Shown here one piece after another: positions 1-64,000 of a DNA stretch of 64,000 bases (its first letter is position 1; every line of letters begins with the position of its first letter). The stretch comes from an uncultured Nitrospirota bacterium (GTDB lineage Bacteria; Nitrospirota; Nitrospiria; Nitrospirales; UBA8639), in contig CAKZPV010000045.1 of the NCBI GenBank assembly GCA_937139405.1, positions 1 through 64,000 on the forward strand. Direction: 5' to 3'. The notes under the pieces are model-generated. The model was given only the letters and a program-made list of their open reading frames with translations, searched no databases and was not told the origin of the DNA. The translations under genes and the position numbers were made by a program.

Positions 1-145
1 GTGAGTTTGTACCAAGAGGGGGTGTGATTGAGAAAATTCTGAGCTAATTCTTGAGGAATACTTCGACGCATTGGCGTGACAGGGAAATATGGGTAAGGAG
101 TGGAGGACGCTATGTGAAGAACAATCAAAAAAAAGAGGTAGACGG

Positions 146-1945
146 TTAACCTGCAGACACGATTCGTTCTCCCTGGGATTGCGGCTTGGCTTGAAGGGCC
201 TTCTTTTCCACAATTTGCATCGCTTTATCAAGAACCTCATTAAAATGTGTGCAGATATTATTTGGATCCAGCCTATTCAACTCATGTAAATCTTCAAGAA
301 CCTGTCTAGTCCTAGGCGACATACCAGCCGTCAACACCGCAACGTTGCGGCTATTCGCGGCCTCAATGAGATCACCTAAGGCATAGGCACCGGATAAATC
401 CAACTCATCCAGCCATTTGCAGCGAATGATGAGCACGTCTTTGTTTTCAAGATGCTCTACTGTGTCATTCAACCAATCAATCGCCCCGAAAAATAAGGGA
501 CCATGAGGACGAACAATGATAATGCGATCTCGAACCAGATGTTCAAAACGACCGCTAATTTCTCCCATATTTGCCCCATTTTGGCTGATCCGTTGAGCAT
601 AGTCCCGGCCAAACGCGAAAATAAGATCTTCCTCTTCCTGTTTGACGTCTTCATTCCGTACGTTGAGATCAGCCTTATAACGATCTGATTGGTCCTTCAC
701 AAAACGGAAAAACGCCACAGCCAGTCCCATCGCCATTGCTGACAGCAAATTCCAAAACACTGTCATCAATACCACCAGGGCAAAAACCATTAAATCAGAG
801 ATTGGCAATCGTCGAACGACGGGAAGGACGCGCATATCCAAGATGTCATATCCGGCCTTTAGGAGAATTCCCGCCAAGGCCGAAAGAGGAATTGAAGCAG
901 CCAGAGACCCGAGTCCAAGAATAAACGAAAGGAGGACCAAGCCCATCGTGATTGAGGCCAACCGTGTCCGGGCTCCGCTTTGAATATTGACGACACATGG
1001 CATGGTATTAGTGGCACCACCGAGTCCCCCAATCAAACCTGAAAACAAATTTGCCGATCCTTGGGCGACAAGTTCACGGTCGCTGTTGTGATGGGTGCCG
1101 GTCATATTGTCGACGATGAGACAGGTCAGAAGGCTATCGAAGATACAGAGACCGGCCAGAGCTGCTGCAGGGACAAAGGCCGCTTCGAGGAGAGTGAGAT
1201 CAGGAACATAGAAGGTCGGTAATCCTGTGGGAATATCGCCAATTTTAGGAATGTCTAAACCCAATGTTGTGGCCACCGCCGTACCAACGAACAAACCAAT
1301 TAACGGTCCTGGCAGCCACGTCACCGGGGAAATTTTTGGCCATATGACGACAATGGCTAAGGTCAGAAAACCAATTGCTAATGCTGGCAATGATGCATGT
1401 GCGATCGTTGAGGGCAGTTCTGTGATCGCGGCCGTAATGCTTTTTGCGCCGGGTAATCCGATAAATGGATTGAGCTGAAGCAACATATATAAGATACCCA
1501 ACCCAGTCATAAACCCCGAAATGACAGAATAGGGGGTAAACTTTATAAATTGTCCAAGCTTCAACAATCCCAGAACAATTAATATCAAACCGGCCAGGGC
1601 AACCATGGTGGCAATAAAAACCAAATCGGGAGAGCCGTCTGGCATTTGATGCGTCTGTGCAATTGTAAGGATTTGGATCGTCATAGGCCCTGTCGGTCCA
1701 CCGACCGACCATGCTGATCCACTTAACGGTCCCGCAACAAGACCGGCTGCAACGGCAGACCACATCCCCGCAACGGCTCCAAGACCGGAAGCGACTCCAA
1801 ACGCCAAGGCCATAGGGAGGATCACCATCGCAACCGTAATCCCCGCCAACATGTCTCCCCTCACATTGCTGGTCAATCCCTCAAAATTTTCTTTGAAGTT
1901 AAACGTTTTGAGATACTCACGAAAATTTGTCATCACCTGATCCAT
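146..1945 (-). CDS. SulP family anion transporter with C-terminal STAS domain
   Basis: A 599-residue inner-membrane transporter. The first ~430 residues are hydrophobic, about a dozen membrane segments, opening with the SulP-type stretch GDMLAGITVAMVILPMALAF. A cytoplasmic STAS domain follows at about residues 475-580, with the LDELDLSGAYAL loop. SulP proteins move sulfate, bicarbonate or other anions with Na+ or H+; the substrate cannot be read from sequence. Bicarbonate is attractive because an LCIB-type carbonic anhydrase lies 4 kb away and both genes have sigma-54-like promoters. ATG at 1945 is preceded by AGGACT at 8 nt. Monocistronic by spacing. Family assignment is sure; substrate is inference. 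Confidence 0.93.
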   Translation of the reverse strand: MDQVMTNFREYLKTFNFKENFEGLTSNVRGDMLAGITVAMVILPMALAFGVASGLGAVAGMWSAVAAGLVAGPLSGSAWSVGGPTGPMTIQILTIAQTHQMPDGSPDLVFIATMVALAGLILIVLGLLKLGQFIKFTPYSVISGFMTGLGILYMLLQLNPFIGLPGAKSITAAITELPSTIAHASLPALAIGFLTLAIVVIWPKISPVTWLPGPLIGLFVGTAVATTLGLDIPKIGDIPTGLPTFYVPDLTLLEAAFVPAAALAGLCIFDSLLTCLIVDNMTGTHHNSDRELVAQGSANLFSGLIGGLGGATNTMPCVVNIQSGARTRLASITMGLVLLSFILGLGSLAASIPLSALAGILLKAGYDILDMRVLPVVRRLPISDLMVFALVVLMTVFWNLLSAMAMGLAVAFFRFVKDQSDRYKADLNVRNEDVKQEEEDLIFAFGRDYAQRISQNGANMGEISGRFEHLVRDRIIIVRPHGPLFFGAIDWLNDTVEHLENKDVLIIRCKWLDELDLSGAYALGDLIEAANSRNVAVLTAGMSPRTRQVLEDLHELNRLDPNNICTHFNEVLDKAMQIVEKKALQAKPQSQGERIVSAG

Positions 1946-2027
1946 AATATTTTAGTCCTAAAAAATTTCTTCTCTACTTATATCGAATGAAGGACTCTGA
2001 TCGTACTGACAGTTCTCCATTGAATAT

Positions 2028-2043
2028 CGCAAGTCACATGCCA
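2028..2043 (-). promoter_or_regulatory. Candidate sigma-54 promoter of the SulP gene
   Basis: Read on the minus strand the site is TGGCAT-GTGAC-TTGCG, matching the sigma-54 consensus TGGCAY-N5-TTGCW at all but the last base, with the essential GG and GC at the correct 10-base separation. The -12 element lies 83 nt upstream of the SulP start codon. Flank ATTTCA before the GG is shared with the site at 7161. Confidence 0.6.
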
Positions 2044-2180
2044 TGAAATATGCTAGGAATCTTAACCAGAGGTTCTGAAACGTTTTTTGATAATGGGCCT
2101 GCTAAATATTTCTCAGAAATAGCCTGTTAATGCTCTAGAATAGAGTGGTGTCAGCCGCGAGACAGGAATAGTCAAAACAG

Positions 2181-2284
2181 TCATCCAGCAAGGCCACAGC
2201 CCTTTTGACGTGTGGAGCGTACTTCCAATACGCAAGCAAAGCAAAAGAGCAAGAACGCCACTGGCGGCTTTTTTCAACACTCCC
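2181..2284 (+). repeat. Degenerate copy of the 123-bp inverted-end repeat
   Basis: This intergenic stretch shares TCATCCAGCAAGGCC, CAGCCC, GGAGCGTAC and the right end TTTTTCAACACTCCC with the complete element at 35645-35767. The left inverted end is missing or decayed and the middle has diverged. Any open frame across it is a by-product of the repeat. The rest of 1946-2499 holds the SulP promoter and nothing else I recognise. Confidence 0.7.
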
Positions 2285-2499
2285 ATAATTTTTCAATACA
2301 TTGACGAACAATCCCAAGAAGAGATCAACAAAGATACTCACTTTCTTTCATGAAAAAAACATTTATGTGCGAATTCGTACGGTGTGCGCTGTGCGAAAGT
2401 AAATAGCTCGGGAAAAGGAAATGGTGAGAACAGACTGTGAATCACTGAACAAGCGATTGAAGAACAGCAATAAAAAAACCGAAAAGTCAGTTGATGGAT

Positions 2500-3879
2500 C
2501 TAGAAGGAAAGAGTCGCCATCGTATATACATAATTGACATCAGCGGTCCCCGTGCTTTGCGAGACTCGATCAAAATAAGAGCCTTTGAAAAAACGGGCAA
2601 ATCCCACCTCAAAAACGGTATGTCGAAAATAACCGGCCTGCGGGGCCCAATTGACCGATATATCGAACAAATTTCCTAAGAATGTGCCCGCTCGACCTGT
2701 GGGGTCCTGCAACCCACTCCCCGCAAATGGCCCACGACCATCGGCCAGCCAAAAAGTACGATGGGACACCATCAATTGAACGGTGGGGAGGGGCTTGAAA
2801 GTCGAGCGAAATCCAACAGGTGAAAGAATATTGGATGGGAAGATGACGCCCAGAATACCGGTCGGTCCGTATTCTGCGCGGCGTTTGGCAAACAAAAAAT
2901 CAAAGTTTTTTTTTGGATTGGGATCTCCCGATGCATAATCGAAAAGATACACAAACCGCAACGGCCATGCTGTCTCAAAACTATAGCCCACTTCCCCATG
3001 GTGGCGATGCGCAAAATGATTTGTCCTGCCCACCTCACCAATTTGATAGATGGATTCTATTTCATAATCCCATTGCTCCTTCTTCGGCTGCGCAAATGTC
3101 CGAAATCCCAAAGTGGAAAGATCCCGCCGTTGGAGATTATTCCCTTCATTGAGTTGAAAGAGATACAGCTCCCCATTGGCCCATGGGACATGGCTGCTTG
3201 AAATCGCCGCACCTGAAAAGTAGCTAATCGGTGTCGTCCAATCTGGGCTGACCGAATGTCGTTGAACGGGTCGTGTCACAAATGCCCGAAGTCCCCATGC
3301 CTGGTTCTTGTCCGATCCAAGAGTGAGTTGAACCCCATCAAATGTTGGCGTAAAGGTCCCAAACCGGTGACCAGCGACCAAACGCCCTTTTCCAAAATCC
3401 ATGATTATGCGGCCGACTTCGACTTTTCCTGAACTCCCTAATCCAAAAAAATTCTGAGACACCAAATCGACATGGAGCTGAAAAATATCCAGATGATTGA
3501 CAAAAATTGGGTTACGATCTTGTTCTCGATCCGCCACAGGGGTGCGAAAATCCGCGACTTCCAGCGTGAACCGCACAGGATCCCAAATATCCTTTATCCC
3601 CAATAATATTCTTGTCCGCTGATGAACTTGTTGATTACTTCCGGCAGTGCCTCGAGTAAAACTGTGATTAAACGTTTCATAGCGGGTTCGATGTTCAATC
3701 CCCATATCCAGCCATTCCGGGGTCGCCGCGGAAAGGGAATTGGGTTGCTGTAAAATTGTCTTCAATCGATCAAAATCACTGGGGAATTCTTTGCTATGAT
3801 TATCAGCTCCTAAGACGATTTCTCCCCCAGAAAAGACACTAAAAACAAGAAGCATCACGAAAATCATACCGTAGGTCAT
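2500..3879 (-). CDS. Alginate-export-type (AlgE-like) outer-membrane channel
   Basis: About 459 residues from the chosen ATG at 3879. The open frame extends 30 codons further upstream from a non-ATG codon, but 3879 places a signal peptide (MTYGMIFVMLLVFSVFSGG) at the very N-terminus. The mature part has alternating-polarity strands rich in Arg, Asp and aromatic residues (TRYETFNHSF, RTRILLGIKD, GRIIMDFGKGRLVAGHRFGT) typical of AlgE/alginate_exp beta-barrels, and ends in Phe (YTMATLSF) as barrel proteins do. Probable role: a passive outer-membrane pore for an anionic solute. Alginate itself is not implied. It shares a direction and a sigma-54-like promoter pattern with the SulP gene, so it may supply the same substrate to the periplasm. 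Confidence 0.82.
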   Translation of the reverse strand: MTYGMIFVMLLVFSVFSGGEIVLGADNHSKEFPSDFDRLKTILQQPNSLSAATPEWLDMGIEHRTRYETFNHSFTRGTAGSNQQVHQRTRILLGIKDIWDPVRFTLEVADFRTPVADREQDRNPIFVNHLDIFQLHVDLVSQNFFGLGSSGKVEVGRIIMDFGKGRLVAGHRFGTFTPTFDGVQLTLGSDKNQAWGLRAFVTRPVQRHSVSPDWTTPISYFSGAAISSSHVPWANGELYLFQLNEGNNLQRRDLSTLGFRTFAQPKKEQWDYEIESIYQIGEVGRTNHFAHRHHGEVGYSFETAWPLRFVYLFDYASGDPNPKKNFDFLFAKRRAEYGPTGILGVIFPSNILSPVGFRSTFKPLPTVQLMVSHRTFWLADGRGPFAGSGLQDPTGRAGTFLGNLFDISVNWAPQAGYFRHTVFEVGFARFFKGSYFDRVSQSTGTADVNYVYTMATLSF

Positions 3880-3953
3880 GAGACATTCTTTCAGTACAAT
3901 TAGACGAATAGTTGGTGTTCTCAGAGGGTTTACCTGTGCCAGCTTTGCGTAAC

Positions 3954-3968
3954 GCAAAACAAATACCA
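3954..3968 (-). promoter_or_regulatory. Weak candidate sigma-54 promoter of the AlgE-like gene
   Basis: Minus-strand reading TGGTAT-TTGTT-TTGC keeps the invariant GG and GC and the spacing, with T for C at the fourth position. The -12 element is 75 nt from the ATG at 3879, close to the distance seen for the other sigma-54-like sites in this locus. Confidence 0.4.
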
Positions 3969-4397
3969 AACTCCCGTCATTACGAAATGGACATGAGATT
4001 TTTGTAAATGGACAGAAAGGATTCTGTGTTCAATTGGAGAGCGCTGGCCACTTCAAATCAACGTTATTGAGAGAAGTGTCGGTCTTCTTCCTCGCTATTT
4101 CACCTGGATCTTCTCCAGGTGCTTGGTAGAAATGCGTCGTATCGATGTTCCCAACTCTTCCTCAAAGGTGCCATTTCACACAGACGGTCCTGTGCAGCAT
4201 CGCACATACGTTTGCCTTGAAGGGGTAATGACGAACAGCACCACAAAAGAGATATCACAAAATTATTGCAGAAACACTGCATGCTTTCTTCGCATTCATC
4301 CTCAGAAAAATTCATAAACTGTTTGAGTATAAACTTTGCAATCATCGTCAAAGACAGACTCTTCCTGTTTTCCTGGTCAAAAACGGGGGAGAGGAAA

Positions 4398-4459
4398 TTC
4401 CCTAAAGCCGTCCTTTCAAATGTCTAATCCCCCTGGGACACGGGGCGGCTTTGGGGAAT
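4398..4459 (+). promoter_or_regulatory. Leader hairpin before the NtrC-like gene (possible attenuator)
   Basis: Arms 4398-4411 and 4446-4459 are complementary at 13 of 14 positions (ATTCCCTAAAGCCG against CGGCTTTGGGGAAT). The loop can form a second small helix, CCCC with GGGG, and a T-rich stretch ATTTTTG follows. It lies 68 nt upstream of the regulator start codon, and the nearest upstream gene is divergent, so there is no plus-strand transcript from upstream for it to terminate. It could be an attenuator, a small RNA or a protein-binding site. The remainder of 3970-4527 shows nothing I can name. Confidence 0.45.
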
Positions 4460-4527
4460 ATTTTTGTGGGACTGAAAAATTTTATAGACTACTTTTACGA
4501 TGACTCTCTCTGAAGCTAAGGATCGCC

Positions 4528-5880
4528 ATGCGCGCAACTATTTATGTTACCGATGATGAGCAGAACGTCTGTTCTGCATTAAGTCGCCGATTGACTAGAA
4601 AAGGACATCTCGTCAGGAGCTTCAACTCGGGAGGCGCACTCCTGGAAGCCTTGACCTATGAAATCCCCGATCTGCTGTTCTTAGACCTCAAGATGCCAGA
4701 AATGGATGGGTTGGAAACTCTGGGAAAGGTACGGAAATCGTCTTCCAAGCCATTGGTGGTGATGTTAACGGCATATGGCAGTGTTGAAGATGCAGTCGAA
4801 GCAATACGCCTAGGCGCTTACGATTTTGTGATCAAATCCGTTGATTTTTCAACGGTGGACCCAGCATTAGATCGAGCTCTTAATTTCTTAGAACTACGAC
4901 GCCGTGTCGAATATAGCGCGTTAGAAAACCAAAGGCACTACTCTTGGGAGCATGTCATTGCCGCCAGTACTTCGATGACGAAGGTTGTTGAACAACTCAA
5001 GAAGCAAGCAGACGGAGACACCACCGTGATGTTTCTTCAAGGTGAAGTGGGAACAGGAAAAGAATTTTTAGCACGAGCTCTTCATTATAATAGCCCCAAG
5101 CACATCGGCCCGTTTGCTTCCGTCAATTGCACGGAACAAAACGCGCTTCTACTTGAAGCCCAACTCTTTGGCTATGAGAGAGGTGCCTTTAGCGGCGCCA
5201 ACCAAGCCATGCCTGGTGCCTTGGAACGTGCCCATGCCGGCACCTTATTTATTGATGGACTTGACCACATTTCTCTGGCAGTTCAAGAATCCTTAGCCGA
5301 AGCTATTGAATCCGGGTCCTATTGTCGAATGGGAGGACATGACCGTCTCCCTCTTCAAGCGCGTATCGTGGTTGCCAGCACACAATCAGCTGTTGAGCCG
5401 GGGCAAGAACAGGTCTTTCACTCGAAATTGATTCCTCACGTTCGAGACAATCAGATCACCATTCCTCCGCTTCGTGAACGTCAGGATGATATTATTCCCT
5501 TGACCCTTAAGATCCTTCAGGCCTATGGAGAAGAAATCGGACGAGAAAAACTGGAGATTGATTCTTCCGTTCCACCGATATTATTAAATTTTCAATTTCC
5601 CGGGAATATTCGAGAACTAGAAGCCTTGATCAAACGGGCCGTACTTTGTTCACAAAATCCAGTTCTCACTTCTCTAGATTTCTTCTCTCAATCCTCACCT
5701 GACCATGAAGGTGAATTGCCCCCTAACACGGTTCGTATTCAGTTTGAACTTGGGCGTTGTTCGCTATCTGAGATTCAGGGCATGGTGGTTCAAGAAGTCC
5801 TGCGACTATCTAATCAAGACAAAGATCAAGCAGCTCGGCATCTCCATGTTTCTCTGCAAACCCTGAATGAACACATCTGA
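4528..5880 (+). CDS. NtrC-family sigma-54 response regulator with degenerate ATPase motifs
   Basis: 450 residues in three parts. The receiver (1-120) is intact: acidic pair D9/D10, phospho-acceptor D53, T81 and K103. The AAA+ domain (about 140-375) has Walker A GEVGTGKE (172-179), a GAFSGA loop (219-224, usual GAFTGA), PPLRER (313-318) and sensor-II GNIREL (359-364). The Walker B segment, normally LFLDE, reads LFIDG (D243, G244), so the catalytic Glu is gone. The usual arginine-finger segment FRxDLYYRL is replaced by FHSKLIPHV. The C-terminal Fis-type helix-turn-helix (AARHLHVSLQTLNEHI) ends abruptly. It sits just before a strong sigma-54 promoter driving the carbonic anhydrase gene, so it is the likely local regulator. 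Whether it still opens promoters alone is doubtful. Confidence 0.88.
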   Translation: MRATIYVTDDEQNVCSALSRRLTRKGHLVRSFNSGGALLEALTYEIPDLLFLDLKMPEMDGLETLGKVRKSSSKPLVVMLTAYGSVEDAVEAIRLGAYDFVIKSVDFSTVDPALDRALNFLELRRRVEYSALENQRHYSWEHVIAASTSMTKVVEQLKKQADGDTTVMFLQGEVGTGKEFLARALHYNSPKHIGPFASVNCTEQNALLLEAQLFGYERGAFSGANQAMPGALERAHAGTLFIDGLDHISLAVQESLAEAIESGSYCRMGGHDRLPLQARIVVASTQSAVEPGQEQVFHSKLIPHVRDNQITIPPLRERQDDIIPLTLKILQAYGEEIGREKLEIDSSVPPILLNFQFPGNIRELEALIKRAVLCSQNPVLTSLDFFSQSSPDHEGELPPNTVRIQFELGRCSLSEIQGMVVQEVLRLSNQDKDQAARHLHVSLQTLNEHI

Positions 5881-5997
5881 ATACTTCCCAGTGACCACAT
5901 CTCGGTTGGATGTTTTACGCACATTCCCCTTAGTGCGAACCCGCACCTTTGGTTTCACTTTCAGCATCTATCGAAAATGAAAGACCAACAGCCCCAA

Positions 5998-6024
5998 AGA
6001 ATTCCCTATATTTTCTGGAATTCT
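5998..6024 (+). promoter_or_regulatory. Inverted repeat upstream of the carbonic anhydrase promoter
   Basis: Perfect arms AGAATTCC (5998-6005) and GGAATTCT (6017-6024) are separated by 11 bases and end 13 bases before the -24 element. A second imperfect dyad, CTTTCA...TGAAAG, lies about 40 bases upstream. Either could be an activator or repressor site; no factor can be assigned from sequence. Confidence 0.4.
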
Positions 6025-6037
6025 CATAAAATATCAC

Positions 6038-6053
6038 TGGCACTTTCCTTGCT
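6038..6053 (+). promoter_or_regulatory. Sigma-54 promoter of the LCIB-type carbonic anhydrase gene
   Basis: TGGCAC-TTTCC-TTGCT is a complete match to the sigma-54 consensus TGGCAY-N5-TTGCW. Transcription would begin near 6065, giving a leader of about 55 nt before the ATG at 6120. The gene immediately upstream encodes an NtrC-family activator-like protein. Confidence 0.75.
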
Positions 6054-6119
6054 TTAAACCTGAGTTATATGAGGCATATGATTCACGTTTAACACTACTT
6101 GATTAAGGAAATGACACCC

Positions 6120-6902
6120 ATGCCGACTCTGTTTTCACCCAGCTCTTTTTCATGTGAAACGACTTCTGAAGGTCCTCAAGGACCCTTGGATTTCAAGACC
6201 GCCTTGGACCGGAATTTTCCAGGCACTTATCCCTGCGATGCATTTGTGGATTATTCACAATTCCGACTACATCCCTTCGGGATAGAACAGAAGAATTCCA
6301 TTGCCTGTGTAAGCGTATGCCGTGACGAAATCACTACTGCATTCATGAACAGACTTCATAATACCTGGAATAGCGCATTTGACTTTTCCAGTCTGGCTGG
6401 AATGTTGTACTTGGGTGTCACAGGGTTTCAAGCCGCGCATCATCATGCTCCTAATATTGATGGCAAAGAACGGTATGTGTATTTTGCTTTTCCCCACATC
6501 GCCATCGATGAACATGGCATCCCTGGGAATTGCCGGCGCTCAGGGCGCCACGCCATATCCCACGCCTGTGGCGCCTTGCTGAAGATTCACGAAAACATTT
6601 CAGAAGGAAACGTGAATCTGGCCCTGGATCAAGACGACCTGGAACAGAGCCTCTTACGTCAACGCCTGGTTGGGAAAATTGGATTCACAGAAACTCCGGA
6701 CTTGGTCACGCTGACCAAAGTCACCCAACAGATTATCAGGGAAGATCTTGAGCGGATGATCAAACTGACCGTGAATCCCGGTACAACCGACTATGCGGTA
6801 TTTACTGGTGTGCAAATTCATGGTCCAGCCAATAAAGACTGGATTTGGGTTGAGACTTCTTATGTTGTCGTTGATGGAGTGAGGGAACCTTTAGTTTTTT
6901 AA
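6120..6902 (+). CDS. LCIB-type (theta class) carbonic anhydrase
   Basis: About 260 residues. ATG 6120 is chosen because TAAGGAA ends 9 nt upstream; the frame also offers ATG 6111 and TTG 6099. The sequence follows the LCIB/theta carbonic anhydrase family known from algal carbon concentration: VSVCRDEIT (C67, R68, D69, E70), GVTGFQAAHHHAP (99-111), YFAFPHIAID (H126) and HACGALL (C150). C67, H126 and C150 match the family's three zinc ligands, so an active zinc site is expected. Function: CO2/bicarbonate interconversion in the cytoplasm, serving bicarbonate- or CO2-requiring steps of autotrophic fixation. Driven by a consensus sigma-54 promoter and preceded by an NtrC-like regulator. Confidence 0.85.
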   Translation: MPTLFSPSSFSCETTSEGPQGPLDFKTALDRNFPGTYPCDAFVDYSQFRLHPFGIEQKNSIACVSVCRDEITTAFMNRLHNTWNSAFDFSSLAGMLYLGVTGFQAAHHHAPNIDGKERYVYFAFPHIAIDEHGIPGNCRRSGRHAISHACGALLKIHENISEGNVNLALDQDDLEQSLLRQRLVGKIGFTETPDLVTLTKVTQQIIREDLERMIKLTVNPGTTDYAVFTGVQIHGPANKDWIWVETSYVVVDGVREPLVF

Positions 6903-7160
6903 CAATTCTCATAGTTTTTCAAAGCAGCCTTCAAATTAGTGCAACTGATTAATTGTCTGCTCCCTTATCTTTCGTTCTCCTCTGTCCCAGGTTTTTTTTC
7001 ATCTGTATTTTTAATTGCCTCATTTCCTTGAGCGGTTTCGCACAACCCGGCTTTTCATTACTCGCACACCCATTGGAAAAAAACTTGCGGAAAACAACAT
7101 CCCCACATCTAAAATATTGATAATATTGAAAAAATATTCAATTTCAACAACTATATTTCA

Positions 7161-7176
7161 TGGTATTACCGTTGCA
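7161..7176 (+). promoter_or_regulatory. Candidate sigma-54 promoter before a tiny reading frame
   Basis: TGGTAT-TACCG-TTGCA has the invariant GG and GC, correct spacing and one departure (T at position 4) from consensus. It is preceded by a very AT-rich stretch (about 7095-7160, repeated AATATT blocks) of the sort bent or bound by IHF-like proteins. The start codon of the small frame lies 56 nt downstream. Confidence 0.5.
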
Positions 7177-7231
7177 TTAATACAAAGATTAGTTAATCTC
7201 AAATTACCTCACACTCAGGAGGGTTGTTACA

Positions 7232-7288
7232 ATGGAAGCATTTACACTTATTTTACTCGTGACCTGGGCTGTTCTTTCGAGATTTTAA
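7232..7288 (+). CDS. Possible 18-residue membrane peptide
   Basis: ATG 7232 is preceded by a strong ribosome site AGGAGGG at 8 nt. The peptide is MEAFTLILLVTWAVLSRF, a single hydrophobic helix with a charged residue at each end, then TAA. Size and shape recall accessory microproteins of membrane complexes (for example KdpF or CydX class), though no family is recognisable. The upstream sigma-54-like element and the strong ribosome site are the reasons to take it seriously. A longer overlapping frame (7015-7293) lacks such support. The rest of 6903-7595 shows no other gene I can defend. Confidence 0.5.
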   Translation: MEAFTLILLVTWAVLSRF

Positions 7289-7595
7289 CTTAGACAGCAT
7301 CGATCTCATCATCTCCATCATGACTCCATTTACTTCCAAGATTCTTTAGCGGGCCACCAGAAAGAGACTGCTTCCACCAATTATTTTTCACCACTTCCTG
7401 TTTCACTTTCCAAAAAGTATGGCAACAAACTCTTTTTCTTTGGAGTTCGTTGCATGCAGACTCATTCGCTTTCCTATCAAAAAAGAGTAGGCCTCCCAGA
7501 GAGTCTCTTGGTATATTGATCTCACTGATCATTAAGGACATGTTTTGGATCCATAAGGTCCGAGGCGATAACCCAGGAAGGGAACCAGTCAATCG

Positions 7596-8171
7596 ATGGC
7601 TCGCCAACATATTTTCATCCTTACGGTCTCTATTATCCTATCCGTTATTCTTGGGATCGGGATCGGTATGAAACTCTCACCGGGGCAAGGACTTCCCATT
7701 CGAGTCGTCGCTGATTACCTCCATGCTGTTCTACAAGCTGACCGCACCTTCTACACTCAACATGTGGTGGAACGAATGGAAGCCATGTTGATAGTGAATG
7801 CCACGGAAAAGTGGCGAGAAGAACGTACATTACCCCTTCCTGCACAGTTCTTTAAAGAATCCTCACGAGGACTACAGGTTCGTGGAAGGCCATTTCGATA
7901 CCGACTCGTGAGTTTGTGGCCGATTAAAGAAGAAAACTCGCCAGAGTCGGAAAATGAACGGTTAGCACTTGAGAAAGTCATGACCTACGGAGAGGTAGTG
8001 GAACAGGAAATTGAATTAGAGCAACGGAGGTATTATCAGGCCATTTTTCCGGATCGCGCTGTAAGCCGAGCCTGCATCAATTGCCATAACGCCCATGAAC
8101 GAAGCCCCAAACGCGACTTCAAACTCAACGACATTATGGGTGGATTAGAGATATTGATTCCTCTGGAATAA
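7596..8171 (+). CDS. Membrane-anchored DUF3365 (Tll0287-like) c-type haem protein
   Basis: 191 residues. An N-terminal membrane anchor (residues 5-25) is followed by a periplasmic Tll0287-like domain, often a PAS-like sensor fold. A single haem c site, CINCH, lies at C160, C163 and H164, followed by NAHERSPKRDFKLNDIMGG, the family's characteristic ending. Proteins of this type act as redox or gas sensors or small electron carriers in the periplasm. No kinase or cyclase domain is fused, so any signalling would need a partner. AGGAAGG lies about 12 nt before ATG 7596. Family fairly sure; role unknown. Confidence 0.82.
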   Translation: MARQHIFILTVSIILSVILGIGIGMKLSPGQGLPIRVVADYLHAVLQADRTFYTQHVVERMEAMLIVNATEKWREERTLPLPAQFFKESSRGLQVRGRPFRYRLVSLWPIKEENSPESENERLALEKVMTYGEVVEQEIELEQRRYYQAIFPDRAVSRACINCHNAHERSPKRDFKLNDIMGGLEILIPLE

Positions 8172-8381
8172 TATTGACCAACTTCAGGAAGCTTAGCCTG
8201 TCTATTTCTCCTTTTCTAAAAGAATCTAATCCTCAGAAAACTATCCCCCTTTTCAAATAATGCCTTTTGGGGCAACCCTGAAAATTGTGAATGCTTGAGT
8301 AAGCTGGAATTTGATCGGTAGGTTTGATGATATAACTCGGAAAGATCCTGGGCGGGAGTACTCCCAACACTAACAGTTCAA

Positions 8382-9593
8382 TCAAGCGGAAACTGTGGAA
8401 TGAGCTTTCGGTAGCGTGAAGTGAAAGGAGGTGCCTTGCCCAACCACAGAGTCCACCGATAACCGACCCCCATGTTTTTCAACAAGGTCTTTACATAGTA
8501 GCAGTCCTAACCCCGTACCTTTCTCGCCGGAAGTCCCATCTGTTGATCTTCGAGCCTTCAACTCAAATAAGCCAGCAACCATTTCAGCAGGAACACCAAC
8601 TCCCGTATCAATGACTGATATTTGAATCATTTCTCCTTGATCGACCACTTGGACTGTTACGCTTCCTTCGGCAGGAGTAAACTTAACGGCGTTGCTGATG
8701 AGATTCTGAAATATAGAATGGAGCATCGTCGAATCCGCAAACACTTCAGCGTCTGGATGCGGTTCATATACCAGATCAACCATTTTTTGTGTCGTATTCC
8801 CCTTGAAGAGGACCTGAACATTGGCCATCACAGTATCGATAGCAATATTGGCTGGCTGATATTCCAAAACTCCTAATTCAAACCGAGTGCTTTGCAAGAG
8901 ATTATCAATAAGATGTATGAATTGTTCGGCCGAAGTCAGAACCGTTTGGGAACAATCTTGCATTTCATCCTTCGTCAAGGTTTCTCCTTCTTCCACCAAA
9001 ACTCTGGAACATGCCAAGATCCCAGTAAATGGCGAGCGAAGGTCGTGGGATAAAAGGTGGAATAATTTGTTTTTACTTTCTAGAGCCTGTTGTAGCTCTT
9101 TGCTCAGACGACGAAGTTCCAATTGAGCCACGACCTGTCGAGCCAATGTTTGTAAGGCTGTTATTTGTTCAGGAGATAAAGTTCGTGGCTCACGATCAAT
9201 AGCACATAATGTCCCTATGGCCAATCCTTCTGGGGTGATAAGGGGAGCACCGGCATAAAACCGAATGTGCGGATCTCCGGTTACTAAAGGATTATCTATA
9301 AATCGCGGATCGGTGAAAGTATCAGACACCACAAACACGTCAGATTGATGAATGGCATGCGCACAAAACGCAATATCACGAGAAGTTTCCGGCGCCGGAC
9401 ATCCTACTTGAGCTTTAAACCATTGGCGATTGGGATCCACCAAACTAATAAGGGCAATAGGGGTTTGACAAATATAGGAGGCCAACTTCACAAAATCGTC
9501 ATAGACTGCTTCAGCCTCTGTGTCTAAAACATCGTATTGCAAAAGCGCTTGAATACGCGCCTCTTCATTTTTAGGGATTGCCGCAATCTGCAT
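8382..9593 (-). CDS. GAF-domain sensor histidine kinase
   Basis: 403 residues, no membrane segment, so cytoplasmic. The GAF domain spans about 20-165 and has the pattern DVLDTEAEAVYDDFVKLAS and APLITPEGLAIGTLC seen in GAF kinases that start by classifying the input with a short helical lead. A short coiled linker precedes HisKA with phospho-acceptor H183 (LLSHDLRSPF). The HATPase part has the N box FQNLISNAVKF (N301), G1 DTGVGV (329-334) and G2 GTGLGL (359-364). All catalytic motifs look intact. No cognate regulator is adjacent; the receiver-only proteins at 55-56 kb are possible but unproven partners. The 210-base gap after its stop (8172-8381) shows nothing clear. Confidence 0.92.
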   Translation of the reverse strand: MQIAAIPKNEEARIQALLQYDVLDTEAEAVYDDFVKLASYICQTPIALISLVDPNRQWFKAQVGCPAPETSRDIAFCAHAIHQSDVFVVSDTFTDPRFIDNPLVTGDPHIRFYAGAPLITPEGLAIGTLCAIDREPRTLSPEQITALQTLARQVVAQLELRRLSKELQQALESKNKLFHLLSHDLRSPFTGILACSRVLVEEGETLTKDEMQDCSQTVLTSAEQFIHLIDNLLQSTRFELGVLEYQPANIAIDTVMANVQVLFKGNTTQKMVDLVYEPHPDAEVFADSTMLHSIFQNLISNAVKFTPAEGSVTVQVVDQGEMIQISVIDTGVGVPAEMVAGLFELKARRSTDGTSGEKGTGLGLLLCKDLVEKHGGRLSVDSVVGQGTSFHFTLPKAHSTVSA

Positions 9594-9937
9594 ATAAAAT
9601 CCTTTTAGGCCTGGCGAAACCAGAGGAGGGACCTCGTTGCACTCCAGAGAAAGTTCGAAGATGTTTCTACGAGAAGAAAAAAGTTGTCTTCAATACGTTC
9701 GGAACATTGCTCTCTCACCTTGAAATAAATAATTCCAACCGTCTAGCTCGTAAAAAACGGTGTGTCTCAAAATTTATGACTAAGATTCCCGTTGCGTAAC
9801 AGGGAAGAGAATACCTTAAACACCATAGGGTCTTGTGAAACCCATTAAGAGCCGAGCAAGGAAAACCGACAAGAATAGCAATGATCAGCAAAGTTTAGTC
9901 GGCTAGGCAAAGTAGTCAGAAGAGAAGTCAACCTTCC
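9594..9937. other. Intergenic, no feature recognised
   Basis: This 344-base stretch separates the divergently transcribed histidine kinase and methyltransferase-like genes, so it should contain promoters for both. I find no convincing -35/-10 pair, sigma-54 element, RNA gene or repeat in it. Confidence 0.5.
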
Positions 9938-10741
9938 ATGAAAAAAAATCTCACGATCATACAACCACAAATTACACTTAGCGATCGATTACGATCAGGC
10001 TATCACCGATTCTGGTACGAAGCCTCACAGGCCTTGCGTTGGTCACGAGGCACCTATCGAGAAACGCCCCTTGGGACACATTCTAATCTTTCGTCCTCAC
10101 AAGGCGATCGCATTGAAGAAATGAACACTATCTATGGAATGCGTTTTGAATTGCGATACCCTCCAGAAACAAGCCTCTTCAATTATGGATACTTAGATTT
10201 ACTCGATCGTGCTCGACAAAACCTGAATTGGACCGCCCCTCAGCAACAACATGTCTGTGACGTCGGCAGCGCAAATTTTTCCTATGCAGCGGCACTCCAG
10301 GCTTTTTTTCAACCTTCGCAATTAGTAGGAACAGAGGTGGACGGACATCGATTGTATTGTAACGGTCGAAGCCGTATTGATTATGCACATGGCCATATTC
10401 AAGACCTTCCACATACGAACTATGTAGTTACGGATTACCGTCAGCACAATCAACCTGCCGACATCATCACCGCCTGGTATCCATTTGTGACACCCAAACC
10501 GCTCCTTGCCTGGCGTTTGCCGTTGAGCTTATTCGACCCGGCCTCCCTGTTTGCCCAAATCGCAAACAACTTGGTGATCGGCGGTACGTTTGTCATGGTC
10601 AACCATAGCCCCATCGAAGCCACTGTCGCCAAAAATATTGCTGAATCCACAGGCCTTGTCTGTCGAGGTCAATATGTACACGACGCTCCTCTCCGCCCTC
10701 GCACACAACCTTCCGTTCTCACCCTTTGGCATCATTCCTAA
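9938..10741 (+). CDS. Putative class I methyltransferase-like protein
   Basis: 267 residues, soluble. Residues 105-120 read HVCDVGSANFSYAAAL, a passable motif I of class I SAM methyltransferases, followed by an acidic GTEVDGHRL that could close the second strand, and NLVIGGTFVMVNHSP near 210 like the late strand of the fold. The classical GxGxG is lacking, so SAM binding is uncertain. Substrate unknown. It stands alone, without a clear Shine-Dalgarno sequence. Call rests on fold-like motifs only. Confidence 0.6.
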   Translation: MKKNLTIIQPQITLSDRLRSGYHRFWYEASQALRWSRGTYRETPLGTHSNLSSSQGDRIEEMNTIYGMRFELRYPPETSLFNYGYLDLLDRARQNLNWTAPQQQHVCDVGSANFSYAAALQAFFQPSQLVGTEVDGHRLYCNGRSRIDYAHGHIQDLPHTNYVVTDYRQHNQPADIITAWYPFVTPKPLLAWRLPLSLFDPASLFAQIANNLVIGGTFVMVNHSPIEATVAKNIAESTGLVCRGQYVHDAPLRPRTQPSVLTLWHHS

Positions 10742-10759
10742 TTTTCATGGAAATAATAC

Positions 10760-10832
10760 GGTCATCCCCATGAAAGCGGGGACCCAACCGTTTTCTCAAT
10801 CTTTCTGGATGTCTGCCAAAACGGGTATGACC
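10760..10832. repeat. Degenerate palindromic intergenic repeat
   Basis: GGTCATCCCCATGAAAGCGG at the left and a partly complementary CTGGAT...ACGGGTATGACC at the right form an imperfect 73-base dyad. It resembles the widespread GTCATTCCCGCGAAAGCGGG family of bacterial intergenic repeats, here clearly decayed. The remaining 10833-11154 contains only the ribosome site of the next gene (CTAGGAGAG). Confidence 0.6.
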
Positions 10833-11154
10833 AACATTGACTCAATAATTGTCTACTTACTCTAAGAAATTCTGAGCATCTAACCCCTCAAGTATCAGTA
10901 CAAGGGAGCCGATTATTAATGAAATAACATGAATAAACATCATTCTATTTGAGTTCAATGGGACTCAATGGACCAGTGCATGAAGCGACGGTTTCCCGCC
11001 TTCTACCAGGTCCCTGTAGCACCTAACGGATCGGATTTTCCACGGATCGATCAGTTGCAGGGGGATGGAATGACCCTAATATTGAACAGCATTGAATTTC
11101 CTTGCCTTTTGAACCAGGAGTCGAAATAAAAGGATTTTCACTAGGAGAGATTTC

Positions 11155-13890
11155 ATGAAGCTGCAAACCAAACTGATAATCGGGTCTATTCTCCTTGCCA
11201 CCGTACCCATTGGAATCGCCGGCTCGATTATCACCTGGCAAGCTAACCAAGAAGCAAAGGTGGCACTTGAAGAACAGGCCAAGAATCAGCTGACCTCAAT
11301 CAGGGAGATGAAGAAAAATCAAATCGAGGCCTACTTTCAAACGATTCGGGATCAAGTTCTCACATTTTCCAACGATCGAATGATTATTGAAGCCATGATA
11401 GGCTTCAAACCAGCATTTAACAATTTTCGAAAAGAAATCCAACCATCCGATCAGGATATCAGTTCTTGGAAGTCGAGTTTAGCCACGTATTATCGGAAAG
11501 ATTTCACAGAAGAATATGTTCGTCGCAATCCTCATCAGGATTCTCATGCCCTTTCTTATTTCCCGCATTTGGATCATGACTCCATCGCACTTCAATACCA
11601 ATATATTACGGCCAATCCTCATCCATTAGGCAGTAAAGATGAGTTATCTTTTTCGCAAGACGGCACAAGTTACAGCCAACTCCATGACCGGTATCACCCC
11701 CACATTCGGGACTTCCTGAAAAAATTTGGCTATTACGACATTTTCTTAGTGGATCCTGATTCTGGGGACATCGTGTACTCGGTCTTCAAAGAATTAGATT
11801 ATTCTACTTCATTGATTGATGGCCCTTACGCGGATACGGGAATCGGGAAGGTTTTTCAAGAGGCGAATGCCTCAGACAATTCTCAAGCTGTGACGCTCAA
11901 GGACTTTACACCCTACCCCCCGTCCTACGAAGACCCTGCGTCCTTTATCGCATCTCCTATCTTCGATGGGTCAACTAAAGTTGGGGTGCTGATTTTCCAA
12001 ATGCCAATTGACCGGATTAACGACATCATGACGAATCAAGAAAATTGGAAACAGGTCGGTCTAGGGGATTCTGGAGAAACCTATCTCATCGGCCCAGACT
12101 ATACGATGCGAAATCAAAGCCGATTTCTTCTGGAAGACAGAGCCAATTATTTGGCTGCTATCAAGGCTGTTGGTCTTCCTTCGCAAGTCATTGATCTGAT
12201 CTCAGCAAAAAACACATCCATAGGTCTCCAATCCGTTCAAACCCAAGGGACCAAGGCCGCCTTATCAGGAAAAACAGATTTCGCCATCTTTCCGGATTAT
12301 CGCCATGTGTCCGTTCTCTCTGCCTATGCCCCATTGAATATCTCAGGTTTGCATTGGGTGATTATGAGCGAAATTGACGAAGCAGAAGCCTTCTTACCGA
12401 CCGATACTCTTAATCGCAAAATTCTTGAATCGACTCTCTGGATCATAGGAATCATGTTCATTTTTTCTGTAGGCTTTGGATGGCTATTTGCTGCAAGAGC
12501 GACAAGTCCTATTCAATCCCTCCAAAAGACCATTGAATCAATTGGTGATAGCTCGCAGTCGGATAGAAGGATCGAAATCAACACCCAGGATGAAGTGGGA
12601 GCACTGGCCCGGTCCTATAACGTGCTACTTGACCGACTGCAAATAGTAAACAGACAAATGGAAAAAGCCAGTCAGAATGTGTCTAACTTAGCGAGTAAGG
12701 TAATGAGTGTTGTGGCTCCGGTGAGTAACAGTATTCACCGTCAAGCTCAAGACGCGAGGACAGTGGCTACCGCAACGGCGGAAATGTCTGACATCGTCCA
12801 TACTGTTGCTCAAAACGCACAGCACGCAGCGATATTGACTAAAGATGCTGATACCGAAGCCACGAAAGTGGATGAAGTGGTGAGCAACACAAAAACCTGC
12901 ATGTCTCGCCTAGCAGAGATCGTAGGAAACTCACAGCGGAAAGTAGTATCCCTGGCCAAGCACTCCGACCAAATTGGAGAAGTCACAAAAATAATTGACG
13001 ACATTGCGGAACAGACCAATCTCTTAGCCTTAAATGCGGCCATCGAAGCGGCACGTGCAGGGGAACAAGGCCGAGGATTCGCTGTCGTTGCGAACGAAGT
13101 TCGAAAACTTGCTGAACGAACGACCAAGTCCACGAAAGAAATCACGGAAATGATTCAGGCCATGCAAGAAGAAACCCGATCGGCTGTTGATGTAATGGAA
13201 AAAGGGACACATGAGGCCACCAACGCGATGACCCTTGCACACCAATCGAGCGAAAGCTTGAACCGAATCATCCAATCTGTCAATCAAGTCACAGATGAAA
13301 TGTCTCAAATTGCAGCAGCAACGGAAGAGCAATCAGGCACAACTGAAAAAATCAAAGGTAATATTGAAGAGGTGGCAACTGTTAGTCAACAAAACGAAAT
13401 TTCTCTCGGGACTGTGTCACGAGCCACTATGCGATTATTGGGATATGCCGCCGCTGCCCAATGGGTAGCAGCGCAAGAAGCTGGCACCCTCACTACTGAA
13501 CCAGAATTGAGTTTTGCTCGAGTGGGTTTGGATCCTGAATTTCTGGAGAAATTTTATGAAACATTCTTATTGAGTCATGTATCTATTTCGAACCTGTTAA
13601 GTCCCCATGATCGTGAAAAGCGCAAGGCACTAATGCTCACGGAAATAGTCGCGTTACTTCAATTTTGGCGAAGAGAAGAAAATGGAAAGTTAGTTTTGAA
13701 CTTTATCGGCTCAAACCACGCATGGCTTGGGATGGAACCCTCTATGTATCAATATTGGTCAGAAAGCCTAATCAACACGCTCAAACAATTTGATCCAAAA
13801 TGGTCTTCCGAATTAGAGCAAATCTGGACTCACTCCCTAAGAAGTGGCCTTGAATACCTTTCGACTCAGACGATGGCCATGAAAGCTTAA
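11155..13890 (+). CDS. Chemoreceptor (MCP) with periplasmic dCache-like sensor and C-terminal globin-like domain
   Basis: 911 residues. Membrane helix 1 at about 7-27, a large periplasmic Cache-type sensor to about 420, helix 2 near 425-447, HAMP about 448-500, then the cytoplasmic signalling coil whose hairpin tip, [19 protein letters not shown], starts near residue 620. After the coil, residues ~785-905 look like a haem globin: [14 protein letters not shown], ...[37 protein letters not shown], and [19 protein letters not shown]855 is placed where the proximal haem His of bacterial globins lies. Known globin-coupled receptors carry the globin at the N-terminus, so this order is unusual. No NWETF-like tail. 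Likely senses a small periplasmic ligand and possibly O2 or NO in the cytoplasm. AGGAGA precedes the ATG. Confidence 0.9.
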
Positions 13891-14033
13891 ACCTAAGAAA
13901 TATTCTCCCCATCTGCGAGTCTTTTTCTGCAGGACACGAAATTCAATAAGTGAAGTCCAACCCCAAAGGTAGAATGACCCCATATATCTCGGGGGAATGA
14001 AATCACGACAATGAAAAGATTTTTGAGAAATGA

Positions 14034-15284
14034 TTAACCCGTGGGCAGAAGTGGATGTTCTAGGAACACGGAATGAGGGAACTTTGCACCGGTTTCGGTA
14101 TGACGCAATGTGCGTTTCAGCACAAAATCAAAAAGCAAGGGATTATAGTCATAGATTTCATTGAGCGATTCTCGCTCTTGAGCAGTAATGTACCCTGAAG
14201 ATTCTAGGGTTCTGGTCTGAATCACAATGTTGACCGCAGGCAAAGGGTAATCACTTCCATTAATGAGTTGGGAATGGATAGCCGTATTCGCCAAGACTGT
14301 GTTGAGGTGGTCTTTTCGATTATCCTGAGTCAATGCCGAGATATCTGCAAATAACAATTTCTTGTATTGAGGTTCTTCCAGCATTTGAATAGCCACATCA
14401 ATATAGGGAGTGCCAGGTCGGCAAATGTTGGCATCTTCTTCTTGACATTCACCCAGGCTCGCAACATGCGCCATAACGACTTTCACCCCTATATCTAGAG
14501 CCTTTCGTAAGAATAAGGGATTTCCTAAATTCTGGAATTCTTCGGCTTCAGTGGCCTTTTCATCACCAGTATGTGAGATAAGTACCATGTCATACTTGCG
14601 CATGATCTCGTAATAAGCTTCGAGTTTGTCCTTCATCGTTTCCGATGCGGGATGAATACCCATCGCATTGGGCAGCCACTTCACGAATCGCACACCCTGT
14701 TCGGCGTACCGTTGTAGGATTGTGGTTGCGTCATTTCGATAGGGATGGATTGATACAATAGGAAAAAAGAATTCTGGGTCCTCCTGGACAATCTTCATGA
14801 CATACTCATTAGGCACATGAAAAGTCGTGAGCAACGGGTCGGGTTGTCCTTGTTCATTATGAAAATAATCGAATGCCATAATGCCAAACTTGCCAGGATG
14901 AGGCATATTCTGGATAAGATCCTTGAGTCGAGTAAGGTATTGCGCATCGGCCTGTTCCTCATCCGTAATGACCGCGGAACTTTTATAGACCTCAAATTGA
15001 ATATAATGAATCAATCCATTCCAAGGTGATTGCCAGCCTTCGTTCACAAAGGTGCCATTCAGTTCGGTATTCATCCCCAATATATGTGTGTGGTAATCTC
15101 GCCGCGCTGATGGTTCAATGTCTTCGAATGCTTGATCCATGAGCGCTCTTGCCTCTGCGCTCAAATTCTTTTGCAAGTCGTCGGGGTCATATTCAAACGC
15201 ACCCCCGACCATGTTACACCCAACCCACAACCCACTCCCCACTAGAACCAGCATCAAGGAGACACCTCGTACAATATAGAGCAT
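14034..15284 (-). CDS. Amidohydrolase-type metal-dependent hydrolase, probable lipoprotein
   Basis: About 416 residues from ATG 15284; the frame also allows a TTG start at 15320. The shorter start gives a signal peptide ending in GLWVGC, with Cys23 as a possible lipid-attachment site. The body is a TIM-barrel amidohydrolase: DYHTHILG as the first metal-binding strand, VSIHPYR, KWLPNAMGIHP, LISHTGDE, KVVMAHVASLGEC and NGSDYPLPA with the late Asp. These correspond to the Amidohydrolase_2 family (decarboxylases, lactonases and relatives). Substrate unknown. It probably acts at the periplasmic face. It could be co-transcribed with the TPR protein upstream on the same strand (69-nt gap). Confidence 0.8.
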   Translation of the reverse strand: MLYIVRGVSLMLVLVGSGLWVGCNMVGGAFEYDPDDLQKNLSAEARALMDQAFEDIEPSARRDYHTHILGMNTELNGTFVNEGWQSPWNGLIHYIQFEVYKSSAVITDEEQADAQYLTRLKDLIQNMPHPGKFGIMAFDYFHNEQGQPDPLLTTFHVPNEYVMKIVQEDPEFFFPIVSIHPYRNDATTILQRYAEQGVRFVKWLPNAMGIHPASETMKDKLEAYYEIMRKYDMVLISHTGDEKATEAEEFQNLGNPLFLRKALDIGVKVVMAHVASLGECQEEDANICRPGTPYIDVAIQMLEEPQYKKLLFADISALTQDNRKDHLNTVLANTAIHSQLINGSDYPLPAVNIVIQTRTLESSGYITAQERESLNEIYDYNPLLFDFVLKRTLRHTETGAKFPHSVFLEHPLLPTG

Positions 15285-15352
15285 CTTTTTCAAGGAGAGA
15301 AGAATCTGATAGGTGGTCAATTTTTGTTACCCATTAGGAAAATTTTCTGCTG

Positions 15353-15670
15353 TTACCCCAACGTTTGAATTAAGGCGCGCATTTCAGGTACTAGATCTCC
15401 GCCGCCATTAGATCGACCCGACAGCGCTGCATCAATGCCCGCATTTAAGACAGCTTTCGCTTCGTCTTTTTGATTGATCCCTGCCAACGCTCGGCCCAAC
15501 GCAAAATGCGACGCCACATGCACAGGATCGAGCTCCACGGCCACCCTCAGGTGCTCAGCCGCTTCTTCCAAGTTCTCGCCTGTTTGGAGAATTTTATCCC
15601 CTAACCCATATCGCCCAAGAAACCCATCGGGTTTCTTTGCCACCATCTGTCGAAATACTTCAATATCCAT
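15353..15670 (-). CDS. Small tetratricopeptide-repeat protein
   Basis: 105 residues, no signal peptide. Residues ~34-70 contain two helical pairs of TPR type (AAEHLRVAVELDPVHVASHF then ALGRALAGINQKDEAKAVLN). Similar short TPR proteins act as protein-protein adaptors; no partner is evident. AGGAGG lies 11 nt before the ATG at 15670. It precedes the amidohydrolase lipoprotein gene on the same strand. Confidence 0.78.
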   Translation of the reverse strand: MDIEVFRQMVAKKPDGFLGRYGLGDKILQTGENLEEAAEHLRVAVELDPVHVASHFALGRALAGINQKDEAKAVLNAGIDAALSGRSNGGGDLVPEMRALIQTLG

Positions 15671-15843
15671 GCTCTCGCTTGCCTCCTAGAAAAATGAATC
15701 AAAACTGGTTAACACCTTAACATCGCTTGGAAGGAATCAGCCAGACAACTTGCACTCGCGCATCCTGAGTGAACTTGGCTTATGAACAGTAGATTCTGCT
15801 TTGATATTAGTGGAAAGTCTTAAGAAAAATCGGTATTCTGCAC

Positions 15844-16329
15844 ATGGCTCATATGATTCAGATGAAAGGGAGGTCGAGAAAAACTTTAGAAATCGCTCAG
15901 CCCTCATTCATTGCAGCCTTGACACAAAACATGGCCTGTTTAGGAACCAAGAATTTCCCACTCATTCTCTTTGCCTCAAGTCTTCTCCTTTCTTGCGCAG
16001 AAAATGAACTCTCTCACATGACGCAAATCCAACTTCTGTCCGCCATCGAAAAGAATGCTGCACCCACGATTGTGGATGTTCGCTCGGAAAGTGAGTATCA
16101 AACAGGCCACGTGCCGGGTGCTTTGCATCTACCCTTTTATGCCATTTGGACCCGTCACGCTGAGATCAAGAGAAAAACTGATGACCCAATAATTCTGTAT
16201 TGTGAACACGGACCTCGGGCTGGAATCGCGAAGTTTGCATTCTGGACATTAGGTTACACCAATCTCGCCTACTTGGAGGGCCACATGGCCGGTTGGAAGG
16301 AACGGGAACTACCTATGAGGAAAATATAA
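15844..16329 (+). CDS. Rhodanese-domain protein, probably exported lipoprotein
   Basis: Up to 161 residues. A rhodanese domain covers ~55-158: TIVDVRSESEYQTGHVPGAL, then the active-site loop YCEHGPRAG with catalytic C120. A hydrophobic stretch ending ILFASSLLLSC suggests lipid attachment at C51, with the true start probably at M30 (ATG 15931), which puts the signal peptide at the N-terminus. No start has a good ribosome site, so the 5' end is uncertain. Single-domain rhodaneses move sulfane sulfur or bind oxyanions; a surface location would suggest sulfur or arsenate/thiosulfate handling, which is speculation. Confidence 0.82.
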   Translation: MAHMIQMKGRSRKTLEIAQPSFIAALTQNMACLGTKNFPLILFASSLLLSCAENELSHMTQIQLLSAIEKNAAPTIVDVRSESEYQTGHVPGALHLPFYAIWTRHAEIKRKTDDPIILYCEHGPRAGIAKFAFWTLGYTNLAYLEGHMAGWKERELPMRKI

Positions 16330-16436
16330 GCAAGACACCTGAGTCAATGAAATGTACACCACAATCATCGCGAACCTTGGCTATGGTTTCAACAATAAAT
16401 CATGACCATGAATAAAGTATTTCTCTGGGATTTTCT

Positions 16437-16673
16437 ATGAGATTTTTTCCTAACACATTCCTCACGCTACTCATTCGCCTCGGGTTCTTGTGGCCCCTCT
16501 TCTTCATCATTCTCATCAGCTGCTCATGGGAAGAAGTCAAACAAGGAGGCTATCAAACCTTGCAAGAGTCCCAAACCCAACGCTGCCTCGATAATCCTTC
16601 TCGCCAACCAGCAGACTGTTTAAACCAACCATCGTACGACACCTATAAAAAACAGAAGAAAGAAACACCTTAA
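16437..16673 (+). CDS. Small lipoprotein of unknown function
   Basis: 78 residues. A long N-terminal hydrophobic segment ends in FFIILISC, a good lipobox with Cys29, followed by SWEEVKQGGYQTLQESQ and a basic tail. Short lipoproteins with this C-W-E-x-x-K beginning recur next to unrelated genes in Gram-negative bacteria; function unknown. It follows the rhodanese lipoprotein by about 110 nt on the same strand. Confidence 0.65.
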   Translation: MRFFPNTFLTLLIRLGFLWPLFFIILISCSWEEVKQGGYQTLQESQTQRCLDNPSRQPADCLNQPSYDTYKKQKKETP

Positions 16674-16748
16674 CCACTTCCTGAACTTCGGTTATTGAAT
16701 AAGAGAACTTGGCACTCAATTTTACTTCTTTGCCCAAATGATCGGTTA

Positions 16749-17282
16749 TCACCTCTGCTCCACTTGTGATTTGAGTTTTGACAGACCACGTTCAAACATA
16801 GTTCCGATCATCGAATCCATGGTCATGGCTAAATAGCCTCCCAAAATGGGCATGTTCATATCGCCTTGCATGCTCCAGGTCACTTTTGTCATATTCTCAG
16901 CCAAAGACTTATAGAGCATGGCACTTTTGCATTGATACTTCCCTTGATCAAAGAAGAGATCATATGCAATGCCCTTCTCTGGTGATGACATGGTCAAGAT
17001 CAACGACCCACCACCCTCGCGGTCCATCCAAGATTGGTTGGCTCCAACTCCAGATGTAATCTCTCCATAGGTGGTGACAATTTCCGGATCCTCTTCCTTC
17101 CATGGTGCCCATACATCCCATTTTTTTAAATCTCCAACATATGCATGAATGGCCTCGGGTTTGGCCTGAATCTCAATGGTACGACTCAGGCTATACTTTG
17201 TCGGCAGAACCATGCCTCCGACCACAAAGACAATAAGTACCGAAACAAAAAGGACGCCAATTCGCCGAATCCAAGATTTCAT
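16749..17282 (-). CDS. SRPBCC / polyketide-cyclase-like protein with N-terminal membrane anchor
   Basis: 177 residues from ATG 17282, chosen over an upstream in-frame codon because GGAGG lies 9 nt before it. An N-terminal membrane helix (about 5-27) is followed by an SRPBCC helix-grip fold: SRTIEIQAKPEAIHAYVGDL, WDVWAPWKEEDPEI, and a C-terminal long helix with MFERGLSKLKSQVE. Such proteins bind hydrophobic ligands; the ligand here is unknown. Stands alone. Confidence 0.78.
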   Translation of the reverse strand: MKSWIRRIGVLFVSVLIVFVVGGMVLPTKYSLSRTIEIQAKPEAIHAYVGDLKKWDVWAPWKEEDPEIVTTYGEITSGVGANQSWMDREGGGSLILTMSSPEKGIAYDLFFDQGKYQCKSAMLYKSLAENMTKVTWSMQGDMNMPILGGYLAMTMDSMIGTMFERGLSKLKSQVEQR

Positions 17283-17376
17283 AAGGTCGGCCCTCCATGA
17301 GGATAAATACTTCATCCCCTCTAGAAATAATCCTGAATAGGCACACCGCTGGACGTGTCACATTTCTGGAATGGAT

Positions 17377-18225
17377 TCATCCGATTGATTTCGAGGAACT
17401 ATTCGGCGCCCAGCCAGACATCACACAACGCTGAGCGATTAGGGGAACGAAACTTGAAATATCTGCTGCAATGCTCTGCATAAATGATTCAGCTAATTCT
17501 TGATCCGTGAAACATTCATACACATCCTCTAAAAATCCGCCTCGGAGTAAAGGATGATAGAGGAACGCATTTCCACCACCGGTCTCAACTTCCAACGGAT
17601 ACTCAGTCACATCAATTCGCTCTACACCACCAGATTGCAACCATCTCCGTGCATCCTCTACAGAGGGCCTTTCGTTAATGTAATCCGTCAATTTCTCCCG
17701 TTCTGCCGTAAATCCTCTTGCCAGCATTTCCCGATCAACTCTTTGCCACAGCGAATCGAAAGTCCCGAGCGAAGGGAACGTCAGGACAAGTTGGCCACCT
17801 GGACTGACACACCTCAATAATTGATGCAACGCTGTCTCTCGATCAGGCCGAAAAAACATGAATGATAAATTTCCGGTGATACGATCAAACCGGCCTACAT
17901 TCTCCGGTAGGTGTTTGACGTCTTCACGCCGAAATTCCAACCAAGGAAAGTAAGGACCTTGAGCCGTTCTGGCCCTCATAAGTTGAGCTTCACTCACATC
18001 AATAGCTAGCACACGCCCTTCTGAACCAATCCGATGTGCGAGATGAAAGGCAGGAATACCATCTCCACAGTTCACATCTAAAATCGTCAACCCGGGCTGA
18101 AGATCAAGATGTAAGAGAAGGCTTTCCGCAAATGGCCTCGACCACGGATCTTTTTTCGGTAATTCGCAAAGCCATGATGGTGGCGTTTTCGGATAGGATG
18201 ACGGGGAAGGAGTTGGCATCATCAT
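17377..18225 (-). CDS. Class I SAM-dependent methyltransferase
   Basis: 282 residues, soluble. Motif I is ILDVNCGDGIPAFHLAH (near 48-64), with C in place of the usual second Gly neighbour. It is followed by VLAIDVSEAQLMRAR for the adenosine-binding acidic residue, EFRREDVKHLPE, and the motif-IV-like FDRITGNLSFMFF. A late GGQLVLTFPSLG strand completes the fold. Belongs to the broad UbiE/type-11 group; substrate cannot be told. The downstream neighbour (SRPBCC) is on the same strand 94 nt away. Confidence 0.85.
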   Translation of the reverse strand: MMMPTPSPSSYPKTPPSWLCELPKKDPWSRPFAESLLLHLDLQPGLTILDVNCGDGIPAFHLAHRIGSEGRVLAIDVSEAQLMRARTAQGPYFPWLEFRREDVKHLPENVGRFDRITGNLSFMFFRPDRETALHQLLRCVSPGGQLVLTFPSLGTFDSLWQRVDREMLARGFTAEREKLTDYINERPSVEDARRWLQSGGVERIDVTEYPLEVETGGGNAFLYHPLLRGGFLEDVYECFTDQELAESFMQSIAADISSFVPLIAQRCVMSGWAPNSSSKSIG

Positions 18226-18562
18226 GTGTACACCTGATAAGTGGAGTTACTCTATCATTCTTAAAATATGTAAGACGAATATTATAGGCATAAAGGCCAG
18301 TCCGGCATTCGAATAAACCCAAAGCCCTTATGTCTGCTGAACGTCTGAAATTGGTGGTATTAGGAATCCCAACCAATGTACGACCCTGGCAACATCCCAG
18401 ACCAGCACGCCTGGCACAGATTCTTGAGGATCAGTAATTGGGAAAGCTTAGGGAGAACCTATGGCTTTCAGGTGAGTACCGTGTTCCTGAATCATCTATT
18501 TGCGACGGGTCTTTTAAAAGGAATACAATTTTAGACATCTTGTCTTGAGAGGAACGTGAAAA
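18226..18562. other. Intergenic, no feature recognised
   Basis: This 337-base divergent region lies between the methyltransferase and a secreted protein gene. A ribosome site GAGAGGAA precedes the latter. I saw no RNA gene, repeat or strong promoter. Confidence 0.5.
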
Positions 18563-19120
18563 ATGTTGCTGATCATGGGGCTTCGTTTTCTTCCTGTGTG
18601 CTTATTGCTGTGTTTGTCCCCTAATGAAAGTCTCGCTTCCCCCGTAAAACTTGACGGGAGAATTTCGACTATCATGGTGGTGAATCACGATCATACCAAT
18701 CTAGCTCATCCAGTGGCGATGAATTCCCATCCTTTCCCTGCAATCCCACAACGACCCAAACTCCCTGTTGAACCAGACGAGTTTGATGATCGGGAAGTCA
18801 AAGCCTATTACGACTGGCGCAACGATATGTTTTTCAGAGAATTTGATTTAACAGGGTCGGGATCCGTCAACTTCATGACTGCTCGTCGGACCTATAAAGT
18901 CTGGCTGGATGACTTTGGCACACCCGTGGTCCTCACCATGGGAGACCCCGTGTTCTATTGGATTGATCTGAATGGAAATGGAAAATTCGAACAAGCACTG
19001 GGCGAGATGTTTAAAGACTCCTATGAAGATGGCGTCACGGGGAACGAAGAACCCTATGATAATAGTGATCTGCAAGAACCAGCCGGTCCCGGCCCTCTAT
19101 GGAGCCCTCCCCAACACTGA
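18563..19120 (+). CDS. Secreted protein with EF-hand-like calcium loop, unknown function
   Basis: 185 residues. Signal peptide over 1-25 (MGLRFLPVCLLLCLS region, cleavage near LAS). The mature protein has a proline-rich segment, then REFDLTGSGSVNFMTARRTY, VFYWIDLNGNGKFEQALGE and DSYEDGVTGNEEPY. The D-x-N-x-N-x-x-F-E pattern resembles a calcium-binding EF-hand or dockerin loop. Expected in the periplasm or outside the cell. No family name recognised. Confidence 0.68.
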   Translation: MLLIMGLRFLPVCLLLCLSPNESLASPVKLDGRISTIMVVNHDHTNLAHPVAMNSHPFPAIPQRPKLPVEPDEFDDREVKAYYDWRNDMFFREFDLTGSGSVNFMTARRTYKVWLDDFGTPVVLTMGDPVFYWIDLNGNGKFEQALGEMFKDSYEDGVTGNEEPYDNSDLQEPAGPGPLWSPPQH

Positions 19121-19367
19121 AACTTCGAACAATGACATTGGTATAGTTCAGCCACGTGCTCCAAGCATGTTCCAACAAACATCTCAAACAACAAAATGTT
19201 GCCTGACTTAAATTGAGTGGAAGTAAAATGGTTCCTATTGGATTGGGTAACCTTGGAGGTTTACCCTCTCTGGTTATCGGAGGTCTTGTGCCAAGAAAAA
19301 TATGTGGACGTACACGGCGATACTCTAAAATAGAGTACACCCTATTTTCGAGGGCTTTTCATATATT

Positions 19368-19829
19368 CTAGGTTACTTTAGATAAAACAGGTTTTGATGA
19401 GGCAGTATGGAAGATGGAAGCGTACACTTTGCCATCACTTATCAATTTCTCATCAAATTGATTTTGTAGAATTCCACCAGTCCACCTTTGCCCGCTGTCT
19501 AAAAAAAACGGAATGGGTGGACCAAAACCGGAATTATTGAGAAGTACAAGATTTTTCTCAGGTTTATTAACTAGCCGCTTTATACAATCTTTAAAGATAC
19601 AGGCGCAAAAATGGGTGAGGGTTGTAGCACGGTCCCCTACGTTGGTCACTTCAACAAAGATATACTTTTCATTTTTTTCAAGTCCCGGAAGGTTTACAGG
19701 TTCCATATTTGCTTTGGCCCTCACTTGAATTCGCGGACCGCTTTTAAACCACTGAAAAATTTCCCACAAGAATGCAAGTGTTGCCACAACAGCGCCCCAC
19801 CATGCGGCTATGACCGTGGCAGAATCCAT
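19368..19829 (-). CDS. Small membrane-anchored protein, unknown
   Basis: About 153 residues from ATG 19829. One N-terminal membrane helix (AAWWGAVVATLAFLWEIFQWF) is followed by SGPRIQVRAKANM and a soluble beta-rich part with VEVTNVGDRATTLTHF, a phrase common in small bacterial proteins of unknown role that sit next to the membrane. Its base composition is lower in GC than the neighbours, which hints at transfer. No partner gene. The 247-base gap 19121-19367 holds nothing clear. Confidence 0.6.
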   Translation of the reverse strand: MDSATVIAAWWGAVVATLAFLWEIFQWFKSGPRIQVRAKANMEPVNLPGLEKNEKYIFVEVTNVGDRATTLTHFCACIFKDCIKRLVNKPEKNLVLLNNSGFGPPIPFFLDSGQRWTGGILQNQFDEKLISDGKVYASIFHTASSKPVLSKVT

Positions 19830-19998
19830 ACATGATAATAGCAAATTTCTTAAAATGTGCCTATTTCATACATTTGGACTTGGAAATTTTAAAACACCGA
19901 TTGTTTTTGATGTCTGGGTAAAACTTCTGGATGGTAAATTTATCCCCATACCAGTGCCGCTTTGATCTTTTAGGCAAAAATCTTGAAGGTACAAAAGA

Positions 19999-20033
19999 AA
20001 AAGCCGCCCCCTCTGCACGAGAAGACGGCTTTC
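19999..20033 (-). terminator. Intrinsic terminator
   Basis: Arms AAAGCCG (20000-20006) and CGGCTTT (20026-20032) enclose a loop that can pair again through CTC and GAG. Read on the minus strand the hairpin is followed by a T-rich run (TTTTTCTTTT). It lies 22 nt after the stop of the 20055-20858 gene and should end that minus-strand transcript. Confidence 0.7.
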
Positions 20034-20054
20034 TAAAAATCATTTATTTTTTCT

Positions 20055-20858
20055 TTACTCAGAAAAAGCGAAGTCAATACCCAACGCCCTCCCAGGCGTC
20101 ACCTGCACTTCTTGCTCTTGAAGACTAAGTAAAGGATGCCATGCTTTCAGGATATACTGGCCCGGAGGAATATTGTCGATCGAAAAATTTCCGTTCTCAT
20201 CTGAAGTCGCAAAATACGGATTGTTCACCACATAGAGCCAGTTTTGCATAAAATCGTGGCGGTTGCACGTAAGTCGCACCACACGACTTTCCTTCACTTT
20301 TCCAGAATCAAACGTACGTTCGAATTCCCCGTCTGGATGAATATCTCGATTGTGCAAAGTGCGTAAGACGCTTCCCTTTGTATCTAACGACACAAAGGTA
20401 TGAAGAACATGCTTAATGGAATCCTTATTGCCAAAACGCACGGCTTCATCAGGAGTTAACACTCCTGTAAAAGGACCAAAATTACAGTTCTCGGCTTTGA
20501 CCCGTAACCCCAATTTTTCGCCGCCTGTATACTGAAACGATCCTTTTCCAGGATGAGCACCTGGAAGCTCTTGTTTGGCGAAAGGCTTCCCAGCTTCTAC
20601 TCCTTCTAAGATCATAATCGCGCCTTGGAGGAAGCCATCCTGCGTTTCAACTTTCACCAAGTTTCTCTTCTGCCCACAAACTTCAGGGTTTTTTTCGACT
20701 TCAAACTGCAACGGCTCTGGAGGTGCGCCAGAGAACGTCACTGTTCCATGAATAGTACCCCCATCACGAACTTCAGCCACTTCATAAGCCTGGGCCATCG
20801 TGGCCCAGCCTATGAAAATGAGGATAGAAATGTGCAAATATGTAAGAATTCTACTCAT
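20055..20858 (-). CDS. Periplasmic carboxypeptidase-regulatory-like / cupredoxin-like protein
   Basis: About 267 residues; ATG 20858 has AAGGA at the right distance and starts a clear signal peptide ending in MAQA. The N-terminal part has GGTIHGTVTFSGAPP, the usual opening of these domains. The middle holds paired Cys and His (NPEVCGQKRN, HVLHTFVSL, LTCNRHDFMQNWLYVVNNPY), arranged like the metal-site loops of small cupredoxin-like proteins. The end, GNFSIDNIPPGQYILKAWHP, is a carboxypeptidase-regulatory-like beta-sandwich. A periplasmic metal-binding or electron-transfer role is possible but unproven. It follows the outer-membrane barrel gene on the same strand, so the two probably form an operon. 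Confidence 0.75.
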   Translation of the reverse strand: MSRILTYLHISILIFIGWATMAQAYEVAEVRDGGTIHGTVTFSGAPPEPLQFEVEKNPEVCGQKRNLVKVETQDGFLQGAIMILEGVEAGKPFAKQELPGAHPGKGSFQYTGGEKLGLRVKAENCNFGPFTGVLTPDEAVRFGNKDSIKHVLHTFVSLDTKGSVLRTLHNRDIHPDGEFERTFDSGKVKESRVVRLTCNRHDFMQNWLYVVNNPYFATSDENGNFSIDNIPPGQYILKAWHPLLSLQEQEVQVTPGRALGIDFAFSE

Positions 20859-20898
20859 GGGATTTTCCTTCGTGTTCATTCAGCCGATCTAGATCATC

Positions 20899-22056
20899 TT
20901 AGTTGACGATCTGCCAGCCGACAAAAAATGTATAGTCAGATTCCAATTGTGGCCCATCAAGGTTTTGATAGATCGGCACACCACCTTCTACGCCCAAGTG
21001 GTTTTCGTACCCCATGACCTCCGGAAAGAGAATATTCAAACCCAGCAAGAGATCCAGACGCTCGCCACCTCGCAGACCCGTAAAGGCTGTGGGGACCAAG
21101 GGCACACCCATCGGGTTCGTACGCACAATATTCGGATCTCGCCCCTCGTAATCTGACCAGTCTTTCCATTTGAAGCGAAGCGAATTACTGATCCACTTCG
21201 CCCACTGATAGGCTCCATAGGCACTCACTTCATATTCGTCACCTAAGGCATACCCTTGGTTATTATCTCCTAGGCGGATTGTCCCTACCGCCTGTAAACC
21301 CCAGCTTGCATCATGCAGTCCTCCGGCATAGGTTAACCCGGGGAATAAATCCACGGTGCCTGATCCCAGCTGCATAGGATACGGAAGCCGCTGGACCCCT
21401 AATGGAGTAGCACCCGTGGCCTTAATATCCCCAGTAGGCAAGCCCACAGCCGCATTAAAATGAAAGCGGTGTGATCCAAGACTCGGCGTTTCAAACGCAT
21501 ACAATCGCACTAACGAACCTAACCGAATGTCCCCAAATCCACTGGTTTTTGTTGTAAAATTCACACCCGTCCTCGTGACATGATCCATGTGTTTAAAGAC
21601 ATAGGGAATCATCGCCGTCAGTGTCACGGTTTGGTTCAGGCCATACATGAAATTAAACATATGCATTTGTGTGGTCATCTCGGTTGGTGTAACAAAGAAA
21701 TCCTTCAAGACATCGTTCGCGGATAGCCTGTTTGTCCCATCTCGATTCCCATCCATATACATCCGCATATATTTGTAGGTGAACATGAATTCACCCTCAT
21801 TGTGCGTATGATCACCCATTCCCCCGATCGGCCCATGCGAATCCGCACGCTCAGCGGGGTAAAAGTTGCCAATCACAAGCTGTTCCCCTTTGACCTGGGC
21901 TCGCTTGCCCATGTTTTCTTCAAAGCCTCCCATCACGCCATCAAGAAGGGCCGCATTCACAACCGTTCCCGTCCCAACTAGACTCATCGAAGCGACCAAG
22001 AGACCAAGACATATATTTCGAATACCAACAAATAATTTCATAACTCCGTCATCCAT
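20899..22056 (-). CDS. Outer-membrane beta-barrel of the phenol-degradation MetA/transporter type
   Basis: About 385 residues. ATG 22056 has GGGGAG 10 nt upstream; ATG 22041 or GTG 22074 are alternatives. A signal peptide ends near VVNAALLDG. The mature protein has alternating barrel strands with FMFTYKYMRMYMDGNRDG, TSGFGDIRLGSLVRLY and AAVGLPTGDIKA, all typical of the PF13557-like 'transporter' barrels. A cluster of His and Met (GGMGDHTHNEGE, TQMHMFNFMYG) suggests contact with metal ions, as in relatives found beside copper genes. Probably an operon with the periplasmic protein downstream. Confidence 0.78.
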   Translation of the reverse strand: MDDGVMKLFVGIRNICLGLLVASMSLVGTGTVVNAALLDGVMGGFEENMGKRAQVKGEQLVIGNFYPAERADSHGPIGGMGDHTHNEGEFMFTYKYMRMYMDGNRDGTNRLSANDVLKDFFVTPTEMTTQMHMFNFMYGLNQTVTLTAMIPYVFKHMDHVTRTGVNFTTKTSGFGDIRLGSLVRLYAFETPSLGSHRFHFNAAVGLPTGDIKATGATPLGVQRLPYPMQLGSGTVDLFPGLTYAGGLHDASWGLQAVGTIRLGDNNQGYALGDEYEVSAYGAYQWAKWISNSLRFKWKDWSDYEGRDPNIVRTNPMGVPLVPTAFTGLRGGERLDLLLGLNILFPEVMGYENHLGVEGGVPIYQNLDGPQLESDYTFFVGWQIVN

Positions 22057-22243
22057 CCTACAAGTTCTCCCCACGACAAAATTTTATGTAAAAAATGTAT
22101 ACGTATAAAGACACATCGTGACAAATCAATTTATCTCATTCGGACATTGAAGAATCCCAGATAAATAACTATCCCAAGCAACCGTCAAGCGGCTTAGTTA
22201 AGTTTGGATTCAGAACTGTCAGAGAAAAAAGAAATGCGTCTGT

Positions 22244-22549
22244 TTACACAAACGGGGGGGCACGGGAAGAAGAAGGAAAAGTAAACGAAGGGGAAATTGT
22301 GGTGGGCGACCAATTCGCCATTCCCAGGAAAGATAAGACTGGGGTCGATACGACTATCAGCTCACCAGCATGAACCTGGCCAGCCGCACAATACCAACTA
22401 CAAAGCGATGTGGCATGGGTGTCGGTGGTATGATGATGAGAATGTTGAGACGAATGTCCAACGGCTTGAGCGGAGAGGACTCCGCCAAGCATCAGCAGTA
22501 GACCAACTAAACAAGCGGCCAGAAATGGAGATCGAAGTCTTTGCATCAT
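22244..22549 (-). CDS. Small exported His/Cys-containing protein, DUF2946-like
   Basis: About 101 residues. A signal-like helix (AACLVGLLLMLGGVLSAQA) is followed by GHSSQHSHHHTTDTHATSLC and SWYCAAGQVHAG, a His cluster plus a CxxxC pair. Short proteins of this style are often found with copper or cobalt transport genes. It lies upstream of the barrel gene on the same strand with a 187-nt gap. There is no clear ribosome site, so existence is likely but not certain. Confidence 0.55.
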   Translation of the reverse strand: MMQRLRSPFLAACLVGLLLMLGGVLSAQAVGHSSQHSHHHTTDTHATSLCSWYCAAGQVHAGELIVVSTPVLSFLGMANWSPTTISPSFTFPSSSRAPPFV

Positions 22550-22764
22550 CAATACAGCAAAAATGAAATGCTATTGTAGTAATCTCATTCTTCCATTATC
22601 AAGTATTCTAGCATTTTAGACACTATCATTATCGGATACGACGCATAACACAGCTCTTGCCAGACGAGGCTGGTATTTCATCTGAGATCTGGTATCTATG
22701 GTATAATGAACAAATCACCAATGCTCACATCATTTGGGTGGTCTCGCCGACTTATAATTTCCCC

Positions 22765-22950
22765 ATGACTCAATCTGATTCCTCTGAAAAACCCACCGAA
22801 GTTCCCGGCCCCACTAAGCCGCGTATCCAGACCCAAATTCATCGACGTCAAAAAGCCAAAGCTGTTCCGCCTATGGAAGATGAATGGGATGACCAATCCG
22901 AAACTCCTCCCAATCTTCGCACTCCTTCCTCAAAGATGAAAAAGTCCTGA
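22765..22950 (+). CDS. Possible 61-residue charged protein
   Basis: Proline- and charge-rich low-complexity protein (MTQSDSSEKPTEVPGP..., HRRQKAKAVPPMEDEWDD). A TATAAT at 22702-22707 would fit a -10 element about 60 nt upstream, and a strong terminator follows the stop. There is no Shine-Dalgarno sequence and no recognised family. Confidence 0.4.
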   Translation: MTQSDSSEKPTEVPGPTKPRIQTQIHRRQKAKAVPPMEDEWDDQSETPPNLRTPSSKMKKS

Positions 22951-23000
22951 ATGGAAAACTAGCAATCCTCAATTCCTCAAGTCTGTCATTTCAAACAAAA

Positions 23001-23031
23001 AAACCCGTGAGGATTTAATCCTCACGGGTTT
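23001..23031. terminator. Bidirectional intrinsic terminator
   Basis: A perfect 14-base stem, AAACCCGTGAGGAT (23001-23014) with ATCCTCACGGGTTT (23018-23031), has a 3-base loop and A/T runs on both sides. It lies between convergent genes ending at 22950 and 23094, and so serves both directions. Confidence 0.85.
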
Positions 23032-23093
23032 ACTGTCTCAAGCTTTCTTTTTAAACCTTTTTCGTTATTGGTCATGCAGGCTCACAATATTTC

Positions 23094-23543
23094 TTACCAA
23101 CGCCCCCCACGATGACGACTATTTCCTCGACCACCCTTTCCTCGGAAATTTCCACGATGTCTATCATTCTTCCACCCATGACGGTTGTTGAAGCGATGCG
23201 GCTTGCCATAGTGCTGATGCCTTCCATGATGATGTCTGGAATGTTTCCAATAGGGTTGATGCGCATGCCGTCTATGGAGGTGCGTACGTCCATAGGACCG
23301 ACCGTAAGAAGGCACCCCAACGCCAATATGAAAACCGCCTGGGCCTATATTTATCGATAAGCTAGTTAAATGAATTCCAGCAGGCTTGACTGAATGAGAC
23401 TCACTCGCCCAAGCCGGAGAAAAACCAAAACATGAAAAAGCAATCAGACCGGTCGCCAAAAATAATCTTGTACCTTTTGCAAATGGATACATTCTTGTAT
23501 CACGATTGTGTTGCTGCTGAGAGGTAGATTTGAAGATGTCCAT
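23094..23543 (-). CDS. Secreted His/Arg/Gly-rich basic protein
   Basis: 149 residues from ATG 23543, chosen because AGGAGG lies 6 nt upstream. A long polar lead is followed by a hydrophobic signal core (FLATGLIAFSCFGFSPAWA). A mature N-terminal part with LSINIGPGGFHIGVGVP then passes into a tail extremely rich in His, Arg and Gly (HRRHAHQPYWKHSRHHHGRH, RGNFRGKGGRGNSRHRGGRW). Such tails bind metal ions or polyanions; the protein may act in the periplasm or matrix. No enzyme domain. The coding tail read on the opposite strand gives misleading frames. Confidence 0.68.
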   Translation of the reverse strand: MDIFKSTSQQQHNRDTRMYPFAKGTRLFLATGLIAFSCFGFSPAWASESHSVKPAGIHLTSLSINIGPGGFHIGVGVPSYGRSYGRTHLHRRHAHQPYWKHSRHHHGRHQHYGKPHRFNNRHGWKNDRHRGNFRGKGGRGNSRHRGGRW

Positions 23544-23582
23544 TGGGTACCTCCTAAAATGAAATTGAAATAATTGCTCCAT

Positions 23583-23844
23583 TGATTAATGTTCTATGTC
23601 ATTCGTCTCTTTGCTCTTTACCTGACTATATTCATTATTTAAAAGTGACGTATTCGAATTATATAGATTATTCATTATAATAGCCAATATGCTTATTATA
23701 ATAACTTCTTAATGATTATTAAAAAACATATTAATTTAGTTAATACAATACATTGCATTGAGAATATATAAGTAGTATGCTCTATGGTTCGATCGTAAGC
23801 CAACAGTTAGGTACCAACTCAATACTGAACCGGGGAAACCACAC
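23583..23844. other. Strongly AT-rich divergent intergenic region
   Basis: The stretch 23640-23760 is far richer in A and T than its surroundings and contains a dyad TTATAATA...TATTATAA around 23677-23703. It separates two divergent genes. It may be a curved promoter region or a target of nucleoid proteins. No origin-type iterons (DnaA boxes) are evident. Confidence 0.45.
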
Positions 23845-24219
23845 ATGAAATACTTTTCTGATAAGGAAGTCGGAAGATATATCGAGGCCATCAATAAAGA
23901 GGCAGCTCAGGTCTGGGTCAATGCCTTTGCGCGAGAACCAAAACTCCAACAAAGTTACTATTGGACCTTATTTTCAGAGTTATTTCTTAAACAGCTCCAC
24001 AATATTCCAGTTAGCATGAGTGATGCGGAAAAAATGATTCCCCAACTGTCAGCCTCCCAGGCCAGACGCGCGATTCACAATGCCAAAGATGCTAAATACC
24101 TTGAAGTGACAGATACTGGTGAACGTGCAAAATATGTCAGGCTTTCAGCAAAAACGGAAGAATTAATCAGAAATACTAGTTCCAAAGCGCTTCAGAGCAT
24201 GAAAGGCATATTCCGTTAG
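23845..24219 (+). CDS. Small protein with winged-helix-like C-terminal half
   Basis: 124 residues, soluble. Residues ~56-115 (SDAEKMIPQLSASQARRAIH, KDAKYLEVTDTGERAKYVRL, SAKTEELIRN) follow the helix-turn-helix plus wing order of MarR-type DNA-binding domains, including the spacing from recognition helix to wing. The N-terminal half is helical and could mediate dimerisation. A DNA-binding regulator is plausible, with the family uncertain. It is the last gene before the nuo operon on the same strand, 322 nt away, so it could in principle regulate it. Confidence 0.62.
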   Translation: MKYFSDKEVGRYIEAINKEAAQVWVNAFAREPKLQQSYYWTLFSELFLKQLHNIPVSMSDAEKMIPQLSASQARRAIHNAKDAKYLEVTDTGERAKYVRLSAKTEELIRNTSSKALQSMKGIFR

Positions 24220-24541
24220 AGTTAACAGAACCTCAGAATCTTTGAGAATAATGATAAGAGCCGAAGAAGAATTTCCCTCAGGTATTCCTCCTCATCGTCC
24301 ATTCAAAATCTAGATAAAATCTCCAAACCTTTGTCCGGAAATGGCCATAAGAAGAAACCCGCCAACGACTTCAGTAACTTCCTGTTTTGTCAGGATTTTT
24401 TCCGCCTGAATAGACCTAGAGCCGATTAGGTCTTTCGTTGCATTGATTCGTAAAAAAACTGGGTGCTACCATGCGCAGTTCTAGGGCCTCTCGCGTATAT
24501 TGGGTGCGGTATTTTCAAATTATTATTAGGAGAGTCACCAG
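24220..24541. other. nuo operon upstream region
   Basis: These 322 bases hold the expected promoter of the nuo operon. TTGATT with TGCTACCAT about 18 bases later (around 24443-24473) is a weak extended -10 candidate. A strong ribosome site AGGAGA precedes nuoA. No terminator or repeat seen. Confidence 0.4.
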
Positions 24542-24925
24542 ATGTCCGGGTCGGACCTCCTTCTTGAGTACTTAACGAAGTTCTTCCCCATCCTGATCTT
24601 TACGATCCTAGCCTTGGGGTTTGGGCTAGTGACCCTCCTTCTCTCCTATTTGGTTCAACCCAAATATCCTGAGTCAGAAAAACTTTCGACATATGAATGT
24701 GGCTCGGAACCCTTTTCTGATTCCCGCATGCCGTTCCCTGTGCGGTATTACGTCATTGCGATGCTGTTTGTCATTTTTGATATTGAAGTCATCTTTCTCT
24801 ATCCTTGGGCTATCACCTTTAAACAATTGGGAGTAATTGGATTCATTGAAATGATGATCTTTATTGGGCTGTTTGTTGTGGCCTATGTGTATGCTTGGAG
24901 GAAGGGGGCACTGGAATGGGATTAA
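24542..24925 (+). CDS. nuoA: NADH-quinone oxidoreductase subunit A (NuoA)
   Basis: 127 residues with three membrane helices. The conserved loop between helices 1 and 2 reads [17 protein letters not shown], with the usual Cys-Gly-Ser and acidic residues near the quinone tunnel, and [15 protein letters not shown] carries the conserved acidic pair. First gene of the operon. Its end overlaps the nuoB start. Confidence 0.96.
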
Positions 24926-25431
24926 TACAAATCGGCCCACCAGCCAAAGATGGAGAGCTTGGGGTTATGACCCTTTCTCTTGAGAAAGTCGTCAATTGGG
25001 CCCGTAAAGGCTCGTTGTGGCCCATGACCTTCGGCCTAGCTTGTTGCGCGATTGAGATGATTGCGGCCGTATCTTCTCGATATGACATTGACCGGTATGG
25101 CGCCGGGGTCTTCCGAGCCTCTCCACGTCAATCTGATCTGATGATCGTGGCCGGGACCGTCTGTCGACGCATGGCGCCAGTGATTCGAAAAATTTACGAT
25201 CAAATGCCAGAACCGAAATATGTGATTTCAATGGGATCCTGCGCCACCTCTGGGAATATTTATGACAGTTATAGCGTCGTGCAAGGCGTTGACCGATTCG
25301 TGCCCGTTGATATTTATGTGCCTGGTTGTCCTCCAACACCAGAAGCCTTGTTTGACGGGATTTTGAAGTTACAAGATCGGATCATGCAAAAACGGGTGTT
25401 CACGAAACAACCTGAACAAGTGAAAATATAA
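24916..25431 (+). CDS. nuoB: NADH-quinone oxidoreductase subunit B (NuoB), N2 iron-sulfur protein
   Basis: 171 residues from ATG 24916, which overlaps nuoA by 10 nt and has GGAGGAAGG upstream; translational coupling is likely. The cysteine set for cluster N2 is complete: [19 protein letters not shown] and [11 protein letters not shown]. The protein passes electrons to quinone in the peripheral arm. Confidence 0.96.
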
Positions 25432-25469
25432 GGAACATGAGGACGGATTCATTAACCAGGAGGTTTATG

Positions 25470-26003
25470 ATGAAATTCATATTGGCATTGATCTCATTGT
25501 GCGCGATGACCATAGCCAGCACCGCAGTTTTTGCTGAAAATCCTCAAGAGATGGAACTCCCTCCTTATGAAGGAAGCCCAGCGCTTAAAACCATGAAGGC
25601 CCTGGCGGGATCCTGGGAAGGCACTCACATCATGCATGGGAAAGAAATTCCAGCTAAAATTGAATATAAAGTCTCTTCCAACGGAAGCACTGTCGTAGAA
25701 ACGATGTTTCCAGGGTCTAAAGATGAGATGATCAATGTTTACCATGATAAGTCTGGCAAGTTGGCCATGACCCATTATTGTTCTGTGGGGAATCAACCGC
25801 ATCTCGATCTGGCAGCCATGGAAGGAAAAACTCTTTCGTTTTCGTTATCCCCTGAAGACACCACTCATCTTGCTGATGAAGGTCACATGCATGACCTCAA
25901 AATTACGATGAGCGATTCCAGCCATTTACAGCAAGAATGGTCCTTCTTTGAAAAGGGCAAACAGGGCGGGACGACAACATTCGATTTAGTGCGTGTTCAG
26001 TAA
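25470..26003 (+). CDS. Exported DUF1579-like protein inserted in the nuo operon
   Basis: About 178 residues from ATG 25470, selected by AGGAGG 6 nt upstream. A signal peptide ends near STAVFA. The mature domain begins LKTMKALAGSWEGTH and continues with EIPAKIEYKVSSNGSTVVET and DEMINVYHDKSGKLAMTHYC, the pattern of DUF1579/lipocalin-like beta-barrels that may bind small molecules. It is periplasmic, unlike its cytoplasmic and membrane neighbours. Spacing is only 38 nt after nuoB and 4 nt before nuoC, so it must be co-transcribed. It is not a known complex I subunit, and its role in the complex is open. Confidence 0.8.
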   Translation: MKFILALISLCAMTIASTAVFAENPQEMELPPYEGSPALKTMKALAGSWEGTHIMHGKEIPAKIEYKVSSNGSTVVETMFPGSKDEMINVYHDKSGKLAMTHYCSVGNQPHLDLAAMEGKTLSFSLSPEDTTHLADEGHMHDLKITMSDSSHLQQEWSFFEKGKQGGTTTFDLVRVQ

Positions 26004-26007
26004 TTAG

Positions 26008-26535
26008 ATGAAGGTTGAGACAATCGACAGATTTATTGCTATGCACCCTATTGCAGAAAAAATACAAAGCCGATTCCCAGAAGGGTTTCTCAGCTCAAAC
26101 GAATGGCGTGGGGATCTGGCTATTTCTGTGAAACGAGAAGCCTTGCACGATGTCTGCGCCTATATCCGAACAGATTCTGAACTCGATTGTGATTATATGG
26201 TGCATGTGAGTTCCGTTGACTGGCCTGACGAAGCCGAGCGGTTTGAGGTGGTCTATGAAGTCTATTCTATTCGAAAACGGCATCGGATCCGCATTAAAAC
26301 CCGAGTACCGGAACATGATTGCCAAGTAGATTCGATGGTAGACCTTTGGATGGGTGCCGATTTTATGGAGCGAGAAGTATTTGACATGATGGGCATTCGA
26401 TTTAATCATCATCCCGACTTGCGTCGTATTCTTATGCCCGATGACTACACAGAAGGTTATCCCCTTCGTAAGGATTTTCCGGTACAAGGGAAAGGATGGC
26501 GGGATACCTTTGATTTTTTAAACGACCCGAATTAG
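26008..26535 (+). CDS. nuoC: NADH-quinone oxidoreductase subunit C (NuoC)
   Basis: 175 residues, not fused to NuoD. It contains the 30-kDa signature: ERFEVVYEVYSIRKRHRIRI, VDLWMGADFMEREVFDMMGI, HHPDLRRILMPDDYTEGYPL and RKDFP. It packs against NuoD in the peripheral arm. Starts 4 nt after the preceding stop, without a clear ribosome site, suggesting coupling. Confidence 0.95.
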   Translation: MKVETIDRFIAMHPIAEKIQSRFPEGFLSSNEWRGDLAISVKREALHDVCAYIRTDSELDCDYMVHVSSVDWPDEAERFEVVYEVYSIRKRHRIRIKTRVPEHDCQVDSMVDLWMGADFMEREVFDMMGIRFNHHPDLRRILMPDDYTEGYPLRKDFPVQGKGWRDTFDFLNDPN

Positions 26536-26557
26536 TCGATTACCAGTCTCGATCATT

Positions 26558-27802
26558 ATGAAACTCGAAGATCAACGTACCACCATCTATAAAGTCGATC
26601 CGAATCATCCGGAGACCGCAGATCTTCCAACCCTTCGGACCGAAGAACTGCTCCTCAACATGGGGCCGCAACACCCGGCCACACATGGAGTGTTGAAGGT
26701 CATCATGGAACTGGAAGGCGAACGACTGGTTAAATCCACCCCGGTATTGGGCTATCTTCATCGCGGTGTCGAAAAACTGGCTGAAGGTGGCACCTACCAT
26801 CAGTTCATCCCCCATACGGATCGCTTGGACTACGTGTGCGCGATGTACAACAACTTCGCCTATTGCCGTGCGGTTGAAAAACTCATGGACATCACGGTTC
26901 CCGAACGAGCCGAATATCTCCGCACCCTTGTCGCTGAAGTGCAGCGTATCATCGGTCATTTATTTTGGTTGGGTACCCAGGCATTAGACATCGGCGCGAT
27001 GACCGTCTTCTTTTATACCTTTAGAGATCGAGAAATTTTACTGGATTGGTTTGACGAACTCTGTGGCGCGCGCCTTACAACCAGCTGGTATCGTATCGGG
27101 GGCGTCGAGCAAGATTTCAACGATTCCTTGATTGATAAGGTTAAACGGTTCTTAGACTATTTCCCGCCAAAGATTGATGAATATGTGGTGTTTCTTGAAA
27201 AAAATCGCGTCTGGCTGGCTCGAACTCGAGGCGTGGCAGTTATTTCCGCCGAAGATGCCTTGAGCTTTGGATTAAGCGGGCCCACATTGCGCGGTTCGGG
27301 TGTAGATTATGATCTGCGTAAATACGAACCGTATAGCGCATACCCCTGGTGTGAGTTCAGTGTTCCCGTTGGGAAAAATGGCGATACCTATGATCGATAT
27401 TGGATTCGCATTGAAGAATTTCGGGAAAGCATCAAAATCATTAAGCAATGCCTAGAGCAGATGCAGCCTGGGCTCATCATGGCGGATGTGCCTAGCGTTA
27501 CGTTACCGCCAAAAGATCGTGTCTTCACAAATTTGGAATCTATGATCCAGCAGTTCAAATTATTTTCCCAAGGCTTTGACGCTCCTGCTGGGGAAATCTA
27601 TTGCGGGACTGAAGCACATAAAGGCGAGCTGGGTTTCTATATTGTGAGTACGGGAGGAGGGAATCCGTATCGCTTGAAAATCCGCTCTCCATCCTTTATT
27701 CACATGGGTGCCTTTGATTATATGTCCAAAGGCTATATGATCGCCGACGCCGTCACTATTTTCGGAAGCTATGACATCGTCATGGGAGAATGCGATCGAT
27801 AA
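26558..27802 (+). CDS. nuoD: NADH-quinone oxidoreductase subunit D (NuoD)
   Basis: 414 residues, normal length. Core motifs: NMGPQHPATHGVL (quinone-site His), GYLHRGVEKL, TDRLDYVCAM, and the C-terminal end FGSYDIVMGECDR, a standard ending for the family. Lies under cluster N2 and forms the quinone pocket. Confidence 0.97.
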   Translation: MKLEDQRTTIYKVDPNHPETADLPTLRTEELLLNMGPQHPATHGVLKVIMELEGERLVKSTPVLGYLHRGVEKLAEGGTYHQFIPHTDRLDYVCAMYNNFAYCRAVEKLMDITVPERAEYLRTLVAEVQRIIGHLFWLGTQALDIGAMTVFFYTFRDREILLDWFDELCGARLTTSWYRIGGVEQDFNDSLIDKVKRFLDYFPPKIDEYVVFLEKNRVWLARTRGVAVISAEDALSFGLSGPTLRGSGVDYDLRKYEPYSAYPWCEFSVPVGKNGDTYDRYWIRIEEFRESIKIIKQCLEQMQPGLIMADVPSVTLPPKDRVFTNLESMIQQFKLFSQGFDAPAGEIYCGTEAHKGELGFYIVSTGGGNPYRLKIRSPSFIHMGAFDYMSKGYMIADAVTIFGSYDIVMGECDR

Positions 27803-27925
27803 CAAAGACCGTAAGGCGTGAAACAAAAAACGTGAAGCGCAACAGTAAATGACTGAACGCCTTATTCCTCACGCTTCACGAGTTAGTTATTTGAGGAAGC
27901 TAACTGGAATACAAGGAAATATGCT
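27803..27925. repeat. Intra-operon spacer with crossing inverted repeats
   Basis: TAAGGCG (27812-27818) is complementary to CGCCTTA (27858-27864), and CGTGAAGCG (27831-27839) to CGCTTCACG (27872-27880). The pairs interleave, so both can form together only as a pseudoknot. Sequence is of the GTGAAGCGTGA repeat style. It is the longest gap in the nuo operon and might affect mRNA processing or stability. Confidence 0.5.
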
Positions 27926-30616
27926 ATGGGGTTAAAACCAGTCACATCACCAGAGGTCGAAGCCGAGACGATTGAACTGACCATGGACGGAGAAACCGTT
28001 CAGGCCAAAGCCGGCGTCTCGCTCTATGACGTTGTGGCCAGCACTGGCAAGATTGTTCCAGCGATGTGCTATCACTACACCTTCGACCCCTTCGGCTCAT
28101 GCGGCATGTGCCTCGTTGCACAAGAAGGGAAAAAAGCCCCCGTCCGCTCCTGTACAGCCAAAGCCGCTGCCGGGATGGTCATCCGGACAGACGGTGAAGA
28201 TTTATTTCTGGCCAGGAAAAAGGCCGTCGAGAAACATCTATCAGTCCATCCGTTGGATTGCCCCGTCTGTGATGCCGACGGTCATTGTGAATTGCAAGAT
28301 ACCGCTTTTGAGCATGGCGTCACCAATTTGGCTAATGCAAAACAAAAGAATATCCCAGAAGATACGCGCAGTTTGGTCTTAGACTTCAACATGAACCGCT
28401 GCATAGCCTGCGGTGAATGCATCAATATCTGCAAAGATGTGCAGCGCATTGATGCTTTGCAATTCATGAAAAAAGGCGGTTTCACGCAAGTGGTCGCCAA
28501 AGGCGATCAAGCATTGGACTGTGAATTCTGCGGCGATTGTTTAGCAGTCTGTCCTGTTGGCGCGATTACCAATAAATTTTCTAAATACGCCTATAAACCT
28601 TGGCAGCTCAAAAAAACCACCACCACGTGTAACTATTGTGGTGATGGCTGCCAAATTTATGTCGAAACGAAAGATACAGAAGTCGTGCGTGTCACGTCGC
28701 CACTCTCTTGGAAAAATAAGTGGGGAGACCGAAGCGATACCGTCAATGGCCATGACGGGATCTGTGTGCGGGGACGATTCGGATTTCAATTTATTGATAG
28801 TCCCTCACGGCTCAAAGAGCCGCTAGTCCGAACCGATGCCGGACTCCAACCCACACCATGGATTGATGCCTTGGAAACGGCGGCAAGTCGATTGGGAGCC
28901 ATTAAAACCCAACATGGCCCTCAAGCCATTGGTGGGCTTATCACTGCCCGGTGCACGAACGAAGATCTGTATGTTTTTCAAAAATTCATGCGAACGGTCA
29001 TTGGAACTAATCAACTTGATAGCAGCGCAAGATACGGACATCTCAATTTCGTTCGTGCCATGAATCGGGCGTTGGGGATTCATCGCATGATGAACACTTC
29101 AGAAGAAATCAATAAAGCCAAAGCCTTCTTAATCATTGGGGCCAATATTACGGAAACCAACCCTGTAGCCAGCCTACGGGTAAAATCCGCCATCAGTTTG
29201 TATAAAACCCAAACCATCGTAGTCGATTCAACACAAACCAATATGGCGAAACTCGGATCGCATCCCATCATGGTGAATCCTGGAACGGAAGGTATCTATA
29301 TCCAAGGGCTCGTCAAATCCACCATTCAGCAGGACTTGATCGATGAAGAAACAACTCAGGCTCATCCTGATGCTCTTGCGGCATTAAAGCAGGCCACAGA
29401 AACCTATTCTTTGGAAGATGTGTCTCAACAAACCGGTGTGGACATTGAACAAATTCATGAGGCGGCCAGAATTTTTGCGGAGGCCCCTCGCTCCATCATC
29501 ATTTGCGGCGAAGGAATACTCCGACAAGCTAATGGCTATCAGCATATGCTGCATTTGATTGATCTGGCTTGGGTTACCGGAAAATTAGGAAAACCAGGAT
29601 GTGGGATTAACACCTTTACCGAAGAAGCGAATGAACAAGGTGCGATTGATATGGGCGTGGCTCCGGAATTTCTTCCAGGGGCTTTTCCATTTGCAGATTC
29701 TCAGGCCCGCGATACATTTAACCAAGCCTGGAACACAACGTTACCTGATACCCAGAACGACGCTCATCTGATCGAGATTTTGGATCGCTGCCGAAGCGGA
29801 GAAATTAAAGCCCTCTATGTTGTCGGGGAAAATCCACTCGAGACATTGCCAGTTTCCTATAATGTCAAAGAGGCATTGGAAAAATTGGACGTGCTTATTT
29901 GTCAGGATCCGTTTCTCACAGAAACGGCTAAGTTGGCTCATGTCGTATTCCCTGCTTCCACCTTTGCGGAAAAAGACGGGACAGTCACCAATCAAGAAGG
30001 GAAAGTACAGTACCTTCGGCCGGCTTTGGACTCCCTCGAGGAAAGTACCTTGGATTGGCATATCATGGTGGGAATGGCCAATATCCTAGGATCAGCTATG
30101 GAATATGAAACCACCCAAGACATTCAACAAGAGATCAGAAAAATTCTTCCTGGATATTACAACTTAGGCATGGCTCCCAAAATAGAGCCGAATCATTCTC
30201 GCTACTTTTCGAATGGCTATGCACAAGATGTTGGGCCTCGATATGCTATGAATGGAAAAGGGAAAGCCAATCGACCCTTTGGGCTGCGCATGATTCAACT
30301 AATTTATCATTCTGGAAAACTTTCCACGCAAGCCTCAGGTTTGATCGATATTTCGCCAAACAAGAAAAGTCTTGGGATGGGCTCAGAAGATCTTAAAAAC
30401 CTTGGGCTCACGTCCGGTGAACGTATTCGCTTAACCTCTGATCAGGGTACGCTCGAAATGAATGTGACCGAGGACACATCATTGATGCCTGGCACATGCA
30501 CAGTGCCAGAGCATTTCAATGACCCTCCCGTGAAAGATCTTATGCCACTCCAAGTCGATTCCACCACAGGGGTACCTTATTTTAAATTAACCCACGTCAC
30601 CGTAGAAAAAGCGTAG
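27926..30616 (+). CDS. nuoG: NADH-quinone oxidoreductase subunit G (NuoG), iron-sulfur molybdopterin-like protein
   Basis: 896 residues; ATG 27926 follows AAGGAAAT. The N-terminal [2Fe-2S] domain has Cys48, 59, 62 and 76. Next come the His/Cys cluster (HPLDCPVCDADGHCELQ), two ferredoxin-type [4Fe-4S] sites (CIACGECINICK and CEFCGDCLAVCPVGA) and a Mo-oxidoreductase type [4Fe-4S] site (CNYCGDGCQI). The long remainder is of molybdopterin oxidoreductase fold. With NuoE and NuoF absent, this subunit is the likely entry or exit point for electrons, perhaps with ferredoxin. That donor is an inference. Confidence 0.94.
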   Translation: MGLKPVTSPEVEAETIELTMDGETVQAKAGVSLYDVVASTGKIVPAMCYHYTFDPFGSCGMCLVAQEGKKAPVRSCTAKAAAGMVIRTDGEDLFLARKKAVEKHLSVHPLDCPVCDADGHCELQDTAFEHGVTNLANAKQKNIPEDTRSLVLDFNMNRCIACGECINICKDVQRIDALQFMKKGGFTQVVAKGDQALDCEFCGDCLAVCPVGAITNKFSKYAYKPWQLKKTTTTCNYCGDGCQIYVETKDTEVVRVTSPLSWKNKWGDRSDTVNGHDGICVRGRFGFQFIDSPSRLKEPLVRTDAGLQPTPWIDALETAASRLGAIKTQHGPQAIGGLITARCTNEDLYVFQKFMRTVIGTNQLDSSARYGHLNFVRAMNRALGIHRMMNTSEEINKAKAFLIIGANITETNPVASLRVKSAISLYKTQTIVVDSTQTNMAKLGSHPIMVNPGTEGIYIQGLVKSTIQQDLIDEETTQAHPDALAALKQATETYSLEDVSQQTGVDIEQIHEAARIFAEAPRSIIICGEGILRQANGYQHMLHLIDLAWVTGKLGKPGCGINTFTEEANEQGAIDMGVAPEFLPGAFPFADSQARDTFNQAWNTTLPDTQNDAHLIEILDRCRSGEIKALYVVGENPLETLPVSYNVKEALEKLDVLICQDPFLTETAKLAHVVFPASTFAEKDGTVTNQEGKVQYLRPALDSLEESTLDWHIMVGMANILGSAMEYETTQDIQQEIRKILPGYYNLGMAPKIEPNHSRYFSNGYAQDVGPRYAMNGKGKANRPFGLRMIQLIYHSGKLSTQASGLIDISPNKKSLGMGSEDLKNLGLTSGERIRLTSDQGTLEMNVTEDTSLMPGTCTVPEHFNDPPVKDLMPLQVDSTTGVPYFKLTHVTVEKA

Positions 30617-30640
30617 CACGCAAGAAACGAATATCTTCCC

Positions 30641-31225
30641 ATGCGTCAAGAAACACCCACAAAGAAATTTTTCAACGCCGTATTCTTCCTGGAATTTTGG
30701 AAGGCGGCGAAGGTGACATTCAAGCACATGCTCCATCGTCCCATGACGTTCCAATATCCGCGAGAAAAGCGGACGATTCCCGATGCCCATCGCGGAGCCT
30801 TATGCTTGTTACGCTATGAAGATGGGAAAGAACGCTGTGTGGGATGTGACCTCTGTGAAGCGGCTTGTCCTTCCCGTTGCATTAAAGTCATCAGTGAAGA
30901 AGATAAATCTCTGCCTCTCCAACGTTACGCGAGCGAATTCTTTATCGACATCACAAAATGTGTGTTCTGCGGATATTGCGTGGAAGCCTGCCCCGTTAAC
31001 GCGTTAGCGATGACGAAGGTGTATGAGTTTTCCACACATGATAAACGCACGCTCATGTTCGACAAGGATCGTTTATATCAAATTGGCGAACGACATTTGG
31101 ATGACGCAAAAAAATATCTCTATGCACATAACCAAGAGAAGGAAGGTGAAGAAAGCCAAGCCTACCGTTACCATTTTCCTGACTCAATCAAAACTGTCCA
31201 GGATCCGCCTCCGGCTAACCCATGA
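30641..31225 (+). CDS. nuoI: NADH-quinone oxidoreductase subunit I (NuoI)
   Basis: 194 residues. Two [4Fe-4S] sites: CVGCDLCEAACPSRC and CVFCGYCVEACPVNA, giving clusters N6a and N6b, with the typical amphipathic start (FFLEFWKAAKVTFKHML). It follows nuoG by 24 nt. nuoH, normally between these genes, is missing. The stop overlaps the start of nuoJ (ATGA). Confidence 0.96.
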   Translation: MRQETPTKKFFNAVFFLEFWKAAKVTFKHMLHRPMTFQYPREKRTIPDAHRGALCLLRYEDGKERCVGCDLCEAACPSRCIKVISEEDKSLPLQRYASEFFIDITKCVFCGYCVEACPVNALAMTKVYEFSTHDKRTLMFDKDRLYQIGERHLDDAKKYLYAHNQEKEGEESQAYRYHFPDSIKTVQDPPPANP

Positions 31226-31761
31226 TGTGGCTGCTTTTCATATACTTTGCCACGGTGAGTGTCGTGGCAGGGGTCTTAACCGTATCTCTGCGGAATGCGG
31301 TTCACTGTGCAATGGCATTGCTGACACTCCTCCTTCATATGGCTGGTCTTTTTGTCATGCTGAATGCCGAGTTCTTGGCTATGGTGCAAATCATCGTGTA
31401 TGCCGGAGCGATACTCATTCTCTATCTCTTCGTCCTCATGTTAATGAATTTAAAAACTGAAGAGCAGCATCTACATAAGAAACATACCTATTTATTTTTT
31501 GCAGGCATGGGGCTACTCGCCGAATTACTCATACTCTTAATGCTATCGCCCTATGGCGGGAAGATAGGAACGGCGACACCGGAGGTGGTTTTGGAAACAG
31601 GCCCGAGCCATGCGGTGGGCATTACCATGTTTAGCGACTATTTACTCCTTTTCGAAATCGTCGGGATTTTCTTGCTAGGCGCCGTCATTGGAGCCATCGT
31701 CCTGGCCAAAACCCCGGCCAAGCCAGACAACCAAGAACCGGCGAATACACCTGCATCCTAA
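31222..31761 (+). CDS. nuoJ: NADH-quinone oxidoreductase subunit J (NuoJ)
   Basis: 179 residues with five membrane helices, including the conserved AEFLAMVQIIVYAGAILILY. ATG overlaps the nuoI stop by 4 nt. The C-terminal tail is polar. Confidence 0.95.
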   Translation: MMWLLFIYFATVSVVAGVLTVSLRNAVHCAMALLTLLLHMAGLFVMLNAEFLAMVQIIVYAGAILILYLFVLMLMNLKTEEQHLHKKHTYLFFAGMGLLAELLILLMLSPYGGKIGTATPEVVLETGPSHAVGITMFSDYLLLFEIVGIFLLGAVIGAIVLAKTPAKPDNQEPANTPAS

Positions 31762-31770
31762 AAGATCACG

Positions 31771-32073
31771 ATGATCCCTCTTTCAGCCTATGTTGCCGTC
31801 AGCGCGATTCTGTTTATGACAGGATTGGTTGGCGTACTCATTCGTCGTAATTTCATTATTGTCTTAATGAGCGTGGAGATCATGCTCAATGCTGCCAATA
31901 TTAATTTGGTGGCCTTTTCCCATTACTTGAATTCAATGGCCGGACAAATGTCGGCTCTATTTATTATTGCCGTCGCAGCAGCCGAAGCGGCTGTTGGATT
32001 GGCCATTATTATCGTGATCTTCCGTGGGAAGATGGCCACGAATGTGGACCAAATTAATATTTTGAAGTGGTAA
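31771..32073 (+). CDS. nuoK: NADH-quinone oxidoreductase subunit K (NuoK)
   Basis: 100 residues, three helices. The two functional glutamates are in place: VLMSVEIMLNAANINLVAF and AAAEAAVGLAIIIVIFR. Normal length. nuoL starts two bases after its stop codon. Confidence 0.96.
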   Translation: MIPLSAYVAVSAILFMTGLVGVLIRRNFIIVLMSVEIMLNAANINLVAFSHYLNSMAGQMSALFIIAVAAAEAAVGLAIIIVIFRGKMATNVDQINILKW

Positions 32074-32074
32074 T

Positions 32075-34072
32075 GTGTTTGATTTACTGGTTCTGCTAAT
32101 CCCCCTCTTTCCGCTCCTGGCTGTATTAGCCAACGGATTCTACGGCTCACGGTATTCCCATGAGTGGGCTGGACGCTTGGCGTTCGGTTCAGTCGGTCTC
32201 TCCTTTCTCTGTACGCTCGGCGTCTTTGCGTCTGTCCTGTCCAATCCTGAACCGCGTGAAGTGCTTGCCTGGTCCTGGATTTTTGGAGGCGATCTTTCTA
32301 TCAATCTTGCGTTCTTAATTGATCCCCTTACAACTGTCATGTTGTTAGTGGTCACCGGAGTGGGCTTCCTAATCCATGTCTACTCCGTAGGCTACATGCA
32401 TGGAGAAGAAGGCTTTACTCGGTTCTTCACCTATATGAACCTCTTCATGGTATCCATGCTCTTACTCGTCATGGGTTCCAATTATGTCGTGATGTTCATT
32501 GGCTGGGAAGGCGTCGGACTCTGTTCCTATTTATTAATTGGCTACTACTACGAAAAAGTTTCAGCTGGCAAAGCGGCCACGAAAGCCTTTGTGGTCAATC
32601 GAATCGGTGACGCAGGATTTTTAATTGCTGTCTTTCTGATCTTTGCCCATTTCGGATCGTTAGATTACAGCACTGTCTTAACTCAAGCGTCATCGCTCTC
32701 TACCGAAATGGCCACAGCCATCACGATCTGTTTGCTCATTGGAGCCTTCGGGAAATCTGCGCAATTGCCTCTATACACATGGTTGCCTGACGCGATGGAA
32801 GGTCCAACGCCCGTCAGCGCACTCATTCATGCAGCGACCATGGTCACAGCCGGTGTGTATATGGTGGTGCGCAATCATGTGTTATTTGATATGGCTCCCA
32901 TTGCCTTAACAACTGTTGGAATTATTGGCGGGCTGACCGCTTTGTTCGCCGCGACGATTGGCCTGGTACAAAACGACATTAAACGTGTCCTGGCTTACTC
33001 AACCGTTAGCCAATTGGGCTATATGTTTCTCGCCTGTGGCGTGGGTGCCTATACAGCTGCCATCTTTCACCTAGTCACCCATGCATTTTTTAAAGCCTTA
33101 TTGTTTTTATCTGCCGGGGCAGTCATTCACTCACTTCATCACGAACAAGATATTCGAAAAATGGGCGGACTCTACAAAAAAATTCCAATTACCCATGCCG
33201 TCTTTCTCATCGGCACCCTTGCGATCGCTGGAATTCCACCCTTGGCTGGTTTTTGGAGTAAAGATGAAATCATGGCTCATGCCTTTGTCCATGGCTATTA
33301 CCACTTATACATTCTCGCAGCAATTGGTGCGTTCCTCACAAGTTTTTATATGTTCCGTTTGACATACCTCACTTTCTACGGACAATCCCGAGTCGAGCCT
33401 CATGTTGCCAAACATATTCACGAATCTCCACCAATCATGACCGTACCACTCATGATCCTTGCGGGGCTCGCTGTTGTTGGTGGGTTTCTCGGTGTTCCAC
33501 CAGAGCATGGTTGGTTTCATAGCTTTTTACATGACGTAGCCACACCTGTAGGAGCGGCACCTCATGCCGTGGACATGAGCACATTACTAGGATTAATGGG
33601 GGCTGCGGTCTCTATTGCCTTAGCGGGTTGGGGACTGGCGCATTACATGTATTCAGTTCGTCCGCAGATGGCGAATGAATGGGCCGAAAAATCGCCACAA
33701 GCCTATACGACGTTGTTGAATAAATATTATGTGGACGAATTCTATGACCGGGTCATTGTCGAACCGTTTAAAAAACTTGGAATGTTGTGGGATTGGGTTG
33801 ATCGACATATCATTGACCGATTCGTCAACGGCATTGGCAAAGGAACTGACATCAGCGCGGAAGCAATCACCTGGACGGAAAAACATGTGATCTACGCCGG
33901 GTTGAATGTGGTTGGCTATGGGAACCACCTACTGGCTTGGTCTTGGCGAAAGCTGCAAAGCGGCATGGTCCATCACTACGCCGCCATTCTTATTATTGGC
34001 CTAGCTGTATTAATCCATCTCGTCGTGTTGTGGTTTACGGGTTCCAGCATAGCTGGCTCTAGTGGGTATTGA
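32075..34072 (+). CDS. nuoL: NADH-quinone oxidoreductase subunit L (NuoL), extended
   Basis: 665 residues with GTG start, about 50 longer than the E. coli protein (613). The antiporter core is intact (GWEGVGLCSYLLIGYYYE, FGKSAQLPLYTWLPDAMEGP, FHLVTHAFFKALLFLSAG). The extra length is in the C-terminal third, where the lateral helix and its anchor lie (from about residue 530, NKYYVDEFYDRVIVEPF onward). A longer lateral helix is expected when a second NuoM module is inserted, so the length supports a true 2M complex. Proton-pumping subunit at the far end of the membrane arm. Confidence 0.96.
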   Translation: MFDLLVLLIPLFPLLAVLANGFYGSRYSHEWAGRLAFGSVGLSFLCTLGVFASVLSNPEPREVLAWSWIFGGDLSINLAFLIDPLTTVMLLVVTGVGFLIHVYSVGYMHGEEGFTRFFTYMNLFMVSMLLLVMGSNYVVMFIGWEGVGLCSYLLIGYYYEKVSAGKAATKAFVVNRIGDAGFLIAVFLIFAHFGSLDYSTVLTQASSLSTEMATAITICLLIGAFGKSAQLPLYTWLPDAMEGPTPVSALIHAATMVTAGVYMVVRNHVLFDMAPIALTTVGIIGGLTALFAATIGLVQNDIKRVLAYSTVSQLGYMFLACGVGAYTAAIFHLVTHAFFKALLFLSAGAVIHSLHHEQDIRKMGGLYKKIPITHAVFLIGTLAIAGIPPLAGFWSKDEIMAHAFVHGYYHLYILAAIGAFLTSFYMFRLTYLTFYGQSRVEPHVAKHIHESPPIMTVPLMILAGLAVVGGFLGVPPEHGWFHSFLHDVATPVGAAPHAVDMSTLLGLMGAAVSIALAGWGLAHYMYSVRPQMANEWAEKSPQAYTTLLNKYYVDEFYDRVIVEPFKKLGMLWDWVDRHIIDRFVNGIGKGTDISAEAITWTEKHVIYAGLNVVGYGNHLLAWSWRKLQSGMVHHYAAILIIGLAVLIHLVVLWFTGSSIAGSSGY

Positions 34073-34081
34073 TTGATTCCT

Positions 34082-35779
34082 ATGCAAGAAGAACTTTCAT
34101 TCGGCTTTCCCTTTCTGACCTTTCTGACCTTCTTCCCATTATTGGGCGCGTTAATGGTCTGGGGCATGAAAGACCCTACACAGATACGCAAAGCTACGCT
34201 TGGTATAGCCAGCATTGAAATGGTGGTAGCGGCATTGATGCTCATGCTCTTTGTGCCCGACACTGCCGCTATGCAGTTTGCCGAACGCTATGAATGGATC
34301 CCATTCCTCGGTATTAGTTACCACCTCGCCGTAGATGGGATCAGCGTGCTCTTTCTGGGTTTAACCGCATTTTTAACTGTACTTCTGGTGCTCTATTCAT
34401 GGGATTCAGTAAGGCTGAAACCCAAAGCTTTTTTCATGAGCATTTTGGCTTTGGAGACCACGTTCATCGGAATCTTTGCTTCCGTTGATCTGATTGTCTT
34501 TTTCGTGTTTTGGGAGCTCATGCTGATTCCCAGCTACTTCCTGATTAAGTTATGGGGACCTGGAGAAAACTGTCACTATGCGGCATTGAAATATGTACTC
34601 TACACATTGCTCGGCAGTGTTTTTATGCTCGTAGGTTTTTGCCTCTTGAGCTTAAATTACTTTGAAGCCAAACAGGTCTATAGCTTTGATTTTATCGATT
34701 TGTTGTCCGTCCCAATTCCACTGGACGACCAGCTCTTAATTTTTTGGTTGATCTTTCTAGGTCTCGCCTTCAAAGCGCCAGTCTTTCCGTTTCATTCATG
34801 GTTCCCAGATGCCCTTGTCCAAGGGCCCATTCCCATGTCGGTGATGTTTGCCGGAATCAAAATGGGCACGTATGGCTTCCTTCGATTTTCCATGCCCTTG
34901 CTACCTGATGCTTCACGAAACGAAACCGTCGTAACAATCCTCATGGTGCTCGGCCTAGCTGCCGTGCTCTATGGAGCGATCGTCGCGATCATTCAGCCTG
35001 ATTTCAAACGACTGCTCGTGTTTAGCAGTATCAGTCACTTGGGATTTGTCGTGATGGGATTGTTTGCCTTGAACTTTCAAGGCATCCAGGGCAGCCTACT
35101 GACCATGATCAATTTAGGCTTTAGCACAGCTGGCTTATTCTTCTTGGCTGGATTCATGTACGACAGGTTAGGACATACCGATGTACGCCAATGTAGTGGG
35201 CTCGCAAAAAAAATGCCGTTGCTCGCCATCTTCTTTCTGATTATCGGCATGGCTTCAATTGGATTACCGGGGACAAATGGATTTGTGGGCGAATTTCTCA
35301 TCTTACTAGGCGTCTTTCAAGCCGGATGGCTCTATGGTGCGTTAGCCGTAACAGGTGTCATCTTTGCTGCTGCGTATTTCTTATGGTTTTACGAACGCGC
35401 GATCTTTGGGCCCTTAAAAGAAAGTTTGCCTGCTGTGATCCCTGATCTAAACACTCGTGAATGGGCCATTGGCGTCTCCCTCTCGGTCATGATCTTTTGG
35501 ATCGGTCTCTATCCTTCTCCATTTTTGCGAATGATGAATGCCTCTGTTCAAGCGGTCGTTGAACGTCTCGAGCCTGGAACTGTGACAGCCCAAGATAGTA
35601 TTCCCTCTTATACGGAAAACCATTTTTCGAATGAAAGCATATTAGGGAGTGTTCAAAAAATTTCATCCAGCAAGGCCGCAGCCCCATCACCGCGCGGAGC
35701 GTACGCGTTAGTGCGTGAGCACGACGATGAGGCGAGAACACAGCTGGTGAACTTTTTCAACACTCCCGCGCGAAACTGA
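34082..35779 (+). CDS. nuoM: NADH-quinone oxidoreductase subunit M, first copy (NuoM1), with repeat-derived tail
   Basis: About 565 residues from ATG 34082 (TTG 34073 directly after the nuoL stop is possible). Key residues: Glu in FVFWELMLIPSYFLIKLWG, the TM7 Lys in LGLAFKAPVFPFHSW, His in SSISHLGFVVMG, and Glu in GTNGFVGEFLILLG. The TM11 His of the usual MIAHGLS is Leu here (MINLGFSTAGLF). From about residue 522 the coding sequence is a mobile repeat (35645-35767), giving a hydrophilic tail with no counterpart in NuoM. Its end is 5 nt before nuoM2. Confidence 0.94.
   Translation: MQEELSFGFPFLTFLTFFPLLGALMVWGMKDPTQIRKATLGIASIEMVVAALMLMLFVPDTAAMQFAERYEWIPFLGISYHLAVDGISVLFLGLTAFLTVLLVLYSWDSVRLKPKAFFMSILALETTFIGIFASVDLIVFFVFWELMLIPSYFLIKLWGPGENCHYAALKYVLYTLLGSVFMLVGFCLLSLNYFEAKQVYSFDFIDLLSVPIPLDDQLLIFWLIFLGLAFKAPVFPFHSWFPDALVQGPIPMSVMFAGIKMGTYGFLRFSMPLLPDASRNETVVTILMVLGLAAVLYGAIVAIIQPDFKRLLVFSSISHLGFVVMGLFALNFQGIQGSLLTMINLGFSTAGLFFLAGFMYDRLGHTDVRQCSGLAKKMPLLAIFFLIIGMASIGLPGTNGFVGEFLILLGVFQAGWLYGALAVTGVIFAAAYFLWFYERAIFGPLKESLPAVIPDLNTREWAIGVSLSVMIFWIGLYPSPFLRMMNASVQAVVERLEPGTVTAQDSIPSYTENHFSNESILGSVQKISSSKAAAPSPRGAYALVREHDDEARTQLVNFFNTPARN
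35645..35767 (+). mobile_element. 123-bp MITE-like repeat inside the end of nuoM1
   Basis: Ends are inverted repeats: GGGAGTGTTCAAAAAATT on the left and AACTTTTTCAACACTCCC on the right agree at 16 of 18 positions. The interior has TCATCCAGCAAGGCCGCAGCC and GGAGCGTACGCGTTAGTGCG, which recur in decayed form at 2181-2284. It has no coding capacity of its own, as expected of a miniature element moved by a transposase elsewhere. It stays in frame with nuoM1 and supplies its stop region. Confidence 0.78.
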
Positions 35780-35784
35780 TTACT

Positions 35785-37380
35785 ATGGGCGAATATTCGT
35801 TATTAATCATTCTCTTTGCACCCTTTCTAGGGTCCATTGCCTTGATTTTCATTCCTCGCCAAGAGGAACTGATGGTGCGGATGACGGCCGCCATTTCGGC
35901 TGGAATCAGTCTCTTGGCTTCGTTTTATATTTTCTTTGCCTACGACCCCATCAAAGGCGGTTTCCAATTTGTCCAGCGATTTGCCTGGTCGGAGGAACTC
36001 GGCATTGCCTTTTATGTTGGTGTCGACGGCATCGGAGGGCCATTGGTCTTTGCCTCGGCCATTTTGTTGTTCGCGGGGATTTTCGTCTCGTGGCACATCA
36101 AAGACCGAACCAAAGAATTTTATATCTTTCTGCTCATCCTCGCGGCCGCAACGATCGGGGTATTTATGTCCCTCGATTTGTTCTTCCTCTACTTCTTTTA
36201 TGAAATGTCTGTACTCCCCATGTACTTGTTGTTGGGGGTCTGGGGAAGCCATACCAAAGGGTATCTCTCCATGACCGACCCCGAAGGCCTCAAGCTTCGC
36301 GATTCAGTCGATTTTATTTTTAACTTCGGCTCGAACAGCAAAGAATATGCGGCTATGAAACTGACTCTCTTCTTGTCAGCTGGTGCCGTCATGGCTCTCA
36401 TGGGGATTTTACTGATCTACCATATGTCCGGTTTGCATACCTTTGACATCTTGGTCCTACGTGAACAGGCCAAATTTACCGATACGATGTCGACACTTAT
36501 TTGGATTCTGATTTTCTTTGGGTTTGCTTCGATTGCGCCAATTTGGCCGTTGCATTCTTGGTCGCCAGTCGGTCATGCCGCAGCTCCTGCTGCTACCAGC
36601 ATGTTGCATGCCGGGGTTCTCATGAAACTGGGCCATTTTTCGATTATTCGGGTGGGTTTTGAAATTTTGCCTGAAGCCACACGGGACCTGATGTGGATTG
36701 CAGCCGTCCTTTGTATTGGCTCAATTATTTATGGCGGACTCGTCTCTTACTTTGCCAAAGACACGAAATATGTCATCGGCTACTCAAGTTCCAGTCACAT
36801 GGGCTACATCTTCCTGGGCATGGCCGCGCTGAGCTACATCAGTCTATCGGGAGCCGTCATTTATATGTTTGCTCATGCATTGGCCACAAGTATGCTCTTT
36901 GCTATGGCTGGCTGGGTCTATGACCAAACACACTCACGTGACATTCCTTCATTAGGTGGGCTCTCAGAAAAGATGCCGTTTATTGCCGGTGCGTTTATCG
37001 TGGCCTGCATGGCGTCCATCGGCATGCCCGGCACCATTAACTTCGTGGCCGAAATTATGATTATTGTGGGCAGTTGGGATAGATATCCGCTGCAAGTCGT
37101 CGTAGCAGTTCTAGGTATCGTTCTCACGATGGCCTATATGTTCAAAATGATGCGAGGCCTATTTTACGGGAAATTGGATCCTGAATTTGCCCATACATCC
37201 GATGCCAAAAGTTGGATCGATAGAATGCCTCTTATCCTGTTGATCGCATGCAGCATTATCTTAGGCCTGTTCCCTGGGCATTTTTATGATGTAGTACGGT
37301 CAACCGTTGAGCCTATGGTGGATCGAATCAACCAAGTCGCTCCATTAGTCACACAGAATACACGAGGCTTACTTCCGTAA
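35785..37380 (+). CDS. nuoM: NADH-quinone oxidoreductase subunit M, second copy (NuoM2)
   Basis: 531 residues. NuoM hallmarks: FFYEMSVLPMYLLLGVWG with the TM5 Glu, PLHSW, SSSSHMGYIFLGM, YMFAHALATSMLF with the TM11 His, and GTINFVAEIMIIVG with the TM12 Glu. The TM7 Lys (AVKMP in E. coli, K234) is replaced: GFASIAPIWPLHSW has Ile at that place. An insertion after LLGVWG (about residues 152-185) also sets it apart. It is a distinct paralogue rather than a recent duplicate of NuoM1. Two NuoM modules predict a longer membrane arm with an extra antiporter unit. Confidence 0.94.
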   Translation: MGEYSLLIILFAPFLGSIALIFIPRQEELMVRMTAAISAGISLLASFYIFFAYDPIKGGFQFVQRFAWSEELGIAFYVGVDGIGGPLVFASAILLFAGIFVSWHIKDRTKEFYIFLLILAAATIGVFMSLDLFFLYFFYEMSVLPMYLLLGVWGSHTKGYLSMTDPEGLKLRDSVDFIFNFGSNSKEYAAMKLTLFLSAGAVMALMGILLIYHMSGLHTFDILVLREQAKFTDTMSTLIWILIFFGFASIAPIWPLHSWSPVGHAAAPAATSMLHAGVLMKLGHFSIIRVGFEILPEATRDLMWIAAVLCIGSIIYGGLVSYFAKDTKYVIGYSSSSHMGYIFLGMAALSYISLSGAVIYMFAHALATSMLFAMAGWVYDQTHSRDIPSLGGLSEKMPFIAGAFIVACMASIGMPGTINFVAEIMIIVGSWDRYPLQVVVAVLGIVLTMAYMFKMMRGLFYGKLDPEFAHTSDAKSWIDRMPLILLIACSIILGLFPGHFYDVVRSTVEPMVDRINQVAPLVTQNTRGLLP

Positions 37381-37448
37381 ATATTTCTCCTCCCTTTTTG
37401 TAAGGGGTGGACTTAGGTGGGTAGAAACACCAATCAACGATTTCCATC

Positions 37449-38939
37449 ATGATGCAATTTAATCTCTCACTATCCGCAGCAGATCTCATCCTCTTGATGC
37501 CAGAAATTTTTCTAACAATCTGGTTGTGCGTCATCCTAGCACTAGATTTCTCACTTAAGCGGATAACCCATCAACAACTCGCGCATTTGAGTATTGCCGG
37601 ACTAGGCATCACAGCCATCATGTTATTCGTCTTTGATCAAAACGGGACCACGGGCGCGCTGTTTAAAGATATGTACGTCCTGGATCATATGGCGATCTTA
37701 TTTAAGATCATTATCCTAGGCGCCACCGCCCTGGTCCTTTTCATGTCCATCGATTATGTGCAGGAATTCCGCTTCTTTAAGGGGGAATATTATTTCATGG
37801 TCCTCATGTCGGCAATCGGCATGATGTTCATGGCCTCATCGAACGACTTGTTATCGGTGTTTGTGACATTGGAATTTTCTACATTTGGATTTTACGTCTT
37901 AGTGGCTTATCTACGAGACGATCAACGCTCATCGGAAGCCGGCTTGAAATTCTTCATACTTGGGGTATTTGCAGCAGGTCTCTTGGCCTATGGCATCAGC
38001 CTGGTCTATGGAGAAACCGGAACCTTAGTCTTTTCAGAAATGGCTGGGACACAAGGTAGTTATGGGCTAGCGATCGGCTTCATTCTGATCTTTGCTGCTT
38101 TGGGGTTTAAAATTGGTGCCGTGCCCTTCCATGCCTGGATTCCTGATACTTATCAAGGTGCCCCTACGCCGGTCACAGCCTTTTTGTCGCTTGCACCAAA
38201 AGCAGCCGCCTTGGCGATTCTGCTCAGAATGTTTTTTGTGGCACTGGCTTCGTTCAAACCAATGTGGGTCTTGCTCTTCGTCGTAGCCTCAATTTTTTCG
38301 ATGACCTACGGAAATATCGTGGCCATCGCCCAAAAGAACATCAAACGACTGTTGGCCTATTCTGGGATCGCGCAAATTGGCAACATCATGATTGGGTTGG
38401 CGGCCGGAACCAAACAAGGCAGTGACGCGATCATGTTTTATCTCCTGACTTATATGTTCGCAAATTTAGGAGCCTTCGCAGTCGTGATTGCCGTCAGTCA
38501 GGTGATTAAGAGCGATGAAATTGAAGATTACAATGGCCTCAATCGACGTTCGCCATTTTTGGCCGCGGCCATGCTCCTCTTTTTATTGTCTCTGGCCGGC
38601 GTTCCGCCCTTAGCAGGATTTATTGGGAAGATCTATTTGTTCATTGCAGCCATGAACCAGGAACTCTATACCCTGCTCATTGTCGGACTCATCAACATCG
38701 TCATCTCTATGTATTACTACTTGATTGTCGTCAAAAAGATGTATATCAACGAACCCTCAGACCCTTCACCTATCCAAGCATCTCTGCCAATCAAAGTGGC
38801 CGTCTATGTTGGGATTACCGGTACGCTTTTGTTAGGTATCTACCCTGGCCCATTCATCGATTGGGCTGTCGACGCCACCCTCATGTTCTCCAATATCGCC
38901 GCTCCCACTGCTTCACTACCTATTCTCCCAGGTGGATGA
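37449..38939 (+). CDS. nuoN: NADH-quinone oxidoreductase subunit N (NuoN)
   Basis: 496 residues, last gene of the operon, two adjacent ATG codons at the start. Motifs: LEFSTFGFYVLVAYLRDD with the TM5 Glu, FKIGAVPFHAWIPDTYQGAP with the TM7 Lys, and LAYSGIAQIGNIMIG. Proton-pumping antiporter-like subunit next to NuoK. Faces the zinc-ribbon gene in convergent orientation. Confidence 0.96.
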   Translation: MMQFNLSLSAADLILLMPEIFLTIWLCVILALDFSLKRITHQQLAHLSIAGLGITAIMLFVFDQNGTTGALFKDMYVLDHMAILFKIIILGATALVLFMSIDYVQEFRFFKGEYYFMVLMSAIGMMFMASSNDLLSVFVTLEFSTFGFYVLVAYLRDDQRSSEAGLKFFILGVFAAGLLAYGISLVYGETGTLVFSEMAGTQGSYGLAIGFILIFAALGFKIGAVPFHAWIPDTYQGAPTPVTAFLSLAPKAAALAILLRMFFVALASFKPMWVLLFVVASIFSMTYGNIVAIAQKNIKRLLAYSGIAQIGNIMIGLAAGTKQGSDAIMFYLLTYMFANLGAFAVVIAVSQVIKSDEIEDYNGLNRRSPFLAAAMLLFLLSLAGVPPLAGFIGKIYLFIAAMNQELYTLLIVGLINIVISMYYYLIVVKKMYINEPSDPSPIQASLPIKVAVYVGITGTLLLGIYPGPFIDWAVDATLMFSNIAAPTASLPILPGG

Positions 38940-39052
38940 TTGTCTTTTCTCTTCCGGTGTACACCTTTCCAAAAGAACACCATGACTGGGATTATCTAGA
39001 AGGTAAAAATCGGAGTTCGCACAAAAAGATTTCGTAGAGAATGGGGAAAACC

Positions 39053-39748
39053 CTACATTCGCCAATAGACGAGAGCTTCGAGAGGATTGACGCCTTGCAT
39101 CTGCCAAAGTGCGCCAAAAGCGATTGAGGCTGCCACAAGGACAACGATAATAAGGCCCACCACTATCGATTTTCTTCTACTACGAGGATAGCGACGCGAA
39201 ACAACGCGCTGGTCCCTTTCCATAGGAAGTGAGGTGTCCTGCCAAAGCGGAGACCGCTGTCGAGGGGGTGTTGGCATCTCTTCTAACTTAATCCGATCAC
39301 GCGTAGAACTTAGAGGTTCTTCCAGAATATTTCCCAGGTCGATGGTAGGTACAGCCTCTTGTTTGTGAACGGAACTCTGCAAGAGAGCTGCTCCCGTACT
39401 TTGTGCAGGAACAGCAGGAATGGACTGATTATCAGTGACTTGCTCTGCTTCCTTACTCACTTTTCGGGTATAAGATGTTCCACAATGAGGACATAACCAG
39501 GTTTCTTCGGAGAGATTCCCATTACTGCTCTGAGGCTTCTGCTCTTCTACCTTAAGAACTCCACAATGAGGACATGATCGAGCCTGTTTTGATACGAGAA
39601 AACCACAATCTGGGCAAGGACAAAGTTTATTTGACTGAGAACCCTCTGAAAGACCCTGCTTTCCTGGGAATGGAAAAGCGCATTGAGGGCAAGCGAGTGC
39701 CTGCGTTGAAACTTCCTTGTGACATTCGGGGCAGGGAACGAGCGCCAT
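39053..39748 (-). CDS. Multi-zinc-ribbon protein with C-terminal membrane anchor
   Basis: 231 residues. Three CxxC-CxxC zinc ribbons in the first ~100 residues (CPECHKEVSTQALACPQC, CPCPDCGFLVSKQARSCPHC, and a partial WLCPHCGTSY). A polar Pro/Glu-rich linker follows, then a basic stretch (RRYPRSRRKS) before one membrane helix (IVVGLIIVVLVAASIAFGAL). This tail-anchored layout puts the ribbons in the cytoplasm. Function unknown; relatives are often called zinc-ribbon membrane proteins. Confidence 0.75.
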   Translation of the reverse strand: MALVPCPECHKEVSTQALACPQCAFPFPGKQGLSEGSQSNKLCPCPDCGFLVSKQARSCPHCGVLKVEEQKPQSSNGNLSEETWLCPHCGTSYTRKVSKEAEQVTDNQSIPAVPAQSTGAALLQSSVHKQEAVPTIDLGNILEEPLSSTRDRIKLEEMPTPPRQRSPLWQDTSLPMERDQRVVSRRYPRSRRKSIVVGLIIVVLVAASIAFGALWQMQGVNPLEALVYWRM

Positions 39749-40157
39749 TTCGATTCAGTCCGTTCTATGAATGACTAATAAACCAACAGGTTGTCATACC
39801 TGTATGTTACTTTATTATTTTAAGCAAGGTTGATACCCCTAGCAACCCAACAAAAAAATCATTAGATTCAATGATTTTCAAAAATATATTCGCAGAGTTT
39901 TTTTCGTAATGGATGCCCTCACCTTCAGCTATTCTCTCTAATTTTCTTTGTCATTCTCAAGGGCATTGCATGAATTAGGAATAAATACGTATTTTCACCA
40001 AATATAACCTCAAGAACTATCTTCCTTTCATGTAATGTTTCGACATTGTCTGGGACTAAAGTTATGAGATTATTTGACCTTCCTGACAGAATATGTTTAT
40101 AGAATGCGAGTTTAGGAAACTATCTGTTGAACCATACAACATTCTAATGAGGGTGCA
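39749..40157. other. Divergent intergenic region upstream of arsM
   Basis: 409 bases with no gene. It contains a small dyad ACAGGT...ACCTGT near 39788 and the candidate promoter at 40074-40103. No ArsR-type operator that I can recognise and no arsR gene in the window. Confidence 0.5.
40074..40103 (+). promoter_or_regulatory. Candidate housekeeping promoter of the arsM-like gene
   Basis: TTGACC (40074-40079) and TATAGA (40098-40103) are separated by 18 bases, five and four matches to the sigma-70-type consensus. Initiation near 40110 would leave a 48-nt leader before ATG 40158, which has GAGGGT as ribosome site. Confidence 0.45.
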
Positions 40158-41360
40158 ATGGCCACTATAAACGAACAAGAACATTCCATAATACAATCCG
40201 TAAGCCAACGCTATGCCAAAGCTGTCACCACTGGCGAAGAGATGTGTTGCCCTACGGGATATAATCACGAAGATTTAGGCCAGTTTATCCCCGAAGCCGT
40301 ACTAAAAGTTTCGTATGGTTGCGGCACACCCGTTGGTCTCTCCACAGTCCAACCTGGCGAAGTTGTCTTAGATATCGGCTCGGGAGGAGGCATCGACTGC
40401 TTTGAAGCCTCACGTAAAGTTGGAGCAACGGGCAAGGTGATTGGGATCGACATGACAAATGAAATGTTATCTCTTGCCCGCACCCATGCTCCAATTGTCG
40501 CCAAAAACTTGGGCTACCCTGCTTCCAACGTTGATTTTCGAAAAGGGTTCGCAGATGCCATGCCGGTAGAAGACGACGAGGTTGATCTCATTATTTCAAA
40601 TTGTGTCATCAACTTGGCTCCTGACAAAAAGAAGGTGTTCAGAGAAATGTTTCGTGTGCTTCAACCTGGTGGGCGGTTTACGATCTCAGATATTGTGGCG
40701 GATCAACCTATACCTAATTACCTCATACATGATAGTGATAAATGGGGAGATTGTTTATCAGGAGCTCTGACGATACAAGGCTATTGGGACGGATTACGTG
40801 AAGCCGGATTTCGAGGTTTACACCAGGTCACTGTCATCCCGTGGAGAGTCATTGATGGCATTCATTTCGTTTCTGTGACATTGACCGGTTATAAAACAAC
40901 TGTCATATCCTCTTCCCCTGCCCCGACATTTGCCACATTAACTGGCCCCTTCTCAAAGGCAGTCGATGAATATGGGACAACATTTCACCGAGGCACACCT
41001 CAACAAATCGATGAACAGACCATTCATTTGCTATCTCTGCCTCCATACAAGGACCATTTTGTTATCACAGATCGACCTATTGCCCTGACCAACAAAGACC
41101 CACAAATGCTGGCCGTTTTCCCAGAGAAAGCTCCCTGTGTTTGGGAAGGCCATTTTGCCATTCTCACTGGCCCGTTTTTAGCCGTCAGTGACGATGACAA
41201 CCATACCTACCGATCTGGAGAGCCAATGGAAATCTGTTCAAAAACATTCAAAGTCCTGCAACACCCACGCTATCAATCATTGTTCGGAACGATCAATCGA
41301 GCTCGAGAAGCGGTGACGGCTGAACCGGTCATTTGTGGGACATCCACCGAGTGTTGTTAA
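40158..41360 (+). CDS. arsM: Arsenite methyltransferase (ArsM-like) with C-terminal tandem repeat
   Basis: 400 residues. The N-terminal ~245 residues are a SAM methyltransferase with motif I LDIGSGGGID (71-80). The three cysteines expected for As(III) catalysis are present: C55 (VSYGCGTP), C149 (ISNCVINLAPD) and C199 (WGDCLSGAL), plus C30/C31. Function: stepwise methylation of arsenite, first step to arsenosugars or volatile arsenic. The last 140 residues are unusual: two copies (261-301 and 336-376) of a unit LTGPF...R-G-x-P...PxY..F, and the protein ends in CC, which may bind arsenic. arsS follows 77 nt downstream, so they probably form an operon. Confidence 0.87.
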   Translation: MATINEQEHSIIQSVSQRYAKAVTTGEEMCCPTGYNHEDLGQFIPEAVLKVSYGCGTPVGLSTVQPGEVVLDIGSGGGIDCFEASRKVGATGKVIGIDMTNEMLSLARTHAPIVAKNLGYPASNVDFRKGFADAMPVEDDEVDLIISNCVINLAPDKKKVFREMFRVLQPGGRFTISDIVADQPIPNYLIHDSDKWGDCLSGALTIQGYWDGLREAGFRGLHQVTVIPWRVIDGIHFVSVTLTGYKTTVISSSPAPTFATLTGPFSKAVDEYGTTFHRGTPQQIDEQTIHLLSLPPYKDHFVITDRPIALTNKDPQMLAVFPEKAPCVWEGHFAILTGPFLAVSDDDNHTYRSGEPMEICSKTFKVLQHPRYQSLFGTINRAREAVTAEPVICGTSTECC

Positions 41361-41437
41361 GAAAACCCTGAGCAGACCTCAATTTCAATAGACTAAACAA
41401 TATCGTATTTTCATCCTTCTGCAACTGATTTCTTGTG

Positions 41438-42448
41438 ATGTCTAATTCCCCTCTTCCTCTTGTAGCAGCACTCTCGTCATCATTCACCACACCTGCATTT
41501 GAAGATTTTTTGACCTCACATGGACAAGCCCCCCTCACGGCTAAATCCGTCTCAACGCTTCAAGTGAATATGGGAAAGGTGTGCAACCAAACATGTCACC
41601 ACTGTCATGTCGATGCTGGTCCTCAACGAACTGAAAGTATGGCCAAAGACACCATCGATCAGATAATCGACGTCTTAGACCGAACTCCACAGATTTCGAC
41701 CGTGGACATTACTGGCGGGGCCCCGGAGATGAACCCTCATTTTGAATATCTGGTCGAACAATGTCGGATTCGTGATCGAAAGGTCATTGATCGATGTAAT
41801 TTGACCGTATTTTATGTGAAAGGAAAATCACATCTTCCCGAATTTTTGGCTCTGCATAAAGTTGAGATCATCGCGTCACTTCCCTGTTATCAAGAAACCA
41901 ATGTCGACCAGCAACGGGGCAAAGGCGTCTTTGATCGAAGTATTAGCGCATTACAAACATTGAATACCCTTGGGTATGGAAAGGAGGGAACTGGTTTACA
42001 TCTACACCTGGTGTACAACCCACTTGGCCCTTCGCTCCCTCCTCCTCAACATGACCTCGAACAGGATTACAAAAAAGAACTCATGCGCCAGCATGAAATA
42101 CACTTCAATCAACTGCTGACCATTACGAATATGCCGATTAGTCGATTTCTTGAAGATTTACGGGAATCTGGGCAAGTAGATTCCTACTACGCCCTATTAC
42201 AGAAAAGTTTTAATACCACTACCGTCGAAGATGTGATGTGCCGATCATTAATCAGCGTAGGATGGGATGGACGCTTGTCTGACTGTGATTTCAACCAGAT
42301 GCTAGATTTGCCTCTTCAGAGTAGTTCACCGCAATGGATCAGGGATTTCAATCTTGCCCGCTTAGAACATAGACCAATAGTCACGGGACCTCATTGTTTT
42401 GGATGTACAGCAGGAGCTGGGTCATCCTGTGGAGGAACGCTTACCTAA
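41438..42448 (+). CDS. arsS: Arsenosugar biosynthesis radical SAM protein ArsS
   Basis: 336 residues from ATG 41438. Radical SAM cluster CNQTCHHC (C49, C53, C56), then VDAGPQRTE, VDITGGAPEMNPHFEYLV, the DRCNLTVF segment, and the family-specific C-terminal domain with CRSLISVGWDGRLSDCDFNQ and HCFGCTAGAGSSCGG. This matches the ArsS/DUF3641 radical SAM family, which adds the deoxyadenosyl group to methylated arsenic. Linked to an ArsM-like gene as expected for arsenosugar synthesis. Confidence 0.92.
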   Translation: MSNSPLPLVAALSSSFTTPAFEDFLTSHGQAPLTAKSVSTLQVNMGKVCNQTCHHCHVDAGPQRTESMAKDTIDQIIDVLDRTPQISTVDITGGAPEMNPHFEYLVEQCRIRDRKVIDRCNLTVFYVKGKSHLPEFLALHKVEIIASLPCYQETNVDQQRGKGVFDRSISALQTLNTLGYGKEGTGLHLHLVYNPLGPSLPPPQHDLEQDYKKELMRQHEIHFNQLLTITNMPISRFLEDLRESGQVDSYYALLQKSFNTTTVEDVMCRSLISVGWDGRLSDCDFNQMLDLPLQSSSPQWIRDFNLARLEHRPIVTGPHCFGCTAGAGSSCGGTLT

Positions 42449-42517
42449 ATTTTCCTTCAGACCCGAAGAAATTATGACCGCCTTTACTCAAATCCCTCAG
42501 AACCGAAGCCTTTCATC

Positions 42518-42766
42518 TTAAGTCGTTTCCTCACGCCGGAAATGTTTTGCGCAATCCTGACTACAGAAATAATGTCGCTGCCCACTCACCTCTTCAACAA
42601 TAGCAGTTCCGGCAGTCACATAGGTCTTACACACGGGATCTTGAACCATCACATCCTTCCCTGGAGTCGCCTCTTCAGGCTTAGTTTCTATCCACGCACG
42701 AGCTGCACGCCGTATCATGTAGAACAGGATAATAAGCAGAATTAAAATGATAATGATTTTGTACAT
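42518..42766 (-). CDS. Membrane-anchored YHS/TRASH-like metal-binding protein
   Basis: 82 residues. One N-terminal helix (IIIILILLIILFYMI), a short linker, and a YHS-type domain: VQDPVCKTYVTAGTAI and HYFCSQDCAKHF, giving Cys and His ligands for a metal. Proteins of this PP0621/YHS kind are common and of unknown role. Convergent with arsS. Confidence 0.82.
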   Translation of the reverse strand: MYKIIIILILLIILFYMIRRAARAWIETKPEEATPGKDVMVQDPVCKTYVTAGTAIVEEVSGQRHYFCSQDCAKHFRREETT

Positions 42767-42927
42767 AGAGCCTCTTCTTTAGTTTTTCTAGTAAGTACCA
42801 TCATAACGTAACATTGAGCAGGTTTTCGAGATGGCGTGATAGTCCATTCTTTTCTGCTCAGATAATACCTATGGCCCTGTTAGCCCCTCGTTGCTGAATC
42901 GTTTCTTACCCTGATAGGGTTTTCACG

Positions 42928-43743
42928 ATGCGTTCTATTCTAAGGAATGTCCAAAACCATCTTCTCTTTTGGAAGGGAATTGGGATTCTGCTTATCCTTT
43001 TGGGAGCACCTGGTTGTTTCACCGCTTCTTTGCCATCAGGAAAGGTTATTGACCTTACCTATCCATTCGACGAACAGACGATTTATTGGCCTAACAATGC
43101 CTCCTTTCATTGGGAAAAATCGAGTTGGGGTCATACTCACCAAGGATATTGGTATGCCTCAGGAGTTTTTTCAGCATCAGAGCATGGAGGAACCCACCTT
43201 GATGCTCCCATTCATTTTGCTGAATCAGGCTGGAGTGTAGACCAAATACCCATTTCACATTTAACGGCAAAAGCCGTCGTCTTGGATATTCGATCTCTAG
43301 CCAGCTCTAATCCTGATTATATGCTTCAGGTAAACGACATCACCCAATGGGAAAAACAACATGGGACTATTCCCAAACATTCGATCGTTTTTCTTTTGAC
43401 CGGCTGGGGTCAATTTTGGCCAAAACCTTCTCGTTATCTTGGAAGCAGGACTCCACAGGATTCAGCCACACTTCACTTTCCTGGTTTTTCGGGTGAAGCC
43501 GTATCAGTTTTAGTAAATCAGCGGGACATCTACGGAATTGGCATTGACACCGCCAGTATTGATCCTGGGCAATCACAAAATTTTCAGGCTCATCAAATTC
43601 TTGGGAAATCCAATCGTTTTGCCATAGAAAATGTTGCCCATTTGGAGCAGTTGCCTGCACAAGGGGCTTTGGTTACGGCCCTACCGATGAAAATTAAAGG
43701 AGGAACGGGAGGACCAGCACGAGTGATTGCATGGCTGCCGTAA
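42928..43743 (+). CDS. Cyclase-family hydrolase (kynurenine formamidase-like), probable lipoprotein
   Basis: 271 residues. N-terminal signal with lipobox LLILLGAPGC. Catalytic/metal motif HGGTHLDAPIHF (the HxGTHxDxP signature), with VIDLTYPFDEQTIYWP at the start of the domain and IGIDTASIDPG and NVAHLEQLPAQGALVTALP near the end. The family includes kynurenine formamidase and isatin hydrolase; the reaction here is unknown. A periplasmic location is unusual for kynurenine work. It overlaps the region of the ThiS-like gene, which is probably co-transcribed. Confidence 0.88.
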   Translation: MRSILRNVQNHLLFWKGIGILLILLGAPGCFTASLPSGKVIDLTYPFDEQTIYWPNNASFHWEKSSWGHTHQGYWYASGVFSASEHGGTHLDAPIHFAESGWSVDQIPISHLTAKAVVLDIRSLASSNPDYMLQVNDITQWEKQHGTIPKHSIVFLLTGWGQFWPKPSRYLGSRTPQDSATLHFPGFSGEAVSVLVNQRDIYGIGIDTASIDPGQSQNFQAHQILGKSNRFAIENVAHLEQLPAQGALVTALPMKIKGGTGGPARVIAWLP

Positions 43744-43832
43744 AACAGACCGTCCTATCCCCACGGAAATTTACTCCTGACTCACCAGCCAGAAAGATTT
43801 TTATAATTATATTTTTACAGGAAGAACAATCT

Positions 43833-44108
43833 ATGGTGACTATTACTTTAATGGGAGATTTGCAGACGACTGAAGGAGAGAGAGCATTAGGATGCGAGGT
43901 GGAAGATTCCATCACTGTCAAACAACTTATTCGGAAGCAAGGCAAACCCTTGCGAGAAATTTTTCAACTCTTAAAACAGAAAAAAGTGATGGTCACCGTC
44001 AACAAACGCATTGCGAGTGAATCAACCAATATTTATGACGGTGATGCCGTCCAAATCGTTGCTCATGATGGCTTAGGACGAAGTGGGCTCACGCCAGCAA
44101 TGTACTAA
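43833..44108 (+). CDS. ThiS/MoaD-like beta-grasp protein
   Basis: 91 residues from ATG 43833 with AGGAAG upstream. The frame is open from 43731, but the first 34 codons look non-coding. VTITLMGDLQTTEG, ITVKQLIRKQGKPL, VMVTVNKRIASESTNIYDGDAVQIVAHDGLG follow the beta-grasp order of ThiS/MoaD. The classic C-terminal GG is absent (ends TPAMY), so sulfur transfer by adenylation is unlikely unless the tail is trimmed after the internal GLG. Followed by a terminator. Confidence 0.7.
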   Translation: MVTITLMGDLQTTEGERALGCEVEDSITVKQLIRKQGKPLREIFQLLKQKKVMVTVNKRIASESTNIYDGDAVQIVAHDGLGRSGLTPAMY

Positions 44109-44128
44109 AAAATGCCATTTCACATTAA

Positions 44129-44160
44129 AAAAGCAGGGCCAGAAATCTGACCCTGCTTTT
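44129..44160. terminator. Bidirectional intrinsic terminator
   Basis: Arms 44129-44142 and 44147-44160 (AAAAGCAGGGCCAG with CTGACCCTGCTTTT) have one mismatch in 14 and a 4-base loop, with A and T runs outside. It separates the convergent ThiS-like and HU genes. Confidence 0.82.
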
Positions 44161-44241
44161 CAAGCAATTGTCTTATACTAAAAACCTGAGTGAAGAGACT
44201 GGTGAAGACACCAGTCACCAAGAGAAGCTACTTCGGCCCTC

Positions 44242-44532
44242 TTATTTTTTCACACCAAGAATAGCGTCCTTCGCAGCCTTTGCGACACGAAACTTGACCA
44301 CTTTTTTGGCAGGAATTTTAATGGCCGCACCGGTTTGAGGATTGCGACCCATGCGGGCCTTCCGGTGTGCGAGTACGAGCTTTCCGATTCCCGGAACCAC
44401 AAACGCGTTTTTGGCTTCTTTGTACGCCAAAGTTGCAAAATCATCAAGAATTTGCGTAGCAGTCTTCTTGGTGATATCCGCCTTTTTGGCCAGGTGATCG
44501 GCAATCTGCGACTTCGTCATGGCTTTTCCCAT
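44242..44532 (-). CDS. HU-family DNA-binding protein
   Basis: 96 residues. MTKSQIADHLAKKADITKKT forms the helical base; VPGIGKLVLAHRKARMGRNPQTG is the beta-arm with the conserved RxxRxGRNPxTG; KIPAKKVVKFRVAKAAKDAI closes the fold. Binds and bends DNA as a dimer in the nucleoid. AGGAGGAGG precedes the ATG. Confidence 0.95.
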   Translation of the reverse strand: MGKAMTKSQIADHLAKKADITKKTATQILDDFATLAYKEAKNAFVVPGIGKLVLAHRKARMGRNPQTGAAIKIPAKKVVKFRVAKAAKDAILGVKK

Positions 44533-44869
44533 ACGGACCTCCTCCTCACATTAGAAATGATTAGTAACATAGCCCATTTGGTGTTTCAGAATTTCCAGGA
44601 AGGGATGCCTTGTTCTGGACCTTCGGTAAAGGTATGACAGGAACACGTGTTCCTCTTCTAACAACGGCGGCTGAGTCTACCGAAAGACGTAAAAACTGTC
44701 AACAAAAAAACAAGCCCAGCGCGAGGAATCTTCGTTTTCAGGAAAATTAAGGAATGGACGTACCTTGCTGCCCTGGCTTTTCCCCAGGTAAAGTAAGCCG
44801 ATGTTAACGATTCAAGAAGATTACGGCATTCATTGTGATTTCATTATTTTAGATGAGGCATGAATTATC
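44533..44869. other. Intergenic, divergent
   Basis: 337 bases between HU and a plus-strand gene. I see no RNA gene or repeat, and no confident promoter. Confidence 0.5.
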
Positions 44870-45457
44870 ATGGGAAAAGAATTACCAGTTATTCCCTCTC
44901 CACAGCAAGCAGAGACTGAAGAAAAAGAAGAACTGATCTATTCACGGGCTTTTTGCTCGCGAGAGGACAGCCCACCATTACGACTTCTTTTAGATTTCCT
45001 TAAATCCAAAAACCAAATTCCTCTGATTCCTAAAATGGAACACGAAGCATTAGAGGATTGGGATTGGGTCCATATCTCCTTAGGGTACAATCGAGAACGT
45101 CAACCCATACGGCTCTTTTGCATACGAGATCGAGGGACCTATCAAGATGTCTTTGAGACCGAGCAAAAAGGATTCACGAGTCGGCTATCCGCCTTTGACG
45201 ATATCGAAGCACAAATTGCCACAGAATTCATTAGCAAAGCCCATTTCATCGCGACCACTCAAATGGTGAAGAATGATATTACCGACGAGGGCTACGATTT
45301 TAACGGCTGGGTCTTGGAGTTTTTCCAAGAAAATTGCAATGGAATTGTACAAATTGACGGACAAGGATTTTATTCCCCCAAAGGCGAACTAGTCGTGGAT
45401 ATGGAAGAAGCGAACGAAACGGGAAAAGATATTGGACCAACGCTCAAAACAGAGTAG
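44870..45457 (+). CDS. Conserved-looking cytoplasmic protein, unknown
   Basis: 195 residues, acidic, no signal or membrane helix. It starts with a Pro/Glu-rich segment, then LRLLLDFLKSKNQIPLIPKM, VHISLGYNRERQPIRLFCIR, and ITDEGYDFNGWVLEFFQENC, ending in a charged tail. The middle shows alternating strands and helices, so it is probably a folded domain. I recognise no family. It stands alone between HU and an amidohydrolase. Confidence 0.7.
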   Translation: MGKELPVIPSPQQAETEEKEELIYSRAFCSREDSPPLRLLLDFLKSKNQIPLIPKMEHEALEDWDWVHISLGYNRERQPIRLFCIRDRGTYQDVFETEQKGFTSRLSAFDDIEAQIATEFISKAHFIATTQMVKNDITDEGYDFNGWVLEFFQENCNGIVQIDGQGFYSPKGELVVDMEEANETGKDIGPTLKTE

Positions 45458-45499
45458 TGATTATAATAAAGAATCCATTTTCCTTAGTAACGATACACC

Positions 45500-46801
45500 T
45501 TAATTGGCTTGAAGGGCATGATCCATAGCTTTTCCATAGGTTTTTTGAGGAATGACCGGCAATCCATTGCGATAGCCCCATCCATCTTTCACAACCTCCA
45601 CCAACACCCCGCTATCCAGAAGGGACGGTTCTTCGACAACATCGCCACTACAAACGAGAAGATCTGCCCTACGGCCTTCAACCACAGTTCCGGTATCAAG
45701 GAGACCGAGTTGCTCTGCAGCTAACCCGGTTGCACCAAACCATGCCGATAAAAAAGGCACCCCTTCCTGAATCAAGGCTACTAATTCCATGTAATTTCGA
45801 CCATGCATATCGGACAAAACCGGATCGGTCCCCGCCAATAACTTCAACCCACTGGCATGAGCCGTTTTGACTGCTCGAGCGTGGCTTTCCGACACCGCCT
45901 GAACTTTTGATGTAATAAATTCATTGAATTCTCCGGATTCCAAAAGTCGCTGTCCTACCCAGGATGTTGGTGTAACCCGACAGCCTTTGGCATAGGCCAA
46001 TTCAGCTAAATCTTCATCCATAAACGAGATATGTTGAATGTCTTTCACTCCCGATTCTATAGCCATTCTAATCCCACTGTGGCTATGGGCATGCGCAGCC
46101 ACATACATGCCTCGTCCAGCGGCTTCGTCACATATGGCTTCCATTTCTTCGAGGGTGAAATCTCGATGCTCTAGATGATCGGTCGGAGAAACCACGCCAG
46201 GACTCGCACAAATTTTCACCAGGTCTCCCCCGCAAGCTGCGATTTCTCTCACCCGCTTTCGACATTCCCAAGGGCCGTCCACAATGCTCGAAGGACGACC
46301 TGGACCCGCAGGCCATAGACGAGATAGTTCTCCACAACAGCGGTCAGGCCCTCGAAAATCAGCATGTCCCCCAGTCGTCGACAACATGCAAATGGCCAGT
46401 TTTAAGCGAGGCCCCAGTAGGACTTCTTCTTCTACGAGCCTCTTCAAAACCTGAGTTGCGCCCCCAACATCTCTAAGAGTTGTGACTCCTCCATGAACTA
46501 AGGTCCGGTACAGAATACGTTCTGCCCAAAATGGCGCCTCGGGGGAATTCATGCGATCCAGATTTTCGTTTCCAACACCCCACAACGTCACATGACCATG
46601 GCAATCAATCAGGCCAGGCGTCACCGTATAGGCAGAACAGTCAATGATCTGAACCCCTGAACCCTGAGGAGGTGATGGATTGTGGGGCCTCACCTTTTCA
46701 ATCAGACCCCCATCAATCCAAACGTCCGTTCGTTCATGAATGGCCCCAGCCGTAGCTCCTGTTCCATCGTACAGTTTGTGAATATTGGAGAGAATAATCA
46801 T
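45500..46801 (-). CDS. Amidohydrolase-family enzyme (imidazolonepropionase/Xaa-Pro dipeptidase-like)
   Basis: 433 residues, cytoplasmic. TPGLIDCHGHVTLWG carries the HxH metal site; GDLVKICASPGVVSP holds the Lys expected to be carboxylated; AAHAHSHSGI, IQHISFM and LAGTDPVLSDMHG give the remaining His and Asp. The late GTVVEGRRADLLVC is the usual composite beta-sandwich return. The group hydrolyses amide or related bonds in small substrates; the real substrate cannot be told. ATG 46801. Confidence 0.88.
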   Translation of the reverse strand: MIILSNIHKLYDGTGATAGAIHERTDVWIDGGLIEKVRPHNPSPPQGSGVQIIDCSAYTVTPGLIDCHGHVTLWGVGNENLDRMNSPEAPFWAERILYRTLVHGGVTTLRDVGGATQVLKRLVEEEVLLGPRLKLAICMLSTTGGHADFRGPDRCCGELSRLWPAGPGRPSSIVDGPWECRKRVREIAACGGDLVKICASPGVVSPTDHLEHRDFTLEEMEAICDEAAGRGMYVAAHAHSHSGIRMAIESGVKDIQHISFMDEDLAELAYAKGCRVTPTSWVGQRLLESGEFNEFITSKVQAVSESHARAVKTAHASGLKLLAGTDPVLSDMHGRNYMELVALIQEGVPFLSAWFGATGLAAEQLGLLDTGTVVEGRRADLLVCSGDVVEEPSLLDSGVLVEVVKDGWGYRNGLPVIPQKTYGKAMDHALQAN

Positions 46802-47164
46802 GACAATCCCCTAAATCTTGAATGGATGATAAAGTCGATTGACCCTAAGAATAAAATCATCCCTTAATCAGTTGCAACACGAAACACGCCGACTATCCTA
46901 GAAACGGTAAAACAAGCTGAATGAAATTTTGCAGGACCGAGTCAAACATGCTAGGCTGAGAGCATAAATTGTTACGAATGTTCCAATGATGAAGGAACAT
47001 CGTAAAAGGATTTGGATTTTCTTCTCAACTTCCAATACAGATCAAGGTATTTTCGGTATTGTTACGGTGCACGTCACCTCTCACTTTCCCATACTTTCAC
47101 CAAGGACTATGTTTCAAATCAGTTTATTTTCTTTGGGGATTTTCCTCTAGGAACTTAGATAGCC
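46802..47164. promoter_or_regulatory. gcvP upstream region with a dyad
   Basis: A stem TTACGAATGTTCC (46972-46984) pairs with GGAACATCGTAA (46994-47005), 12 pairs with one bulged A, about 160 nt before gcvP. No glycine riboswitch core was found, so control by a protein at this dyad is possible. Otherwise nothing is identified in these 363 bases. Confidence 0.45.
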
Positions 47165-50017
47165 ATGACTGATTTCGCAAATCGCCATATTGGATCGTCC
47201 GATGGCCACATTCAGGAAATGTTGGGTACATTGGGATTGCCTTCGCTTAATGCACTGGTTCAAGCCACCGTACCGGAAGGGATCCGTATCTCCCACTCCT
47301 TGAACCTTCCAAAAGCTCAATCCGAAGAAGTCATGCTTGCGCAATTGCGCCAAATCGCAACACACAATCAACTATACCGTTCATTCATCGGCATGGGGTA
47401 CTACGATTGTCTGACTCCTCCCGTGATTGCCAGAAACATCCTGGAAAATCCAGCCTGGTATACACAATACACGCCGTATCAAGCCGAAATCGCGCAAGGA
47501 CGCCTCGAAGCGTTACTCAATTTTCAAACAATGGTGTCTGATCTGACTGGTCTTCCGCTGGCCAATGCTTCGCTGTTGGACGAAGCCACTGCCGCCGCAG
47601 AAGCCATGAGCATGTGCCGGGGTCTCAGTAAATCAAAGGGCCACACTTTTTTTGTGGTCGATGACTGTCATCCTCAGACACTCGCTGTCTTGCGTACCCG
47701 CGCCCAACCATTGAACATCACGATTAAGGTTGGCAATCCGGATACCCTCGAATTTAAACCAGACGAAATATTTGGCGTACTCGTTTCCTATCCATCAACC
47801 GATGGCGCATTGAGATCATATAAGGAGCTGGCAGGAAAAGCCCACAAATCCAAGGCATTGGTTGTCGCAAGTACCGATCTTCTCGCTCTAACCCTATTAG
47901 TGCCGCCTGGTGAATGGGGTGCTGATATTGCAGTCGGATCCTCCCAACGATTCGGTGTCCCGATGGGATATGGCGGACCACATGCAGCGTTTATGGCTAC
48001 CAAAGAAGAATTTAAACGACAGATTCCTGGCCGGGTTGTTGGAGTGTCGAAAGATACAAAAGGACGAAAAGCCTATCGACTCGCCTTGCAAACCCGCGAA
48101 CAACATATTCGGCGCGATCGCGCGACGAGCAATATTTGTACAGCTCAGGTTTTGCTGGCTAACATGGCCAGTATGTACGCGGTCTATCATGGCCCTGAAG
48201 GCTTGAAAGGGATTGCCAGCCAGACTCACCATCTCACTAATATCTTAGCAGAAGGCTTACGACTCCTGGGATACGAGATCCGAACATCTACGTACTTTGA
48301 TACTCTCCGCGTGAACTGTCCTTCACTTTCTGCTGAGGAGATTGTACAGAAGACCAAGAAGGCCTTGATGAATCTTCGGCAATTTGAGGATGACACATTT
48401 GGAATTTCGCTTGATGAAACCACCACAATACAAGACGTTGGCCAAATCTTGGAAATATTCTCAGCTAACGCATCACTACCATTTTCCTTGGATCAATTGA
48501 GTAAAGAATCCAGCAATGCCATTCCGCCAGCACTTCAACGACATTCGCCCTTCCTGACGCATCCAGTGTTTCACGAGTACCATTCAGAGCACGAACTCCT
48601 ACGATATATGCACCGCCTACAATCCAAAGACCTCTCACTCGTACATTCCATGATTCCGTTGGGTTCCTGCACAATGAAGCTGAATGCCACGGCAGAGATG
48701 ATTCCGGTGACATGGCCAGAGTTCAGCCGATTGCATCCCTTCGCTCCTACTGAGCAAGCCAAAGGGTACCATCGCTTAATTCAGCAATTGGAAGCATGGC
48801 TGGCTGAGATCACTGGCTTTGCCGCCGTGTCCTTGCAACCGAACGCTGGCTCACAAGGTGAATATGCGGGGTTGATGGTGATTCGCGCATATCAAGAGCA
48901 GCGCAGCCAAGGAGAACGTCATGTCTGCCTCATTCCGGTTTCTGCTCATGGCACAAATCCAGCTAGTGCCGTCATCGCAGGCATGCAAGTCGTGCCTGTG
49001 GCCTGCGACAGTGACGGTAATATCGACCTACATGATTTACACACCAAATGTGAGAAGTATCAAGATACACTCGCAGCATTAATGGTGACTTATCCATCAA
49101 CCCATGGCGTCTTCGAGGAAACAATTCGTGAGGTCTGCACCACCGTACATCAGCATGGTGGTCAAGTGTATATGGACGGCGCGAATATGAATGCCATGGT
49201 AGGAATTGTTCAGCCTGGAGATATTGGCGCCGATGTCTGCCATCTCAATCTCCATAAAACATTTTGTATCCCTCATGGGGGCGGAGGACCTGGAATGGGA
49301 CCAATTGCCGTAGCTGCTCATCTCGCTCCGTTCCTCCCCAAACACCCGTTAGTGCCTACTGGAGGATCTGAGGGCATCGGGTCAATAGCAGCAGCACCAT
49401 TTGGCAGCCCAAATATCCTTCCGATTTCTTGGGCCTTTATTCAACTGATGGGTGGAGACGGACTCACCAAGGCGACACAAGTCGCCATCTTGAATGCCAA
49501 CTACATGGCTACCCGTTTAAGTAAATATTACTCAGTGTTGTTTACAGGAAAAAACGGAATGGCCGCGCACGAATTCATTCTCGATCTGCGGCCGTTTAAG
49601 AAATCAGCCGAAGTGGAAGTGGAAGATGTCGCCAAACGGTTGATGGACTACGGCTTCCATGCACCCACGATTTCGTTCCCCGTAGCAGGAACGCTGATGG
49701 TCGAACCAACCGAAAGCGAATCTAAAGCAGAACTAGACCGATACTGCGAGGCACTGATTTCGATCCGGAAAGAAATTGAAGAAATTGAAGAAGGTCGGTT
49801 ACCTCGAGATAATAATCCACTCAAAAATGCTCCACATACCATGGACACCATTGCCCAATCAGAATGGCCCCATCCCTATTCACGAGAGCAAGCTGCCTTC
49901 CCCACGCCCTGGTTACGAGAATACAAATTCTGGCCAACCGTTTCACGAATTGATAGTGTGTACGGAGACCGAAATTTGATCTGTACCTGCCCTCCCATGG
50001 ATGAGTATTCATCCTAG
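47165..50017 (+). CDS. gcvP: Glycine dehydrogenase (decarboxylating), P protein
   Basis: 950 residues, the fused alpha-beta form. The N-terminal half has [26 protein letters not shown] and [13 protein letters not shown]. The C-terminal half has the PLP lysine K698 in [19 protein letters not shown], with [14 protein letters not shown]-type and [10 protein letters not shown]-like segments before it. It decarboxylates glycine with transfer of aminomethyl to GcvH. gcvH is not adjacent, and gcvT lies 8 kb away on the other strand. Normal length, no breaks. Confidence 0.97.
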
Positions 50018-50090
50018 GTCTCTTAAGGGCTTCGCATCGAAAATTGAATAGCTCACTCCTGCTCGAGATTGCCTAGTTCGCACCACTCAA

Positions 50091-51350
50091 ATGAAAGCCT
50101 CCAACCCGCATCATCTGCTCATCGGCATGCTTCTGGGTATTGTCTCCGGGATTCTCCTCGGTGGCTTTGCCCCGTCGATTGGCCTTAGTCTCGCGTTTAT
50201 CGGCGACCTCTTTCTACAAGCCTTGTTCGCACTCGTGGTCCCCTTGGTCATGAGCTCCATGATTGTAGGCATTGCCAGCCTGGGTGATGTGCGTAAGCTC
50301 GGTGCCATTGGTCTTCGCACAGTCCTATTTTTTATGACCACGACGAGCCTAGCTGTCTTGGTTGGCTTGATCTTAGTCATCACGATTCACCCTGGGACCC
50401 CAATCGACCAGACACACCTCGATTCATCACAGCCACAGATATCGAACTTTTCTGAACGAATGGAAGATAAACCCACGACCCTCGGTGATTTGTTCAAATC
50501 TATCCTCACCAGCCTTGTCCCTAAAAATTTATTCGCGGCCATGGCCGAAACACAAATCTTGCCGTTGATTGTCTTTGCCTTAGTCTTTGGCGGCGTGCTG
50601 ACCACTATTGGGGAAAAAGGAACCTTAGTCATCCGAGTCTTTGAAGGCATCAACGAAGCCATGATGGCCATCGTGCACCTGCTCATGTGGGTCGCGCCGA
50701 TCGGTATTGGAGCATTGCTCGCCGGACGTTTAGGCGAAGCCGGAGGGTTTATTGGATTTTGGCCTCAATTGGCGAGTCTTGGCGCATATGTCGGTACGGT
50801 GCTTCTTGCCTTAGCCATTCATGGATTTGTGACGCTCCCGTTAGCTTTACGATTACTAGGCCAACGTTCGGTTCCAGCCTATGCTAAAGCTATGAGCACA
50901 CCTCTCATGACCGCATTCTCCACCAGCTCCAGTTCTGCCACCTTACCCCTCACCATGGATAGTCTGATTGAAGAGGCGAAGGTATCTCGCCGGGTCGTGA
51001 GTTTCGTCGTCCCATTAGGAGCCACCATCAACATGAATGGGACCGCGCTCTATGAAGCTATCGCAGCAATGTTTATTGCCCAGACCTACGGAATTGAAAT
51101 GGGATTGGGAGCAACAATTATCGTACTACTGACCGCGACGCTTTCGGCCATTGGTGCAGCAGGAATTCCGGAAGCGGGGCTCGTCACCATGGTGATTGTG
51201 CTCAAAGCCGTCGACCTGCCGATTGAAGGGATTTCCCTCATCTTAGTCGTCGATTGGTTTTTAGATCGTTGCCGAACCACGGTCAACGTCTGGGGTGATG
51301 CCGTCGGCGCTGGGGTGATTGATCGATTTGAATCTAGGACTAAGACATAA
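50091..51350 (+). CDS. Dicarboxylate/amino acid:cation symporter (DAACS)
   Basis: 419 residues with eight or so membrane helices and the two hairpins of the family. TAFSTSSSSATLPLTMDS is the serine-rich HP1 tip, and GATINMNGTALYEAIAAMF is the NMNGT motif on TM7, followed by AAGIPEAGLVTMVIV of HP2. Transports glutamate, aspartate, C4-dicarboxylates or serine with Na+ or H+. It follows gcvP by 73 nt on the same strand, possibly co-transcribed. Confidence 0.94.
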   Translation: MKASNPHHLLIGMLLGIVSGILLGGFAPSIGLSLAFIGDLFLQALFALVVPLVMSSMIVGIASLGDVRKLGAIGLRTVLFFMTTTSLAVLVGLILVITIHPGTPIDQTHLDSSQPQISNFSERMEDKPTTLGDLFKSILTSLVPKNLFAAMAETQILPLIVFALVFGGVLTTIGEKGTLVIRVFEGINEAMMAIVHLLMWVAPIGIGALLAGRLGEAGGFIGFWPQLASLGAYVGTVLLALAIHGFVTLPLALRLLGQRSVPAYAKAMSTPLMTAFSTSSSSATLPLTMDSLIEEAKVSRRVVSFVVPLGATINMNGTALYEAIAAMFIAQTYGIEMGLGATIIVLLTATLSAIGAAGIPEAGLVTMVIVLKAVDLPIEGISLILVVDWFLDRCRTTVNVWGDAVGAGVIDRFESRTKT

Positions 51351-51457
51351 TTTATTTTCTTCGCCGAAGCCACAATTTTCGTTCTTGCAACAACCCAAGG
51401 GAATTTCCACTCTGAAAATCATTTAGCAGCTGGTTCCTTTTTTCCTAATTGACGAAT

Positions 51458-51516
51458 GCCGGGTTTCGGCCCGGCAGCCGATTCACTTTTGTTTCGGCAA
51501 AAGTAAACAAAACCAT
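51458..51516 (+). repeat. 59-bp GC-rich repeat, left copy
   Basis: GCCGGGTTTCGGCCCGGCAG leads into CTTTTGTTTCGGCAAAAGTA and AAAACCAT. The copy at 52983-53041 is the reverse complement with about 50 of 59 bases identical. The right part of this spacer (to about 51650) is GC-rich and partly related to the longer repeat unit. The rest of 51351-51810 has no gene. Confidence 0.75.
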
Positions 51517-51810
51517 TTGACGCCCAGTCCGGCCCCACTACATGGGACGAACGCCAGAGGGAAAGCGGACCAACTCGCTCTGCTCAAACAGGGTCCGCCA
51601 GATATTAAGAGCGTCCGTTCATAGGGCCTGACTGCAGGCGTCGAACTTTTGGGAAAATGCGCAATATAAGATAAGGATGTGATACGGATACGTCGGCTTA
51701 ATGAGCAAGTATAACGAAAGGTCTTCGCTTATTTTATCTCACTAAAATCCGAATATTTTTTAATTGGTTTAAAGACTGACTCAGTCAATTTTTATTAAGG
51801 GACATAGACA

Positions 51811-52650
51811 ATGATTGTATGTAGATATTTTTCCGATGAATACGTGGTCGAAACACTCCAGAATCTTTTATTTAAAGTATCGAATCCAAACGAACTAAAT
51901 GATCCCTTCGAAAATTCTCCATATTTCAGCAAACCTGAAGAGAAAGAATGGGAATGCTATCTCAATCAAAATTCAACTATTGAGGACTATTTCAATCGCA
52001 TCCATCACAAACTTGGAATGATGACTAAAGAAGAATTTCGAAAGAAATGGGAAGCTGGGGCTATGCAAAAAGCTCTGACCGCTTTCATGCAAGGCGATGA
52101 TATGAAAACTCTAGATAGCGTGAAGGAGGAGTTTTCGAATGAAAATAGAATCTTATGTGTCTCCAACGCAACGGCTATCGAGCCCCATGGAGATATTTTA
52201 ATGTGGGCCCACTATTCAAACGGTCATAAAGGAGTAAAAATTTCTTTTGATACTGAAAAAATTTGTTGGAGTGACCTGAAGATTGACCAAGTAGAATATT
52301 CGGAAGATAGAGTGATGCTTGATCCCATAAAAATTGACAAAAGGGATTCTAAGACTGAGAACGAAATTAGCAGGGCCTTAATCGTGAAGAGCCTAGGATG
52401 GGAATATGAGCAGGAGTATAGATGGTTTATCCAGATCCAGAGATGTAAGTTAGATAAGGAAAAAAATATTCATTTTGTAAAAATTCCAGCCGAGGCCATC
52501 ATTAGTGTTGATATAGGGGTGAAATCTTTACCGGAAATTAAAGAAAGAATCATGGATTTGATGAAAGGAAATGATTTTGCCCACATTAAAATTCGACATG
52601 CAAAACTTCATGAAACCAAGTTTAAATTAAATTATGAAACACTATCTTGA
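51811..52650 (+). CDS. DUF2971 protein, likely acquired
   Basis: 279 residues, soluble. It fits DUF2971: opening MIVCRYFSDEYVVETLQNLL, NELNDPFENSPYF (the NDPFE motif), ILMWAHYSNGHKGVKISF and SLGWEYEQEYRWF. The family is common on accessory islands and sometimes beside defence genes; its activity is unknown. Base composition is lower in GC than its neighbours, and the gene is bracketed by inverted copies of a 59-bp repeat. Both point to recent transfer. No ribosome site stands out beyond AAGGGA. Confidence 0.86.
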   Translation: MIVCRYFSDEYVVETLQNLLFKVSNPNELNDPFENSPYFSKPEEKEWECYLNQNSTIEDYFNRIHHKLGMMTKEEFRKKWEAGAMQKALTAFMQGDDMKTLDSVKEEFSNENRILCVSNATAIEPHGDILMWAHYSNGHKGVKISFDTEKICWSDLKIDQVEYSEDRVMLDPIKIDKRDSKTENEISRALIVKSLGWEYEQEYRWFIQIQRCKLDKEKNIHFVKIPAEAIISVDIGVKSLPEIKERIMDLMKGNDFAHIKIRHAKLHETKFKLNYETLS

Positions 52651-52982
52651 TCACCAAGATTTAGGGTCAGGTATTGCTTTGAAATATTTTGCATCCTGAC
52701 TCCGGACAGGAGTTGGCGAAATCGCTTGTCACTCCATCCCCACCCCTCACCTTTTCCTCTCCCTGCTGAGGCGAGAAGTCAAGAGCCCATTTTAGCCATC
52801 ATTGATAATTAAGACGAAATTTCCCTATTAATCAAAAGAGAAAATAACCTGGCCTTGTGGTATGGCCGAGCAGTGCAGTCGAGACCGAAGGAAAGGCGCG
52901 CATTGCTTGAGCGTAGCGAGTTTGTGCGCCGCCGGTTTCGGCGAACCGCGCAGAGCACCCGAAGGGCCATGCTGCGGCCAAC

Positions 52983-53041
52983 ATGGTTTTGGGTCCTTTT
53001 GCCGAAACAAAAGGGCCTCGGCTGCCGGGCCGAACCCCGGC
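52983..53041 (-). repeat. 59-bp GC-rich repeat, right copy (inverted)
   Basis: On the minus strand this copy reads GCCGGGGTTCGGCCCGGCAG then CTTTTGTTTCGGCAAAAGGA and AAAACCAT. It is embedded in a longer GC-rich unit (about 52855-53060) that produces long but meaningless reading frames in several phases. A CCCTCACC...CTCTCCCTG fragment at 52745-52775 is another worn repeat. 53061-53220 shows no feature. Confidence 0.75.
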
Positions 53042-53220
53042 GACGCAAAAGAACTACAAAATGCAATGAATAGATAAAAAAGAGCGTGCAAAATCTTACT
53101 AGGATTCAATTATGGAATTCTGATAACAACTTTTGAAAATAATGACTACTCAGGTATATCGTTTCTTGAATTTCTTTATGCAGCTGGCTTTGACTAAAAG
53201 CATCTAAAATTCTGAAGATT

Positions 53221-54147
53221 CTAAAGACCACCACGATCCTCTCGAGGAATAACCAGCTTGGCATCAAGAAAATCTTGGTGCGTGAGATCCATGCCCCTGG
53301 CAATGCTGCGGATTTCTTCAATTTCTTCAAGAGCCGTCTGATCGGCGGCATTAGCCACCTCAAAGAGGCAGTGGAGAAATTCCTGCCGTTCTGTCCGCGT
53401 CGTCAAATCTTTAAAGCGCTTGACCAGTCGCACGCCATCTAGCCCACGAAAGATCCGGTGATGGCTGATTTCCGCAACAAGCTCTGCCTGTTCTCCGGTC
53501 AACGCCCATCGACGCTGAAGTACCTCACTCATGACCTTCGTTTCTTCTGGAGAGACGACACGATCAACGCCAGCCACTCTTGCCATGAGTCCTGCTGCAA
53601 GACACAGCTTACGGATATCGGCATCAGGTAAGTCAAAAGTGATGCCGCGGTCTCGTAATTCCATGGTGACTTGAAAGTAGATGGTGTTCTTAATAAAATC
53701 TTCTAAGCGGCTTTCACGGTCATGCTCTTCCGTATATTGTTGTCCACGCAAATTGAGCATGCGTCGAAACGGGCGCTGAAGGTGGCCGAAAAAACCGTTA
53801 CTGCCCTGCTCAAGATCATCGCGCAACTGTTGAACGACTTCCTTTTGCTGATCACCCTCCAATGCTCCCGGAGGCATAAGCTTTCCTATTGCTTCCAACG
53901 CTAAGGCTTTATCCCCTGCTGAGCCCATACGTCCGAGTACTCGATCCAACAAGCGTTGGCGTTCTGCTTCACCTACTGGAGAAGCCATATAGAGCTCCAG
54001 CTCCATCCATTCTTCTCCAGAGATATCAGGTAATTGAAACAAGAGTTCTTTGAGGCCATTAATTTCAGTGGTCGACAAGGTCCCATCTGCCCATGCTGCA
54101 GCGATTAATAATTTACCCAATTCCAAAATAAACCGTTTATCCGCCAT
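53221..54147 (-). CDS. Protein with two TerB-like helical domains
   Basis: About 308 residues from ATG 54147 (AGGAA 9 nt upstream). The first helical bundle is about 1-125 (LGKLLIAAAWADGTLSTTEI as the acidic TerB-type start) and the second about 175-285 (AAGLMARVAGVDRVVSPEE, HRIFRGLDGVRLVKRF). Each has the alanine-rich helix plus D-G-x-x-S/E loop seen in TerB, which binds metal ions. A role at the membrane or in stress response is possible. No ter operon nearby. Confidence 0.75.
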   Translation of the reverse strand: MADKRFILELGKLLIAAAWADGTLSTTEINGLKELLFQLPDISGEEWMELELYMASPVGEAERQRLLDRVLGRMGSAGDKALALEAIGKLMPPGALEGDQQKEVVQQLRDDLEQGSNGFFGHLQRPFRRMLNLRGQQYTEEHDRESRLEDFIKNTIYFQVTMELRDRGITFDLPDADIRKLCLAAGLMARVAGVDRVVSPEETKVMSEVLQRRWALTGEQAELVAEISHHRIFRGLDGVRLVKRFKDLTTRTERQEFLHCLFEVANAADQTALEEIEEIRSIARGMDLTHQDFLDAKLVIPREDRGGL

Positions 54148-54351
54148 GCTCACGCGTTCCTTTCATCAATGAATGATGGCTCTTAATTCAGGATTTTTCT
54201 GTAATAGTTGTTTGCCATTGCTGAGAAATTATTGTAACAAGGCAAATCCGACTCGTCATTGCGTAAGAACAAGAAAAGGAGTTAAACGTGAGAAATTGGC
54301 GGGTTCTACTCTTGAAAATATGTGAGGGACATTCGTTAAGGAACTTAAAAA

Positions 54352-54795
54352 TCAAGCATAAGATTCCTGTTGCAGAAACACTTTAATTAGATCTCTCCAC
54401 GTGAGAATGCCCTCGACCATGCCGTCATGATTTGTGACCGGAAGGCATGAGACTCCCTGCTCCATCATCATCTTGACCGCCTTTTCAATTGTGCAGGACT
54501 TGAGAACGGTGGAAGGATGATGCACCATGATTTGGTGAGCCCGTTTTTCAAGTGTCGCTCGATCTCGCTCGGTTTCTGATAGGGTGTTCACAAAAGGACT
54601 AACGGCTTTAAACAAATCCCGATCAGAAATGATGCCAACCACTTTTCCCTCATCCACCACCACGAGATGATGAAACTTTACTTTTCGAAAGACATCTTGA
54701 ATAACCTGTAGAGAATCATCCATTTCAATAGTGACAACCCGAGAAGTCATAATTGCCCCAACAGTTTTTACGCGTAAGTCAAATTGGGTGGGCAT
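54352..54795 (-). CDS. Tandem CBS-domain protein
   Basis: 147 residues from ATG 54795. Two CBS domains: VGAIMTSRVVTIEMDDSLQV...VVGIISDRDLFKAV, and AHQIMVHHPSTVLKSCTIEK...VEGILTWRDLIKVF. Such pairs bind adenosine nucleotides or act as dimeric sensor modules. Unfused, so it must act on a partner. Alternative TTG start at 54804. The 199 nt before it (54154-54351) show nothing. Confidence 0.92.
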   Translation of the reverse strand: MPTQFDLRVKTVGAIMTSRVVTIEMDDSLQVIQDVFRKVKFHHLVVVDEGKVVGIISDRDLFKAVSPFVNTLSETERDRATLEKRAHQIMVHHPSTVLKSCTIEKAVKMMMEQGVSCLPVTNHDGMVEGILTWRDLIKVFLQQESYA

Positions 54796-54999
54796 CAGTT
54801 CCAATATTCTCCATGTATTTCCTTATGATCCATCTCATGGCATTAATCAAGAAATGGCCATGTGCACTCTTCATTCTTCTCGGTTTACTGACAAAAAAAT
54901 TGATAGGCCAGAAAAATCTAAGCCCCATACGTCACTTCTTGAAATATGGGGAAAATCTAGGGAAGGGAAATGAGGATTGCACAACCCACGACAGGACTT

Positions 55000-55380
55000 T
55001 CACACGGCTGGATAAGGAGCATTGAGCAGATCATGCACCATGGTAACAAGCTCTTCAAGAGAAAAAGGCTTGGGGATTGTGCGGTTGGCACCAAATTCTT
55101 TCGCTTCCACAAGAAAATCTAAGTCATGATTCCCACCCCCAGACATGGCAATGACAAGGAGTGTCGAACTGAGTCGACGGAGCGTACGTACGACTTCCAA
55201 GCCATCAAGTTCTGGCATCAGAACATCGGTGATCACCAAATCTACCTGATGGTCATGATAGAGCTGCAACCCCTTTCGACCATCGTCCGCTATCCAAACG
55301 TGATACCCTTCCATTGTCAATCGTTCTTTGACAGATGAGCAAATTTCGGCTTCGTCATCAATGACCAAAATTTTGGCCTT
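55000..55380 (-). CDS. Receiver-only response regulator
   Basis: 126 residues from ATG 55380, with GGGAGGT 6-7 nt upstream. Complete receiver: ILVIDDEAEI, VDLVITDVLMPELDGLEV with the phospho-Asp, IAMSGGG (Ser in place of Thr) and IPKPFSLEEL with the Lys. No output domain, so it passes phosphate or binds partners, in the manner of CheY. Adjacent to another receiver gene on the same strand. Confidence 0.92.
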   Translation of the reverse strand, partial: KAKILVIDDEAEICSSVKERLTMEGYHVWIADDGRKGLQLYHDHQVDLVITDVLMPELDGLEVVRTLRRLSSTLLVIAMSGGGNHDLDFLVEAKEFGANRTIPKPFSLEELVTMVHDLLNAPYPAV

Positions 55381-55459
55381 CATTTCCGCACCTCCCACTT
55401 ACACAAGCCGATTACCGCTGAGGGACCTGTTCATTTACGTTCTTGAACGATGACAGTTT

Positions 55460-55930
55460 CTACGAAACTCGCTGGGTACTTGCACCAGAGATTATAGCCA
55501 AGAGCTCTTGAGGATCGTAGGGTTTGGCCAACACCGCAAATGCTCCAGCCTTCTTTGCAGTCTGTTCTATTTCTTTTGTCATATTTCCGCTTAATAAAAT
55601 AACATGTATGCCTTGACCGCTCGCACGATACGCTAAGGCTTTCAAAAAATTGAGCCCATTGATCAAAGGCATATGATAATCAGAAAGCACCACGTCCACC
55701 GAAAGTCCTCCATCTAGAAACGTCAGCCCTTCTAATCCATCGTCGGCTTCTTTGCAATCAAACGCATGGCCTTCTAAAAACAACCGTAGTGCACGCCTCA
55801 CAGGTCGATCATCGTCAATAAGGAGAATTGGCTTGTTCATTAGGGAAATCAGCACATGATTGTCCGTTGATTTCTCAGGATTTGTCGCGAATCTTTCAAT
55901 TGTATTGACGATTTCAAGATTCACTGACAA
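55460..55930 (-). CDS. Receiver-only response regulator with N-terminal extension
   Basis: Up to 156 residues. The receiver starts at M31 (NKPILLIDDDRPVRRALRLF), with phospho-Asp in VDVVLSDYHMPLINGLNFL, ILLSGN and LAKPYDPQEL. The N-terminal 30 residues may or may not be translated: TTG 55930 and GTG 55924 have AAGAGG upstream, and ATG 55840 has no ribosome site. A sigma-54-like site lies at 56017-56032. It may work with the receiver-only gene 80 nt downstream. Confidence 0.9.
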   Translation of the reverse strand: MSVNLEIVNTIERFATNPEKSTDNHVLISLMNKPILLIDDDRPVRRALRLFLEGHAFDCKEADDGLEGLTFLDGGLSVDVVLSDYHMPLINGLNFLKALAYRASGQGIHVILLSGNMTKEIEQTAKKAGAFAVLAKPYDPQELLAIISGASTQRVS

Positions 55931-56016
55931 CTTGCCTCTTTTGATAGCCTCATGACATTTCCAATTAAAACTATCTACCCTAGATTGTCATTTAGCTAAC
56001 GTTGCTTTTCAGGTAA

Positions 56017-56032
56017 TGCAAAACTATTGCCA
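56017..56032 (-). promoter_or_regulatory. Possible sigma-54 promoter of a response regulator gene
   Basis: Minus-strand TGGCAA-TAGTT-TTGCA retains GG, GC and spacing and departs from consensus only at the sixth base. The -12 element is 87 nt upstream of the earliest start of the receiver gene. Nothing else is evident in the 403-base divergent gap 55931-56333. Confidence 0.35.
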
Positions 56033-56333
56033 TCAGACTGTTTGTTTGCATTTCATAGAATGAAATCCTGACAATCAATTGATAACTAAAGATAATATGG
56101 CAAATGTTCTTTAAGCCTTTTTCTTGTTACGATCGTGGCCTGGGAACACAGATATCCGAATAGATACGAGAGATATCTGATTGGATAGTGCACAATGAAA
56201 ACCCAACATTTGGCGAGGAAAACGAGATCCTGCAAGTCTCGTAGTTCTACAGTGAGTTCATTCAACTCATTGCGACATCCTGGAGAAATTGCTAGAAAGA
56301 TGTTCGGTAGATTTCTGGTAGATCTCAGGTGGG

Positions 56334-56999
56334 ATGATAAAAAAACGTATGAAAGCTAATTTTTCAAATTTTCGCTCTGAGCAGTTCTCATTTGCGCATG
56401 ACCCCATCTTGATTTTGGAAAATTTTTGGTCTGCAGCTGAACGGAAGCAATTTCGGGAAGCCATGGATCATTCCTCATGGATGGCATTAGCCGACATGCC
56501 ACCCGTAGCACAGGCCTTTCAAAATTGCGGTAACTGGTTAAGAGCGGAAATCGCACCTACAGAGGGAAGCCGATTTATCCAACGAGTGGGGCTCCCCTGC
56601 GTCGCTGAATATGTGGAATCCTTTCCCAATATTACTGGACGGCATATCAATTTTAATTATTATTCCTACAGTGTTGGCGACTGTCTCTCGACCCATGACG
56701 ATACTGACGATGCCTACACTTATGCCCAGGGAAAGATTCCTCCCACTCGCCGATTAGCCTTAGCCACGTATTTCCACGAAGAATGGCAACCTGATTGGGG
56801 AGGAGAACTCATCCTCTATAAAGCAACCACAGGCCCGAATGGGAAGAAACATTTGGAAGTGAGCCAATGCATTACACCCTCACCTGGCTCATTGGTGATA
56901 TTCACTGTTCCTCAATTTCATCGTGTTTGTCGTGTCGATACATTGGCAAAAGATCATAAGCGCCTTTCTGTCGCCGGTTGGTTCATGACAGAACATTAG
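56334..56999 (+). CDS. 2-oxoglutarate/Fe(II)-dependent oxygenase
   Basis: 221 residues. The iron-binding triad is visible: HDDTDD (His and Asp) in SVGDCLSTHDDTDDAYTY, and FHRVCRV supplying the second His, followed by KRLSVAGWF, whose Arg would bind 2-oxoglutarate. The DWGGELILY strand lies between them. Resembles the prolyl-hydroxylase-like group; substrate unknown. ATG 56334 is close to AGGTGGG; M6 is another start. 38 nt from the SDR gene. Confidence 0.85.
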   Translation: MIKKRMKANFSNFRSEQFSFAHDPILILENFWSAAERKQFREAMDHSSWMALADMPPVAQAFQNCGNWLRAEIAPTEGSRFIQRVGLPCVAEYVESFPNITGRHINFNYYSYSVGDCLSTHDDTDDAYTYAQGKIPPTRRLALATYFHEEWQPDWGGELILYKATTGPNGKKHLEVSQCITPSPGSLVIFTVPQFHRVCRVDTLAKDHKRLSVAGWFMTEH

Positions 57000-57037
57000 T
57001 ATTTCTTCTCAATTCCAATGTTGCCACATCAACCCAC

Positions 57038-57901
57038 ATGAATCCTCCCATTCTACTTTTTGGCGCGACCTCCATTTTAGGATTTAATCTCGCAAAGACT
57101 TTTCCGGAATATCTCATACCCTTTACTTCTCCTAGAAATACTGCACATGCTGTACAAGCTTGGTTGACACTCAACTTAGAAGATCCTGAGTGGATCAAAA
57201 GCATCGTTGCTCAGTACCAACCAGAAATCCTGCTTTATTGCCATGCGGTGTGTGACGTGCCGAAATGCGAAGCCGATCCGGAGTGGGCACATGCAATCAA
57301 CGTGGGACATCTCAACCGAGCATTAAAGGCTCTACCTGCAACAGTACGGATGGTTTATGTTTCATCGGATCATGTTTTTGGTGGAGATGGCATATACAAC
57401 GAAGACTCCCCGCCATGCCCAATTAGTGTGTATGGAAGAACTCGTGTAGAAGCAGAGCAAATGGTCTTGGAAAGACCGCAATCGTTGGTGATCCGAACGG
57501 GATTGACTATCGGCACCTCGCCGAATAGACGCGCCGGTCATTTCGACTGGCTCCGATACCGCAAGCAACACCGCCTGCCTATCACCATTGTCGAAGACGA
57601 ATACCGTTCAGCGATTTGGGTCGAGGATTTAGCTAGAAGAGTCATGCAACTTGCAAAGAGCAGAGAGACTGGCCTTCGCCATATTGCAGCCACACGCGCC
57701 GTTTCCAGAATTGAATTGGCGCACTATCTCTTGAACCGACTAGGGTTGGAACATAGCTTTCGCTCTGAAAGTCGCCATCAACGTCCAACCCCTCATTTAG
57801 GGCATGTTGAGCTTACAACGACCTATCGGGATGAACTCTCTCGGCCCTTAATAAGTGTGCTTGATAACCTAGAAACCTCTCCTTTCGAAGAAGTCGCATA
57901 A
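57038..57901 (+). CDS. SDR sugar-nucleotide reductase/epimerase-like (RfbD-type)
   Basis: About 287 residues from ATG 57038. Nucleotide motif LLFGATSILGFNLAK, then CHAVCDVPKCEADPEWAHAI, VYVSSDHVFGGDG and the catalytic SVYGRTRVEAEQMV. The usual YxxxK is YxxxR here, which weakens the activity call. The closest type is dTDP-4-dehydrorhamnose reductase. Probably co-transcribed with the oxygenase. Confidence 0.82.
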   Translation: MNPPILLFGATSILGFNLAKTFPEYLIPFTSPRNTAHAVQAWLTLNLEDPEWIKSIVAQYQPEILLYCHAVCDVPKCEADPEWAHAINVGHLNRALKALPATVRMVYVSSDHVFGGDGIYNEDSPPCPISVYGRTRVEAEQMVLERPQSLVIRTGLTIGTSPNRRAGHFDWLRYRKQHRLPITIVEDEYRSAIWVEDLARRVMQLAKSRETGLRHIAATRAVSRIELAHYLLNRLGLEHSFRSESRHQRPTPHLGHVELTTTYRDELSRPLISVLDNLETSPFEEVA

Positions 57902-57910
57902 AAATCTTGC

Positions 57911-58453
57911 CTACGCATTATTGTATTCTGCGTTCCTCGCAACCATTTGAAGGCCAATGATGGTCTTTGCATCTCGAATGGTGCCATCCTGAATTCTAGC
58001 TATTGCATCCTCCAATGGCCATTCCACAATTTCTAGAATTTCATCCTGATCCAATTGCTGTTTTCCAGGGTCAAGTTTTGTTCCTTGATAAATATGAATA
58101 ACTTCATCCGTGAATCCTGGGGCCGTCCAAATACTCGTCAACAATTCCAGGTGACCTACACGATATCCGGTTTCTTCTTCTAGCTCCCGAGCTGCACAAT
58201 CTCGAGGGTCTTCTTGTGGGTCCAATTTCCCAGCTGGAATTTCATAGATAAACCCACCCGTCGCATGTCGAAGTTGTCGGATAAGAATCACCCTTCCATC
58301 CTCTTTGAGCGGTACAACCGCGGATGCACCAGGATGCCGAAGTATTTCTAATTCGGTGGTTCGACCATTCGGTAATGCGACCGTATCCACCTGGAATTTT
58401 AAAAATTTTCCAGAATAAATTTGCTTCGTAGATACTAGCGTTTCTTCTTTCAC
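57911..58453 (-). CDS. Nudix hydrolase, ADP-ribose pyrophosphatase type
   Basis: 180 residues, GTG start. Nudix box GKLDPQEDPRDCAARELEEE followed by TGYRVG, matching G-x5-E-x7-REUxEExGU. It is preceded by YEIPAG and followed by TSIWTAPGFTDEVIHIY, as in ADP-ribose pyrophosphatases. Hydrolyses ADP-ribose or related nucleotides in the cytoplasm. Last gene of a minus-strand run, 27 nt after gcvT. Confidence 0.92.
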   Translation of the reverse strand: MKEETLVSTKQIYSGKFLKFQVDTVALPNGRTTELEILRHPGASAVVPLKEDGRVILIRQLRHATGGFIYEIPAGKLDPQEDPRDCAARELEEETGYRVGHLELLTSIWTAPGFTDEVIHIYQGTKLDPGKQQLDQDEILEIVEWPLEDAIARIQDGTIRDAKTIIGLQMVARNAEYNNA

Positions 58454-58480
58454 TGATCATGCTCTCATTTTTGACAGGAA

Positions 58481-59578
58481 CTAAGCTTTTCGTCTTTTAT
58501 AGAATGGCAGCTTGGCGACTTTAGCTGGTACAGATTTCCCTCGAATATTGATTTCTAACAAGACCCCTTCCTCGCCTAATGCCGGAGGAAGCGCTCCCAA
58601 TCCTATACCTTTCTGCAAAATCGGAGAAAAGTTTCCACTGGTGACGTGTCCAACTTTCTCTCCGTTCTTCAGAATTTCCATATCATGCCTAGGGACTCCT
58701 CTTTCCAGCATTTCGAAACCAACAAGCTTTTGTGTCACGCCTCGCTCTTTTTGTTTTAGAAGAGCCGGTTGTCCTTGGAATAAACCTTTATTCCAACCCA
58801 CCACCCATTCAGCTCCGGCCTCCAACGGTGAGGTCTGTTCATCCATATCATTACCATAGAGCAAATAACCTACGTCTAGCCGAAGTAAATCCCTTGCACC
58901 AAGTCCAGCCGGCTTAATCTGATCGTCTTCACCAGCTTGTAACAATTGCGTCCAAGCCAATTGAGCTTCTCCTGCGGGAAGGTACCATTCATAGCCTATT
59001 TCCCCGGTATATCCTGTACGGCTCAGAAGACCTGAAAATTCATTGGCTTGAATAGGAAGACACTGCCGCGGCTTGAGTATGTCTACTACTGATCCAAGCA
59101 CTTTTTTGAGCAAGGACTGTGATGACGGACCTTGAATGGCCAATTGCGCTAATTCTGCTGATTGATCTCGAATAAAGACTTGATGAAATTTTGCTTGCTG
59201 ATGCGTCTGAAACCATTCAAGTATCTTCATTCGATTTGAGGCATTGACACAGACCAAGAACTCAGTTTCGCCAGTTTTATAAATAAAAATATCATCAAGA
59301 ATCCCTCCCGACTCCTGGCAAACCATACTGTATTGAGCTTGTCCTAAGGCAAGTCGACTAACATCATTGGTACTTATCCATTGCAAAAAATCTTCTGCCT
59401 GGGCACCTGTGACCTTAAGCCGCCCCATATGACTGACATCAAACAAGCCAGCTCCCTTACGAACAGCATGATATTCATCCAACACACCGGTATATTGCAT
59501 GGGCATCAGCCATCCAGCAAAGTCCACCAACTTCGCTTTATGCGCACGATGTGTTTGGGTAAGCGGTGTTTCGTTCAT
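58481..59578 (-). CDS. gcvT: Aminomethyltransferase (glycine cleavage T protein)
   Basis: 365 residues, full length. HRAHKAKLVDFAGWLMPMQY, DVSHMGRLKVTG, QYSMVCQESGGILDDIFIYK, SRTGYTGEIGYEWYLP and GLGARDLLRLDVGYLLYGND are standard GcvT segments with the catalytic Asp and folate-contact residues. Transfers the methylene group from GcvH to tetrahydrofolate. Its ATG shares one base with the stop of the upstream FKBP gene (TAATG), so translation is coupled. Confidence 0.95.
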   Translation of the reverse strand: MNETPLTQTHRAHKAKLVDFAGWLMPMQYTGVLDEYHAVRKGAGLFDVSHMGRLKVTGAQAEDFLQWISTNDVSRLALGQAQYSMVCQESGGILDDIFIYKTGETEFLVCVNASNRMKILEWFQTHQQAKFHQVFIRDQSAELAQLAIQGPSSQSLLKKVLGSVVDILKPRQCLPIQANEFSGLLSRTGYTGEIGYEWYLPAGEAQLAWTQLLQAGEDDQIKPAGLGARDLLRLDVGYLLYGNDMDEQTSPLEAGAEWVVGWNKGLFQGQPALLKQKERGVTQKLVGFEMLERGVPRHDMEILKNGEKVGHVTSGNFSPILQKGIGLGALPPALGEEGVLLEINIRGKSVPAKVAKLPFYKRRKA

Positions 59579-60036
59579 TAGCGCAGATCAAGAAGTTCAA
59601 CAATAAAAACCAAGGTGGCATTCGGTGGGATAGCCGACCCCGCACCTCTGGATCCATACCCTAGCTGTGATGGAATCACGAGTTTGCGAGTCCCACCAAT
59701 GTTCATACCTTCCACGCCTTCATCCCACCCTTTTATCACTTGCCCCGCACCAAGCTTAAAGGAGAATGGCTTATTGCGGTCTTTTGAACTATCAAACTTG
59801 GTTCCGTCCACCAACGTCCCCGTATAATGCACTGTGGCCATTTCCCCCGCATGAGCCTCACGTCCCTGACCCACGACTAGATCGGCATATTGCAAGCCTG
59901 AAGATGTTTTCACCATGGCTTCTTTGGCATGACCGACAAGTGGAAACAGAAATATTCCTAACAGGAGTAGAAAAATGAAATTCTTGGACGGCAAGGAAAA
60001 CAAAAAAAGAGATGATCGCATAATCCTTTTCTTCAT
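59578..60036 (-). CDS. Exported FKBP-type peptidyl-prolyl isomerase
   Basis: 152 residues. Signal peptide ending VGHA, then one FKBP domain: [70 protein letters not shown] and [15 protein letters not shown]. The active-site Tyr, Asp, Val-Ile and Trp positions are present. Acts on proline bonds in the periplasm. GGAGAG precedes the ATG by 6 nt. Confidence 0.95.
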
Positions 60037-60098
60037 AATGAACTCTCCGATGGTTATAGTTTGTCGTAAACCTCTCCGAGGTCAATTCAATGTCGGTC

Positions 60099-61280
60099 TC
60101 AGGCAGGGCTATCATAGAACAGGGCTATACTAGCCGTATAGCCATGTAAAAAGTTCTTCCCGCCAACTGGCCCAATTTCGCCACCCGCAAAAAACCCGGC
60201 GACGGGGACGACACTCAAATATTGATGGACAGCTGCGATATCGTGATGCGGCATCTGAAAAAACTGCTGGCCACGACCGTTACAGCTAAAAAGCAACGCG
60301 CCTTTAAGGGAACTGTTCGGAAGTGCCATACGTTCCTGAGAGAGTAGGCCGTATAAATCCGCTCCAGCTGCATGAGCATCACGAATATGAAACTGAATAG
60401 TTTGTCCTTCCTGAATAAAATCGGCGCTAGCCAGATACCCAGATTCCCGATCCGCTCCTAGTAATCCACGAATCAAAAAATCTCCTTGCCGAAATTCCGC
60501 ACGATGTTCGTCCATCGCAATTCCAACCTGTAATCCATTCGCCGCTTGCTGTCGTTCGGTTTCCCCCAAGTCTTTTAATGTGGTTTCCAAGCGATCCAAG
60601 GGAGGGATCCCCCCAAGTTCCTGAATGATGTTTCGATCAACCTTCGTGACCACATACCGTTCCCCAATTGGTTGACACCCCTGCGACACAACCGTTCGTA
60701 ATTCTATACCTCCCTGCATCGCTACACCCACAACCCCTGACTCAATAATTTTTTCGTCTAGCACTAAACGAGATTCCCCCTCACTCATGCCGCCACTAGC
60801 GATTCCTCCGATAGCTAACGAACCAGGAGCATGGTGATCCAAGAAAGTAAATAACGCGTCTATCGGAGTTGAAAATGGGTCCGCAAAGAGGAGAAAGGTT
60901 TGAGTAGCCTGTTGTTTTTCTAACATGTCTGGCCAGCCTTGTAACGAAATATCCTCTCCATTTTTTTGAGGAGTCAGATGAAAAGGCGTGACCTGCATGC
61001 TGGAATGGCTAAGACCCCAGAGTACGAGACCTGGATGCTCCTCAATTTCTTGTGTCCCACCAATCACTCCTGCACCCATACAACCAATCAAGACTTTTGG
61101 GCTCAGTTTCTGATGAATGATTTCAAGCAAGGAGGGCAGATCTTCTGAAAAATGAGGAGAGAAAAAGACACAGGCAAGATCACAGCCTTTTCCACCAAAT
61201 GCGTCATGAACTGATCGCGAAACGACTTGTGCCGCCTGTAGATGATTTGAATCTTGAGAGACCGCTACTTGACATTGCAT
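60099..61280 (-). CDS. FIST N/C domain protein
   Basis: 393 residues, soluble. The N-terminal FIST part (VSRSVHDAFGGKGCDLACVF, LIGCMGAGVIGGTQEIEEHP) and C-terminal FIST_C part (GIAMDEHRAEFRQGDFLIRG, GALLFSCNGRGQQFF, VAGFFAGGEIGPVGGKNFLH) are both present. FIST domains bind small ligands, perhaps amino acids, in signalling proteins. No kinase or cyclase is fused. Probable operon with FKBP and gcvT downstream. Confidence 0.9.
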   Translation of the reverse strand: MQCQVAVSQDSNHLQAAQVVSRSVHDAFGGKGCDLACVFFSPHFSEDLPSLLEIIHQKLSPKVLIGCMGAGVIGGTQEIEEHPGLVLWGLSHSSMQVTPFHLTPQKNGEDISLQGWPDMLEKQQATQTFLLFADPFSTPIDALFTFLDHHAPGSLAIGGIASGGMSEGESRLVLDEKIIESGVVGVAMQGGIELRTVVSQGCQPIGERYVVTKVDRNIIQELGGIPPLDRLETTLKDLGETERQQAANGLQVGIAMDEHRAEFRQGDFLIRGLLGADRESGYLASADFIQEGQTIQFHIRDAHAAGADLYGLLSQERMALPNSSLKGALLFSCNGRGQQFFQMPHHDIAAVHQYLSVVPVAGFFAGGEIGPVGGKNFLHGYTASIALFYDSPA

Positions 61281-61349
61281 TAATTTATATCATTCCTTAT
61301 CACACAACAACGATCAAAAGCTGTTCTATAAATCTTGAAACATTGTGGA

Positions 61350-62642
61350 TTAGCGATATGGTGACGGGTACGTTGCAAGAATGGAACGGACCTCTTCGAT
61401 CGAAATGGCCTCGAATCGTCGCCCATCTCGTCCCGTGACCGTTGTGGCTTGCAATAACGCATTCAAAATCGCCTCTTCCGTTGCCTCTACCGTTGCCTGA
61501 AAGAGAGGATTGAGATGAGTATCAGCGATATGCGTCATCACAAAGGTGGGATCTCTTGGATAATGTGGAATGCTATTCCCTGTAGAAAACGCCAACACAA
61601 AATCTCCGCTCCCATGATGCGAGATTGATCCTGTCCTAGCTAAACCAATTGTCGCCCGCTTAGAGAGCCGTGAAAGTTGCCGTGCATCCAAAGGCGCGTC
61701 AGTTGCCACAATAATAATAATTGAACCACTATCCTGCCGTTCTTGAGGATGAAAAGTTTTTGAATGGAACAAAGGAGGAGATACCGCGTCTATTTTTTTA
61801 GCCACAGCTTTTTCTTCATCTGTATATAACCGGCCAATAGGGACTCCTACCATAGTAAATTCATGGCGACGCCCATGATTGGCGTTGACCAATACACCAA
61901 CTCTATAGCCTCCTTTTTCAGATGGAAGAACCCGTGAAGCTGTTCCAATTCCACCTTTGAATTGATAGGATACCATTCCTGTGCCTGCCCCAACAGACCC
62001 TTCTTGAACAGGGCCAATGGCTGCATCTTCCAACGCCTGGACAACTTCTTCAGGCGAAACATGTCGACCTTGACTATCATTTAATCGGCTATCATCACAT
62101 TCTGCGACTACCGGGGTGAGCGTGTCATCACTTATGCCAATGTCTGGATATTGCTGAATCATCCAACTCATTACTCCATCGGCAACTCGCGGAACATTCA
62201 GTGTATTGGTCAGGGCAATGGGGTATTCTAAAAATCCTGCTTCCGCGATCCAGGCCAAACCGGTCATTTCACCCGTGCCATTTAAAACGAAACCCCCTGC
62301 TGGAACCTTGTGATGCCACACATCGTCTCGAGGAATGATCACGGTGGCTCCCGTTCGAACCGGCCCATGGCCAGGCTGTAACGTTCCTTGTCCTTCCTTA
62401 ATAGTGACATGCCCTACTTTCACCCCAGAAACATCGGTGATGGCATTCCATTCACCAGATTCGTATTGACCGATTGTTATCCCAAGATCTTGAATATGCG
62501 GACGAATTTTTGTAAGAGGAGCTTGCAATAATGCTTCTGCCCAACTCATTGAGAATCCACACGAACTGAAAATCGCAACACTTAGGAAGAAGGTTATGGG
62601 CCTAGAGAAATCACAGCCCATGTCTATACCGTGAACTTTCAT
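61350..62642 (-). CDS. P1-family aminopeptidase (DmpA-like)
   Basis: 430 residues with an N-terminal signal-like helix (ITFFLSVAIFSSCGFSMSWA), so probably exported. Family motifs: SGVKVGHVTI, GGFVLNGTGEMTGL, and the self-cleavage site QDSGSIIIIVATDAPL, with Gly-Ser where DmpA cleaves itself to free its nucleophile, followed by RLSKRATIGLARTGS. Ntn-hydrolase fold with L-aminopeptidase/D-esterase activity in relatives. Start could be M8 (62621); no good ribosome site. Confidence 0.9.
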   Translation of the reverse strand: MKVHGIDMGCDFSRPITFFLSVAIFSSCGFSMSWAEALLQAPLTKIRPHIQDLGITIGQYESGEWNAITDVSGVKVGHVTIKEGQGTLQPGHGPVRTGATVIIPRDDVWHHKVPAGGFVLNGTGEMTGLAWIAEAGFLEYPIALTNTLNVPRVADGVMSWMIQQYPDIGISDDTLTPVVAECDDSRLNDSQGRHVSPEEVVQALEDAAIGPVQEGSVGAGTGMVSYQFKGGIGTASRVLPSEKGGYRVGVLVNANHGRRHEFTMVGVPIGRLYTDEEKAVAKKIDAVSPPLFHSKTFHPQERQDSGSIIIIVATDAPLDARQLSRLSKRATIGLARTGSISHHGSGDFVLAFSTGNSIPHYPRDPTFVMTHIADTHLNPLFQATVEATEEAILNALLQATTVTGRDGRRFEAISIEEVRSILATYPSPYR

Positions 62643-62678
62643 TTTTGAGAAATGGGTCAGTAAAGCCTTTGTGGTGCT

Positions 62679-63197
62679 TCAGGAAGCTGAAGAAGGAGAA
62701 CATACATGCGTTTTAGAAAAGTCGATTTCGTGCATTTGATACGTAGTTTCTTGAAATCCGATATGAGCATAGGCTTGATGAGCTTGGTGATTCTCCCGCT
62801 CAACATATAAACGAAACCCACAAACTTTTTCAGAACTCGCCTGAGCTTGCATGCACACGTATTCATAAAGCTGACGAAAGACACCCTGCTGACGATACAG
62901 GTGATGAACATAGAGACTTTGCAACCACCAGAATTGTCCATTCCGCCAATCGCTCCACTCAAAGGTAATAAGGATTTGCCCAATAATTGTTGTTGGTCTC
63001 ATATCAGAGACATCTACCGCTACTGCATACCAACCTTTACTAGGATCATTTAGAATGGACCTCACTCCTGCCTGCAAAAGAGAACTATCAAGCATACGTG
63101 CTTCTGTTTCTCTTGCTAAGGCAGAATTAAAGACACTAATTATTTCGGCATCGGCTGTAGTCGCACGCCTAATGGCAACGTTTGCTTGTTGGCTCAT
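62679..63197 (-). CDS. GNAT-family N-acetyltransferase
   Basis: 172 residues. AIRRATTADAEIISVFNSAL is a typical start; LQSLYVHHLYRQQGVFRQLY holds motif A with Q-x-x-G-x-x-R, binding acetyl-CoA. ENHQAHQAYAHIGFQETTY is the usual C-terminal segment. Substrate unknown. 16 nt after the DUF502 gene. Confidence 0.88.
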   Translation of the reverse strand: MSQQANVAIRRATTADAEIISVFNSALARETEARMLDSSLLQAGVRSILNDPSKGWYAVAVDVSDMRPTTIIGQILITFEWSDWRNGQFWWLQSLYVHHLYRQQGVFRQLYEYVCMQAQASSEKVCGFRLYVERENHQAHQAYAHIGFQETTYQMHEIDFSKTHVCSPSSAS

Positions 63198-63213
63198 AAT
63201 GTTTTGACTAATT

Positions 63214-63849
63214 CTAAGGGATAAGGGGCAATCTAGCTGGCGTGAGCCACCCGGATGGCGGACGATAGAGGCCAGCGGAAAATTCCATTTTCATGGCTTC
63301 TTCGGGACGTAATTGAATCCGATTCACTCGATCTTCGGGAACAAAGGCCAGATATCCGGTAAAGGGATGAATCGCCGTTGGGACAAAGACCATGACCAAT
63401 TGCCCATCTGAAGAGATTTGCAATCTAGATGGTGGCAAGCCCATATCAAACCCAAGTGCCCACAAACCATCTCGAGGAAAGGGAAAGGCCACGACCTTAC
63501 TCTGTCCAAAGCGTTCTTGAAACTTCAGAACATCCGCCATGCTTTTCAAGGTATGATAAATACTTCGCACAAAGGGTATTTGTTCCAGTGAAGACTCAAA
63601 TTTTTGATGAATCCGTTGCCCAATGAGATAAGTAGTTCCCATTCCGACCCATAGAACGAGCAAACAGAAAAATGTGATACCAGAGCCAGGAATTGTAGTT
63701 CCGTATAACGCCCAGACGAGATCAACTGTCATATGCTCTAAGAATTCAAAGAGCGTGTAGAGAATCAGCACCGTTCCCCAGGCTGGAACAATAATAAATA
63801 GGCCCGTGAGAAAGTAGCGTTGAAAATTATGTAAAGAGAATGAACTCAT
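63214..63849 (-). CDS. DUF502 membrane protein
   Basis: 211 residues. Two membrane helices (YFLTGLFIIVPAWGTVLILY and a second near 55-75), then the conserved SLEQIPFVRSIYHTLKSMAD, AFPFPRDGLWALGFDMG and FVPTAIHPFTGYLAFVPEDR of DUF502. Role unknown; members are common in bacteria and plants. First gene of the minus-strand run that leads to gcvT. The last 151 bases of the window hold no recognisable feature. Confidence 0.92.
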   Translation of the reverse strand: MSSFSLHNFQRYFLTGLFIIVPAWGTVLILYTLFEFLEHMTVDLVWALYGTTIPGSGITFFCLLVLWVGMGTTYLIGQRIHQKFESSLEQIPFVRSIYHTLKSMADVLKFQERFGQSKVVAFPFPRDGLWALGFDMGLPPSRLQISSDGQLVMVFVPTAIHPFTGYLAFVPEDRVNRIQLRPEEAMKMEFSAGLYRPPSGWLTPARLPLIP

Positions 63850-64000
63850 GAGGGGCTATATTGTATAGTATTACTAGTCTATCAAAGCAGCGCCTTTTTC
63901 GCATCACTCCTGTTTCAATATCGGGTATTTCTCCATGACCGCACATTGAAAATCCTGTCTCATATTGCCTCATTGCAGAGGTAGTGATACATTGCCTATG

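Follow-up and report, generated by a model that had tools for sequence, protein, structure and literature searches.

Globin-coupled chemoreceptors, as described in the literature, carry their globin at the N-terminus (PMC13401364, PMC1457004). The window analysed here, a stretch of 64,000 nucleotides from an uncultured Nitrospirota bacterium (assembly GCA_937139405.1, contig CAKZPV010000045.1), contains a chemoreceptor gene for which an initial annotation had proposed the reverse arrangement, with a globin-like domain placed after the signalling coil. This locus thus raises the questions of whether the C-terminal segment of the receptor is a globin, how it came to be attached there and what such a domain could contribute to signalling.

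Results

The coordinates of the open reading frame and the length of its product, 911 amino acids, were as initially annotated (Table 1). From the N- to the C-terminus the protein consists of a transmembrane (TM) segment, a dCache-like sensor, a second TM segment, a HAMP domain and the hairpin of a methyl-accepting chemotaxis protein (MCP), followed by about 130 further residues. The hairpin harbours the conserved tip motif of MCPs, and the HAMP domain together with two TM segments assigns the receptor to their transmembrane class. The external sensor appears to be Cache-like, on weaker evidence than the globin: the Pfam dCache_1 score is 39 bits, below the cut-off of 45, and reaches 53.9 bits, above it, in a homologue that is 49% identical over the sensor (L034). 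A structure model of the sensor was too low in confidence for use (pLDDT 41), and a sensor profile searched against the PDB gave one weak, uninformative match only. Sensor homologues were present in 22 of 396 genomes of the phylum. A promoter and terminator scan yielded no signal exceeding those of shuffled sequences.

Table 1. Features of the receptor gene and its upstream neighbour in the window.
Feature	Position	Strand	Basis or remark
Upstream gene, methyltransferase-like by inspection	9938..10741	+	no Pfam match
Entire receptor gene (transmembrane methyl-accepting chemotaxis receptor of 911 aa, globin at the C-terminus)	11155..13890	+	stop codon 13888-13890
TM1, residues ~7-29	11173..11241	+	hydropathy run 3-30
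Periplasmic dCache-like sensor, residues ~30-422	11242..12420	+	Pfam dCache_1 stretch 192-403
TM2, residues ~423-449	12421..12501	+	hydropathy
HAMP domain, residues 445-496	12487..12642	+	Pfam HAMP 42.7 bits
MCP signalling hairpin, MCPsignal residues 563-743, tip E637	12841..13383	+	Pfam 160 bits (cut-off 34.6 bits)
Connector (conserved), residues 744-780: helix of the returning coil, then short turn into globin helix A	13384..13494	+	
Globin domain, residues ~782-908	13498..13878	+	sequence, profile and structure matches
Tyr801, helix position B10	13555..13557	+	invariant in 24/24 aligned globins
Leu815 at CD1	13597..13599	+	Phe in 21/21 non-fused relatives
Arg823 (E7) through Met827 (E11)	13621..13635	+	relatives: Gln at E7 in 21/21, Leu/Ile at E11
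His855, F8, proximal haem ligand position	13717..13719	+	invariant in 24/24 aligned globins

Sequence and model comparisons confirm, well beyond chance, that the C-terminal segment is a globin. When residues 772-911 alone were searched against all PDB sequences by phmmer, 1tu9, the crystallised single-domain globin PA3967 of P. aeruginosa, was retrieved (E 3e-6), and H855 aligned to its proximal His as the initial annotation had predicted. A profile built solely from three fused copies (see below) found the same structure with E 2.9e-13, and comparison of their profile with that of 15 stand-alone globins gave E 2e-28. The AlphaFold2 model of this part, for which the input was an alignment of 24 globins with true globins among them, had a pLDDT of 93.5, a pTM of 0.88 and its helices in globin order. 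In the fold comparison, which had been named beforehand as a check, Foldseek and VIA-align both gave 1tu9 as the best match (Z 18.4; rmsd 2.1 across 129 residues), and neuroglobin, myoglobin and flavohaemoglobin matched at Z of about 15, which places the domain in the 3/3 globin fold. The late-helix pattern noted earlier is likewise present as E888-x-x-W891. The closest relatives are F/M-type, namely 1tu9 and flavohaemoglobin-like globins, and no match of the fused domain to Protoglobin was obtained. The Pfam Globin score, 12.5 bits, falls short of the cut-off of 22, and standard annotation therefore misses the domain; a PF00042 search of 49 genomes of the family reported none of the three fused copies.

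Invariance across all 24 aligned globins is limited to three columns: Y801 (B10), H855 (F8), which supplies the proximal His of the globin superfamily, and the helix-H Trp W891. Among the three fused copies by themselves 50 of 124 columns are invariant, and conservation of the Tyr and His in these copies alone is therefore weak evidence. The distal side of the pocket is different, in that the three fused copies agree on Leu-CD1, Arg-E7 and Met-E11, residues that occur at these positions in none of the 21 relatives. Phe at CD1 is nearly universal among globins, yet it is not a strict requirement; Leu815 takes its place here, with Leu in the fused copies throughout. The E7 and CD1 positions are our own assignment, counted from the flavohaemoglobin pattern, and agree with the ungapped alignment of the same stretch to 1tu9. 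From this distribution the distal pocket looks rebuilt rather than decayed.

The C-terminal globin arrangement is retained in three species. A full-length orthologue of 911 amino acids, globin included, is encoded with 74% identity in a Nitrospirota bacterium (G323, JAOUQB010000019.1), and Nitrospirales bacterium RBC_NOB5 (G302, JALDRK010000034.1) has an orthologue in two frames of 73% and 62% identity, because the frame is interrupted close to residue 525 in that metagenome-derived assembly. The ratios of dN/dS between the window receptor and G323 were 0.09 for the sensor, 0.10 for the MCP part, 0.08 for the connector and 0.09 for the globin, rough values since dS is high and near saturation. 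By these ratios the globin is under purifying selection, as is the rest of the receptor, and the connector (79% identity with G323) is conserved as strongly as the sensor. The fused receptor is absent from most genomes of the genus. Globin-less sensor homologues occur elsewhere in the phylum and also within the genus (G320); those examined over their full length end where the MCP or another output domain closes.

Scans of contigs relied on short peptide patterns and were non-exhaustive; within that scope the single sequence gave no match and the three-copy profile recovered the two known orthologues only. No further C-terminal globin fusions were found in the phylum by a search that covered about 300 genomes of this one phylum closely and the rest via short peptide patterns. 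A 510-aa frame with a globin in G011 was considered as a fusion and rejected, as it consists of two overlapping frames, and a plasmid search returned a single weak match, to an annotated globin. The methyltransferase-like gene upstream lies beside all three fused receptors; it is probably transcribed separately from the receptor because a gap of 413 bp divides the two. Farther upstream of the receptor region, positions 7596-8171 of the window encode a Tll0287-like protein that carries the haem c motif CxxCH.

In a maximum-likelihood tree of 26 globins the three fused domains form one clade (support 99/99) that sorts with the stand-alone PA3967-like globins; away from it, the N-terminal globins of Nitrospirota receptors form a separate clade (100/99) together with the globin of a globin-receiver protein. 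The stem of the fused clade is long, 1.17 changes per column, and since there are a few other long branches in the tree its exact placement is unsure. In G323 a stand-alone globin is present alongside the fused copy. The tree topology thus indicates that the fused globins arose by a fusion separate from that of the N-terminal-globin receptors of the phylum. A PA3967-like single-domain globin of the flavohaemoglobin (F/M) lineage would have been joined to the C-terminus of a dCache-MCP in the Nitrospirales, most simply once, and been retained since.

Globins were met in other contexts in these genomes as well. In the globin-receiver protein (L136:937-1836, G251), of about 300 amino acids, a flavohaemoglobin-type globin at the N-terminus precedes a response-regulator receiver domain at the C-terminus. 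Frames of comparable length that include a globin occur in about eight more genomes of the genus; the domain content was scanned in L136 only. In G323 a globin with in-frame stops (L134:1720-2103, C180) lies directly 5' of a periplasmic-sensor MCP gene, by che genes, and looks like a broken N-terminal-globin receptor. The own genome of the window receptor encodes, next to a receiver-domain gene, a divergent globin-like protein of 211 amino acids with a likely C-terminal membrane helix and no Pfam match (L135:979-1614, C1).

MCP signalling domains are antiparallel hairpins, and this bears on where the globin is situated. The initial annotation had the external sensor and the globin feeding the coil from opposite ends, which does not hold for a coil that doubles back on itself. 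When the HAMP end of the coil (496-503) is mirrored about the tip at E637, the returning helix is expected to end at 771-778, and in the model a helix spans 761-776, followed by globin helix A at 782-790. The hairpin thus returns to its membrane-proximal base and the globin is positioned there, beside HAMP. The spacing of coil to globin is about five residues, and such a short gap with a conserved connector suits direct mechanical coupling.

By inspection, the genome contains two che clusters, two CheA-like genes and flagellar genes. Unlike the window receptor, some other receptors have a flexible tail at the C-terminus that closes with an acidic-aromatic sequence, DDDFFEEF or KKDEYEEF. Two receptors in the che cluster of the own genome (L054:5549-7759 and 7854-9659, C33) have the tail SSNGHxSSKGDDDFFEEF in common, to which adaptation enzymes might dock.

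Discussion

HemAT, a soluble protein, resembles the window receptor in coupling a globin to an MCP signalling domain. The differences lie in the C-terminal position of the globin (~782-908 of 911), its F/M lineage and the transmembrane nature of the receptor. HemAT has an N-terminal globin of the protoglobin (S) family (PMC13401364, PMC6194562), and by position and lineage the window receptor is outside the HemAT family. The contrast with HemAT-type receptors drawn in the initial annotation stands as to the N-terminal globin there; the combination of a globin with an external sensor, on the other hand, is not unique. Four Nitrospirota MCPs (L022, L023, L029 and L143) likewise have a flavohaemoglobin-type globin and MCP output, in their case with the globin at the N-terminus and in the separate clade, and two of them, L023 and L143, also possess a periplasmic sensor. 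These two are receptors of about 1090 amino acids (L143:1375-4641; L023 in three copies, G009:C5) in the order N-terminal globin, TM, periplasmic helical sensor, TM, HAMP, PAS domains and MCP; the sensor of L023 is 4HB_MCP_1, and L143 ends in the KKDEYEEF tail. MCPs with PAS plus Bac_globin have been reported, cytosolic in Corallococcus, in a text from which the domain order is absent, and one of them is from Nitrospira defluvii (PMC6194562); the latter may be of the N-terminal type seen in L022.

No MCP with a C-terminal globin was found in the literature covered, mostly papers available without subscription. The nearest known layout is that of DcrH from Desulfovibrio vulgaris, in which a periplasmic domain, HAMP and MCP are followed by an O2-binding haemerythrin at the cytoplasmic C-terminus (PMC9388753, PMC13401364). 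Haemerythrin is a non-haem di-iron protein unlike the globin of the window receptor, and the likeness drawn here is one of layout; by analogy the window receptor may work like DcrH. Tlp1 and Aer of Azospirillum brasilense also have a cytoplasmic ligand domain at the receptor C-terminus, in their case a PilZ domain that binds c-di-GMP and not haem (PMC13401364). PA3967/1tu9 and the stand-alone Nitrospirota globins are closest to the fused domain in sequence and fold, and differ from it in being single-domain proteins with Phe-CD1, Gln-E7 and Leu/Ile-E11.

Three other readings of the locus have to be weighed. The receptor could be an artefact, two adjacent genes merged by a sequencing or assembly error, as the genome is a draft of 51 contigs and the copy in G302 is broken. 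That break is far from the junction. The reading frame runs through the junction in three independent assemblies, and the sequence is conserved there at 61-79% identity; we consider an artefact hardly conceivable and rejected it as in practice refuted by the orthologues. A weightier objection, still rather unlikely in our judgement, is that the fold was kept and haem lost, leaving a docking or dimerisation module or a binder of some other small molecule. A haem-free signalling globin is known in RsbR of B. subtilis (PMC4476040), and the globin of HemAT binds ethanol without use of its haem (PMC7542364). Both CD1 Phe and E7 Gln are replaced in all three fused copies, which lowers the certainty of haem binding, and their loss, along with the long stem of the fused clade, fits a changed or lost ligand. 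RsbR, however, has lost its F8 His (PMC4476040), whereas F8 His and B10 Tyr persist here as in every aligned globin, and the new pocket residues are the same across the three copies, with no drift.

Haem could also be bound with its sixth site taken by a protein side chain, Met827 at E11 for example, so that redox state or haem itself would be read and not a gas. We regard this as improbable. Against it stands the usual role of a B10 Tyr, the stabilisation of O2 at the haem. In its favour, Met-E11 and Arg-E7 are fixed in all three fused copies, and a protein-ligated sixth site, Lys-His, is documented for the bacterial signalling globin HGbRL (PMC4476040). The fused domain is likely to bind haem and to sense a gas.

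The reading that we favour, with some reservation, is that of a dCache-MCP in which a C-terminal PA3967-like globin would act as second input, most likely via haem-bound gas or haem redox state. A periplasmic ligand would be read by the dCache domain, and the globin, on its short conserved junction at the HAMP-proximal base of the hairpin, would add the cytoplasmic input. Haem would be held by His855, and O2, NO or the haem redox state would be sensed in the rebuilt distal pocket formed by Tyr-B10, Leu-CD1, Arg-E7 and Met-E11. The ligand state may then shift the packing of the returning helix near HAMP and the adaptation region and thereby bias CheA, in whichever direction the response would run. 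The odds appear even that these receptors constitute a separate kind of chemoreceptor with a C-terminal globin and a distinct distal pocket, where the signal of a dCache ligand outside the cell and that of haem-bound gas or redox state inside it are combined at the HAMP-proximal base of one MCP.

With a globin and a periplasmic sensor in one receptor already known in the phylum (L023 and L143), the new features are the C-terminal position, the lineage of the globin and its distal pocket. Since the fused copies score below the Pfam globin cut-off, similar receptors may escape annotation surveys. From a separate C-terminal fusion of a different globin lineage, it seems that haem domains can be accommodated at the base of the MCP hairpin, as haemerythrin is in DcrH, and the receptor offers a test case for how an outside ligand and the O2, NO or redox state of the cytoplasm may be weighed against each other in the Nitrospirales.
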